Origin: Ptychodera flava
Lineage: Eukaryota > Hemichordata > Enteropneusta > Ptychoderidae
DNA: 64,000 nt
NCBI RefSeq assembly: GCF_041260155.1
Contig: NC_091947.1
Location: forward strand, 30,864,028 to 30,928,027
Direction: 5' to 3'
Below the pieces are notes generated by a model. That model saw nothing but the letters and a program-made list of their open reading frames with translations. It was not told the DNA's origin and did no database searches. Position 1 is the first letter of the stretch. Every line of letters starts with the position of its first letter. Below, piece by piece: positions 1 to 64,000 of this stretch. Position numbers and translations under genes: made by a program.

Positions 1-420
1 TAATCACCTTTCATTCTGCCGAGATCTGTTTGAAATAAAATCTTCAGAATTTACGGAACCTAATCTATGTACGCTCACCCTGGGCAGTTGTTGCCGTGAG
101 CTAATGAGATCCCCTGATCTGCTCATGGTCGATTTTGTCATGATATTTTACTACGCTTTTTGAGAGAATTTATGTGATATTTCCTGAACCAGTTTTATTG
201 TTTCATTCCCTAATCGTAAGAAGACTGTTAAATAGAGATGCCTGACGGTTGAGTTTAGCAATAGAACTTTCCAAATCAGAAACACTACACATCACATGGC
301 AAGTTAGCATTGGCAACAAGACCGTTGCATTCGAAAGGTGGTGCTCCGAAGAGGGTAATAGTGTTGTCATATGTACATAAAATTACATCAGACGCTCGTG
401 CTTTTTTTATCATTTTACAG

Positions 421-3400
421 GTTTGTCTCTTCTTGCAACGTTACCAACGCAACAACATTCCACCAATACTACCTGTGTAGCCATCCCCCAACACCGGAGA
501 GTTTCATCAATCCAGACAATCTGGAGATTTTACCGAAACAAATCCAGGCGGCCAGAGATGTCGTCAATCGTTACAGACCTGGTTCTGCCTTGTGGCTGGG
601 AGAAACAGGGACTACGTGCTCAGCTGGGTCCTCATCATTATCAAAAACCTACGTCGCCGGTTTCATGTAAGCATCCCAAAACATGAAATGAGACTGTGAT
701 AAAAGGAACCTCGATGTATAATGTTTATTACATTTCCAACTAACATGTATGCTTCCGTTGCCGAAGGTATTTTTGAAACTTGCTGCAAATTGAACGATTT
801 TCAGATATTCATTTTAATCATAAACAGTCGCCATTGTGAGCTTATTACTAACCTCAATCCACCTGTGCAACATTTTATCGTAGCATACTTAAGTACAATA
901 CTGTTTATCTTTTGCGCATGCCTGTTCCTTTGTTAAGATAGAATGCGCCTGTGGGACAAATATTCGGACTCTCAAATTTTTACTATTCTTTTCTGATCTG
1001 CCACTCTTTGGGGCTTATGTAAAAAGAAAAATCGAAAAGTTCATGTGTCCCCATAGAGTAAACCACGGTCGTGGAGTGACCGAGAGTTAACAGAGATGGC
1101 GGCCATTTTGAATTTCAAATATCGGTAAATGTAAGGTTATTTGTTTCTCTAGTTCAAAATTGTGCACGGTGACTCCTGATTTTTAATCGTGATTAAATTT
1201 TGGTGAAAGAATTGTTGAAAATTTCTTTTAGGAAAGTTTGAGTGAAAGTTTAAGTCTAACTTTCGAGGCGCATACTACCTTAATAGCTGTGCGAGGCTAT
1301 ACTTTCAAGACCATGTGCCTATCTGCAAATGTATTTATCACATCAGAAAAATCAAGGGTGACTTCAACACAGTTTCTCCGAATCATGTAAAGGCGATAAA
1401 CAAGGCAAACCATACAAAATAGGTCTTTCCTGAAGCCGCCGGTGATCACGCTCATATTGGCTTACATATTGATCCTCCAATGAAGTCAACACATTATCAA
1501 CTCAAAGATGTTGACGTCAAGACCGAGCATTGACAGCGTGTTCGCAAATTATCGCATAGACTTGGAGCAGTAAACGAAAATGTCAAATGTTACCGAGTCA
1601 ACATTTGGGAAACCGCCGGGGTTCACCCACCCTGCAAGGTGCGATGCAGTTGAGTATTCACACTGTCAGTAAGGTCGTATCTGCGATTGCTTGCCTTAAA
1701 AATCAATTTGTGATGACTGCTTCTGGAATTTGAATGGCATCGATGACAATTCATTAACTATCGACGAAATGCAGTAATAGAGCTTGAAGGGTCAGAAGCT
1801 GTAACTTTTGGTGATTTTTTCACTATTTTTGTTCTGAATGTCAACTACATTTTCTTTTTTCTACTCCCCGAAGCATGCCAAGATACACGGTATTCAGCTT
1901 GTCAACTCAACGTTTGCATGATTCGTAATTGTGATTTAGGTCCGAACTACAATTAATTCTATAGTGCTCGCAAACAATAACAGTGGATTTCACGCGTATA
2001 GACGCTGTTTTTACAAGCTACATGCTTCGGGGAGTAGAGAAATAACTTTTAAATTGCATAGAGAACTAGTGAAAAAAAGCCATTCAAACTTACAGATTCA
2101 TGCCCCCCAAAAACAAACACGTATACAGGAAGCAATCTAAACAAACTGAATATATTAAAGTGAATTTTTCCATTTTAGGTGGCTTGACAAGCTCGGCCTT
2201 GCTGCGACAAACGGTCTCAATATTGTAATTCGTCAAACGTTTTGTTGTGATCATCAAGCAATGGTTGAGAGTGACGCCACACCCTTACCGGCAAGTTTTG
2301 TAGCATAAAGACTATTGCAGCCACACATGTAAAAGAGAATTTTCCTTTCTTGTTAGGTACATGGACAAATTAGGCATAGCTGCCTCCCAAGGCCTAGACG
2401 TCGTTGTGCGTCAAACGTTTGTCGGGGGTGGCCAGGGAACGGTTGATGACGATCTTACCCCTTTGCCGGCAAGTAAATTCTTTCAGAGAATTTCGATTTA
2501 ATAGAGAGTGTTCCTGTCAAGTTTGGCCCGTGGCAGATGAAACAGAATTGGGTATACAAATGAAATCTAGACTAAGTGAATTGAGAGAGAGCAAGGCGCG
2601 ATTTTGCCTTCCGTACACAGAAATACATGTCTCCAATGAACAATGTAAGTCTCACTTCGATCCCTTTGACCCGAGGATGAATCATTGAGCATGCAACGAG
2701 TCTTTCCAGAATATTGTAATGAAGATTTGCCTGCATGGTGTCAATGACAGCTTACACATCTTGACCCGTTCACAACATCATCACACCAAATTCTGGAAAT
2801 ACTCTACAAAATGGTAGCCAGATTTAGAAAATGGATTTCAAGGAATATACTAGTAATCACTCTCACCAAATGGAATATCTTTCAAACTTAATCTTACGGG
2901 CTCATTACCCTATATAACCGAAAGCAAGTCCTAAAATTAAAGAAATTAACACATTACAGTGCACAAGAAGGAAAATGACGCGTCAAGCTGTGATAAATAA
3001 CTTGAGAGGCCTTTGCCAATATCATGAGTGTGTGTTTGTTCTCTCATCACTCCAATTCTCGCATTTCCTTAGGACTACTGGTTATCGGTGTTATATAAGA
3101 GGCTGGTCGGACACAGAGTTCTCTCGACGAAGATTGCCACAAAAATTGGATTTGAGAAATTCGATGCAGGCGTGCGAGTCCGGGCATATGCACACTGCAC
3201 CAGAACTACCGGGTACGATATTTTCCTTTAAGGATTCTGTGATCACTTGCGAGACACATCTGATATAAAGAGATGTAAGCTTATAATATGGGCTCGAATA
3301 CAGACTTTAGCATTTGATGTTTCGGTAAAATCTTATCCTTTCAAATCATATATCACATCTACGACTGTTCTTGTATTTCAGGACAAACTATACAGCTGGT

Positions 3401-4567
3401 TCTGTCACGGTCTTCATGATGTCTCTACTGAGTAACGAGACAGTGACAGTGTATCTAACTGGTGCCCTCAGTCATTCTTCCGTAGATAAGTATGTACTGT
3501 CAGCTCATGAAGGAGAAGGGATCACGTCAAGGTAGCTATTCCATGGCATATACAGGGATGCCTATTTATGTGTGTATGTGTGTGCATGCATGCATCTATG
3601 TATCTATCCATGAATGTATGTTGGGTTGGGTTGGACGGGTGGGGTGATGGATGCATACATGCATTCATCCACCTACTCGCCAACCCATCCATCCACACAC
3701 ACACGTACTCACACATATTTACTTAAGTTTGTATGTACACAGTGGTATGCACATGCTGACGTCGTTTAATTTCGTTGAAATGTCCTGCAGAAATACTGGT
3801 ACACAAAAATGAAAAACCCTTTAGACGAAGCAATGTTCAGATAAACTGAAGTTTTCTAGACAAGAAGCGGCGCAAGATTCGGAGAGAGTACCAGTTCGTC
3901 ACTCGACATTGTAAGATTCTACCTCCGTGTATCGCTCGCATAGAATATCAAAATCACCGATACAACCACACATACAAAACTAGACTCGAAGACGCGCCGA
4001 TAATCTTATGTATTTACACAAGATTGTAGGTTGTCCGGTCAGTATCCGTACCGACATGCAACGATGGACACGTCATCACGAAGTAGAATATCTTGTTAAA
4101 TGTCGATCTATAGGATTAAAAAGAAGATTTGCACATGTTCATCTGTCCCTCGGCTTATCATACCTGCACTGTAAATATAGTAACTGAAACTTGAAACTGA
4201 CGTGCTCTATTTCACTATCTGTAAAATTGTATCCACATCGCATCGAAGAACATGGATCATCTGAATACCAAATTATCTTCACTAAGACCGACTCATCTTT
4301 GCTATGACTTCATCGAAAACCCATACCCATTAATAGTCTGTACCCTTCACTATCGAGTTTTCATTTATGAATCCAATGTATTATTTTCCTTCCTTTTTCA
4401 CAAACAGGCGAGTAGACCTAAATGGTCAAGTCCTACAGCTAGTGGACAATTCAACCTTACCAGAGTTATCGCCACAGCGCATGGGGCCTTCAGATATCAT
4501 CCAGCTACCGCCCCTGTCGATGGGATTTTTTGTTCTCACCGACGTCAAAGCAGCAGCGTGTTTGTAA
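421..4567 (+). CDS. HPSE: Heparanase-like endo-beta-glucuronidase (GH79), 3' half, partial
   Basis: Family role: GH79 heparanase cleaves heparan sulfate chains in the lysosome and extracellular matrix. Exons seen: 421-666, then 2179-2290 or 2357-2468, then 3073-3212, 3382-3531 and 4408-4567 (TAA). Exon 421-666 encodes a motif like the human HHYYLNG (FHQYYLCS) and WLGET, whose Glu (602-604) matches the human nucleophile E343, then AGFM. The alternative exon encodes (W/M)DKLG...RQTF...TPLP. Exon 3073 begins DYWLSVLYKRLVG, exon 3382 holds SSVDKYVL, and exon 4408 holds RVDLNGQVLQLVD and ends FFVLTDVKAAACL, all in the order of human heparanase. The proton-donor Glu and N-terminal half must lie upstream of the window. 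Intron phases agree at every junction. Identification is by remembered family sequence; whether the enzyme is active is not known. Confidence 0.93.
933..1283 (+). mobile_element. TTAA-ended MITE, family 1, in heparanase intron
   Basis: Starts TTAAGATAGAATGCGCCT and ends AGGCGCATACTACCTTAA, imperfect ~18-bp inverted termini whose outer 4 bases are TTAA, as in piggyBac-type target duplications. A closely similar copy is at 7221-7575; degraded or truncated copies are at 11795-12000 and 17820-18160. No coding capacity. Confidence 0.8.
1801..2055 (+). mobile_element. MITE, family 2, in heparanase intron
   Basis: Begins GTAACTTTTGGTGATTTTTTC and ends with an inverted AAATAACTTTTAAA. It shares its ends and internal AAGCA(T/C)G(C/T) blocks with 12483-12793 in gene A intron 2. 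No ORF. It ends about 120 bp before alternative exon a. Confidence 0.65.
2179..2290 (+). other. Heparanase alternative exon, version a
   Basis: A 112-nt exon: one nucleotide completes the Met codon of the upstream exon, followed by 37 codons starting WLDKLGLAATNG and ending DATPLP. The acceptor is ttttag at 2173-2178. The donor at 2291 reads gcaagt, a GC rather than GT donor. Compared with human RQVFFGAGNYHLVD, this version has RQTFCCDHQAMVE, so the glycine-rich substrate loop is replaced. Confidence 0.85.
2357..2468 (+). other. Heparanase alternative exon, version b
   Basis: A second 112-nt exon with the same phases as version a, 66 bp downstream. It encodes YMDKLGIAASQG and ends DDLTPLP. 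It keeps a glycine-rich loop (RQTFVGGGQGTVD) closer to the human GAGNY loop. The donor at 2469 is again gcaagt. Joining version a to version b shifts the frame and reaches a TGA within version b, so only one of the two can be used per productive transcript. Confidence 0.87.
3560..3715. repeat. Simple-sequence tract (TGTG / CATC-like) in heparanase intron
   Basis: Runs of TGTG, CATG, ATCTATG and ATCCATCC with a short inverted character (catccatc... against ...gatggatg). The apparent minus-strand ORF over it is a repeat artefact. Confidence 0.8.
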
Positions 4568-5390
4568 TTTTATGCACCTGCTAGTTCTATTGTAGTGAGT
4601 TAGTTGAAAGGATTGGTTAAGTCAGACATACGCCCTGACCAGCATGATTTTCAAAGTACAAACAGTCCTACAAGACAGAAATTTGTGACAAAGCCGTCGA
4701 AAGTTGCACCACTGCCTGGCCCTTTTGTAAGGAGAGTGACGTGTTAAGAAAGTCTAGGCACTTGACCTTAGCATATTCAGTGAATATTTGTTAAATTTAA
4801 GGATCCTCAAATTCACCAGTATTAAACTTTTCAGTCCACAGAGAGATGCTTGTACTCTTCATAAGGTGAATGAATGTTTCCACAAACTTTTCGAAAATTG
4901 TAGTCATGATAAAAATTATAACATTGTAAGTTTTCCTAAAAGTATTAGACCAGCTGAAGGATATACATCGATGTTTATTTTAGAGCACAACACTTTCATG
5001 TTCAAATTTTATATAAATTGTGATGCACTAAAAAACTTACCTTTCATTTGGCTGGTAGTACACCTTTGTGAGTTTTTAACTTTTTTAGCAATTAAGTCTT
5101 CAATCGATTGCATGTATTCTGCAAGACGAAGAATTCTAATAAGGAGGTTCCAAGTTATCTTACTCACCAGTGTTTTGACTATCGTCACACCATGAAAGTA
5201 CCTGGGATATGAAAATTTCGTAACATAACAGACTATGATATTCATGTTATACATGTGCTATAGTTTTGTCGTAGACTGTGTTTTGAAATTCACTGGTGAC
5301 GCAAATCTTGCATCAACGCAGATTTAGCTGTAAACACTGGGAAGTTAACGGACGTGAAAATATGGGAACAATCAAAATTTATACCACATC

Positions 5391-5396
5391 AATAAA
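5391..5396 (+). terminator. Candidate polyadenylation signal of heparanase gene
   Basis: AATAAA followed by a second overlapping ATAAAG, about 820 bp after the heparanase stop codon. The stretch 4568-5390 has no other recognisable gene and is read as 3' UTR. No transcript evidence. Confidence 0.4.
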
Positions 5397-5586
5397 ATAA
5401 AGCTCTCCTTGTTCCTTTGAAATTTACGGAATTTGTGAAATTGATGTCTATTTTCGTAAGACATGAGAATTTTATTTTTGCATTTTGTAACATCTATGGT
5501 GACTAATATCTGTCTTTTTCAATAAATAAAGTGCGTTGCAGTCTTTTGTTATAAAATACTTTGTTTTTCCTTGCGTTGTAGCTAAA

Positions 5587-5653
5587 CACACATACACGCA
5601 CACACACAAACAAACAAACAACACACAAACACACACACACACAAACAAACAGA
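5587..5653. repeat. CA/CAAA microsatellite
   Basis: Runs of ACAC with interspersed AAAC units just past the heparanase 3' end. Confidence 0.9.
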
Positions 5654-5692
5654 ATAAGCGCCTTCCCTTGAAATTGATTCTAAAATGAAGGC

Positions 5693-5899
5693 TTGACTCC
5701 CGACTCTGTAGCCCTAAATTATACAAATTGCACTCTTTCCAACCATGTTTTTCGTTACATCAACCCAGTCAGTCAGACAACACTTAATGGCACTGGCCTG
5801 GATACGTTGAAAACGTATCGTCTGAAAGTCCGCGATTATGCCGTAAGAAAGGGGCAGTCCGTTGTTACGACCACGAGTAGTCGACTAGGCAAAAATTGA
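5693..5899 (+). other. Short ORF, possible fibronectin-III-like remnant
   Basis: A 68-codon open stretch including GLDTLKTYRLKVRDYAVRKG, which resembles the E-F strand region of FN3 domains (L..tTYrlkVrA). There is no supporting splice acceptor or second exon. It may be a terminal exon, a relic or chance. Confidence 0.15.
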
Positions 5900-7220
5900 A
5901 AGTGGCCGTCTTAAGCTATTTTTAGCAAGTGAAACAATTCCGAGCAAACTCCCTGGCCGCAACTTGCAAAAGATGGTCAAATAAAGGAAACTAGACACAA
6001 AATTATTGTTAAAAATTTCTTATCCTTATTTAATCACAGAGCGTCACGTAGTGACGGCAAAAACAACTATGTACAATATTGAAATTATTTTGTACTATGA
6101 GCGTGACCAGGTACGAATAAAAAAAAACTTGTTTAAACTTTAGAAAATTAACAAAATGTTCACAGACCCAACGACGAGAGCTCTCTCCTCACTTTAATCA
6201 CGCTGGTTCTCAGTGCCCACTCCGTTCCGCGATGCGTCAGTCTACGGGAAACAGCCACAGAGCTGGACACCCAAGTTCAGACAATAATCAGCAGCTCGAC
6301 GCACAAGTTCAGACGATAATCCAAGTTGAAGTCACAACAAGAAAATACCACTAAGACGTTTCCAAGTTACAGGAATGTACTCACAGGTACGTTACTAGAA
6401 CTTCTTTAGGCGTCTACAGCCACACAGAGTTACTTCCAGACCGCAGTCAGAGTTTTCGGCACCAGCAGGTAGACAAAAGTCAGTCAAACTGGGCTCTGTC
6501 TACAAAAGGTGAGAGGCTCCGCTCCGTAGACGTGGATTTCCGACGACCCTCCACTCGTAGCACGTGTGAAGGTTTACATACGGCAAAAGAAATAAATTAT
6601 TCATAAACACCTGGTCACGTAAACATACGACAAAAATACATCATTTATAATCACATGGTCACGCAAATAAGCAAAAGAAAACAAAAGGATCCAACTATGT
6701 CACGTGGTCACAGGAAAAAAAATGATAGAGGGCGTTTCTCTCGTAACACCGTGTACACCTGTTTTCAATGGCTTGACATTAGTTACATGATAAACTCTCT
6801 TTGGTAAATTCGCCACTTAAGTTTTATACTCACCTCTATCTGTTTTCTGAAGATGTTCATCCTTTCATGTTTTATTTAAGTCAGGCTCGAAATCGGAAAA
6901 TATCCTACTAAACCTTACTTAACCTAGTAGAGTCTTTCAACAATAAATAGAATTGTTTGTTTTATTACTCAGAATGAATTTTCAGAGAACACATCGTCCC
7001 AATCTTTGTTAATTGTACGCGTGTTAGAATGATAAAGGGTTTAATGTCTAGTAAAATACAAATTTTGACGTCAGTGAAAGCCCAAGCCTTCGGTATACTG
7101 AAGATTTTTATTTCCTGCCAAGTACCACATTTCAATCTTCGATGTGTGTATTGGCCTTTGGCAGGATGTACACAGTTTAACGTAACTGGTTTTTAACATC
7201 AGTACAAAGTCATTTCGCAC
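5900..7220. other. Intergenic, no gene seen
   Basis: No exon, tRNA or clear element was recognised. It contains stretches such as gcgtcacgtagtgacgg (near-palindromic, about 6050) and repeated cacgtggtcac-type words at 6600-6710 that may belong to an old repeat. Confidence 0.5.
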
Positions 7221-7575
7221 TTAAGGTAGAACGCACCTCGGGGACAGAAATTCGGGCTTCAATTTTATCAATTTTCTTCTGACCTACCTCTTGTGGGGGC
7301 TCATTTTGAAGCTCTCGGTGAAAGAAAAGTTTTCACCGGCTTAGTTTTTCGAAAATCGAAAATTTTATTTTTTCCATAGAGTTAACACAGGGATAGCGGC
7401 CATTTTGGATTTCAAATATCGAGAAATTGCAAGTTATTTGTCTCTCTAGTACCAAAGTTTGCACGGTGACCCCTGATTTTATTCTTGCTTTGGTAAGAGA
7501 ATGGTTGAAGGTTTCACTGAGGAAAGTTTGAGAAAAAGTTTAAGTCTTTCACTTTCGAGGTGCATATTACCTTAA
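7221..7575 (+). mobile_element. TTAA-ended MITE, family 1, best copy
   Basis: Starts TTAAGGTAGAACGCACCT and ends AGGTGCATATTACCTTAA, nearly exact ~18-bp inverted ends with TTAA on both outer borders. The body contains the diagnostic 'gttaacacaggga..gcggccattttg' block shared with 933-1283 and 17820-18160. Confidence 0.85.
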
Positions 7576-7964
7576 TAGTGTGAAATCAGACATTTTCCCA
7601 CATACCTCTTGCGCTCCAGGTCTATGCTTGGTTGAATTGCAGAAACAGAGTTCTGATTCAGAACTCCATTATCAATCCTCCTGGTCATGGATTTGACCAC
7701 GTCTTGCAATAACCTATCAAGATGACTGATTTCGTCTAGGAGATCCGACACTTTTACAGAATGCGAGGAGACCCTTCAAATGGATATCGAAGGGATGCTT
7801 GGAAAATCATATCAGGCACGCGGTATGCATAAAATATCGAACGCAGTCTTATCAATACACTGCTGATAAAGACATGCCATATCTGTTCATTGTTAAATAC
7901 TTTCATGTATAGATGAATTTAATTTTGCTGATACCGAGTTCCTACGGTGGCCCAAAACTACCTG

Positions 7965-8996
7965 TTCTCCGCATTCAAAGTCTGCGTCGCAATCAAATGT
8001 TTTTCTCTCACATATGTCTCTGCATTCAAAGTCTGCGTCGCAATCAATTGTTTTTCTCTCACATATGTCTCCGCATTCAAAGTCTGCGTCGCAATCAAAT
8101 GTTTTTCTCTCACATAAGCCTATGTCTCCGCATTCAAAGTCTGCGTCGCAATCAATTGTTTTTCTCTCACATATGTCTCCGCATTCAAAGTCTGCGTCGC
8201 AATCAAATGTTTTTCTCTCACATATGTCTCCGCATTCAAAGTCTGCGTCGCAATCAAATGTTTTTCTCTCACATATGTCTCCGCATTCAAAGTCTGCGTC
8301 GCAATCAAATGTTTTTCTCTCACATATGTTCTGCATTCAAAGTCTGCGTCGCAATCAATTGTTTTTCTCTCACATATGTCTCCGCATTCAAAGTCTGCGT
8401 CGCAATCAAATGTTTTCTCTCACATAAGCTATGTCTCCGCATTCAAAGTCTGCGTCGCAATCAATTGTTTTTCTCTCACATATGTCTCCGCATTCAAAGT
8501 CTGCGTCGCAATCAATGTTTTTCTCTCACATATGTCTCCGCATTCAAAGTCTGCGTCGCAATCAATTGTTTTCTCTCACATATGTCTCCGCATTCAAAGT
8601 CTGCGTCGCAATCAAATATTTTTCTCTCACATATGTCTCCGCATTCAAAGTCTGCGTCGCAATCAAATGTTTTTCTCTCACATATGTCTCCGCATTCAAA
8701 GTCTGCGTCGCAATCAAATGTTTTTCTCTCACACGTCTCCGCATTCAAAGTCTGCGTCGCAATCAAATGTTTTTCTCTCACATATATCTCAGCATTCAAA
8801 GTCTGCGTCGCAATCAAATGTTTTTCTCTCACATATGTCTCCGCATTCAAAGTCTGCGTCGCAATCAAATGTTTTTCTCTCACATATGTCCCCGCATTCA
8901 AAGTCTGCGTCGCAATCAAATGTGTTTCTCTCACATATGTCTCCGCATTCCAAGTCTGCGTCGCATTCAATTGTTTTTCTCTCACATATGTCTCCG
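7965..8996 (+). repeat. 51-bp tandem array, left arm, 20 units
   Basis: The unit contains CATTCAAAGTCTGCGTCGCA, then AATCAA(A/T)TG, TTTTTCTCTCACAT and ATGTCTCCG. Variants include AAATG against AATTG and an extra 'aagcctatg' block in some units. Because 51 = 17 codons, several frames stay open on both strands, giving long spurious ORFs (up to 385 codons). Confidence 0.95.
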
Positions 8997-9357
8997 AGGT
9001 ATGCCTCAGTGTACGTTATTCCGCGAAGCATAATTTCTATCGAACAGCGCTCTCAGACGGTCGCTATTGACAACGACGAACATTGTATCAAGTTATTTTC
9101 AATAGATTATCGATCGAAAATTTGTTTGGACGCCGCTTGTGCCGGGCGCTCGTGTGTTGAGGTCACGTCATAAACATTTCCACAATAACCCATATATTGA
9201 CTTATACACTTAAATATCAACATTGAAGGTATCCGTTGGTTTCCTGTACTGAAATTAAATCGACGACAATTTTTTTAGTTTTGGTGATACTTTTACGTAC
9301 GTTTCGGCACATTTTGGCGCACCTCGGCGTAGTTTGGCGCCATTGTGAACGGAAGAC

Positions 9358-9424
9358 TACAACAACCTGACTGGTATTTGGGTCTGATAATTTAATACAG
9401 ACCAAATACCAGTCAGGTTGTTGT
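9358..9424. repeat. Central hairpin of the foldback element
   Basis: TACAACAACCTGACTGGTAT plus TTGG faces its reverse complement across ~20 bases, with about one unpaired base. It lies in the 255-bp spacer between the long arms. Confidence 0.85.
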
Positions 9425-9954
9425 AATTTATACCAAATTTTGGCGAATATTAACTATGAAAATCCCAGTAAACTGCAAGAATAACACAGAACAGAGGCGA
9501 ACGGGCGTAGAGTCTCCACTGTAATCGTGCAGTGAACGTTATCGATCGATATCCTTTTGTCCGAAATTGATACATTGTTGTCTCGCTCACTCGCGTGTAG
9601 TCCCCCCCCGTTCACAATGGCGCCAAACTACGCCGAGGTGCGCCAAAATGTGCCGAAACGTACGTAAAAGTATCACCAAAACTAAAAAAATTGTCGTCGA
9701 TTTAATTTCAGTACAGGAAACCAAGATACCTTCAATGTTGATATTTAAGTGTATAAGTCAATATATGGGTTATTGTGGAAATGTTTATGACGTGACCTCA
9801 ACACACGAGCGCCCGGCCCGTCCAAACAAATTTTCGATCGATAATCTATTGAAAATAACTTGATACAATGTTCGTCGTTGTCAATAGCGACCGTCTGAGA
9901 GCGCTGTTCGATAGAAATTATGCTTCGCGGAATAACGTACACTGAGGCATACCT

Positions 9955-10490
9955 CGGAGACATATGTGAGAGAAAAACAATTGAATGCGACGCAGACTTT
10001 GAATGCGGAGACATATGTGAGAGAAAAACATTTGATTGCGACGCAGACTTTGAATGCGGAGACATATGTGAGAGAAAAACAATTGATTGCGACGCAGACT
10101 TTGAATGCGGAGACATAAGCTTATGTGAGAGAAAAACATTTGATTGCGACGCAGACTTTGAATGCGGAGACATATGTGAGAGAAAAACAATTGATTGCGA
10201 CGCAGACTTTGAATGCGGAGACATAAGCTTATGTGAGAGAAAAACATTTGATTGCGACGCAGACTTTGAATGCGGAGACATATGTGAGAGAAAAACAATT
10301 GATTGCGACGCAGACTTTGAATGCGGAGACATATGTGAGAGAAAAACAATTGATTGCGACGCAGACTTTGAATGCAGAGACATATATGAGAGAAAAACAT
10401 TTGATTGCGACGCAGACTTTGAATGCAGAGACATATGTGAGAGAAAAACATTTGATTGCGACGCAGACTTTGAATGCGGAGAACAGGTAG
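9955..10490 (-). repeat. 51-bp tandem array, right arm, 10 units (inverted)
   Basis: Reverse complement of the left array, containing TGCGACGCAGACTTTGAATG. Ten units are counted, two with the 'aagcttatg' insertion. Copy number differs from the left arm, as expected for unequal exchange within arrays. Confidence 0.95.
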
Positions 10491-10576
10491 TTTTGGGCCA
10501 CCGTAAGTTTCCAGTTATGGATACTCCTCTACGGTGGTGTATACATAGCTTGTTACTTAACTTTGACTAGAACGCA

Positions 10577-11092
10577 GAGGTCCGTTCACATGCGGGCGCT
10601 CTTTTAAATGCGACCCTCAGAAACTGAAAGAGCTGTCTTACAAATGTTATCGCACATGACACGGATACAATTGTTTTCATGGATTACTTTGTAGTTGTAA
10701 TGCTGCATCAGTTTCCAGCGAAAAGAGTTTATTTTGATAAAAATTTAATCATACATTTTTCATCATGCCTTTAAAGGGAAGGTGTAGTCGGAACTGTACA
10801 CGTGCGACTTTCTTGTTTTACAAACATTTCATTTTATGCACGCAATCTAGATGCATCCCGTCAATACAGCTGCAACAGTAAAATTTTACGATGTAAGCCG
10901 ATGCAAGAGAGTCGTTCAGTTTCCAAAGGTCACATTTAAAAGAGCGCCCGCATGTGACTGGACCTCGATGTTGTTTACAAACACGTTTTAGCTTTCATCA
11001 ATTGCCAATGTACACTTGAACAGTGTTTACATCGGTAGTATTGGACATAAGAATGCATTTCCGACGACCCCACTCCCTTTAGATGAGTTACA
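10577..11092. mobile_element. Composite of two interleaved MITE families
   Basis: Family 4 ends (GAGGTCC...CACATGCGGGCGCTCTTTTAAATG) lie at 10577-10640 and inverted at 10900-10966. Family 3 ends (TTTAAAGGGA...GTCGGAA and inverted TTCCGACGACC..CTCCCTTTA) lie at 10770 and 11092. The family 3 body matches the reverse complement of 14495-14687, apart from the ~65-bp family 4 end inserted in its middle. It lies ~200 bp upstream of the gene A start codon. Confidence 0.65.
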
Positions 11093-11299
11093 AATTCAGC
11101 TGGCCATATAATAGCTCCCACGCTAATATGTTGCAGTACGGTAGGAATTATGTCAAATGCCACCGCACTGTATGACATGGGCGCAAAGTTCATTATTGGA
11201 CCTTTAAACGATGGACTCCTCTCAACACAACAGGAAGTTCATCGTAACGACTTTCTCATCGTTTCATCCCGTTGAACCGGGTAAAATTACAAGTTCGGC

Positions 11300-14200
11300 A
11301 TGGAATACGATCCCCTGGACGTCCACAGTGAACAACTACTGCGGGGTGAGGCGAAAAGGCAAGAAGTCCCCATAAATATTGCTGTGGGCGGAGGCTTTAC
11401 TGTATACAAACGAAGATGGTTTGTACTGTTCGTCGTCGCTCTTCACGCCGCTTCAGCTCAAATGGTAATAGCCATTTCTTTTCTGTTGTTTTTCGCATTC
11501 TCTGAACACAGGTAACATGATACTGTAGTTGTCGTATTGTTGTGAGGCAATATATTTTAAGGAGAAGGTCGACGGGTTCCAAAACAGTGTGACCAAAAGC
11601 ATGACCTACTTTTGAGTCAGTCGACCTAATTTTGTCACTGTAGACTCTCTTTTTACATTTTTTTCCACATTGAACAGATCAAACAAGATCAGAAAGCTCT
11701 GCAGCTAGCTCTCTAGGAGTCATTTCCACAATACATTTAATTTAACACTGAAATGAGTCCCTGGCCATTAAGACGTTCCTTAACGCGACTAAGGAACAAA
11801 CATTCGGACTCTCACAATACGTTTTGGTCTAACACTTGACTGTGAGTGTTCATGGAGTATTAAGTGAAGTTTTCACCGGTAATTTTTTTTGAAATTGAAG
11901 ATTTTATATATTCCCTATAGAGGTAACTTAAGGATGGCGGCCAGTTTGAGTTCCAACAGTCGGTAAATATTGGTAATTTTCTCTTTAAACCATTACTGTG
12001 TATCAAACATTACCCCAAACTTGATGATCACATGACCCTTGGGTAAGCTTTGACAGCACCAGTTCGTCACCCGGACCCACCATCGTGTAATAGATGACAG
12101 CTTCCAAATAGAAATTTAACGTATCTTGAATGGAAAGGGCCTTCCTCTGTCAAGGCTGTCCGACGATCTGCTATCGGAACATAGTGTGATATTGATGTAC
12201 TCTAACCTTTAACAGATCTGGTTGTCATTCAGTCCAGTCGCCACGGAAGCGGCAAAGTTCTATAACGTCCCGGTGTCGAGGATCAACCTATTTTCTCTAA
12301 TGTTTCTAATTTTATCAATACCAATGGGTTTTGTAGCGGCCTGGCTGCTAGATACATATGGACTCAGGCCAGGGGTGAGTTGTCTCCGTTTTCTTGAATA
12401 CATGTATGTATAGTGGTTTAATTTGCCGTTGCCTACTACTTGCAATTGTGACTTTAAAGGATCTACATTAACGGTCAGTCGCAGTAACTTTTGGTGATTT
12501 TTTCGTTCTTTTTGCTTTCAATGTAAATCACTTCCTTATTAAACTCCTCAAAGCACGCTGAGATACGCGGTATTTCGCTAGTCAACCCAGCTAGACTGCA
12601 TTGCTACTGTTGACAGGTGAACTCTGTCCGAACAACAATTCAAATCAACAATAGCAGCTTGAATGCGCGTTACACGTATGCACACTATGTTGACGAGCTG
12701 AAAAGTGGGTGTGTCAACGTGCTTTAGGGAGTAGGACAAGAAACTTGCAGTTGACATACAAAACAAACATCGTGAAAGAATCGTCAAAAGTTATAATATT
12801 GGCCTTTTAGTCACGGTAATTGCTTCATTGCCAATTACTTGCACTTGATGGATTTTGTATCTTTGATTCTTTGCTAAAAGGGTTCGCAGAATACAATCCG
12901 ATGACTTAAGATATTTAAAAGCTTTTGTTTTTGTATTCAGATCTTGCTTGCATCTTGGGTGAACACCATCGGTGGCGTCGTTAGAATCATCAGCACGCTC
13001 GATTTCGTACCAAAGTCTCATGCTTTCTCTGTCGCGATGGCTGGCCAAGTCATCGCAGCAACAGTTTACCCTGTGTTCACGTCCTGCCCGACGAAAGTCG
13101 CCAATAAATGGTTTGGTGAAAATCAAAGATCCGTGGCCACCATGATCGGCACTTTCCCTTTGGGATATCTATTGGCAAATTTGCTATCGCCGTTGCTGAT
13201 CAAAAAAGAGCCACCTGGTATGGGTGGAATTGAGTTTATGGTAAGTGTTGATATTGACGTCCCTTATACCGCCATTGGCAGTAACCTCAGTGAACAAGCG
13301 CTTTCTTGTCTCATTGTGGTATGTTGAATGCTTCTGTAATTTTCTCTGTAGGTAATTTCGCAGTACATTTAGTAGTTTAAATTGCACTTGATGAAAAAGG
13401 ATAAAATCAACGTTTTCAACCTACCGTGTCATGAAATATTTTTTTAATCGGCACCTGAAGCTCATATGGAGAGGTGCGGAAATTTAGCTTCGCCATGGTA
13501 ATACGTTCCCCTGTTGATCAAAACAACCAATCACCTGTTCAATAAATGAACCTTTCAACCAGTCAAACGATTGAACGATCGATCGACCGACCAATCAACC
13601 AGTCATTCATTCATTCAATCAATCTATATCCAAATATTCGATACAATGTGATCGATTAAAGGTTTGAGGGATAATGTTATGTTGTATAACGAATTATCGT
13701 TTTTGTTCGTATCATCAAAAAGCCTCGACTGATTAAAGCAACAAAAACAAACAAACAAACGAACCATCACTCTTCTTAGACAAACAAATAATCTACTTGT
13801 ATCACCACGCACGACTGGTGCGTGAAAATGTGACAAATTTTGCAATACCGACTTGCCGCATCCTTGCCAGCCCAACGTTTCAAAGCTCTGCAAAGCTTAC
13901 CTGATGTTGTCCAATATCCCTGACCGAGCTGAGCCATACAAGCTCCGCTGGTAATAGAACAACGGCACTTTCATGTTTATAATATATACGTGAATCGATA
14001 TGAAATTTGGAACGCTTGCAAGCTTTTCACATTTTTTTTTCAATATTTCAAGAGCCAGCTTAGATTACAGTCGATCAGTCCTGTCAACCGTGTACGGTAC
14101 AGGTAAATGATGTATTCGTAAAATCGTAAACGTTGATGCACATGTATCCAGAATACGTTTTAACATGATTATGAAAAGTCGAGCCAAAGCATTCGAAATT

Positions 14201-17200
14201 CGTGAATCTAATCTTAGGAAATTGCACTGTCTGTTACATGTAACGCGAGAAAGTTCGCTAACAATCCCCGCATTTATAATCTTTTCCAGTTAATAATAAT
14301 ATGTGTACCATCAGCCTTTGGCACATTGCTGGCAACATTTGGTTTATGCAACAGCTTACCTCCCACGCCGCCATCGAGAGCAGCCGAACGACAAGATGAA
14401 CCGTTTTGGACTGGATTCAAAGAGGTAAAGCTAACAGATAAGACTGAACAATTTAATGTTTATCGACGAAGGCGTTTGTTGTGTCACAGTTGTAGTTAAA
14501 GGGAGAGTGTCGTCGGAACTCTGCTCAAAGGCTTGCGGGGGCCCCTATGACCGATGTAAACATTGTATCTATGGTACATTAGCGACTGATGAAAGTTAAA
14601 ACATGTTTGTTAACAATGCATGTCGTAAAATTTACGGGTTGCAGCCATGTTGACGTGATGCATCTCTAGAGACAACCTCCCTTTAACTTTATAATTTTAT
14701 TACTCATCAATTATAATTGATGTATTTATCACGAGTTTCGTTTTCAAGGAGCTTGCAACTAGTCTGAGAGTGCCGAATCTGTTTGATATATTATATCCGA
14801 CTACTTTACCAAATCCATAGCGATCAATGTTATTCTGTTTAATATACATGAGTATACAAGTGATGCGTAAAATGGCGATTTTATAGATATCGTATCAGTT
14901 GTGTGTCATTTGGTCGGAATAGTGTATCAGGCATGGTTCTTTAGGAAATCAAGTATATTGTTAAATGTAACTGCCAAAGATTAATTATCCAATGTATCAT
15001 GTGAATGCAAATACCCTTTCTTTGCATACCGTTACTAGAGATTGTCTCTATGATGCATGTTCCCTCATTTCATGAAGATCAAAACCTTTGTGTTTTCTGA
15101 CAGATTCTGAAAATCCGTTCATTTTGGATCCTAATGGTTCTATGCGGATGTGGAGTTGGTCTGTTCAATGCAGTAAGCCTCCTACTCGAGCAGATCCTAT
15201 GTCCCCATGGCTACACTCCGGTAATAGGCACTTTTCACCGCAAACTTCTCTTTATCCATGTACCCTTCATTTTAAAGGTGGATGTCACTGCGGTTTTAGA
15301 AGGCAGACACAGATCAGAAAGTAATTCCAGTGACAAGACCAGACAGAAATGTTTGTAAGAGATGCAGTCAGTACATGGCGTAAACAAAACATGATAATGT
15401 ACACATTTGGTAAATAAATCCATTCAGCTATGACCGTTTTGAAGAGGAAACTAATTTAATGTGAAATCCTTTGCCGACTATATACCTAAAATATATAGAT
15501 AGAGTCAACGTCAATTAATAACGTACGTTTCTGACAGTCACCAGAATACATCCAATTAAGTTAAAGCTTTCCCATTTATCTGTTGTCATGTTTTTCACAG
15601 TAATTTCTTCACGTATACCCTAAGCTTATGTATCAAGCGGTTGACTTATGACCGGGAGGGCGGTAGTCAAGCCCTGTTTAGGTACAAGTGACGGTGCACC
15701 CTGCACCGTTCGAACTGCAAAGCACAAAGTCTACAATTCCGTTCGCTATGACAGTGCCCCAGGGCGTGGGTGATGCATTTCATCGCATCTTTAGAACTCC
15801 TGCTGTTGAAATAATTTCGTGTTTGTAGACTTTTGCAGGTATCTGTGGAGCTTTAATCATTGGCGTCGGTTTTATCGGAGCCGTCACTGCAAGCATTATA
15901 CTTGATAGAACTAAAATGTACGATGAAATCTGTAAAGTAATGCTGTGTTTGGGTTCGATCGCCATGTCGTTCTTGGCTGCGGTAAGATGATGAACTAATT
16001 GTAAGGTGTACTTATTATCTATTTCTAAACTTTGGCAACTTTGAATAGTAAACGTTTCCTCATATCGCTCAGGCAATTTTTGATTTCATGAGTATTTCAA
16101 GTAACAAATTCGATAAGAAGCATATTTTTAAAATGAGATGGCAGAGCCAAAAGTATTTCTAAAGAGTGAAACATTTTCTCTAAAAGGGATTTGTATCTTG
16201 TCCCTTTTCATAACTGAAACAATGAAGCTGATTTTTTCCATTCAAAATTATCTTCTCGATAAATATAAAAATATTTAAGTTAGATCCTTTTCACCAAACC
16301 CAAAAAGAGAGTCGATGTGAAATACTATAATATTCGTGTTATTACGTACTCGTACGTTCTCTCTCTAATAACAATACGCACATGTGAACAAGGAACAACA
16401 GACATTAAATTCATTCATTTAAAATAAATTTTATAATTAATTAATCTATTATGATTTATTCATAGTTTGTATTGATTTTAGCGTCTAAGACATTTAACTG
16501 AAGACACTCTACACCTCTACCAGAGTCTTAATCTGGAACATCTCGCTATTTTCAGAGACCTAAGGGAAGGCAGCAGACCACGGCTGTGTAGCCATGGCAA
16601 GGAACTCTGATTCGTTAATGACACAATAACTGTATCGAGACCAACCATAGAACGTCTTTCAGTTTTCATTTTCGATTCGTGCATACCCAAGCCGCGGGAC
16701 TTGTCTTATAGTTGAATACAGCTCAAATCTGCGACTGCACTGTACAGAATGATTGCAGCCTTCTGTACCAGAAAAAATACGGAAAGCCTCCCGTTCGATT
16801 AAAATTGCATAGTTTTTTCTCAGTTTGTGTTTCGCAAAATTGTGTTTGTTACGTTATTTTGCGATTGATGATTTTGACTGCATAATTTGATGAATGGTAT
16901 ATTTCACTCTTTACAAACAGGTTGGCAGTATTTCGGATAAAAAAGTATCAGTCGCCGTTGGATCGGCTATCACTGGCTTCTTCCTGTGTGGTTCCTATCC
17001 GATTGTATTGGAGTTAGCAGTGGAAGCAACCTATCCAATAGCACAGGCGACATCCACTGGCCTTATTCTCATTTCGGGGTAAAAAGACTGCACAGTTATT
17101 TTACTGTTTAAGAAGAGCTGGCCTCCATAGCAAATGATGGCCATAAGGGTGTTTGGGTTTGGTGTAAGAAGTATGTTCTGTTTGTCGACAAATATCTCTG

Positions 17201-18345
17201 GAATTTCAGCAACAAATTTATGTCTACAGACCATTGTAAAGATATCTTTTTTTAAAATTTGAATATTGGTTAGCATAGTTAAGAAATTCGCTAAGTGTAT
17301 TTTAGAAAGTGACAATGAATATTGCCTTGTCGGACATGTAACACAAATTTAAGTAACAGGAAAGAGCACATAGGCTTACCTATTTTAACCAGAGCCAGTT
17401 TAGCCGTTCTTCAACGTTCGGATGTATTTCTACTTCGTATGATTCTCGTAACACTTTGTATTTTCAGATGTACGGCACACCTTCTAAATCGACTGTAACT
17501 TTTCTATCTCCACAGTCACATACAAGGTATTGCGTACACATTTGCAATGCAAGCGTTAGGGAGACCGTTACCTGATCATCTGGTAGACGTTCAACAATGC
17601 AATAAAGGAAACCAAACCGTTACATTTTATGCAGAAGATACCAATAGCGACCTCCCGGATGATATGACCTGTAAGCCAACAACAAATTTGTGATACGAAT
17701 ACACTTGAACTTCAGTGAAACCATCGACGTATATATAATTACAATAAATGCCAAACTATAGAGCTATAGTCATTCTAATGTAAAGTAATGTTCATGAATT
17801 TCCATCAGATCAAACCCGTCTCGGGAACAGATAGTCGGACTGTCAAACTTTCACAATTGTTTTCTGATCTACCACTTGTGGGGGTCATTATAAAGCTCTT
17901 GGTATAAGAATAATTTCTACAGTCTTAGTTTTTTGAGGAAATCAGATATTGTATTTTTCTCCACAGAGTTAACACAGGTACGGCAGCCATTGCGAATTTC
18001 AAATAATGGTAAATTTTTGGTAATTTGTTTCTCTAGAACCAAAATTTGTACGGTGATCCCTGATTTTGATTCTTGAATTTGAAAGAGAATTGTCTAAAGA
18101 TTCCTTGAGAAATGTTTGAGCAAAAGTTTAAGTCTTTCATCGAGGTGCATACTACCTTAAAACTCAAAGTTTGCATATTAAATATTTATTTTATATAATT
18201 TTTTACACTTTTGTTCACAGGGTCGATGTTATTTGCTGCAGGTCTGATGTCACTGACCGTGATTTCGTTCACTTTGCTATTCAGCACGGAGTACAAGAGA
18301 AGGAACACAGAAAATGCGCTGAATTATTCAAGACTAACACTTTGA
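11300..18345 (+). CDS. SLC49A3: SLC49A3-like (FLVCR family) MFS transporter, gene A, nine exons
   Basis: Exons: 11300-11464, 12216-12374, 12941-13240, 14290-14424, 15104-15220, 15829-15981, 16921-17078, 17516-17670, 18221-18345; 488 codons, all GT-AG, frame continuous. Start ATG has G at -3 and +4. Motifs: YKRRWFVLF before TM1, IWLSFSP after it, WLLDTYGLRPG after TM2, WFGENQRS between TM4 and TM5, cytosolic LPPTPPS linker after TM6, LLLEQILCPHGY in TM7, LDRTK after TM8, ELAVEATYP before TM11. These match human SLC49A3 (MFSD7) better than FLVCR1/2. FLVCR1/2 carry choline and ethanolamine; SLC49A3 has no settled substrate. The TM1 Trp equal to FLVCR1 W125 is kept; the Q471 position is His, first full codon of exon 8. 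Tandem paralogue of 46941-56933. Confidence 0.93.
11795..12000 (+). mobile_element. Degraded family 1 MITE in gene A intron 1
   Basis: Shares 'gaacaaacattcggactctca', 'agttttcaccgg' and 'taacttaaggatggcggcca' blocks with 933-1283 and 7221-7575. The right end is lost. Confidence 0.55.
12483..12793 (+). mobile_element. MITE, family 2, filling most of gene A intron 2
   Basis: AGTAACTTTTGGTGATTTTT at the left and inverted ATCGTCAAAAGTTATAATAT at the right, with CTCCTCAAAGCACG and an inverted CGTGCTTTAGGGAG inside. Second copy at 1801-2055. Confidence 0.7.
14495..14687. mobile_element. MITE, family 3, in gene A intron 4
   Basis: Starts GTTAAAGGGAGAGTGTCGTC and ends GACAACCTCCCTTTAAC, inverted ends of ~16 bp. 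Related inverted copy around 10770-11092. Confidence 0.75.
17820..18160 (+). mobile_element. Family 1 MITE, 5'-truncated, in gene A intron 8
   Basis: The right end CGAGGTGCATACTACCTTAA is intact; the left terminus is missing and the copy starts at ctcgggaacagatag. It ends ~60 bp before the last exon of gene A. Confidence 0.75.
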
Positions 18346-18632
18346 TAAAAACATCACCGGAAATCGCAAAAAAGTGTATGCGTCGTTTGCGATTGAAAAA
18401 AAGATGAATTCGTTTGTATGAAGTCGGCCAACTTTAAAGGCATTTACATTTATCCATTGCCAAGACCACACTAGCCTTAATGATACTTGATTGCAATGAA
18501 GTAGACTGTAACAAGTGAACCGATACGACTGTGAGGGTTCGCCTATGAAATTTAAAGAAAAATATCCAAAAATGTGTATTGTTTGCAAAAGGAAGTATGT
18601 GAACTTCCACGTATAGCAACAGACAATGGTGA

Positions 18633-18638
18633 AATAAA
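18633..18638 (+). terminator. Candidate polyadenylation signal of gene A
   Basis: AATAAA 288 bp after the gene A stop, the first one downstream. Confidence 0.55.
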
Positions 18639-18639
18639 A

Positions 18640-21390
18640 AGTTTACCAAATGTCACCACTGCTCAAAGAAGGGACAATATAATGTTTCATTTTTCCATTA
18701 TTTTTGCTCTGAGCAACTGTAAATCTTCTTATTTTTCTACCTAAAGTATGTTGACAAAGAATAGGAACATTAGCCTTGCAAACACAGCCCATTCCGTACT
18801 ATGTGCAGTCATTGTGTTGTCAGATTAATTCTGATCAAAACCAAAATCAGTTTCGACAATCAAACCTCACACCAGACACATGATTTTCGGAGTATTACAA
18901 GAAACTGTATTCGTGAAACAAAGACATAAAGAAATTTCAAGGAAATTACATTGAAAAGTTGACAAGCGTTCGAACTTAAAGACCAAATAGCTGTATCTGT
19001 TAGCATTATTTTTGTGATTTTACTTCCAAACTAAAACAAGTTCGTGGGAATATACTCATTGAGAGGTGTTTATACAAGTATAATAAACTGTCCACTCGGA
19101 CTGCATGTGCAATTTTGAGCAAGATAAATATTAAACGTTTGCCAATACATAAAATGGCGCCCTCATGCAAACAAAGCAAAAACACTGTACGTCATGCATA
19201 TATGCATTGGAATCTTCACAGAAACAACAGAGTAGTCCAATATAATGCATAGTGCTGAATGTTTTCCACTAGGACATCATATGGCGGGAAGTCAAAATAA
19301 CGATTAAAATTTAAATTGTCAAATTTTTCAATAGTGAAAGACTATATCCTTTAAATTTTGTAGAATTTAAAGAAAACCAGAGCAAATAGAAAGCCTTTTC
19401 AGGTCAAAACATTTCAAGAGTTAAAGCTAAAGGGGCTTTGAACCACAGACGGTAACGTTTCTCTACTGACCCTGCTCTAACCTGGGCTAGTTTCGTTTCC
19501 AAATGAGTCATGGCCAAGGGTTGTCAACAAGTTGTTGCCTTTGTCGTCAGAAGGACAATTTTCAAGGGTAAGTCTATACGGAGGGGGGGGGGGGCATTTG
19601 AATGCATTTTGGGGCTTAAAGGGGCACTCGAAACGAAACTGTCTAAGATTGATATGAAATGTGTTTGGTTGTCTCTTAAATAAAAAAGTCACAAAATAAA
19701 TTGTAAAGAAAAAACACAATCTCTATCGTGTATTGAATACCTTTAGTAAATGTTTTTGATTGTGGAAATTTCGTCATTTCCCTATTTCGTTCTTATTTCG
19801 CTAAGTTGCTATATCGTTTATTATAAAAAGCCCAAAATTCCACTCCATACGATAGTCACCACTCCCATCAACATATTATTAATGGCGCGTGACACAAGTT
19901 ACAGAATCCGTGGTCATTGTTTTAAAATGCGCGCAACAAAATTGCAATTTGATATGCAGCCGCTTATTTAGGATATGCCTTTTTCAATATTGACTTTGAC
20001 CCGACTTAGTTGACATTTTTTTGTAATTATCCCCTCAGACATTTAGTAGACGTTTTCTCAGGCGATGTTTAAAACAAGCGCGCTTCTTTGATACTTACAA
20101 AAATACTTAACAATAAAACGGTAGTTTCTATGCTGAGACAATTCCTTGGCACTTTGTGGCCAGTTGATTTTCTAATTTAGGTATTCTATGGAAAATAGAC
20201 TGAAGGATAATTTTGAAATTTCAAATATTTTAGGCGAGCAGGTGAAGCGCATTTGGCCCTATTCTAAGTATGATAGATTTTGCCTCAAGTTAAAGTGTGA
20301 GAAATCGGTAAAAAGCCTTGTGAGGATGGTAGCGGCCAATCAGAATTTTACTTGGAGAGTTTCATTCAATATTTGAACATCCTATCTTTTTTCAAAATTC
20401 TGTCTAACTAATACCTATACATTTTCCTTTTAACTATCAAAAAGTCAAAATAGCATTATTATCTATCGATGTCTGAATATGGGTCTCCATATCATGTTGT
20501 GGAATGTTCGGTGTCAAAGACTATTTTAACTTGTAGTTTTTTTTCTTACCTTCTATGGATTTTCTATGGATTATTTTTTATCCGAAATAAACAATAATGA
20601 TAAACTGATTTTTTATTTTATTCAGTTAATTTAGTCTATTATAAAAAATTATAGTGTGAAAAATGACTAGAACAACATATCGAATGACTAATAAGTTGCA
20701 TATTGTATGACTTCATAAAGGACTTTGCGGACCACAGTTTTTACGGGCAACCGAAATTGCAAAGGCGTGCAGTTATTTATCTGCAAATACGTAAAAATAT
20801 TCAGCAAATTGAATCTTTTTATTCTACCACATAAATATACCTGATAATATGATGGTTCTCACGTACGTCTGTAACCTATAGAGATTCATTGTACAGTAAG
20901 TTTCGGTATCAGAGGATGTAATGCGACAATTGTACAACGGAGGCGCTTAGCGCCACGGCGTACCAATTTCACAAGATAAGACGGTGTAGCGGTTTGGCTG
21001 GTTTTCAGTCCCAGGTGTCGTACGTTGCGTCGCGTAATCGCACGCAGACTGTGAACGCGTTGAGCGCGTCTGCTATTACTAAGCACAGAGAACGAAACCT
21101 AAAAATTTAAATTGAATTTCGTGAGGATTATTTCATATTGATTTCAAAGGTTTTGCACTGCCATCGCTCACTGTGTGGTGGTAATATTACATTTGGAAAT
21201 ATAACGAATCTTGTTTTCCTAGGATTTGAAACTTGTGTGACGCCAAAGGTCAAATAGCGGCAAAATACGATAGCACCACCTCAGAACTTCTTGTCAGGCA
21301 AGGATAACTGGTGTATATATCTTCTATTCAGAAGCGTATAGTTTATATGGGGACTGAAACACTATAGGAAAAAATTGCGAGACTGGAGCG
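18640..21390. other. Intergenic, no gene seen
   Basis: AT-rich. Short ORFs (for example 19750-19971 and 20188-20376) lack splice or family support. There is a C/G-run 'ggaggggggggggggca' at 19580. Confidence 0.5.
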
Positions 21391-21394
21391 AGAA

Positions 21395-21570
21395 AGTGAC
21401 CGGTGACCAGTGAGAAATGCACTCCTTGGTGAGATAATAGATTGTCACCGGTGAGAATGGAAATTCTCACCAAGCACTGTGAGAATGGTAATTTTTACGG
21501 TGAGAATCAACCAGACTCACCATTCATTGGTGAGAATCAGCCAGACTCATTGTACACTGGTGTGAATCAA
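21395..21570 (+). repeat. Irregular GGTGAGAAT short-word repeats
   Basis: GGTGAGAAT, its reverse complement ATTCTCACC and variants occur many times within 175 bp (accggtgagaatgg, attctcacc, ggtgagaatca). No unit length is constant. Confidence 0.65.
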
Positions 21571-21609
21571 TCTGCTTAAATCTTCTTGGAAAATTCTGGT
21601 AAAGAAAAA

Positions 21610-22220
21610 TTAACTTCTTGGACTGACAAAATAAGAATCAGATATCATATCTCGAATCAATCTTGAAGATGATTTTCTAAGTGAAAGCGACAAATTCTGA
21701 CCATGCACCATAACGGCATTTTCAGGTCGCACACAAACTGCTTGATGAATTTTCAGGTATTTAGGTATAGCAGATATTAGCCCTTGCCACTGTAAAAAGT
21801 TAATTTTGTTTATCCCGAGATTTCTAAAGAAATTCCAGTCTTTAAAATTGCCTTCAGAGGTAAAAATATCTGCGATATAAACAATCCCCAGTTTGTAGAA
21901 GTCATTTAAAAATATACTTTTCCCATTAATCAAAATATTTTTGTTATTCCATATTATTTCAAAAGGTGGGGGTAAATCATTCTGTGAAAAGGAACTCCAG
22001 ATTTGTAGTATTTCTTTCAAAAAAGGAGGAAATTTTACACCAAGTGCCTTTAGTGAGTAAGTGCACTTAAAAATAAAAGGTCCACCAACTGGTTTCAAAT
22101 AGTAATCAAAGACCAATTTCCAAGGATGAAAACGTGAGAAAAGGTAGTGTTTGACCCAGGTCACTTTTAAACCCTTATGCAGAGCAACTATATCCAACAT
22201 TCTGAGTCCACTTGGCCTAT
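21610..22220 (-). pseudogene. Non-LTR retrotransposon fragment, region after the reverse transcriptase
   Basis: A 196-codon open frame on the minus strand, preceded in frame by GLR. It begins SGLRMLDIVALHKGLKVTW and continues WKLVFDYYLKP..., IWNNKNILINGKSIFL and LQWQGLISAIP. This order (GGL.M.D....LK..W, then W-rich, then IWNN..I..GK) is characteristic of the C-terminal part of LINE ORF2 proteins. The RT and endonuclease parts are absent and a stop follows. Clade not assigned. No flanking poly(A) or target duplication was recognised. Confidence 0.75.
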
Positions 22221-22229
22221 GTCACCTAT

Positions 22230-24530
22230 CATAGTGTCACGTGCTACTCTGTCGTGACCCTTCCAACATTTTATTATTAGACTAACTGCAATAATTAATT
22301 GTACAGTTGTAGCCCGCGCCCGCGCCCCGGGTAAGCTTAACTCTAATTCGGAACTTAAGTGACGTCAGTTGCGGCGGCGTCGTGCACGTGAATTGACTGT
22401 ACCCTTTGTCATTACTGTTGAAGTACACCTCTTATTGCTACAAGCATTGCGGGCTTCATGAAACGTTGGTTCTCTGTACAGGTATTATGGTCTCGCCGTT
22501 ATATTCATGCAGTGACGTATAATCTCTTGTTTGCACGTCAACACATTGGCCTGTTTACAACCTCCTGTGCACACTAATGGTGACCGTAATTTACACAGAC
22601 ATAATCATAAGATCCCGCCCGTGAATGTCAAAGGTGAACGGGATTAACTTGATCTCGGGTATCAAGTCCCTGGCCTTTAAACTATGCACGCGTCACAAAT
22701 AGAATACCTATGGTCGTTGCGGTAAGAATCCATAGAGTGACCGTGGATAAAACCAAATGCAGAAAACAAAACATACGATGCAACACGAAATCGAAGTTTG
22801 CATTGAAAATAACGGAAGGAAACGTGAAAGTTGAAGTCGCCCATGTCCACACACATTTTGTCTACGTAGATTGGGACGCTTTACAGACCCTTGACGACTT
22901 TTCAGATTTTTACAAACTGAGCCTGCAGCGAGATTTACAGCAGGTATATACTGTTCAAAATCTGGCTCATTGCTTCGTAAAACCATACTGAGACTACTGT
23001 CTATGGTAAGACTGACAGGTCTTTCTTCCCCAACCACTGATAACCTGGACTGAATGATTGATCTAAAATGGAATATGAGGTTACAGTCTATGGTAGAACC
23101 AAGAAAGTAATATAATCAAATCAATGCGTACAGTTTGAGTGAATAGTCCTCTGTGACGTTCTAGCGGCGTGACCGGCATCCCCTTTGCAGGGCTCGAAAT
23201 TAACTTCTTTCCCTGGTAGTCCGATTGGGCTGCCATTTTCTGAAGTTGGTAGCCCAGCGACAAGGTCTGGTAGCCCCTGCATGAATGAAGAGGTTTCTTT
23301 TTAAAGGATATTTTAATTTATATCTAGACAATGAACGATTTATTTTTCATGATTCTATCCAGGAAGTGGATTTTCTAGTCATTTGACATAAATACCTGCA
23401 GATCATAGCCTTAGGAGAACGGTATACCATGTGCAGTGGACAACGGTGACGCCTCAAAGTTTCACGAATTATTCACACATACGCAGAGCTTATATGCAAA
23501 TTTTGATGTTGGCAATGACAACGACTTTTCTTGAACTTTTAAGAAACTTTAAGTAGAGCAGTCTCTGTACTGTGAAACTTTCTGTGTTTAGATTACAAAG
23601 TTTCCAGTAGCAACTTGGAAGTGAGGAGTGACAGTGTTTGCCATTATTTTATGAAAAATGACAAATCTCATACGATAGCTTTTTAGGCTATTGCTTACTT
23701 GAATAACGTAATAAAGGTACCTTTCCAGACTGTAGGGAGCGATTAACGGTTTGTGTACAGAATTAAATTATTCAAGCATTTCTTCAGCAAGGCTGTGGGA
23801 AGGGGATCAAGACAGCTTGTTTGACTGTATGATGAGAGATAGTTCTTCGACACTGGTCGTATGGAAAGACAAGAAACTGAATTTACCAACGATATGAAAA
23901 TTTAAGAACTAAGAATCTAGTCTATATAAGGATTTATATTTATCTTTCTTGCACACTACAAAGATGGAGGTACAAGCGAGATTACTGTATTTTCTGGTAT
24001 GCAGTTTCATTTTTTGTCGTTGTTATGCTCATTTTAACACTTCCTTTGTTGTGTTTCGCACCTCCTGCGACGTTTTGTTCTCCTGTCTACGTTGTGACAG
24101 TGAATAATTTTGTTTTGGGTCACAGTCCTGTGATTTAGTTTTTGCACGGAGCACGGTTACCGTATCCAAACGTGCATGGGGATACAAGCAAGATGGTTTT
24201 TGCTTAGATTTCTAGTTTTCGAAAACTAATACTATATACCACTGAATTTAGGAATACAACCTATTGCTGTAATGTTTACCATTGAAGATCAAAACGGCGG
24301 CTACTGTCTTGCAGTACCGACACTGATAGTTGCAAAGGCGCCTGATATATTCATGAAAGCAATAATACATTACATTTTGTGCAACAACTTCTCTAAGGCT
24401 CAATGTGTTCAACTTGAATTGTGATAAATCAAAGACTTTTCCATCATCATACCGTATGGTTGGAATAGTGGAATCAAATGTAAGCATTAATTTGTCAAAA
24501 TTGGTTAAATTGTGAATGATCAAGGGTGGA
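22230..24530. other. Intergenic, no supported gene
   Basis: An open stretch at 22710-22944 (+) ends in a donor-like CAG|GTATAT but has no recognised homology or partner exon. 'gggatcaagtccctggcct' type sequence (22650) recurs near 55730, so part of this is dispersed repeat. Confidence 0.4.
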
Positions 24531-24532
24531 GG

Positions 24533-24640
24533 TGGGCTGAACCATCGTGGCGCAGTGGTAGAGTCCAAGCCTTTGGAACCAAAGTCACTAGAAGTCAGGC
24601 CGAATGAATAGAGTTCAATACCCGCACAGGCCCACCTTGA
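24533..24640 (+). mobile_element. tRNA-derived SINE head
   Basis: Box A-like TGGCGCAGTGG at 24548-24558 and box B-like GAGTTCAATACCC at 24611-24623 have tRNA-like spacing. The ends do not form an acceptor stem, so this is a SINE promoter rather than a working tRNA. The body probably continues downstream of box B. Confidence 0.6.
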
Positions 24641-25317
24641 TGAAGAGACACTTGGCGCACCTCCACTTGTACAAGCTACCAAAGACAGAGCAAGGCGAAA
24701 ACCAGGCCCGAATACGCCCCCGAGTCTGCAAAGCAGTCTGCAGTCATTTATTTTTATTAAAATGGAGACAGTGCTTTCCATGGTTGGTATACCGTGTATT
24801 TTTTTCTTTAAAAATAATTTGCTTTTATTCTTTGGTAGGTAGTATTTGAGGTAGTAAGTTATAATATATACTTTGTTCTGCTTTCATGACCCATTATCAT
24901 TATCACTTTGAAAATGTGATGGAAAAAATGTGTGCAAAAGTTGGAACAACCAGGAAAACTCTTTCCATGTAGGATATCCCTATCTAGGCTAGCTATTGAT
25001 TAAACAAGAAAGTACTGTTACTGTATTACTGACATCAAAGACATATTTTCAAAAAAACAACATTTGAAAATATGACCCGAAAATATACCAACATAACTGT
25101 TGTGTAAATCAAAGTCTTGAAATGTGACAAATAAGTCTACTTCTGTGACTTCAACAGGACTGTCTGTACATTAATTGCCGTGCCTGTTAACTGCACTAAA
25201 AGCGAGATATGTGGAGAGTGAAAACATTTCATTATACAAGATATTAGGGCTACAGTTCAACTTGGGAAAAAGTCTCTGCGATAGTGTAGTCAAGGCATGC
25301 AGTGAAACAGAAAGTGT

Positions 25318-25868
25318 GACCACAGGCGACCCAATAGGTTCTGAGTTTTTCACACTGTTTTCTCTATCATTTTCTCTTCTTTCTTCATGCTCTGAATGAT
25401 CGGAATAAATAAAATAAATGGTTTATATAACCTAACCTAGCCTCTGTGACTCTTTATTTATTTTACACTCCATTACAAGGACGTATATCTCTCATACACA
25501 CATGCTGTAATTAATTAGTCAACACAACTAATTATGTTAATCCGTGGACTTATCAGGGATTTTACGGGTTGGTCAACATCGCGAAAGATAGGAATGGTTA
25601 CTAAAACGGGATGTTGACCAACTCCTGATAAGTCCACGGATTAGCATAATTAGTTGTGTTGACTAATTAATTACAGCATGTGTGTATGAGAGATATACGT
25701 CCTTGTAATGGAGTGTAAAATAAATAAAGAGTCACAGAGGCTAGGTTAGGTTATATAAACCATTTATTTTATTTATTCCGATCATTCAGAGCATGAAGAA
25801 AGAAGAGAAAATGATAGAGAAAACAGTGTGAAAAACTCAGAACCTATTGGGTCGCTGTGGTGTGACAC
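25318..25868. mobile_element. Near-perfect palindromic element, ~265-bp arms
   Basis: Arm 25318-25597 starts ACCACAGGCGACCCAATAGG and ends GGTTGGTCAACATC. It is repeated inverted at 25608-25868 with almost no centre. The same arm recurs at 26193-26444 (+) and 28716-28984 (-). Arms carry AATAAATAAAATAAATGG and a tatataacctaacctagcc block. No ORF of note. Confidence 0.85.
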
Positions 25869-26192
25869 GGTGATATATTCAATTACATTATATGCCATCA
25901 TCGCTTCGTATAGAACTTGAAGATGAATTCCAACCTATGATTAGGTTGGTCCTGTTACCAGTCCTGATATCTATCCAACAGTAGTAAAAAAATGAATAAA
26001 GATAGAAACATCAAAGTAAGACTAAATTAAGCTTCATTGAACCAAAGTAAGCTTACTTCAAGTTGAGATCGATGTGGTCGTTGAAAGTAATGCTTGAGCA
26101 AGGACGATGTTAAAATCCCTGATAAGTTAAGCGTCTAATTTTCGTTGTCATTTCTGTTACTTGCCCTCCCTGATCCCCTTCATTAATTTGTC

Positions 26193-28984
26193 CACAGGCG
26201 ACCCAATAGGTTCTGAGTTTTTCACACTGTTTTCTCTATCATTTTCTCTTCTTTCTTCATGCTCTGAATGATCGGAATAAATAAAATAAATGGTTTATAT
26301 AACCTAACCTAGCCTCTGTGACTCTTTATTTATTTTACACTCCATTACAAGGACGTATATCTCTCATACACACATGCTGTAATTAATTAGTCAACACAAC
26401 TAATTATGCTAATCCGTGGACTTATCAGGGTTGGTCAACATCGGAAAGATAGTGATGTTAATGAAAAAGGAGAAGGTATGAAGATCTAGGGAAACATGTC
26501 CCGAGGACGTCCGTAAACCTAGTGGACGCTTATATATTCATGATATGCGCAAACAAACACTGCTCATTATTCAAAAATAAACGGGAAGTTAGATCGAAAG
26601 GAACGCTGGAAACGCGCATGCTTTTCGTTGCCAAGCGCCAAATTCTAACATAACTAAGCAGACATGGTCCTGCTCCATGTAACAAATGCCACCCAGAAAG
26701 TATCGACCGACCAAGCAGAAAAAGATCGCCGGAGGTGCCGTTTCATGAGTTTTTCAACAAAATTATATAGATGTATGCTTCACGTCGTCGTTTTCTGCGA
26801 GTGTATATACCGAGTATAATTTACAAACCGCCGTCGTGATTCAAGGCACAATGGTGACACATTAGCAGGAGCACACACTGGAGAATTTTGGCCAGCACTG
26901 TGAATTTTTTTAAACCAGTCACCTTCATTTCTCTGCACTCGCTATTAACTCCATGTCTACGGCTAACATACCGTTATTTTCTGTCTCAAAGTACGTAGCA
27001 GCAATAGGCCTTTGACGTTAAAGTCGGTTGTTTTCTGGTATACGGTAGCAACCAAGCTCATGATTAGAATGACTGTACGGCGTCAAAGAGTCGCCGGTTT
27101 CTTTTTTCGCATAATAAAAGAGAGTTGGTCGCTACATGGAGCTAATCTCTAGCTCCATGGTCGCTACTAGTACTAGTCTAAGGAATTCATCGATTTTCAA
27201 TCGTGCCTTATGCTGTTAGCAAAATTCCCGAAAGAAGCGGCGCACGGGCTATAAAACTTCGTTGTACTGTTAGGCTAGCTTTGGGTCCATAGCTGTGGTG
27301 TTTTCGGACGGGATTTCTGCCTTTTACGGCTGGTTTTGACTTTAACGTCACCACCACAGCCATGGGAACGTCCATGTTCTGCCCGACAGCACGCGTGTCG
27401 CAACTTTGTTTGTCGATATTTCGAAAATTTTCAACCAAATTGCCAACACTCATCGACAACATGGTTATTAGGGGCCTACCACTACCAGAAATCCGCTCAA
27501 AAATCACCAAACTATCGCAGTTTTTCCAGCTTTTTTCGACATGACTACTCGCAGACCGTTCTTTTTCTGGCGTACAAGCGATTGACGAGGCTCAGAGCAG
27601 CCCGTCACTAAAGTAACCTGAGCGGTGACCTCGCAACATCGAAACACAAACTGACATCACCGATGATGTCGGCCACTACGTTAAGAAGCGTGTGAGAATT
27701 TTTACCAGCACTGTGAATTGTTTAAACCAGTCACCGTCATTTCTATTCACTCGCTATTATCTCCATGTCTGCCGGTAACATATCGTTATGGAGAAGTTTA
27801 GTTACACGAAATTACGTTCCATCATCAGCTGATCAGTGATAACCATATGTCGCGTACGTGTAGAACATATACGTTCGGAACGGCAAACAACACCTCTACA
27901 CATACAAAATGTAGTCATAATTACGTGTAGTATTTTTTAGATATTCTTGATGATTTCCGCGAATTTAGACAAGAAACCTTGTAAACTATCATGGAAAACA
28001 TCTTTGATATCATAATATTTCGTAGAGTTTGCACCAGCGCAAGAAGTACTTGCTATATGATTTCCTTACATGAACGAAATGTTGTTGTCTCATTCCACTT
28101 GTTATCTGACGCCGCCCAAAGAGTTCTCCAAACCATATAAAAAACTGTATCAAAGAAAATCGGCTGATTTAATTCGAGGATACGAGCTAGAATATTCCTC
28201 ATATAAAAATTAATGTTTCTTAAAACTTAAACGAATTTCCAATGTTTGTGAGAAAAAATACAGCAAAATTATCGAGAACGCACAGCTAAACTGAAGGCAG
28301 ACCACCGTCCGTACACCCACGGACGGCGGGCAGATAAAACCTTAGCAACACCACCCGATTGAGAGAACCACGCTTAACCACACGAACTTTGACCCTAGTC
28401 AAAATCAGACTTGTCCCTGGGAAATATGTTTACAAGTTTGCCCACATATAAACAACGTAAAGGTCAAAGGTTTCAACTTCCGACTTCCTGCTTTACGGAC
28501 GTCCTCATGCCATGAACTGCAGGCAAGGCACTGGCAGGGTTTGCACTGTTCGCGACCATTTAAATGTTTGAAATAAGAGTAGCTGGCTCTCCTCGGCCAT
28601 CGAAATACATTGACTGCAGTAGATTGTGGATAAAAGGTCATGACTGGCCGCAATTTGGTAATTTCTGGACACATTTCAGGACAGCTTCTTACCTTCCCGT
28701 TTTAGTAACCATTCCTATCTTTCGCGATGTTGACCAACCCGTAAAATTCCTGATAAGTCCACGGATTAACATAATTAGTTGTGTTGACTAATTAATTACA
28801 GCATGTGTGTATGAGAGATATACGTCCTTGTAATGGAGTGTAAAATAAATAAAGAGTCACAGAGGCTAGGTTAGGTTATATAAACCATTTATTTATTTAT
28901 TCCGATCATTCAGAGCATGAAGAAAGAAGAGAAAATGATAGAGAAAACAGTGTGAAAAACTCAGAACCTATGGGTCGCCTGTGA
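26193..28984. mobile_element. ~2.8-kb element with ~260-bp terminal inverted repeats
   Basis: The left end CCACAGGCGACCCAATAGG at 26193 and inverted CCTATGGGTCGCCTGTG at 28984 frame 2.27 kb of interior. The interior has a direct duplication (26900-26980 against 27705-27785, 'gtgaatt..ttaaaccagtcacc') and a small inverted 'catggagctaatctctagctccatg' at 27136. No transposase was recognised; short overlapping ORFs near 27208-27611 have no known family. Confidence 0.7.
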
Positions 28985-29005
28985 TTTGTCCTGCTGATCA
29001 CCGAT

Positions 29006-29093
29006 GCGGGGGCATATAGCCTTGACCAAATAACTCGTTAGCAGCTCTTATGATATGCTAACGAGATATTTGGTCAGGGCGATAAGCCCCCGC
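29006..29093. repeat. Imperfect 38-bp-stem hairpin
   Basis: GCGGGGGCATATAGCCTTGA... through CTCGTTAGCA is followed by a ~12-base loop and its near reverse complement ending AGCCCCCGC. It is 22 bp outside the right end of the 26193-28984 element. Confidence 0.8.
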
Positions 29094-29099
29094 GTTAAT

Positions 29100-30230
29100 G
29101 AAGGGGAACAGGAAGGATATAAACTGTTTTCTTTGAAACACTATGACGAGTTAGCGCCGGTGGTAAAGTAATAGGTACAAATGTGACACAGGTAAGGCTT
29201 ATATAATGAAAAAAGGTCAAATACACGACATTTATTGATCATATTCATGACTTCTAGACGAATAATGCTTGCAGTACCCTGTGGTCTATGTGAGTGTTTT
29301 GCTTACGCCGCTGGCGTACGTAAGGGAATCATACACAAGTAAACTTAGTGAACAGTTTGACTTTTGACCATATGTTGATCATTTATGTAAGGGTATGGAG
29401 GTCGTACACTGTACTAGCTCCATGGGTAGCTCAAACCTCATTACATATCTTACACCGCAAACTTGATAGACTTGGGATTGGTCCCATTGCATTTTCTTAG
29501 ATGCATCGGAAGTTGCAAACTGAAGTGTCAAAAAAGAATCGTACATTGTTATAGTCACGTGTCATTTTGACTCATCCATCATTCATCAATTTCTACTTAA
29601 ATAAAAGAAGTCGAAACTTCATCTACGGTGGCTAAATATCATAATTATCAGATATATCGCTGAAAACTAAAAATTTTAGACTCCTCAGAGCCGATCTAAA
29701 CTCCAGCTATTATAAATTAGAAATTATGTACGATATTTAGATCGGGCTTGGATATATTACACAAATGTAGTTTAGCTTTCTAAACTTTTGGCTAAACCAT
29801 GAGCTTGGCTAGCTGGGCGAATCTGTCGCGAATTATGTCATCGGAGTTACGTGCGACTTGGAAGGTGATATCCATAGAAATATATGGATCACCACATAAT
29901 ACTAGTTTGTCAGAGATGTGGCTTCTTGGACGGCTACAGTGGTAAAATAATTTCAAACGAAACGCCTATTTCTAATGTAGTTTAAGTTCGCAATGCTCGC
30001 TTTAGCACGTTGTAGGTTATTGTCATGTAATGTCATGTGACTCAGAAGGTGAGATATGTCGATCAATGCAAGTGAGTTTTCAGGGTATTTTCACTTATAC
30101 ATGTAGTTTCGTGCACGGTTACAGCCGTAAAACAATATCAAACGCCTATTTCAAAAGTTGGCACTGGCCCCCACCACCTTAGCTGTGTGAAAGGTTGGAA
30201 TTAAGTAAGTTAACTAGATGATTCCACAAC
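29100..30230. other. Intergenic, no gene seen
   Basis: No exon-like segment or clear repeat was identified apart from single-copy AT-rich sequence. Confidence 0.45.
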
Positions 30231-30234
30231 CAAA

Positions 30235-30581
30235 TGTTCTGATTCATATTTAACATTTTCTCTTCCACTCCTGACATTGTCAGCTTTTTAAAAAGCTTTC
30301 TGTGATCCACATTATCAAAAGTCTTTTGGAAATACTCTAAAAGACAATGTTTTTGTAACAGATGTGTTACTATTAGTTTTTTTCTTCATAGCAACTTCCG
30401 GCCACTCGATTACTAATCGTTCTTTCAAAGGGGAGCACAGGGCGTTGTCTACATGTCCGTCCCCAGGGGTGGGTAGGTGTTTCGTTGTATCGCTAATAAA
30501 GATATATTCTACCAACCTTTGGTATTTCGGTCTTAACTTAGCACTGCCCTTGACAATCTTGCGTATACGTTTTATCAACAT
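30235..30581 (-). pseudogene. Reverse transcriptase relic (LINE-type), frameshifted
   Basis: The minus strand reads DNVDHRKLFKKLTMSG over about 30251-30320, matching the RT pattern (K)AFD.V.H..L..KL...G of non-LTR elements. An open frame 30315-30581 runs into it as FPKDF then a stop; a shift of one base restores continuity, so the copy is broken. The rest of the upstream frame is not recognisable. Confidence 0.5.
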
Positions 30582-31785
30582 GCTGCGTCTATTTTGAGTG
30601 CGTAATTAGCCAAAGTAATCAAGGGTAAATTACTAATCTGTGGACGCTCTCACCAGATTATCACCGGATTAAATTTGACAAAGTCAACAACGAACGCACC
30701 AGCAAGGTATAACTGAAGAAAGGGCTGAAACTCTCAAAAGCTGTGTCCAGAGGTGGTCCGTAAAACTAGTGGACACTTTATATTCATGTATTCAGAAACA
30801 AACAGAAGGCAAAACAAACTTGAATATTCATTTGTAAACGAACAGGTCGGAAAGGAGGACCTCCCAGGAATGCGTGGTATGTGTTCAACACACCTTGGTA
30901 ACGTATCGGAGATGTGTTTATACTCTTCCTGCTGGCCCGGCAAAAACCACGTTGGTCGACGTACCTAACACCGCATCGAAGTGAATCAGACTTCACGGGT
31001 ATATTGAAAAATTCCGTGTTAGTCGAGAACAAGAACAGAAAAGACTTTATTAACTCGACGTTCGAGCTCGCCTTTAACTTGTCCAGTTTATCAACTGCGT
31101 TCTTGCAATACGTACACTTTTGTATTAGTCTTCTTTTTCAAATAACAAAAGACATGTTTTACATACGACCGCTTGTGTGCTCTGCAGTACAAGCAGTTTT
31201 GTGGGTTGGTGACTACGTGCCTGCAGATTTTATACACCGCGGTATTTTGCTTTGAATTTTTCAATTGACCCCATGTGCTAAGTTAAAACACTAACAAGAA
31301 GGTCGAGTGTTCTCTCTGCAAATCAAGTAGCATTTCGAACACGAACGATTCGGATATCTTGACCTCAACATTACTAGCTACGCAGCTCGAAAGTTATGCT
31401 CGGAAACAGGACGGGAACATTAGTCAAAGCCGGATTTTGCATGGAAAGCATGCAATATACTGCATACTGCTTATGCTCCCTTGGGTCTGAGACTCCCGCC
31501 CTCTCGGCCATAAACGTCATTGAGCTGCCAAGAATATGATAGTGCAGTCACGTGAATCTGTGTATATTTTGATACATTATTTTATCAATCCTTATACTCA
31601 ACTACCTAACGCATCAAACAAGGGTCATGTCAGGTTCTTAGGACGTTCTCCAAAAGACATATAATCGATTAGTGTCGCGGAATGATTTTCACCAGGTTTG
31701 AGAACTAATAAATAACTGGTCGTCAGTGTGTCTTCGCATATCAAATCGACAAGTGTATTAGTAACTTCAAGGGATCACATCGTTC

Positions 31786-32200
31786 ACTGTAAAGTTGTTT
31801 TTATACAAAACACATTTTCGAGAAAGCTGATGTGCAAGGGAAAGACACAGCAACTGAGTCCGACGGAGGCGCAAAAAACAGTGCATTCGCATTTGTGTCC
31901 GATGTACACATCTCTGTTATTCCATTCTATCAGTCGACGAAGCCTACGTCAAATTGTAGTGAACTCCGAGCAAAGTCCCACATAACATGTAAAGGCGAGC
32001 CAGTGGCCATATGATGATGGATTGCATAAACTTCGAAGTCTAACATCCTAAACTGTAAAGCTGCGGTTTTTTATACAAAAAACACATTTTTGGGAAAGCG
32101 AATGTGCGAGGGAAAGACGGGGAAAGACACCGCGATCGCGCGACTGAGTCCGACAGCGGCGCAAGAAGTGTTTCCCCGACAGTCAGACATATACAGTATG
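31786..32200 (+). repeat. Diverged tandem duplication, ~260-bp period
   Basis: 'actgtaaagttg..tttatacaaaacacattt..gaaagc..atgtgcaagggaaagac..actgagtccgac' at 31786-31870 recurs at 32050-32160 with substitutions. No coding sense. Confidence 0.65.
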
Positions 32201-32275
32201 CTATATCACGCATTTCTAAAGCGTGTCCAAACGTTGACATAAAAAGATTTATCCAAAAGGTTTTGATTATATTTG

Positions 32276-32790
32276 AGGTCAAAGGTCACTGAGGTCATGT
32301 GACATTTTGTCAAAAAAATTGTATTGCTAAGTTATCCCTATATACCAAAAATCAGACCTCTAGCTCCATTGGCCCGCTCAAAATTAGATATGTGCATAAT
32401 TAATGAGGTACAATATGTGGCGTCATATAGCTGTTCCATTATAACATATATGAAGGGTGTAGCACTTGTGGTTACTGAGTTATGGACAAATATGTATATT
32501 TGAGGTCAAAGGTCACCAAGGTCACGTGACATTTTGAAAAAAAAATAGTATTGCTAAGTTATCCCTATATACCAAAAATCAGACCTCTAGCTCTATTGGC
32601 TCGCTCAAAATTAGATATGCGCATAATTAATGAGGTACAATATGTGGCGTCATAAGCTGTCCCATCATACCATATACGAAGGGTGTAGCACTTGTGGTTA
32701 CTGAGTTATGGACAAATATATATTTTTGAGGTCAAAGGTCACCAAGGTCACGTGACATTTTGTCAAAATATCTGAGATATCTGCGTGAAC
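32276..32790 (+). repeat. ~226-bp tandem repeat carrying DR1-type AGGTCAAAGGTCA
   Basis: AGGTCAAAGGTCA begins at 32276, 32503 and 32729 (spacing 227 and 226). Each is followed by AGGTCA(C/T)GTGACATTTTG, then in the full units ATTGCTAAGTTATCCCTATA, ATTAATGAGGTACAATATGT and GTTACTGAGTTATGGACAAA. About 2.3 units. Confidence 0.85.
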
Positions 32791-32915
32791 GGATGGACTT
32801 ACAGACGGACAATCTATAAGCCCCCTGGACTTCATCAGTGGGGACTAAAAACTGTGTCACTGCATCCTTTTTGCAATATGAATACGATGAGAAACTAAAT
32901 TTTTATTTTTCTTGG

Positions 32916-33100
32916 CCTTATACATGGGAGTCTATGGACTGCCTTATACATGGGAGTCTATGGACTGCCTTATACATGGGAGTCTATGGAGACTGCCTAA
33001 TACATGGGAGTCTATGGACTGCCTTATACATGGGAGTCTATGGACTGCCTTATACATGGGAGTCTATGGGGACTGCCTTATACATGGGAGTCTATGGAGG
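32916..33100 (+). repeat. 26-bp minisatellite, seven units
   Basis: Unit CCTTATACATGGGAGTCTAT + GGACTG, with some units 3 bp longer (ggagactg, ggggactg). Reading frames across it are artefacts. Confidence 0.9.
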
Positions 33101-33126
33101 TGAAAACTAAAAAGTCCTCTAACACG

Positions 33127-33355
33127 GCCAAAATTGATCGCATTGTGAAACAAATCGACGTGCATCTGTATGGGGCCAAATTGATCGCATTGTGAAACAA
33201 ATCGACGTGCATCTGTATGGGGTAGGGAACTATCCTTGTGCAAAGTTTGAAAGAAATTGACCTGGGCATGTCTGAGATATCTGCGTGAACGGACGGACGC
33301 ACACACGGACGCACGCACGCACGCACGCACGCACGGACACACGCACGCACGGACA
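33127..33355 (+). repeat. Tandem 47-bp pair and CACG/ACGC simple repeat
   Basis: 'ggccaaaattgatcgcattg..' is repeated twice at 33127-33221. A CACGCACG tract follows at 33297-33352. Confidence 0.85.
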
Positions 33356-33419
33356 TGACCAAACCTATAAGTCCCCCCAGACGGTGTCCGTGGGGACTAA
33401 TAAACCATAGCAAGAAAAA

Positions 33420-34620
33420 CCCTGTGCTGATCCCAAGACAACCCTACCCCCGCCCCCGGGGACGGACATTTGGAAGTCTCCTATGCATTACCCTATCTTT
33501 AGGCTAATCGTTGATGTGACCTCAAATGACCTTGTTGTAGGTCACCGCTCGCGCACCACTAGGCAGCGTGCGTTGCCCATGCTGTACAGAAACGACGCGT
33601 ATGAGCGTCGCCACTGATTGGAGAGAGCCACATGCACTCAGTTCGCTTTCGCGAGGGTCGATGATTGCAGTTCAGACAAACTGACTTTCTATGTTATTGT
33701 ACAGGGGCTTCTTGAGCCGCCGGGAGTTGGTCGACGTCGAGATCTCGAGATAGCGGAGGCAAAGCTGGCAGCTGTTTCCGACTGTCAGGAAGTTTGTTGA
33801 TAGAGGGAGTACGCGCGTTTGGGAGTCCTGTCATCTGGTTGTAAATATCATGTGGTTGTTGGCTGTGACACACCCATATTTGGTTATGTTTCGATGTCAA
33901 AGATCAGAGTTGAAAGTCCAAGCATTCTTGATACCTTGTGCTAGCTCTGGTTGTCAAAGCACGTTTTAATTTGTGCCATTTCGAAGCAAGTGAGTACAAG
34001 TATAGTAGTATGTTCGATTCTTGATCGTAGGCTTGTAACACAAGGATACGATTTCTCATATATCTCTGGTGTTAGCATGCAGGCGGTTTTAAAATTCAGA
34101 GGTCTTTAAAATTCAGAGGTCAGACGAAACCAGGTCTACATGACAGTCCGCCTCTGACTGTGTCTACATACATCAGTCATCATGATCGACCTCGACAGAT
34201 TCAGCACTTTAGTGTTTGATTGTTATGGTCCAAAGCCGTACAATGCTACTGTGCTTGCTTTTGTATTCATGGCACTGCTAAATATCAATAGCAAATCTCT
34301 TAGCAACATTTTTATCCGTATTGAAACCAATGGAGGTTTGACTTTTCCAATTTAAAAACAAACAGTTCGAAGGACCATTAGGTAAGACAAAATGCCTGTG
34401 TTAGACTGATCACTTTAACCTTAGGGGTGTAACACACAGCAGTATACACTCTTCTACAATCGTTAAGAGCAATGATTGTTAGCGTACGTGTCTCTTAAAT
34501 TCACCAGATGTTTCACAGTTGTGTCAAAAGAGTCAAAGAGATGTCTTGAAACACATCAAAGTCTACTTATTTACAAACATTATGGTGGTTGGCCTTGTTT
34601 TATATTATCACTTTTCTCTT
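33420..34620. other. Intergenic, no gene seen
   Basis: An ORF at 33618-33800 (+) has no recognised family and no clear splice context. Otherwise featureless. Confidence 0.4.
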
Positions 34621-34626
34621 GATAGG

Positions 34627-37600
34627 ATGCATGCTTCAGTAACAATGGTCGAAAATGCTCAAAGCATTATACACCTGTTTGCATGGACACTCCTGCGCAT
34701 CTCTCTTAGTGTGCTATGGCTGTGACTTCTACGTTTTCCCAGTGGTTTTTCATCTTTCTATGCTATCACTAATTGATTTAAGTTGCCTAATCTAAATTTT
34801 TTGCAGGAACTGCATTTTGAGTATGCTGAGTCACCATGTGTCACCTGGTTGCACGGACACTCCGGCGCATCTCTCTTAGTGTGCTATGGCTGTGACTTCT
34901 AAGTTTTCCCAGTGGTTTTCATCTTTCTATGCTATCGCCAACTGATTTAAGTTGTCTAATCAAATATTTTTGCAGAATCTGCATTTTTAGTATGTTGAGT
35001 CACCATGTGTCACCTGGTTGCACGGACACTCTGGTGCATCTCTCTTACTGTGCTAAGGCTGTGACTGCTAAGTTTTCTCATTGGTTTTCATCTTTTTATG
35101 CTATCACTAATTGATTTAAGTTGTCTAATCTAAATTTTTTGCAGGAACTGCATTTTGAATATGCTGAGTCACCATGTGTCACCTGGTTGCACGGACACTC
35201 CAGCGCATCTCTCTTAGTGTGCTATGGCTGTGACTTCTAAGTTTTCCCAGTGGTTTTCATCTTTCTATGCTATCGCCAACAGATTTAAGTTGTCTAATCA
35301 AATATTTTTGCAGAATCTGCATTTTTAGTATGCTGAGTCACCATGTGTCACCTGGTTGCACGGACACTCTGGTGCATCTCTCTTACTGTGCTAAGGCTGT
35401 GACTGCTAAGTTTTCTCATTGGTTTTCATCTTTTTATGCTATCACTAATTGATTTAAGTTGTCTAATCTAAATTTTTTGCAGGAACTGCATTTTGAATAT
35501 GCAGAGTCAGAATGTGTCACCTGGTTGCACGGACACTCCGGCGCATCTCTCTTAGTGTGCTATGGCTGTGACTTCTAAGTTTTCCCAGTGGTTTTCATCT
35601 TTCTATGCTATCGCCAACAGATTTAAGTTGTCTAATCAAATATTTTTGCAGAATCTGCATTTTTAGTATGCTGAGTCACCATGTGTCACCTGGTTGCACG
35701 GACACTCCGGCGCATCTCTCTTACTGTGCTAAGGCTGTGACTGCTAAGTTTTCTCATTGGTTTTCATCTTTTTATGCTATCACTAATTGATTTAAGTTGT
35801 CTAATCTAAATTTTTTGCAGGAACTGCATTTTGAATATGCTGAGTCACCATGTGTCACCTGGTTGCACGGACACTCCGGCGCATCTCTCTTACTGTGCTA
35901 AGGCTGTGACTGCTAAGTTTTCTCATTGGTTTTCATCTTTTTATGCTATCGCCAACTGATTTAAGTTGTCTAATCAAATATTTTTGCAGAATCTGCATTT
36001 TTAGTATGCTGAGTCACAATGTGTCACCTGGTTGCATGGACACTCTGGTGCATCTCTCTTACTGTGCTAAGGCTGTGACTGCTAAGTTTTCTCATTGGTT
36101 TTCATCTTTTTATGCTATCACTAATTGATTTAAGTTGTCTAATCTAAATTTTTTGCAGGAACTGCATTTTGAATATGCTGAGTCACCATGTGTCACCTGG
36201 TTGCACGGACACTCCGGCGCATCTCTCTTAGTGTGCTATGGCTGTGACTTCTAAGTTTTCCCAGTGGTTTTCATCTTTCTATGCTATCGCCAACAGATTT
36301 AAGTTGTCTAATCAAATATTTTTGCAGAATCTGCATTTTTAGTATGCTGAGTCACCATGTGTCACCTGGTTGCACGGACACTCTGGTGCATCTCTCTTAC
36401 TGTGCTAAGGCTGTGACTGCTAAGTTTTCTCATTGGTTTTCTTCTTTTTATGCTATCACTAATTGATTTAAGTTGTCTAATCTAAATTTTTTGCAGGAAC
36501 TGCATTTTGAATATGCAGAGTCAGAATGTGTCACCTGGTTGCACGGACACTCCGACGCATCTCTCTTAGTGTGCTATGGCTGTGACTTCTAAGTTTTGCC
36601 AGTGGTTTTCATCTTTCTATGCTATCGCCAACAGATTTAAGTTGTCTGATCAAATATTTTTGCAGAATCTGCATTTTTAGTATGCTGAGTCACCATGTGT
36701 CACCTGGTTGCACGGACACTCCGGCGCATCTTTCTTACTGTGCTAAGGCTGTGACTGCTGAGTTTTCTCATTGGTTTTCATCTTTTTATGCTATCACTAA
36801 TTGATTTAAGTTGTCTAATCTAAATGTTTTGCAGGAACTGCATTTTGAATATGCTGAGTCACCATGTGTCACCTGGTTGCACGGACACTCGGCGCATCTC
36901 TCTTACTGTGCTAAGGCTGTGACTGCTAAGTTTTCTCATTGGTTTTCATCTTTTTATGCTATCGCCAACTGATTTAAGTTGTCTAATCAAATATTTTTGC
37001 AGAATCTGCATTTTTAGTATGCTGAGTCACCATGTGTCACCTGGTTGCAGGACACTCTGGTGCATGTTCTTACTGTGCTAAGGCTGTGACTGCTAAGTTT
37101 TCTCATTGGTTTTCATCTTTTTTATGCTATCACTAATTGATTTAAGTTGTCTAATCTAAATTTTTTGCAGGAACTGCATTTTGAATATGCTGAGTCACCA
37201 TGTGTCACCTGGTTGCACGGACACTCCGGCGCATCTCTCTTAGTGTGCTATGGCTGTGACTTCTAAGTTTTCCAGTGGTTTTCATCTTTCTATGCTATCG
37301 CCAACAGATTTAAGTTGTCTAATCAAATATTTTTGCAGAATCTGCATTTTTAGTATGCTGAGTCACCATGTGTCACCTGGTTGCACGGACACTCTGGTGC
37401 ATCTCTCTTACTGTGCTAAGGCTGTGACTGCTAAGTTTTCTCATTGGTTTTCATCTGTCTATGCTATCGCCAACTGATTTAAGTTGTCTAATCTAAATTT
37501 TTTGCAGGAACTGCATTTTGAGTATGCTGAGTCACAATGTGTCACCTGGTTGCACGGAGTCATGTGGTACATCTCTCTTTCCCTTATAAGGCTTTGTCAT

Positions 37601-37750
37601 CTAAGTTTCTCCTTGGTTTTGCTCTTTTTATGCTATTAAAAAGTGATTCAAGTTTTGAAATAAAAATTTTATGCAGGAATCTGCTGTTAGATCATGCTGA
37701 GTCAGAATGTGTCAACTGGTTGCACAGAGACTTTGCAGTGGTATAAAACT
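34627..37750 (+). repeat. Dimeric satellite array, 338-bp unit (2 x ~169 bp), about nine units
   Basis: Two monomer types alternate. Type A begins GAACTGCATTTTGAATATGC and has GCTATGGCTGTGACTTCTAAG; type B begins AATCTGCATTTTTAGTATGC and has GCTAAGGCTGTGACTGCTAAG. Type B 61-codon frames recur exactly every 338 bp (34929, 35267, 35605, 35943, 36281, 36619). Some positions have two A/B hybrids (35880, 36900). Monomers at both edges (34627-34730, 37530-37750) are strongly diverged while the centre is homogeneous, the classic pattern of unequal exchange. Every monomer ends in a CTAAT...TTTTTTGCAG motif like a 3' splice site. Confidence 0.95.
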
Positions 37751-37759
37751 TGCTAATTA

Positions 37760-38425
37760 AGGGGCGCTGCACCCAACACAGGGTATTTTGCACCAAAATA
37801 ACTTTTTTGTAGACATTCATTTAATTTAATGAAATTGTTAACCCAAGATTAAAATATTATTATTTGGGTTCATCTTCAAGGCTGTCAAGCAGTCGTAGCT
37901 TGCTTGATACAGAAGTGTTAATTTTTGCAAATGTTTGCAAATCACCCAATTTCCTGGCTTCACTATTCTTCCAATTTCAAGATTTCCAAACAATTTAACT
38001 CCATACTGACTTGGTCAAACTTTCTTAAATTTTCCCATTATTTTTTTTAAATGTTGTTAAACAAAACTTTTTTGATTGGCAATAAAGTTCTTACACTTTG
38101 AATAAGAGGCATTTTAATTTGTATGAGGATCATGTACTGTAAAATATGTCCTGATGTAACCTGCCAAAAGAAGGAAATGACGACCATGTTAAAAGTGATA
38201 TTTTATTCAAATCATATATGTCACTGCCCATTTAAGACAACTGTTGTCAGCTCCACTTATATATATATATATAACCAATGCAAGACTTATATCATTTTTA
38301 TATGCAAAGTAAAACATAAACTGTGTCTTTTGAAGGTTTATGGCATGTCTAATTTTTAATATGAAACGTCGTGTGAACAGTGTCTATTCATTCTGATGTA
38401 ATAATGGATTTTTGTTTGTGTTGAC
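37760..38425. other. AT-rich spacer, no gene seen
   Basis: T-rich with a short (TA)n at 38258-38272. Nothing coding was recognised. Confidence 0.5.
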
Positions 38426-38427
38426 AG

Positions 38428-40438
38428 TATCTTTGAATGCTATAACCCTGCCTTAACAACAGATGGTAAGAAGTTTGTTTTGGAAGAGGAATGTGAAAGA
38501 AACGTCAATGTAAGTAGGGTATTATGTTCATATGTTGCTTCTCACATTGGTGTACCATTTTGTAGTTACAACTTGAGCTGTATCATGTGAATGGTTTTGG
38601 GATAATGGTGTAAGTTATTATATTACAACTCAAAAAAAATTTAGAGGGCCTGTAATGCTTACTTTTGATATTTTTTTCATTATTTATATTTGTCCACTGT
38701 AAGTTGTTATTTTACTAGAAAAAGATTGCTAACAATCAATATTTAGCTTGTCAGCATAGCATTTGTATGTGTGATTGCACTGGTATTGGAGAGCAGCCGT
38801 AAGGACTTGTTTTAAGGTGGTTGGAAAGGCTAGAGCATCAGTTATAAACTCAACAAAACTATCAAAGTATAAAAGTAGTCAACATTCTCTGTGGAATAAA
38901 AAAAACTAGACATTTGGGCACAAAGGCATTGCAGAGTTATAGCCTGTTGAAACTTCTGAAAAACTGACCAAATAAGAAGAAGTTGGGGAGTCCTCAGTGT
39001 ATTAACTATGGTAGAGGTCCCCAATAAAATGTTTAAAAAGGGAAAGTCATTATTTGCTGTTTTTCAGGAAAGTTTGACAAAGTGGTGCTTGCATTCAGAG
39101 TGAGTGACTGCTATTGTAAATTCATTTTTAGATTTTTGAGTGTCAAAGAGGTGTCAAAAGTGAGATTAACCAAAAAGACTGCTCTGTGACTTCAAAAGAG
39201 GTGTGCAAATATGGCTTGTTTTCAACAGTTTTGACAGAATAATAGTTTTCCTACATAATTATATACCAATTTATCCAACTTTTGAAATGAGATATGGACA
39301 TGGAATTTTTACAGCCTATTAACAAGGTTACAGATAAGATGTGTATGGCACAATTTTCCTGTATTTGAAGTACTTTTTGAAAAATCACATTTTGAAATTT
39401 GAAAGAATTTTTAATAATTTTTTGATATGTAAACCCATGTAAAATCATAAAAACAAATTTTATTTACAAATCCTGCCATGCAAATCTTACAATTAATAGT
39501 GTCAACATATTTATAACTAATTTGGTAATATTAATACTATCCAATTATTATTAAATTCAAATATGTAAAAAAATATGAAAAATTAAATTTTAATATTTAC
39601 TGGTGTCATATTTCAAAATCATGGCTGCAAATATACAATTTTTATATTCTTTGGAGAAAGTATTAACTAAGAGACTTATCCTGAAAATTTGAACTAAATA
39701 TCTTGATTCTACACTTGAAACTTGACATTAACTCTGAGAAAAGAATTGGTGCAAACATAGCCTTTCCAGCCACCTTAATACGGCTAGTTTTCAATCAGGT
39801 TCGAACCCACAACATACGGCATCAGTCGCCTAGCGGAGAGGCCACAGAGAGAACCGCTCAGCTAAATCCCCACTCTAAAAAGAGTGGTTCAATAGCCTGC
39901 TAAATTGTTACATTTTTCTGACTGAGACCGCTCCACACGTTGTAGAGTTCGTGAAGCACTCACTCACGCATGCTCACTTTCACACATCGCACATACAAAC
40001 GTTATCGAAGCGAAACATCAGCATCCTGGTGCACAGTATACTGGGTAATCAGACTCAACAAGGAGCCACATGCATAAGCAGTGGAGGTCATCAACACCCG
40101 TGCTAAATAAGAGTATTTTAACAAATATTTTTTATTGCACACAGAACTCATATAATTATTGAACTATTACATTCTATTGAATTACATTTCCAATATTACT
40201 ATGCACAAGTTTATTGGCTTGCCCTATCATGATATCATACATTTTATGACATTATCTACCACAGGTTTTCATGGGTGAAAGAAATATACAAAAATGTATT
40301 AATAGTTTATCTATATTTCTATTTTTCTCACTCAGGTTTGTTGTAGACTACATCACAATTGTGTTGTTGGAGGAGGCTGAAGTTTACCTTATGTCAAAGA
40401 AAAGAATGGTTATGCTTGGAGAAGCAAATAAACTCTAG
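38428..40438 (+). CDS. Possible 3' exons of an unidentified gene
   Basis: Three segments splice in frame. 38428-38509 (acceptor ttgacag, donor AAT|gtaagt; IFECYNPALTTDGKKFVLEE...) joins 39068-39099 (acceptor tttttcag, donor A|gtgagt; ESLTKWCLHS), then 40336-40438 (acceptor ctcactcag; FVVDYITIVLLEEAEVYLMS... ending GEANKL, TAG). Phases 0 and 2 match across both junctions and the other frames close. No family was recognised; the tail looks helical and charged. The middle segment lies inside the TTAA element 38812-39778, which weakens it. AATAAA overlaps the last codons (40427) and another candidate signal is at 43376. Upstream exons were not found; the satellite would be intronic if the gene is real. 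Confidence 0.35.
38812..39778 (+). mobile_element. TTAA-ended non-autonomous DNA element, ~967 bp
   Basis: Starts TTAAGGTGGTTGGAAAGGCTA and ends with inverted TAGCCTTTCCAGCCACCTTAA, ~21-bp ends with one mismatch and TTAA borders. The interior is AT-rich without an ORF. Confidence 0.75.
39785..39875 (-). mobile_element. tRNA-derived SINE head, minus strand
   Basis: Read on the minus strand, box A TAGCTGAGCGG (39854-39864) and box B GGGTTCGAACC (39798-39808) have tRNA-like spacing with a long variable region. There is no matching acceptor stem. It abuts the right end of the TTAA element. Confidence 0.65.
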
Positions 40439-40464
40439 TATTGCCACAGAAATCTAAATGTACT

Positions 40465-40930
40465 GTTCTGCAGGGATAACCTTATTGACATTTGTCCATA
40501 TTGTTATGAAATATTTTAAAACTTAAATTTTAAGGCAATTATTGTCATATTTAACCAAAAATATCATGCAAAAGTTCTGGTCAGACACGTTAATATTGAT
40601 TATACATGTCCCTTAGGATGACAGCAATAAGATTTTGTAAAATCTATTTTTTTCTTCAAAACTCCTTGTCAGACTTTTTGATATTCAGTATACAGGTCCT
40701 TAGGATGACTTAAGTCAGATATTTTTATACAGTGAGGAAATGCAAAGTTTTGTATTTTTGGAGCAATTTTTGTCAATTTTGGTCAAAAAGTGCTTTTGTC
40801 TAATTGGTGTTTATCTGATATCTTTGCATTTTCTTATAAAAATCCCTGGAGACTACCTAAGCCAAATCATTTTTCAAACTGGGGGAACCCATGATTTTTT
40901 ATTTTTGGAGCCAATATATTAGTCTGCAAG
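40465..40930 (+). repeat. Degraded copy of the 'GCAATTTTTG..TTTGGTCAAAAA' repeat family
   Basis: Contains 'ctggtcagac', 'tatacaggtccttaggatgac', 'tttgtatttttggagcaattttt' and 'ttggtcaaaaa' words shared with 48127-49885 and 59239-60301. Confidence 0.7.
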
Positions 40931-40999
40931 CTTGAATGACCTATTCCAACCCTGAATACCTTGTAAATCAATTTTGAAGACACTGAAAATAATGTAGTT

Positions 41000-43990
41000 T
41001 TATTTGTGCCAATTTGTAGTGAAATATGATTTAGAAAAAAGTTATGAGGCTATGTTTTATGTAGTGGATCAACTTTAGCAAATATTTAATGGAGGAAACC
41101 CCATACACTGATGAGGGATTTCAATCCACAAGAAGGCATATGGCAAGATGCACCATACCATTATATAAAACTGACTCCACTTTATTTGTATCAGTTCCAA
41201 TCATTTTGTTACCTAAACAAAAAAACCTGTCATGGTATCACTTAATTAAGTAAATCTTCACAAAGATGAAGGCAGCTGAGTGAAATCATGTGTAGATTGA
41301 ATAAGATGAGTGATGAATGATAATATCAGGTCACTTCACCACACAAACAGAATAAACAACGATATTGTTGTTGACGACCTATCCCTCTGACATCATATTG
41401 TTTTTTGATCAGTACACTGCATATATTTACTCCTTCCAAGGTTCGAATTTATCAGTTATCATTGACCAATTACCAGTGGTTGTCTGCTTTTGATTACAAC
41501 TTTGAACTTGCAGTAGACAATGTTGACTTACAATATATTTTGCTTGCAGTAATTGTCAAAATATAGTTGCACATTTTTATCTGAAACCAAGAAGTTTTCA
41601 CATTAATATTACACATACAACTAGGAAGTTATTGAAATCTTTCAATTTTTCTCTGACGTCCAACATTTGAAAGTTAATTGACCTGTTGGAGGTTTCCTTC
41701 TCACCAGTTTATTTGGTGTGTATATTGCACATTGTATTCTTGGCTCATCTGTGTATAACTTAACTCTGAGTAAATCTTAACATTTCAAGCAAGGACCATC
41801 AAATTTTACTGTTGATCTACAAAATTGAAAAGTGGCTGTTAAAACGGAATTCTGCCCATGAAAATTGAAAGTTCAAACTCTTTGCAAACACAATAATATT
41901 TTGAGTGAATAAGTGGAAATAGGAATACCTCTTTTTGTTTGTCAGATAGGAGCAATACTGTGCCCTTGGTGGTATATTTTTAAATGACTTGCAGAAATTG
42001 ATATTTATTACAGTTGTTATTATTGCTAACTGTTGTTTTGCCTGAGGCACACACCTAGCTATCCTATGGATTCTCTTGAATATTATCACAGTACAGCTAC
42101 ATGAGCCACCAGGCCGCTGCTAGTTGAAACGCCTATTTGTAGGGGTTTTAATGACTGCTAAGCTAGGCGAATTAGTATGTAGATATTGTGAGTTCAAGCC
42201 CCATAAAATGCATCAGCAAGACTGCATCAAAGTTGACCACTTTTACTGTACATGTTGTTCACAAATTTAGTTCTAAGGCCATCAAGAATATTTTTATGGG
42301 TCTTTTAGAGTAATTTAACATAAAGGCCTGGGGGGTCAGAGGAATGTGAGGGTAGTCACTCAAAAAATTGAAAGCTACAAGGAGGTTGTTCAAAATTGGA
42401 GAGAAAGAAGTGGGTTGCTCAATTTTTGGTACAAAATGAATTGAAATACCTCTCAGATTGCACCATTTCATCAATTTCTCAAAATTCTTAATGCGACCCC
42501 CTGTCACTTCCTCTCCCCTGGGGTGTTCTGACAGTTTTACTTAGTAAAAACAAATAGAAAACACCTAATATTACACCAGACTGCATCAATGAACTCATTA
42601 ATTTCTCAAAATTTCCGACGTGGCAGAGGGGACACGCCTCTCACACTTTTCCCCTGTGGGTGTTCTAACAGTTTTACACAAATTGATAACATCTCTCATA
42701 TTGCACCAGACTGCATTATTGCACACATCAATCTCTCAAATTTTCAACACGAGAGGGTACAACTCCTCTGACACTGCCCCTCCCCCAGCCTCCTGACTGT
42801 TCTCCTGTACTTTCAAATTCTGCCCTGTCAGATATCTTAGTGGAAACCTTGTCATGATACCCATCCAAAATAAACAATATTGTATGGTAAACAATACTAT
42901 ATGGTTGGATAGTGGTTACAGCATGAGCTTTTGTATCTACATTTTTTTGTGACTTTTTGAATTTCTTTTTGCTGGTCACATCTTTTTCAACTGTCATGAG
43001 GTAACCGATGATATTCCAGCAGGATATGAAAGGTCTTTACTATTGCTGTAGTTTTGTAAATTTTACAAATACATGTCTTGGTATTTAACTGGTCTAAGTG
43101 GGGGGGGGGGGAGGGGAGGGATAGTCAAAATGTCTGTGTTAGAGACTGGGTTACTCAAATGCATTGGGGTTGGCATGGGGTTTACTCGAAATTTCAGAAT
43201 ACTATGAAATTCCCCAGACTTCCCCCCAAGGTCGTTAATAATTACGACTCCCTAAGTAAGATTTTTACCACAGGAAAACGTTAATTTTATTCACTCTTCA
43301 TCCTTTGTTAACCTTAGAAAGTTTGATTATGTAAAATTGTATTGTTACTTGTTGTAATCTTGAATTGTTGAAATTAATAAAATCTTGGAAAGTAAAACAT
43401 GATCCTGTGTCACTGTTGTTCCTGTCTTGTTCACCATCAGAGAAAAAAAAGATTCTAATGAATTCACACCCAATTGCTCTACCAAAACAGAAAAATTATT
43501 GACATTTTTCAGGCAAAAACACACGCCGTCTCACCAGTAATACTTGTAAGTTCAATGCAACTCTGCATAACATGTTCGGACGAGAGAGATGACCATAGAG
43601 GGCGAACGTCCTACTGGTACTCGTGTGACAGGCTTGCAACCACATGACATACTCCGGGTGCGCGCGTACTGGTCTACAGAGTTTGTTAGGTCACCCATGG
43701 AGGTCTCTACTACCTCCATGGGTCACCTGACCGCTCACATGATCGCCTGTTCAAAGCGTATCATATATGTACACTGTCCCTGAAGGGCAAGTTGGATGTA
43801 GTAGGTCAGCACTATGCATGTAGTCACCTAAACTACAGAGTAGCCAGCCTAGATTAGCCATGATGGTCATGTGGTAAGTGATTTCGTTTTACATGTAATT
43901 TCCATGTTTTTTTTTCTTGTTCCCTTTTCGTGAGCTGTTCACAGCCTGCTTAATTTTCCGATAGGGATCGAGGCCGGGTCACGGATTCTT
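41000..43990. other. No supported gene
   Basis: AT-rich with diverged short repeats (42300-42800 has three 'tctcaaaattt..' type words). G-run at 43099-43110. AATAAA at 43376 could serve a + strand transcript. No exon recognised. Confidence 0.4.
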
Positions 43991-44011
43991 ATCTGTTTTT
44001 CGTGCGTAGTT

Positions 44012-44477
44012 CCATAGGGAACCCGAAATCTGGCTGTTGTTCTTGTTGTTGTTTGTCTGTTGTTTATGTTTATATTAGTCATGTTGTTGTTGTTGACCAA
44101 TAAAATTCAACGAACATAACTATAGTGTTGTTCTTTCAAACGTAATGTAGATGTCAAAAGATAAACACTTCAAGGACAATGGCACTACTATTGTTTGACG
44201 CAATGCAACTCTCGATCTCCCAACATACACTCTCTACACATACATATATGTACAGTATATGTGTAAGTATTGGTTTAAGAGTTTATATTGGGAGAGAGTT
44301 GCATTGCATCAAATAACGATAGTGTCCTTATAGTGTTTCTTATGACATCTACATATGTTTGAAACAATCACAATAGTTATGTTCGTTGAACTTTATTGTT
44401 AGCAACATCAACACGCCTATTTAAACATGAACGACAATACAATGACAAGAACAACCAGATTTCTGGATTCCCTATGG
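44012..44477. mobile_element. Palindromic foldback MITE, ~200-bp arms
   Basis: The left end CCATAGGGAACCCGAAATCT and the right end AGATTTCTGGATTCCCTATGG are inverted. Arms continue through TTCAACGAACATAACTAT and GATGCAATGCAACTCTC blocks to a centre near 44245 (acatatatgtacagtatatgt). Confidence 0.8.
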
Positions 44478-44479
44478 TG

Positions 44480-46940
44480 TTTCTCGATTCTCAGAAAATC
44501 TTTTCACCCTGACTGAACAATTCATTAACATCTCCATCTTTTACCCCATCCATCTCGTACTAAAAATCACAAAACCCATTTTCTATTTATAACTCTTAAT
44601 TTGTTCAGACAGAGAAATACTCCTCCTGGTATGCAGGGCACAATGAGGATGGGCAATTAAACAGACATGGACTGTTTTCTTTGAGATATGATAGAGATAG
44701 TAGGAGTACTCATAACTGTCTTATATGTTAAAGCTTGAAACATAAAATTTACTATTTATAATTTAAGTAAATCAATGTAACATTTTACCAGTTAACCTGC
44801 GGATTTTGGGGCATTGGTGCAATCTGCGCAACACGCAACATTGCACTGCAATACGTAACATTGCGCCAACGAACGCAATAATTTTGCCATGGTTCCAAAT
44901 GGAGTTGGGTGATCCTATGAATGATGGGGTTGGCAGCTTGGCAGTCCATGGGGTATTTTCAATGTAACACAGATTAACAACCAAATTACTTGTCAACTTG
45001 ACAGAAAAAAGTGTAATGTAGGCTTAAGCAAGCAATAAAAATATTATTATTATTAAAAAAAAATCAATTTCCCAAAGGACAATACTGAAAATCAGCTTAT
45101 TTCTCTACTAACAAAACAAGAGTAATCTTTCAATAAACAACTTGCAGATTATATTTTTACTTTATATAAAACAGAAATACCTAGTTATATTTATTATTAG
45201 CTAATATTATTATACTGTAATACTTTATCTTTATTGAAGAAAATTTGAACTTATTTTTGTATCACACTTTTATTGCCACAAATGTGATGTAAATCCTATA
45301 TTTACAAGCAAGCAATAAAAATATTATTATTATTATTAATGTTAAATAAGTTCAAATTATGAATAGAAGTGAAGTTTATGAAATCGAATTTAGAACGATC
45401 GGTGCTTGGTACTCCCATTTTTAAAGTCCATTCCTGATCTTGCTCTGTGTTCAGCTGCAGTGATTACTAAGGAACGACATGGGACAATCTCAGTCCTGTG
45501 CACCTGCAACTTTCAGTGATATTCTTTCAAGAGTATACCTTTTACAAAGCAAAGCTTATCGCTCTAGACTAAATACATGTATACCAGTATTGTTATCATT
45601 GTACATTCCACATAACGATCGAGAATCAAAATATTTGGCATGACGTCTGTGGTTTAATTTCAAACTTCAAACTTTATACGAATGGAAAGAACAGTAAAAT
45701 GTCACACTTGGTTGCAAAAACATCTTTGCGACAAGCTGATGGTAGCCTGGCCTAAATCACAGTGATATTGGGGAAAGGGTGTCGGTCATCGTCTCATTAC
45801 CAGAAAGTTGCGGTGAAATGTTACCCTGGTAACACAGCGTGTTGATAGACAAGTTTGCTATACAAATGGGGACATGTGGATACACTAATCCAATGTTACG
45901 ATCCCTAAGTTGGAAGCAATTCACACTCAAAGTCAAAGCTGAAAAGACAAAGTAAAACATTATTGGTTGATATAGGTTTAGTTTTTGGTGCCAATTAAGA
46001 TGCAATTCAGCAGCATAATTTTGAAGTTGATGTGCATGTTTCCAGTGGGATCTCAAGATTCTGTTGGCGCAACATTAATTGATGGGGCGCACTGTTGCAT
46101 ATTGTGCCAATTACTAAATGTTGTTTTTTGGTGAGGCTACTTGCTTATAATGCTGGTACATTTTTCTTATAGGGGTAAAGACATTTTCTGTTGATAAGAA
46201 CGTGGAGGTACTGATAAGACATGTACATTGTATAAGCTGGAATTTTCTCATACAAAGCTTAAGCTAATGTGATATACAATATTTTTAACCTAAGAGTAAC
46301 AAATCCTGTAGAGTTCTGTGTCAGCTTCCTGCAAATCACAAGTAGTGGTAATCTGCCGCACACTGCAAATTATAAAGCAACTCCTGTTTCCTGCCATTGT
46401 GTTATCCACTAGTCATTAAACTGTGTCCTGACATATCGAAATTTACCCAATCACATCACTGTGCCTTCAGATTTACATAACCACTGCAGGCAATAACTCA
46501 GTGATAACCTTGAAAGTATCCAATTCCAATGGTCGGCATTGATAACACAGTATGTGTTCCCAAAGATAAAAAATACCATGCCCTTCTTTAACCTTTCATA
46601 CCTTTGGTTGCATCTAGTCGCAGGCACTCAAGTTTGATGAGTTTAATTTACATATCATGGTCATTTAAAGCAGGAAGAGGCATCATATTTTGAATTGTAA
46701 TGAATATTCATTGTAGAAGACAGTTTCTTGAGAACTCTCACTGGCATTGTTTGAAGATGAGACTCAGAGACTCAAGAATTGGATGGTCGGAGTACGTCAA
46801 CATTTGGTGAGACGGTTGTTTAAAAATTACTATATGTCCAATGTTCATACACTTTTGAGTATAGACTTTTCAATTCTTTTTTCTTGTGACAGGAAGTGTT
46901 GGTGAATTTTTTCATTGACTTTAGAAAGTAGTAACTCAGG
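44480..46940. other. Upstream region of gene B, no exon recognised
   Basis: Holds a duplicated 'gcaagcaataaaaatattattattatta' (45028 and 45307). No TATA box or 5' UTR exon could be assigned, although gene B's promoter is expected here. Confidence 0.4.
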
Positions 46941-49900
46941 ATGGAAACCAATCAGCAAGATTCAACATCTACAGCTCTGTTATCAGATAGAGATTCACAG
47001 CAAGATGGTGACAGTGATGGCGAGGAAGTCAAATATGTTGTCTACAAGAAACGATGGCTGGTACTGTTCATTGTGACTTTCTTGGGATTTTCTTCAGACA
47101 TGGTAAGTACAAGAGAGAGTTGATTTTATGAAGAAAATGATATTCTGAGACACCTGCACTGAGATGTAACTGGAGAGAAAGGTTTGAGACATTTGCGTTA
47201 CATTTCATTGAAACAGAAATCAACAGTTGAAATTTTATAAGAGTTTTTTTCAGCAGAGGTTGACCAAACAATTTCTGTAATGGCTCTACTGAATTGGCAA
47301 AACGAAACTCAGTGTATCTCTCATCAATTTATAAATATTGCAATGCATGAAAACTTATTGCAAACTGATACTCCGACAACATAGTCTAAGGACATTTGTT
47401 TGAAGTTGATCATATACAGTAGTTCAAAGTATTGATGGATATGAGAAATATTTTAACTGCAGCTTTCTTGATTACACCTCATCACATCTTCAGATCTGAG
47501 ATCATGATCCATTGGGGTTTGGTCTACGTAAATTTTTTACCTTATTTTGATTTATTGACATAAATCTGTTTCTATATATATGTGTATATATGGTGATGAA
47601 AAGCATTGTAGACATTTTCTTGAAAGAACTTGCGATTTTCAATTTCCAAGGGAGATTTCTTGCCGGTAGCCAATACCATTGTCATACATGGCATATTGCA
47701 GTGAAATTTGCAACACGTGAAAATGAACTTTTGATGCATGGATCATTGTACATACATGTATTATGCAGCCAGTGTAAAGAAAACAATTTCCAGAATGATT
47801 TTTAGATTGCTTTCGCTCTCAATCAGTAAAAGATAATAAAGAAAAGTAACGTTCTGTATTGCTGTATTTTATGGGTTTTTTTTCCGCAGATATGGATGTC
47901 ATTCAGTCCTGCAGCAACCATAATGGCCGACTATTACAATGTTTCTATAAATGAAATAAATGTAGTTTCTCTTGCACACATGATCCTTCCTATTGGTTTC
48001 AGTTTTGTCGCATCATGGCTTCTCGATAGCTATGGACTTAGACCATCTGTAAGTCAAATTAATTGCATGGAATTTCCCAACTCACATTTATTTACCATGT
48101 AAAAGTTAATTCAAAGGAATATTTTTAGCTCCGCTGTCAGCGACGCGGAGCTTATCAAATAGGTTGATTATCCGTCGTCGTCAGTCGTCGTCCGGCGTCG
48201 TCCGTCAACAATTGCCTTCTCCTCTGAAACCACAAGTCCAATTGCTTTGAAATTTTATATGCAGTTCACTTGGGGTGACCTTACTTCAGTTTGTTCAAAT
48301 CATGGTGATATTTGCATATTTGTATTTTTGGGGCATTTTTTTGTGTTTTTGGTAAAAAAATCTTCTTCTCTGAAACGCTCGTTCGATTGCTTTGAAATTT
48401 GATATGCAGTTTGCTTAGGGTGACTTAAATCAGATTTGTTCAAATGGTGGTGAAATTTGCATATTTGTATTTTTAAGGCAATTTTTGTCATTTTTGGTAA
48501 AAAATCTTAAAAATCTTCTTCTTCAAAACTACTGGTCAGATAGCTTTGATATTTGGTACATATGTCCCTAGGGATGATCTATTTCAGATTTGTTCAAATT
48601 GTGCAGAAATATGCAAATTTGCATTTTTAAGGCAATTTTTGCCATTTTTGGTCAAAAAATGTATTTCTCAAAAAGTACTGGTCTGATAGTTTTGAAATTT
48701 GGTATACAGGTTTCTATAGATGAACTAAGTAATATATATTGAATTTCTGGTGAAATCTGTAATTTTGTATTTTTGGGGCAATTTTTGCCATTTTTGGTCA
48801 AAAAATGTGTATTTCCAAAACTACTCATCTGATAGCTTTGAAATTTGGTATAGAGGTTTCTACAGATGAACTAAATGATATTTATTGAAATTATGATGAA
48901 ATCTGCAATTTTGTATTTTTGGGGCAATTTTTGCCATTTTTGGTCAAAAAATGTGTTTCTCAAAAAGTACTGGTCTGATAGCTTTGAAATTTGGTATACG
49001 GTTTCTACAGATAAGCTTAGTAATATATATTGAATTTCTGATGAAATCTGTAATTTTGTATTTTTGGGGCAATTTTTGCCATTTTTGGTCAAAAAATGTG
49101 TATTTCCAAAACTACTTATCTGATAGCTTTGAAATTTGGTATACAGGTTTCCATAGATGAACTAAATGATATTTATTGAAATAATGATGACATCTGCAAT
49201 TTTGAATTTTTGGGGCAATTTTTCCCATTTTTGGTCAAAAAATGTGTTTCTCAAAAAGTACTGGTCTGATAGCTTTGAAATTTGGTATACAGGTTTCTAC
49301 AGATAAGCTTAGTAATATATATTGAATTTCTGATGAAATCTGTAATTTTGTATTTTTGGGGCAATTTTTGCCATTTTTGGTCAAAAAATGTGTATTTCCA
49401 AAACTACTTATCTGATAGCTTTGAAATTTGGTATACAGGTTTCCATAGATGAACTAAATGATATTTATTGAAATAATGATGACATCTGCAATTTTGAATT
49501 TTGGGGCAATTTTTCCCATTTTTGGTCAAAAAATGCGTTTCTCAAAAAATACTGGTCTAACAGCTTTGAATATTTGGTATAACTAAGTGTGATATTTTGA
49601 AATTATGATGAAATCTGCAATTTTTATTTTTGGGGGCAATTGTTGCCATTTTTGGTCAGAATATTTTATTCTCAAAAAACTACTCATCAGATAGCTTTGG
49701 TTGACATGTTCTTAGGGATGATCGGATTTGATATATTCAAAGTATGATGAAATCTTCAATTTTGTATTTTTGCAGCTTATTTTAGCCACATTTTTCTGGC
49801 CACTGCATTGAGTTATCAAAGATTTCCACCTTCTTCATCAACATGTGTCAAAAATAGTTATTCTGTACATAAACACAGCGGAGCTATATCGGCCGCTAGG

Positions 49901-52900
49901 TCGCTTGTTTTACTTTAAATGAGTAGCTTAGAAAGTTCGTCAATTTCAAGCTTCCCTACTGGATACTTTGTTCAATTAAAGCCAGTGAAGTATCTCTTTA
50001 CTTTGAAAGATTGGCAAATAAATGCATGACATTTAAAAATATTGATAGATAAATGCATGACATTTAAAAATATTGATAGAGGCACCATACAATGAAGTTA
50101 TGAATGGTTAATAAAAAGTTGTAGAAAAATATAATATGGTGGCCAACAAAGAAAAGAACAAAAAACATTTTCATTGAATTTCCTTCAGAAAATTGAAGTA
50201 ATGTATATTGATTAGGTATATCAGTCAACTTTTTCTCATGTTTGATTAAATGGAAGGTGAAAGGTGAAAGGTGAAAAGTTCAGTGTGCAAATGACCTTGT
50301 ATTACAGCTGCTGATTGGTTCATGGGTTGCTTTGATAGGCAGTGTGCTGCGAGTGATCAGCACAATGCATTTCATGCCATCATCTTGGAGATTTCCAGTC
50401 GTCCTGACGGGACAGGCAATCGCTGCCACTGTTGCTCCGATCTTCAACGTCTGCACAACAAAAGTTTCAGAACAGTGGTTTGGACCCAAACAGCGATCCC
50501 TGTCAACTATGGTTGTGTCAGCATCATATGGAATTACGCTGGCAAATTTGATAACGCCAATAATAATAAAGTACAAAGGAGTTCAGTTTATGGTAAGCAT
50601 ATATATACACAGACATTGTCTTCATTCTTTTCTTGTGGTATGTTGACTATATTTACAAGTTTTGGCTTACTTTTTGCCAATCAAATTTTTCTCACTGTTG
50701 CATGGATATATGCTGTACATTTCTGATCAAGCCTAACCACTTATGACATGTGCTTGAAATAATTTTGAACCCCTAGCTGAGACTTAGAGCTGATCATTTG
50801 AAATCATTTGAGTATCATTCTTTCTCATGAAAGGGACAAAATCAGCCATTTTTCATGAATTTTGTTTGATACAAGATACTACTTATATTGTTTTACATGT
50901 TGTAAGATACTGAATGAATGGGTGACTATGCATAAACTCAACCCCGGTTTTAGACAAATTAAATGAAACCATTGCCAAAATGAACTAATGGTCATGACCA
51001 TTTGACCATTAGTTCATTTTCGTGATGGTTTCATTTAGTTTGTCTAAAACCGGGGTTGAATATAGGCATAGTCACCCATTCATTCAGTATCTTTCAACAT
51101 GTCACACAATATAAGTAGTATCTTGCATCAAACAAACTTCATGAAAAATGGCTGACTTTGTCCCTTTAAAATGCTGATTAGAACATACATATATTCAATT
51201 GCCTACACAGTGGAGTGAAGTCACCATTTAACAGCTGACAAGACATCAGATTTCAGTTAGCTTAGAAAGAAAGTGACTTATCTGTGTGGACAATTACTAT
51301 CAAATGACATTGGCTGCATATAGGAGAATTCCTTTAAACTTTACTAAATTTATTTGTATACTTGAAAACTCTGAACACACCTTTTGACAAATTAATGATC
51401 AATATTAATTGGTTGAAGATAAATAGCCATCCCACATTGTTCTATTAAGTTTGAGTTTGTCTGTCTGTCTTGTTTTTATAGTTTATTTTGTATGCTGGAT
51501 TTCCCTTGTTTGGAGCTCTTATCACAACATTTGGAATGACAAGCAGTAAGCCTCCAACACCGCCATCGCCAAGTGCTGCAGCCGGGGTTCAACCATTCTG
51601 GCCTGGTGTCAAACAGGTAAAGAAACATTAAGATTATACTTACCTGTGATAACAGTGTTTTGATTAAACTGATGTAATTTGGAAAGGATAGATTTTATGA
51701 TTTTTATGATTTTATCGTACTGGTATAAATGTACAGAGAAGCCTGATGAATTATGTTGACAGATAGAATAAACAAATTTGTCAATTGTTCCATCTTGGAT
51801 GAGAAATCGCTGCAAATTTACTCAAGCATTCGGTCTCATTTGATTTCATTGTTTTTAGTTAAATCAGTTTTATAATTGTGATTTGTGTACTAGAGTTGCA
51901 GTTCAAAATGCTTAATGACCGTTTTTTGTTGACTGTCATTGACATGATCACAGAACAACTCACCTCATGACCTTCCATACACACGAATGGTGGCATGCAG
52001 AAGTGGTGATTCGTAGAACGATTGACCCAATGAGCTATCATGTAAGCCAATCCGATGAGCAGAATGGTGATTTGTGTATGCTGACAGATGCATGACTTTT
52101 CTGACTTTCTTTTGAAAATGATAAATTGCTTGCTTACTGACATAATTACCATTTTTGAAATGAAGCACAATACCAAAATGAGACATATGTACAGTGTTGA
52201 TGCTGATTATTAATCGGTAAGTGCTAGCAGCAGAAAATAAGCCGGGAGGTTCACTAATAAAACAGATACCGTATGTTACCAGCTGTATTCATAATGCTAC
52301 ATGCCTGATACAACCAGGGTTTAAATTCTGACCTCCTGCAGATTTTGAAAAACCGACAGTTTATAATCTTGATGCTGTTGGTTGGTCTTGAGAGTGGTTT
52401 GTTTGACGCCCTCAGTGTTGTAGCAGAGGAAATGATGTGTACGCATGGATATGAGCCGGTGAGTTTACCCAAGTTTTAGCCCTTCTCTGTTAAATTATGA
52501 TATCTGCCAGTTTGTTTCAGGGCAAGTTAGGGATCTCCATAGAACCAAAAATGTTGATGAAGTGCACTCACGTTCACTAAGATTAAATATGACATGAGAG
52601 TCTAAAATGAATGACTAAAATCACAATATTTTGATATCATTTTGGTTTTTTGGTCTTTTAAATTATTGGAGTTTGGGATCATTTTACACTTCTTTATGGA
52701 ATATGCTCACATCCTAAGTATGCCAACAACTGATTTTCTGATTTCTACACAATTTTTCTCATCAAGGTATACACTGCGCCCATAAGATATGTTAACAGGC
52801 AGTTAACAGTTGACCAATCATTGATAATCTTTCATTAAGGAGAATTATATTGGTACTCTTCAACAAGAAACAAAAATAACATGAATGTATAAATGTTGTT

Positions 52901-55900
52901 ATTGAATGTGAAAACATTTTATGCAAGGGCATGCCCAGAATGAAAGGTAAAAATTTCAAGTGTATTTTGAACTCACTTATTATAAATGTTGATTGACAGA
53001 GTCAATTCTATTCAATGTAAATTCTTTCAAATTTCCATAATAAAAATATTGATAATTGATGTTAAAGGCCAATGAGCTGCAACTCTGTGATATTTGTCCA
53101 ACCTTAAGGTACCTCCAATTTCCTCGGATAGTCATTGCAATCTGCAAATTGAACCGTCATTAATTATGCCTCAACAACATTTGCTTGTGGCAGAAAAGGC
53201 AAGAAATTGAACTGATTTTTGTTTTGTTTCCTGCCATTTTCAAAATCTTGCCATGTTATGTGAAAAACGGAGAATTTTTTGTCAAAGTGGAGTGAATCCC
53301 TTTCCCATCCTTTCAGTGGGTTGCACCATGTTGTATTTGTTAAGATTCAAACGTGTACATTCAACATTTATGCTGTTTATCATGTAGTTGTATGGAAGCG
53401 GCCACATTTGGGTGTGGCACCCGTTTAGTATTTGTCTTACTGAAACCTCCCCATTAAGTCCCACTCAGTGGATAATTATACTTGAGTAAACATCTCTGAG
53501 TAAGAACATTTCTATGAACTAATTTTAGTCTAAATAAAAAATTATGAAAATAATGCCAAAAGTTGCAGCTCATGTGTCTTTAATCACTCTTGTTTGCAGA
53601 CGTTTTCTGGACTTGTGATGGGTGTACAGTCTGGTGTTGGTGTCTTTGGAGCCTTATTTGCATCTCTCTACGTCGATAGAACCAAGTTATTTGAAGAAAC
53701 ACTCAAAGTGTTGTATTGCTTGTCTTCCACAAGTGTAGCTCTGATGATGACGGTAAGTTCATTTCTTGCAACTCCCTGACTGCCATTGCCAATGTTTTTC
53801 AGAGACCTTCATAATCATACTGCAATACGTACGGTATCAAGTAAATCAATAAATCAATGAAATTTGAAAATTATTTATAAACCTTGTATATTTGAAATTT
53901 TCATGATATTTCCTACCTTTGTAGTGTGATATTCAGTAATATGACATGTGTATCACAGATAATATGAACACATTAAGGATCTTGCTGAAATTTGTAGCAT
54001 TCAAGATACATACTAATTCATAATGAACCAGAAACTTTTCGGCATTCAGGGTCATCAAGAGGTTAAATTCAGACAGGTTTGTCAGTTTTTTGGAAGAAAA
54101 GACCGGTCAGTTTTCTTAAAAGAGGAGAAATATGCCAGGGTTGTTATACTTCCTGTTGTTACAAATCTCTTTTGATTTGGTGATGTGTATATTTATGCTA
54201 TTTTTTCTGGCCTTTTGGGTGACAAGTAGCTCTATTAAAACAGCGCCCTCAAGGGACATGGTGCATGATTAATTATTTTCATGATAGTTTCAGAGTGATC
54301 ATACTTTGTACTCAAAGTTCCATACCATCACTACATGACCTTATCCTTTTCTCTGTTGTATACAACCACTTCTTATCTTCATAAACACAGAGCAGAGGAT
54401 GAGTGAATTATGTCAGCACTTGTCGCTGTAAGAGAAAAAAAATACATCAACTCTTAAAAGGTGTTCTAGATATTTTTCACGATAATTATTGGAAAGGAAA
54501 TTGTCTTCTATTTTCTATCGCCAGTCATTGCCAGGAATTACTTTTCCAATGTATCATGGTGATATTGACATTGTTAAAATGAAAACTGGTCAAAGCAGTT
54601 CATTTTTTGTACCTCCAAGTTTAATACTGTTGCTAGATTCTTTGCACCTCTCAGTATAGTGAATGTATTTAAGGACAAGTGGAAAATAGTTCATACCGGT
54701 ATGAGACATTGTCCTACCAGCGGCTGCAGCAAAACTGTTTATATATGTAAGTTTCTTATGTAACTGTCACAGCCAATAAACTGTGATTGGTATATTTAGT
54801 ACTTTTTTGGAAATTTCAACCAGTACTGAATTTGCCATAGCAACCTGAAACATTGTAGTACAGAGCTATTGAAATGAGTTAAACCTGAGAAAATATTTCC
54901 AGGTTTACAACTATACCCTATAGTCACCAGAATAAATACATACATGTATAGCTTAATGAAAAACTTTATCTGCACTAAAATTTGATAAACAAAATGGACT
55001 TTAATATACTTGAATCAGTGAGCAAATGTTTTGGTCTTTCCATATTCAGGTGTCATGTATTCCTCACATGCAAGCACCGATTCTCATCACCAATATAGCA
55101 TACGGAATATTTTCCAGTGCAGCTTACCCAATTGCCTTAGAACTTTCTGTGGAAACCTCATACCCCGTGGCTGAAGGTACTTCAAATGGGCTGATCTTAA
55201 TGTTTATGTAAGTTTTATTTGTGAAAATGCTTGTATTACAGTACAGTGAAAGATAACTTTGTACTTTGTGCAATGATTTCCAAAATGAGGAGATCAATTT
55301 ATTTGATGAGATATCACTATTAATTGTTCAAATCTTATTCCATATCTTAAATGTTAATGCAGATGTCAGCTGCCTTCATGTAAAGTTATGATGAAGATGA
55401 ATTTAGCACAAGTCTAAATGCTGCTTGTGAACAATGCAAAATGGCAAATGTTTGCCATGTTTTATTTTCACACCTAAAAGCTGGTAGAGTGAAGGCATCC
55501 ATGTAGAGGCGATTCTACCATAGTCAACAATGATATGTCAGTATTCTAGCAATACTGTCACTCTTCTTTTTCAAACAAAAAAGTGACACTGCTAACAGAA
55601 AAGAGACTTAAAGGCCTGTGCTGGCATCAGATTGTCTTGCAGAGAAAGCTACTTATTAGATTACAATTTCAATGGAAAACAAAAGGCTATGACACTACAT
55701 AATCCTCTTGTAGACTAAAACAAACTCGATCCCGGGGATCAAGTCCCTGGCCTGTAAGTGTTGTAATGCAGAGTCACAATCAATTATGCGTACATCTGCT
55801 ATCAGAAAGATCAAGCAATATGTTAATATTTTTGTTTGTTTCTTTTGTGTGTATCAGTTTTCCACAATATTTCAATCATCTGTTACAGCATTGATTTGTC

Positions 55901-56933
55901 TTTGTCTTTTGCTATGTTGTTTCCCGTTGATGAAAAACTATGTAATATAATTTTTCAATGTTGTATTTCCAGACATTTGGAAGGCGTCATATTTACATTT
56001 ATCCTAGAAGCGTTGAGTCAACCGATGACAAATTATGAAAGAATCCATCAAAAATGTAATCCAACAACTCCCCATCATCAAGGAAGTAACGTAACATCAG
56101 GTTACCATGGCTACAACAACTCGTATGGTATCCATGGATACTATGATTCATCAACGTATCATCCATCCAGGTTTTATAACAGTGTGACAAAAACAAATGT
56201 TTCAGAACCAAAAGACATGACAGGTGAATGCTTATCTTGACATCTCAAGGAATTTAACCATTGATTGTGATCAACTGAAAAAATAATAAGTGTTTCTTTT
56301 CCATACAGCAATTGACAGTAAACTACGTTAACATTCACTAAACTGGTTGTATTGATATTTTTTCATACTAGAGTTTATATTCAATGGAATCATTTCTTCA
56401 GATAGATAATTTTGGCTTCACAATACTTTTCCTATAAGGTACACTTTATCCAAGGGAGCAAACTGGTTTTGTGTTGGGTACTCCTTATGGTAGTACTCCA
56501 GTAAAGTTTGGTCAGGTGGTCCAATAACCTAAAATTATTATGTAAAAAGTCAAATATACAGTATATAACACTCGTTTCCATCCAATTCCATTACCATTCC
56601 ATGCTCTGACTGTTTGAAAGTTAATTATTTTGGCAGGGTAATCGTTGATTGTAGACCTCAGATCACTGTATTTGGTCTTCCCTAAAAACAAAAAACCTTT
56701 ACTAATTATTATTTCTACAGTTGCTTAAAATATCACTTGGCTTTGTATACATGCCCTTCTTGCTGAATCATTTATCTGTAATTTTCTTTCTTTCAGTGGC
56801 AATGATGGTGTTTGCTGGTCTGGAGTGTTTTCAAGCCATTGCTCTGACATTGTTTTTCAAGTCTGGCAATCGAAGACTGAAAGCTGAAGAAACAATGGAG
56901 CCTGCAGAAGGAGAGTCTTCTGTGAATGCATAA
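46941..56933 (+). CDS. SLC49A3: SLC49A3-like (FLVCR family) MFS transporter, gene B, nine exons
   Basis: Exons: 46941-47102, 47890-48048, 50308-50592, 51482-51616, 52342-52458, 53600-53752, 55050-55207, 55973-56223, 56797-56933; 518 codons, all GT-AG, frame continuous. Start context is caggATGG. The N-terminus is Ser/Asp-rich, then YKKRWLVLF, IWMSFSPAA, WLLDSYGLRPS, WFGPKQRS, KPPTPPS, CTHGYEP, VDRTK and ELSVETSYP, the same landmarks as gene A and human SLC49A3. Exons 2, 4, 5, 6 and 7 have exactly gene A's lengths (159, 135, 117, 153, 158). Differences: the TM7 motif is VVAEEMM where gene A has LLLEQIL, and exon 8 is 96 nt longer, adding a His/Tyr/Gly-rich loop between TM11 and TM12. The FLVCR1 Q471 position is His. 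Substrate unknown. Confidence 0.94.
48127..49885 (+). repeat. Array of diverged ~150-bp repeats framed by short inverted ends, gene B intron 2
   Basis: AGCTCCGCTGT at 48127 and inverted ACAGCGGAGCT at 49885 frame roughly ten diverged units. Units contain GGGGCAATTTTTGCCATTTT, TGGTCAAAAAATGTG, CTGATAGCTTTGAAATTTGG and TATACAGG. The left end also has a CGTCGTCAGTCGTCGTCCGG tract. Homologous to 59239-60301 and 40465-40930. Confidence 0.8.
50830..51167. mobile_element. Palindromic foldback MITE in gene B intron 3, ~165-bp arms
   Basis: AAAGGGACAAAATCAGCCAT at the left and inverted ATGGCTGACTTTGTCCCTTT at the right. Arms pair through CCCCGGTTTTAGACAAATTAAATG to a centre near 50999 (aatggtcatgaccattt). 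Confidence 0.88.
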
Positions 56934-57343
56934 ACTTTAAAGAGGCATTGCCATTTTGTAATGTTTTCATAAATCATATTTTGATGCCAGCTGTAGTTAC
57001 TTGACATTGAAATTTAAAATTATGAGTAAATTGCAGGAAAATCTATAAAGGTGCAAAACTGGTGTTCAAGTTTGTTTCCAATTTTTAGCAGACATGACCT
57101 GAATACCAGTTATTGTTCTGATATCATTCTAGAAGGGAGCAAGAAGCAAAAAGCACACCTCTACATGTCGTACATGGATGCTCACTGGGTTCAGATCCTT
57201 ACTGACTACACATTACATGTGAGCCAGTGATGAAGTTCAATCTTGGAAACGTTAAAATTAAGCAGGCCATTGAAATACTTTGCCAACAGAGCCCACACTT
57301 TTTATTTAGTTAGTGAGGTTGGTGCATATTAATGCAAGATCAA

Positions 57344-57349
57344 AATAAA
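57344..57349 (+). terminator. Candidate polyadenylation signal of gene B
   Basis: AATAAA 411 bp after the gene B stop codon. Confidence 0.45.
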
Positions 57350-59238
57350 ATATAGGCCTTTGGCAGTACTACTAAGGTAATTTCTTTAATATAATCAAAA
57401 ATCATTGTCTCTCAAAATGTAAATTATGTGCAATAATCATAATGAGATACTGTATCTAAGAAGCCAGATGTTGTGTTGGTCATAAACTCCATGTAGATAA
57501 TACTAGAAGAGAATTTGACTCATGTTATAGTTTAATATAGAAACATACACTCAGACCAGTGACTTTTATATAGCAGCCACATTTTACCAGAAACTTTTTT
57601 GAATTTGAGGATGTATTTTCTGTGTATGAATTTAACACAAATATGCAGACACTGTAGACTCTTTTTAGATCTTTGAGCTACAACTCAGGAGAATCAAAAT
57701 AATTGTATTTTATATTGACGAAATAGCATGATACATAGAGGCTACAGTATGTACAAAATTTATTTATTTTCAAGGAAAGCATCATATTTCTGCAATCAAG
57801 TTTTGTAAACTCTCGGCCATGTCTTGCCAAACTTTCATTATTGAGATTTTAAATGTAAATTCAGTACTAGAGATGATTGGCGCATTCTTTGTATCTTTTA
57901 AATCTTAAATTTATTTTGTAGGACAATCCTATCAGAATCATGAAATCAATCAAGCTAGTTCAGAACAAATTTTACTGTGATTCCATCAAGAAGTTTTCTG
58001 TGAAATTGATATTGTAATCTAAAATCAAATTAAAATTTTTGAAGACCATTTCATAAAAGCATCTGACTGGACTGCAATTGTACAAACATGACACTCGTTG
58101 TGCGAGTGTGTCATTTACTTTGCTGATTTCACTCACTTTTCGTGATGAATGTAATGTTACTACCTATTTTATGTACAGTGTAAAAAAAATGTCAAGTTCA
58201 GTGAAAACTGGAGATCAATGAGCACTTTGTTTAAAGCTCCATAAGCTGTATCTTTTGGCTATTTTTTCAGAACTTTTGTTTTGTCGTTTCCCTGCACTTT
58301 CTGCATTGAATCCCTAAACTTTAATTTAATGCCAAGTATTTGGCACAGCAACACAACCTATATGAGTATAATCTACATTGTTATTGTTGAAAATTGTATT
58401 CAAGTCCAGACTAGAATTCATTTCTAAACAATAAACAATGATCACTACACACATACAAGCTGTGTTGACAAAAAAAAGAATACTCAAAATTTCAGCATGA
58501 CAAATGGATTAGGGTCAGACATGGTAGTTGATATACAGAAGCAGAATACTGAAAAACTTGCCACAAGTTACAGCTTACGTCCCTTTAGATAAATGTGCTG
58601 TACTTTTTTAAAGTGGAAAAGAAAAAACATCGGAAACCTAACTAGACCAAGAGATCTTTCTTCTGTAAGTCCATTTCTTTACAGCTATATTGACAAGCTA
58701 CTTTTTTCTGAAAGTAAACTTTACTGCCATTAATGTTTTTTTGTGTCAAACAAACACTCAAAAAAATTAGCCATGGATCAGTAACTGTAACAGGTGTGTG
58801 GCTGCTTGACTCTGAGGGCGCTGTTGTATGAGCTTGCTATTCAGCCAACAATCCGCAGTAGATTACATTGAAATTATGACTTAATGAATATTGAGAACCA
58901 TTATTTGAAATATTTCACCCTGTATGAAATGATCATCCAAAACCAGTTTGGGGATTTGAAACACACACACATATCGTGTGTGTATTAGGCAAAAAAAAAA
59001 AAGATAAATTGTGGTGTTCTGATAACATGGTTTTCGAAAATAGGGTAGGTAGGTCGGTAGGGATATTTTTGTCCGTAATATTTTTAAGTATGCACTTTTC
59101 AAGGGTTCAGGGTGATCAAACACTGGCCACAACATTTCCAGTAAAAACGTATGATACATATAAAAGGAATAAAACAAAAGACATCCTTGTTCAAACAAAA
59201 ATCAAATGCCAGGTAATAAATGCATGATTTTGTTTTTT
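57350..59238. other. Intergenic or 3' UTR, no gene seen
   Basis: AT-rich, no exon or element recognised. It could include a longer gene B 3' UTR. Confidence 0.4.
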
Positions 59239-60301
59239 AGCTACTATAGACTAGAGTCTATAGAAGCTATTGGGATGGGTATCCGTCCGGCATCCGTCGT
59301 CAGTCTGTATGTATGTATATAGGTATGTATGTATGTATGTCTGTGAGGCGTCCGTCCACTCAAATATCTTGAGAACTGCAGTACTTACTGATTTGATATT
59401 TGTTCAGTAGATGAAAAATATGATTTTGAGAAACTATTTTTTTTTAAATTTTTGATATTGTTGAAAATATGCAAATTAGTGCCAAAAAGGCATTTTTGGT
59501 AAAAAATCTTCTTCTTCATAACCACTGGTCAGAAAGCTTTGTTATTTGGTATACAGGTCCCTAGGGATAACCCAACTTAGATTTGTTCAAATTTTGAACT
59601 ATGCAAATCTGTATTTTTTAGGAATTTTTTTGTCATTTTTGGTCAAAACTTTATTTTATCAAACCGCTCGTCTGACAGCTTTGATATTTGGTATATTGGT
59701 TCCTACAGATAAACTTAATATGATGTATTGAATATATGACAAAATCTGCAATTTTGTATTTTTAGTGCAATTTTTGCCATTTTTGGTCAAAAAATGTGTT
59801 TCTCAAAAACTATGTGTCTGATGCCTTTGATATTTGGTATACAAGTTCCTAGGGGTTGTCTTAGTGCAATATATTAAAATTTGATGAAATCTTCAATTTT
59901 TGCCATTTTTGGTCAAAATATTTGTTTTTCAAAAGTTACTCATCTGATAGCTTTGACATTTGGTATACAGGTTCTTAGCCTTTATCTTATGTAATGTTAC
60001 AGTATTGAAATTATGATGAAATCATCAATTTTGTAGTTTTGCAGCTAATTTTGCCATTTTTGGTCAGGCCATCATGAAATAACTATCAAAGATATCCACC
60101 TTCTTCATCAATACATGTGTCACAAAAAGTAATTCTCTACATAACACAGCAGAGCTCTGTCAACTGTTGGGTCGCTTGTTTTTTCAAAACCACTGGTCAG
60201 ACAGCTTTAATATTTGGTTTACAGGTCCCTAGGATGACCTTAGTGAGATAATTTCATACAGTCAGGAAATACTTAATTTTGTATCCATGTCTATAGTAGC
60301 T
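59239..60301 (+). repeat. Second framed array of the GCAATTTTTG repeat family
   Basis: AGCTACTATAGAC at 59239 and inverted GTCTATAGTAGCT at 60301 frame about six diverged ~150-bp units with 'ttgccatttttggtcaaaa' and 'tttggtatacaggt' words. Just inside the left end are a CTATAGACTAGAGTCTATAG near-palindrome and a TATG simple repeat. Confidence 0.8.
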
Positions 60302-62368
60302 TCAGGGACATTGGCCCTATGTTTTTTTTACTTCCATGTTTATAGGTAGCTTTAAAAAGTTTAGGGTCGGCATGTAAAAAATAGGGTAGGTCAGGTTATC
60401 GGAACAGCACAATTTTTTTTCCTTGGCCTCATGAGTTTGTTCAGAGTTTGTAACATTTGCCAATATACATTTTGAATAAGACCTAATAATTCTCTGCATA
60501 TATACACACTCAGACATATGTACATACATGTATGTATACAGACCCTGACAACAGAATTGGTACCCTTGGGTGCTAGACAAAACAACAAGAATTCAAAATT
60601 TCCGTGAGCCTGGTAGATTCTCCAAAAATTTAGAATCAAGGAGTCAACGGTTGGCTTGAAGTATTCCTAAGTCCCTTGTCCATTGAGGTGTCATTTTCAA
60701 AATATTCAACAGTTCTCAGCACACAAGTCTGTATGTAAGAGTGTTTTATGGAAAATGGAATTCCGCTGCATCACCAGCTTGAACCAATAAAGAACCGTTA
60801 ATTAATCAGACATTTATCTCCAGGAGTCACAACTCAGTCTACCGTAGTAAGCCAGTAGACTGGGAATCTCTTCAATACCTCTGGATGAGGTTAGATTTTT
60901 GAATTCAAGACGTTTACCTGGTAACTAGTGTAGTTGTAGTTATCAGGTGTATTTTAAGATCAAGGCAAATTAAATTAAACAGTAACTATATACACAACCT
61001 TGTTTACCAAATACCGGTACTGCCACTGAAGTGCAATGAGAAACTTCAGTTTTCATGGCCATGTCCTAGTTGAAATTGACACTGGCATAATTCCTCGGTG
61101 AAAACTGAGCGATGATATGAACATCTGTAGGGATCTGATGTTGTAAAACTTGTAATAAAGTAATGGTTGTCATTTATTTATTTGGTCAACAAACAGAAAC
61201 CTTTGAAAGATGTACAGATAAGATTCTAATGTATGTTAAATGTGCATTGTACATTCAGTATACATTTGTTAAATGGTTTAAATGTACTATTCCATGCACA
61301 GCCAAAATTTTAGGACACTTGATGGCATAAGAAAACTACTGTCATCAGCTATGAACTCACATTCCAAATCTGACAAGTAACAATAGTGACTTGTGCATCA
61401 TGAACAAAACATGGAAGAATTTCATCTACTTTATTTCAGTTTTTGTAGGAATTAACAAGTTCTAAACATTGAAAATATATTCACATTCATTTACAAAACA
61501 TTATTGGGACAAGTTTCACAAAACACTGCCATGCAGATGTAATATTATCAATGATATAAAACCTGTGTGCAGTTAATTTTGTTTTACCCCATAAATTAAG
61601 TTGTCCAGACTGATTTTGTTTTTTTTTTATGCGAGCCAGGGTATTTAATGTACAAAATTGTCGATAAAGTTTGCCAGGTAATTTACAGGTTTCCTAACAA
61701 CACAAAGGACAATATTCGCTGTCTGTTTTTAATATCAGTGTTCTCTCTTGCCACTTTAATAAGTACATGTAGTTCTCATGAACCTTTACATCAGGAATTG
61801 ATCAAGAGCTAGTGTAAACAAGTTTAAGATGATAAATACTGCAGTGTGCCAGTCATGGTCCCAGTGGAGGTTCAATTTGAAATCCTGCAGATGAAATGAT
61901 TTCTGTCATGGCTTCATATTTTGAACAAAGAATGTCAATTCCAATTTTGGTATTAAAAAATTACCATACATTATTTTCTGGCATTATATATGTATATTTG
62001 CACATGATACTACCAGTTCCATTCATGTTAGGGCTCATACAGGTGTATGCTGCCAACAGCTGCTTGTGCCATTATGGCCTTTGCTGGTCAGTGCCACTGG
62101 AAAGTTTCATTGGGCTCACATTCCATGGCACTTGCCACAGTAGCTGTGTTGGTATTTAAGGAAAAGAAGGCACAAAGGACTATTGACAGTGTGAAATAGG
62201 TTCAGTGACTAATTAGCAATGATGAAGGTTAGTGAAGAGACATCAACAGTGAGCATTTAATTTTAGACACTGTACATGTATTTCGAGTCAATTCCCTCCA
62301 TTGACATGAACAAAGCAAATGTGTGAACACATCCCACTTCCATACATAGGTGCTTTCCAGAGTTGGAA
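60302..62368. other. No supported gene
   Basis: Single-copy AT-rich sequence. One small ORF at 62047-62199 has a hydrophobic-then-basic end but no matching splice phase. Confidence 0.4.
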
Positions 62369-62405
62369 GGGGGGGGGGGGGGGGGGGGGGGGGGCTGGGG
62401 GGGGG
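62369..62405 (+). repeat. Poly-G tract (26 G, then CT, then 9 G)
   Basis: Uninterrupted G from 62369 to 62394, CT, then G to 62405. Potential G-quadruplex or an assembly-sensitive homopolymer. Confidence 0.95.
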
Positions 62406-62406
62406 T

Positions 62407-62560
62407 TGCACAATTTGCATATTCTTTTGTTATGAAAAGCATTGTTTTGAAAATGCATTTTTTGTATGAGGGCAGTCATTTTACATAACTATGTACAATT
62501 TGCATATTCTCTTGTAATGAAAAGCATTTTTTTGAAATGCATTTTTGTATGGATATTTAG
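62407..62560 (+). repeat. Tandem duplication, ~92-bp period
   Basis: 'acaatttgcatattct.ttgt.atgaaaagcatt' occurs at 62409 and again at 62498, each followed by a 'tttttgtatg' end. Confidence 0.8.
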
Positions 62561-62599
62561 ATATCAATGGATTGTTAAAAAATGGAGGGGCGGGCTACC

Positions 62600-64000
62600 C
62601 TGCAAAATCCCATTGTGGAGAACCCTGAATGAAGTATACACAGATGTTCATAAGCTTGTACTGTGTAAATGTTAATTGGAGTGCCAAAGTTGATTCCCAA
62701 TGTCCCCTGGTCACAGTCCCCTGGGAGGGACTTTGCCTTGGTATACACAATGTATCAATGCAGTAGTTTGGACTTGTATTTTAGAAATCTTAATTTTTGA
62801 GTCATATACAGTATTGTATTTCCCAACCCCAGTAAATTTGCTACTGGAATTCAGTAGCCCATATGGCTAGATGTCAGCAGGTTGCACATTGGTTATCAAC
62901 ATTGAATATAAAATGAAGAACTGTTGTGATCCTACAGGCATTGAAAAAATCTGGTCTTGTATTTGATTCAGTATTTTCATGAGTTATTTAAACATTGATC
63001 ATCAAGTTATTAAACTAAATTACATCTAATTCTTGAAAAAAAGTAACAGTAAAAATTACAGTGATTAAAACATGTACATTCAGTTAATTGCACAATCTAG
63101 AATCCTTATACCACATATTAAAAAACACACACAAAATGTACAAAAAATAAGATAATATACATTGTGAGGTATATTGTGTCCAACCTATTGGCCCTGCATG
63201 AACATGACTAGCAATTATTTACAACAAATTTCACCCCACTTGTAAATTCACAATTTTACCTGAAATTTACAAAATTTCAAAAAAGTATAAAAATTCCTGT
63301 AATCTTATTACCAAGATGACTGTGAACTTAAATGTTCAGAGTTAAGTGCTTAAATTTTATCAAATATTTACCTCAGGAAACATCAGTAATAATCATCCTG
63401 AATTTGACAACATCAAATTTAATTTAAGGAAATTAGTCCATACATCTTTCTGCTTTCAACTTTTGTAAAAGCCTGTCTCCGCCCCTTTTCCTAATACTAC
63501 CAGTAGTATTTGGAATTTGGATTACTGTCAAATTAATATCAGAGGGTACTACTCGAATTTGGAAAAAAAAATTGGGCAGCCATATATCAATTTCCTTTAA
63601 TCAACATTACAGAGGATATGTCTGGACTGAAATGTACAACACAATTGTTTGGGAATTGTGTAAGTATATGTAAAATACATCCAGTATTTACAAGCTTTGT
63701 TCATAACTCAAGGGATATGTGGCACATGGTTACTGTTAATTCAACATGTACCCTTTCAGTTGTCAATTACATAGCTTGCCACAGGAAGGACAAACGTTAT
63801 ACTTGTGCAGTAAATGTATGTGATATATGCTTCAAAGTGTGATATACAGGAACAAAATCAATGTTATTCTCTCTACAATACCTACATGTATGTACCAGTA
63901 TCAGATGCCAGCATACAAAATTTGTGCGACAAAAAGCACAAATACATTGAAATAAAAATACATTACAAAAATATTTGAAATTTGAATCATGGATAATGAA
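62600..64000. other. No gene seen
   Basis: AT-rich; a 74-codon ORF at 63618-63842 has no recognised family or splice support. Confidence 0.4.

Follow-up and report, generated by a model that had tools for sequence, protein, structure and literature searches.

The locus described here raises the question of whether one gene in Ptychodera flava, an acorn worm, can provide two versions of an enzyme by choosing between two neighbouring exons. The window, that is the whole stretch of DNA analysed, is 64 kb long with 37% GC and starts within a gene on the + strand, the 3' half of which lies at 421-4566. The translation of this gene scores GH79 (PF03662) with either exon a or exon b, and both the GH79 N-terminal domain and the heparanase fold are found in it. 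The features of the gene that are needed here are:

421..666, + strand, e0, upstream constitutive exon with the nucleophile motif GETGTTCSAG and the donor gtaagc
2152..2168, + strand, likely branch-point region of the exon a acceptor, an 82% repeat of 2327-2343 at a spacing of 175 nt
2179..2290, + strand, exon a, alternative, 112 nt, 37 codons, loop FCCDHQAMVES, present in P0009 (X2)
2291..2356, + strand, a-b intron, 66 nt, GC-AG
2327..2343, + strand, likely branch-point region of the exon b acceptor, direct repeat partner of 2152-2168
2357..2468, + strand, exon b, alternative, 112 nt, 37 codons, loop FVGGGQGTVDD, nearest to the Glandiceps and Saccoglossus orthologues
2444..2446, + strand, TGA reached in b when a is joined to b
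2469..2474, + strand, GC donor GCAAGT of exon b, with the identical six bases at 2291-2296 behind exon a
3073..3212, + strand, d1, downstream constitutive exon, beginning DYWLSVLYKRLVG
3382..3531, + strand, d2, downstream exon containing a TGA at 3417-3419
4408..4566, + strand, d3, last coding exon, with the stop codon right after the final residue

Exons a and b are alike in build, each starting with one nucleotide that completes a Met codon and continuing with 37 codons to a codon boundary, and the initial annotation of two adjacent homologous 112-nt exons with the same entry and exit phases proved exact in coordinates, lengths and phases. The two are identical at 66 of 112 nucleotides and 20 of 37 residues, with their flanks (40-66 nt) having an ungapped identity of 32-43%. 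When both forms were compared with the window by tblastn each found the other copy, at E 5e-9 and 7e-10, and since all matches outside the heparanase-like gene have E >1 there is no third copy of the exon in the window. The same search rules out that a or b belongs to a further gene copy within the window.

Neither joint inclusion nor joint skipping of the two exons yields a full-length product. Joining a to b runs into the TGA inside b, and skipping both breaks the frame and reaches the TGA in d2, both as the initial annotation had proposed. These stops lie 312 nt (a+b) and 112 nt (double skip) upstream of the last exon junction, and as both distances exceed 50 nt both transcripts are predicted targets of NMD. 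The further claim that exactly one exon must be used holds in the sense that only one-exon mRNAs encode a full-length protein; it goes too far in that the frame alone cannot block the splicing of a to b.

Use of a without b is seen in a public gene model, the protein P0009, 'heparanase-like isoform X2 [Ptychodera flava]', which came from a length-corrected protein search (best 120 of 177 proteins). It is identical to the a-form translation across 268 aa, which means that exon a is annotated as coding, and the model is consistent with the exon borders, the use of a GC donor after exon a and the omission of b. The a-form gene model is thus already in public annotation. The 90% cluster of P0009 comprises 2 sequences on one contig, and as the b-form would differ at 17 of 546 residues, and hence fall in the same 90% cluster, the other member is presumably, and most simply, an isoform X1 carrying exon b. 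Judged from sequence, exon b would probably also be used in transcripts.

Both exons end in CCG/GCAAGT and so have a GC donor, with the gene's three remaining donors in the window being GT. In human protein-coding genes about 0.8% of the splice junctions are GC-AG; introns of this type have weaker donors on average and are described as associated with alternative splicing (PMC7242645). The GC donor common to a and b is most simply explained by descent from one ancestral GC donor, and its persistence in both copies, when silent sites are saturated, is no more than a hint of selection. The 17-nt stretches before the two acceptors are 82% alike, so that the duplication probably took in the acceptor region as well. 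A GT lies 4 bases past each GC donor (gttttg after a, gtaaat after b), its use as a splice site would shift the frame, and the PLP-DYW junction of isoform X2 can only arise through the GC donor of a; the downstream GT was therefore rejected.

The a-b intron may bring a further constraint. For human mutually exclusive clusters the limit applied is a donor-to-branch-point distance of <50 (PMC5740500), and such a limit is also discussed for OGDH (PMC7969005). The adenines located 17-49 nt upstream of exon b, putative branch points, all stand within 48 nt of the exon a donor, below what is a vertebrate limit, and on a loose yUnAy branch-point match none of them scores better than 2 of 4. By vertebrate rules the 66-nt intron is probably too short for a-to-b splicing, as it would leave no room for a branch point at least 50 nt from the donor of a, and it would probably add to the enforcement of the choice. 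The GC donors may be another obstacle to a+b splicing. Introns as short as 66 nt are spliced in many invertebrates, so the steric step in the choice between a and b may not hold.

Other signals that could guide the choice were sought around the pair. Long complementary docking or selector structures between 2050 and 2500 were not convincing, there being just four inverted pairs of 10-12 nt, three of which connect a with b (one of them at both donors) and the fourth of which is a palindrome inside b. The GC donor contexts at 2284-2294 and 2463-2473 are mutually complementary at 10 of 11 positions, the one at b (TTGCCGGCAA) being palindromic, and might pair with each other in the pre-mRNA. RBFOX-like TGCATG occurs twice in 667-3072 (1915 and 2732) where about 1 is expected, and 27 times in the window. 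Elsewhere in the window, 7943-10505 holds a 51-bp unit in two oppositely oriented arrays, 7966-8996 (~20 copies) and 9955-10482 (~10 copies), inside a large inverted repeat with arms that are 99% complementary, for example 8834-9132 and 9819-10117, and the region resembles a foldback-type element with internal repeats. A long satellite-like array with a period of 169/338 bp (18 or 9 copies) occupies 34672-37732, and a 196-aa open frame on the - strand at 21610-22200, which has no Pfam match at E 0.1, gives the impression of a retroelement protein fragment.

P0009 forms a 100/100 clade with P0010 of Glandiceps talaboti and P0011 of Saccoglossus kowalevskii in a tree built from 13 selected proteins, and the three appear from their sequences to be a lineage-specific GH79 subfamily. 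In all of them GETGT(T/S)CSxG replaces the common GETSSAYGGG loop and Gln replaces Tyr391; among 243 collected proteins GETGT is found in these three and, as GETGTD, in P0156. Saccoglossus has an additional canonical paralogue, P0003, with GETSSAYGGG. Exon b is identical to the Glandiceps and Saccoglossus proteins at 28/37 and 25/37 residues, and exon a at 21/37 and 19/37. Exon a has Trp-Leu...Leu, like most aligned heparanases, with Trp-Met...Ile in Glandiceps and Saccoglossus and Tyr-Met...Ile in b, and this keeping of the common form by a favours a duplication that preceded the split of these lineages. The best of three placements of exon a, compared over 37 residues in 11 rows, is before the Saccoglossus split, with none of the three rejected (AU p 0.78, 0.29 and 0.25). 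No relative of exon a from another species was recognised among the protein matches listed, and no acorn-worm label occurs among the best 120 of 129 matches to a 123-aa profile, many of which are without a name.

The swapped segment spans one helix, one strand and the loop that corresponds to residues 387-393 of the human enzyme. The catalytic glutamates of P0009, E216 (NEP motif, human Glu225) and E339 (GET motif, human E343), are common to both forms, E339 lying in exon e0 and E216, known from P0009, lying upstream of the window, and Gln379 (human Gln383) is present in a and b. As the initial annotation had described, the loop of b is glycine-rich and that of a contains CCDHQ. Its statement that G389 and Y391 are contact residues finds agreement in the literature, with Gly389 and Tyr391 (PMC6892829, PMC12961742) or Tyr391 (PMC10785800) named as substrate or inhibitor contacts; of the two only the Gly389 position differs between the exons (Asp in a, Gly in b), Tyr391 being Gln in both. 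The 52 other aligned rows conserve Gly387, Gly389 and Tyr391 in 48, 52 and 51 cases, and exon a departs at all three, with Cys at Gly387. The Asp at Gly389 depends on where the gap is placed against the vertebrate loop, which is one residue longer; a comparison with the equally short loops of Antedon, Amphiura and the Saccoglossus paralogue needs no gap, and there too a has Asp in place of the invariant Gly. Each of a and b retains 14 of the 19 positions that are conserved at >=90% elsewhere, and the predicted structure of the a-form retains the barrel fold.

The heparanase contacts Gly349, Gly350, Gly389 and Tyr391 are here Ser, Ala, Asp (a) or Gly (b) and Gln, and as the substrate contacts of heparanase are not matched the gene is named heparanase-like. 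The loop after the nucleophile, E343-TSSAYGGG in human, is ETGTTCSAG, with similar loops in the orthologues of Glandiceps and Saccoglossus. With Tyr391 and the GGG loop lost in all three members of the clade seen, the substrate and even the activity are uncertain, and the enzyme may, going by these residues, act on another glycosaminoglycan. The suggestion of two heparanases with different substrate loops thus stands for the loops and for a GH79 heparanase-like enzyme, with heparanase itself not assured given the altered ETGTTCSAG loop.

The reading that is preferred, at a probability of roughly 0.8, is that an old tandem duplication gave a mutually exclusive pair, enforced by frame and probably also by the short intron, in which the swap of helix, strand and loop would give two enzymes. 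An internal exon of an enteropneust GH79 heparanase-like gene would have been duplicated together with its acceptor region and GC donor, with the reading frame, given the early stops shown by the sequence and likely NMD, allowing one exon per productive mRNA. The two forms would exchange a segment adjoining the -1/-2 subsites whilst leaving the catalytic glutamates unchanged, form b retaining the Gly at human Gly389 and form a placing Asp there and Cys at Gly387, so that a single gene can probably yield two enzyme versions whose difference lies at the rim of the substrate cleft. The likely outcome would be that the forms differ in preference at the subsite which, in human heparanase, contacts the sulfated -2 glucosamine, with the a-form perhaps less tolerant of sulfate there. 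It is doubtful, though conceivable, that the matter extends to one gene with two glycosaminoglycan hydrolases of different sulfation or substrate preference, to a pair that predates the compared acorn-worm lineages and to GC donors that are regulated weak donors.

It might be supposed that in practice a single exon is used, its partner being an ancient relic that is seldom spliced in and has stayed open by chance. The departures of exon a at Gly387, Gly389 and Tyr391 would fit this, as would the weaker average donors of GC-AG introns (PMC7242645), but X2 uses a and b resembles the orthologues, so neither looks like a relic. The differences between a and b fall 13/8/25 by codon position (Fisher p 1e-4, third against first plus second), with pS 0.78, a silent divergence beyond correction, and dN 0.39. 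In neutral simulations to matching DNA divergence, none of 5000 runs started from b kept 20 of 37 residues and a single one of the 5000 started from a did, which argues against either exon being a decayed spare copy, and a chance open frame is ruled out by the codon-position pattern together with the simulations. When one copy was left free and the other constrained (from b), loads with 19-24 third-position differences left 20 residues and no stop in no more than 0.27% of the runs (1500 for each load), whereas 16-58% of runs resembled the data at low loads of 10-16. The model with one copy free is not rejected at those low loads, which do not match the 25 differences observed, and a relic is held to be distinctly improbable.

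Two further explanations accept both exons as coding. The transcripts with both exons or neither might be made on purpose for NMD, as a switch of expression, with the a and b proteins near-equivalent. Both wrong splices do place their stops far enough before the last junction, and of the human clusters 377 of 629 (60%) have exons not divisible by three, some with double-inclusion reads (PMC5740500). Two diverged coding copies would be needless for a pure switch, however, and the 17 of 37 residues that differ reach the substrate loop, which makes this account unlikely. Alternatively the a-form could be catalytically dead or lectin-like, binding or sequestering the substrate. Cys at Gly387 and Asp at Gly389 in the cleft loop agree with this, and the family does contain an 'inactive heparanase-2' (the name of match P0114), but the catalytic pair lies in shared exons, Gln379 is present with either exon and the barrel fold is kept in the predicted structure; a dead a-form carries a small but real chance.

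Among known systems, those nearest to this gene include human HPSE (GH79) and a leech hyaluronidase (7EYO), with the segment here coming in two versions. Compared with human HPSE, Tyr391 is replaced by Gln and Tyr348-Gly-Gly by Cys-Ser-Ala, and the loop is one residue shorter. Exons 9 and 10 of let-2 in C. elegans are mutually exclusive. The let-2 intron 10 resembles the present case in being alternatively spliced from a GC donor, and in let-2 changing GC to GT abolished regulation (PMC7242645). That mutually exclusive exons can change the substrate of an enzyme is already known from coq-2, where exons 6a/6e of C. elegans and other rhodoquinone-making animals are described as internal exons of the same length, 134 nt as against 112 nt here, neither divisible by three (PMC7434440). 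The coq-2 pair also swaps part of the enzyme core near the substrate in an unrelated enzyme, with the switch of substrate demonstrated by exon deletion in C. elegans (PMC7434440), whereas here it is inferred. The human mutually exclusive clusters are likewise neighbouring homologous exons in the same frame, with modes of enforcement that include frame incompatibility and a donor-to-branch-point spacing of <50; those clusters are validated by reads (PMC5740500), whilst the present case has one gene model and sequence, and both of its donors are GC. Oyster alternative oxidase was set aside as a parallel, its duplicated exon being terminal and spliced differently in the account of PMC5589949. Splice variants of heparanase itself, as opposed to heparanase-2, that are described in PMC6892829 include a deletion of exon 5 and a truncation with intron-5 sequence, neither of them an exon swap.

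In the open-access literature searched, mostly by titles, no report was found of a mutually exclusive exon pair in heparanase, nor of a matrix-degrading glycosidase whose substrate is switched by splicing, which is what this enzyme would be if the more far-reaching, doubtful reading above is true. The GC at both donors is an uncommon detail that is testable as a regulatory feature. Exons a and b would provide a natural enzyme pair, useful for dissecting specificity in GH79, whose 17 differences among 37 residues surround the -1/-2 subsites. If both forms are made and do differ, it would be splicing, and not gene duplication, that sets which sulfated chains are cut during matrix remodelling.
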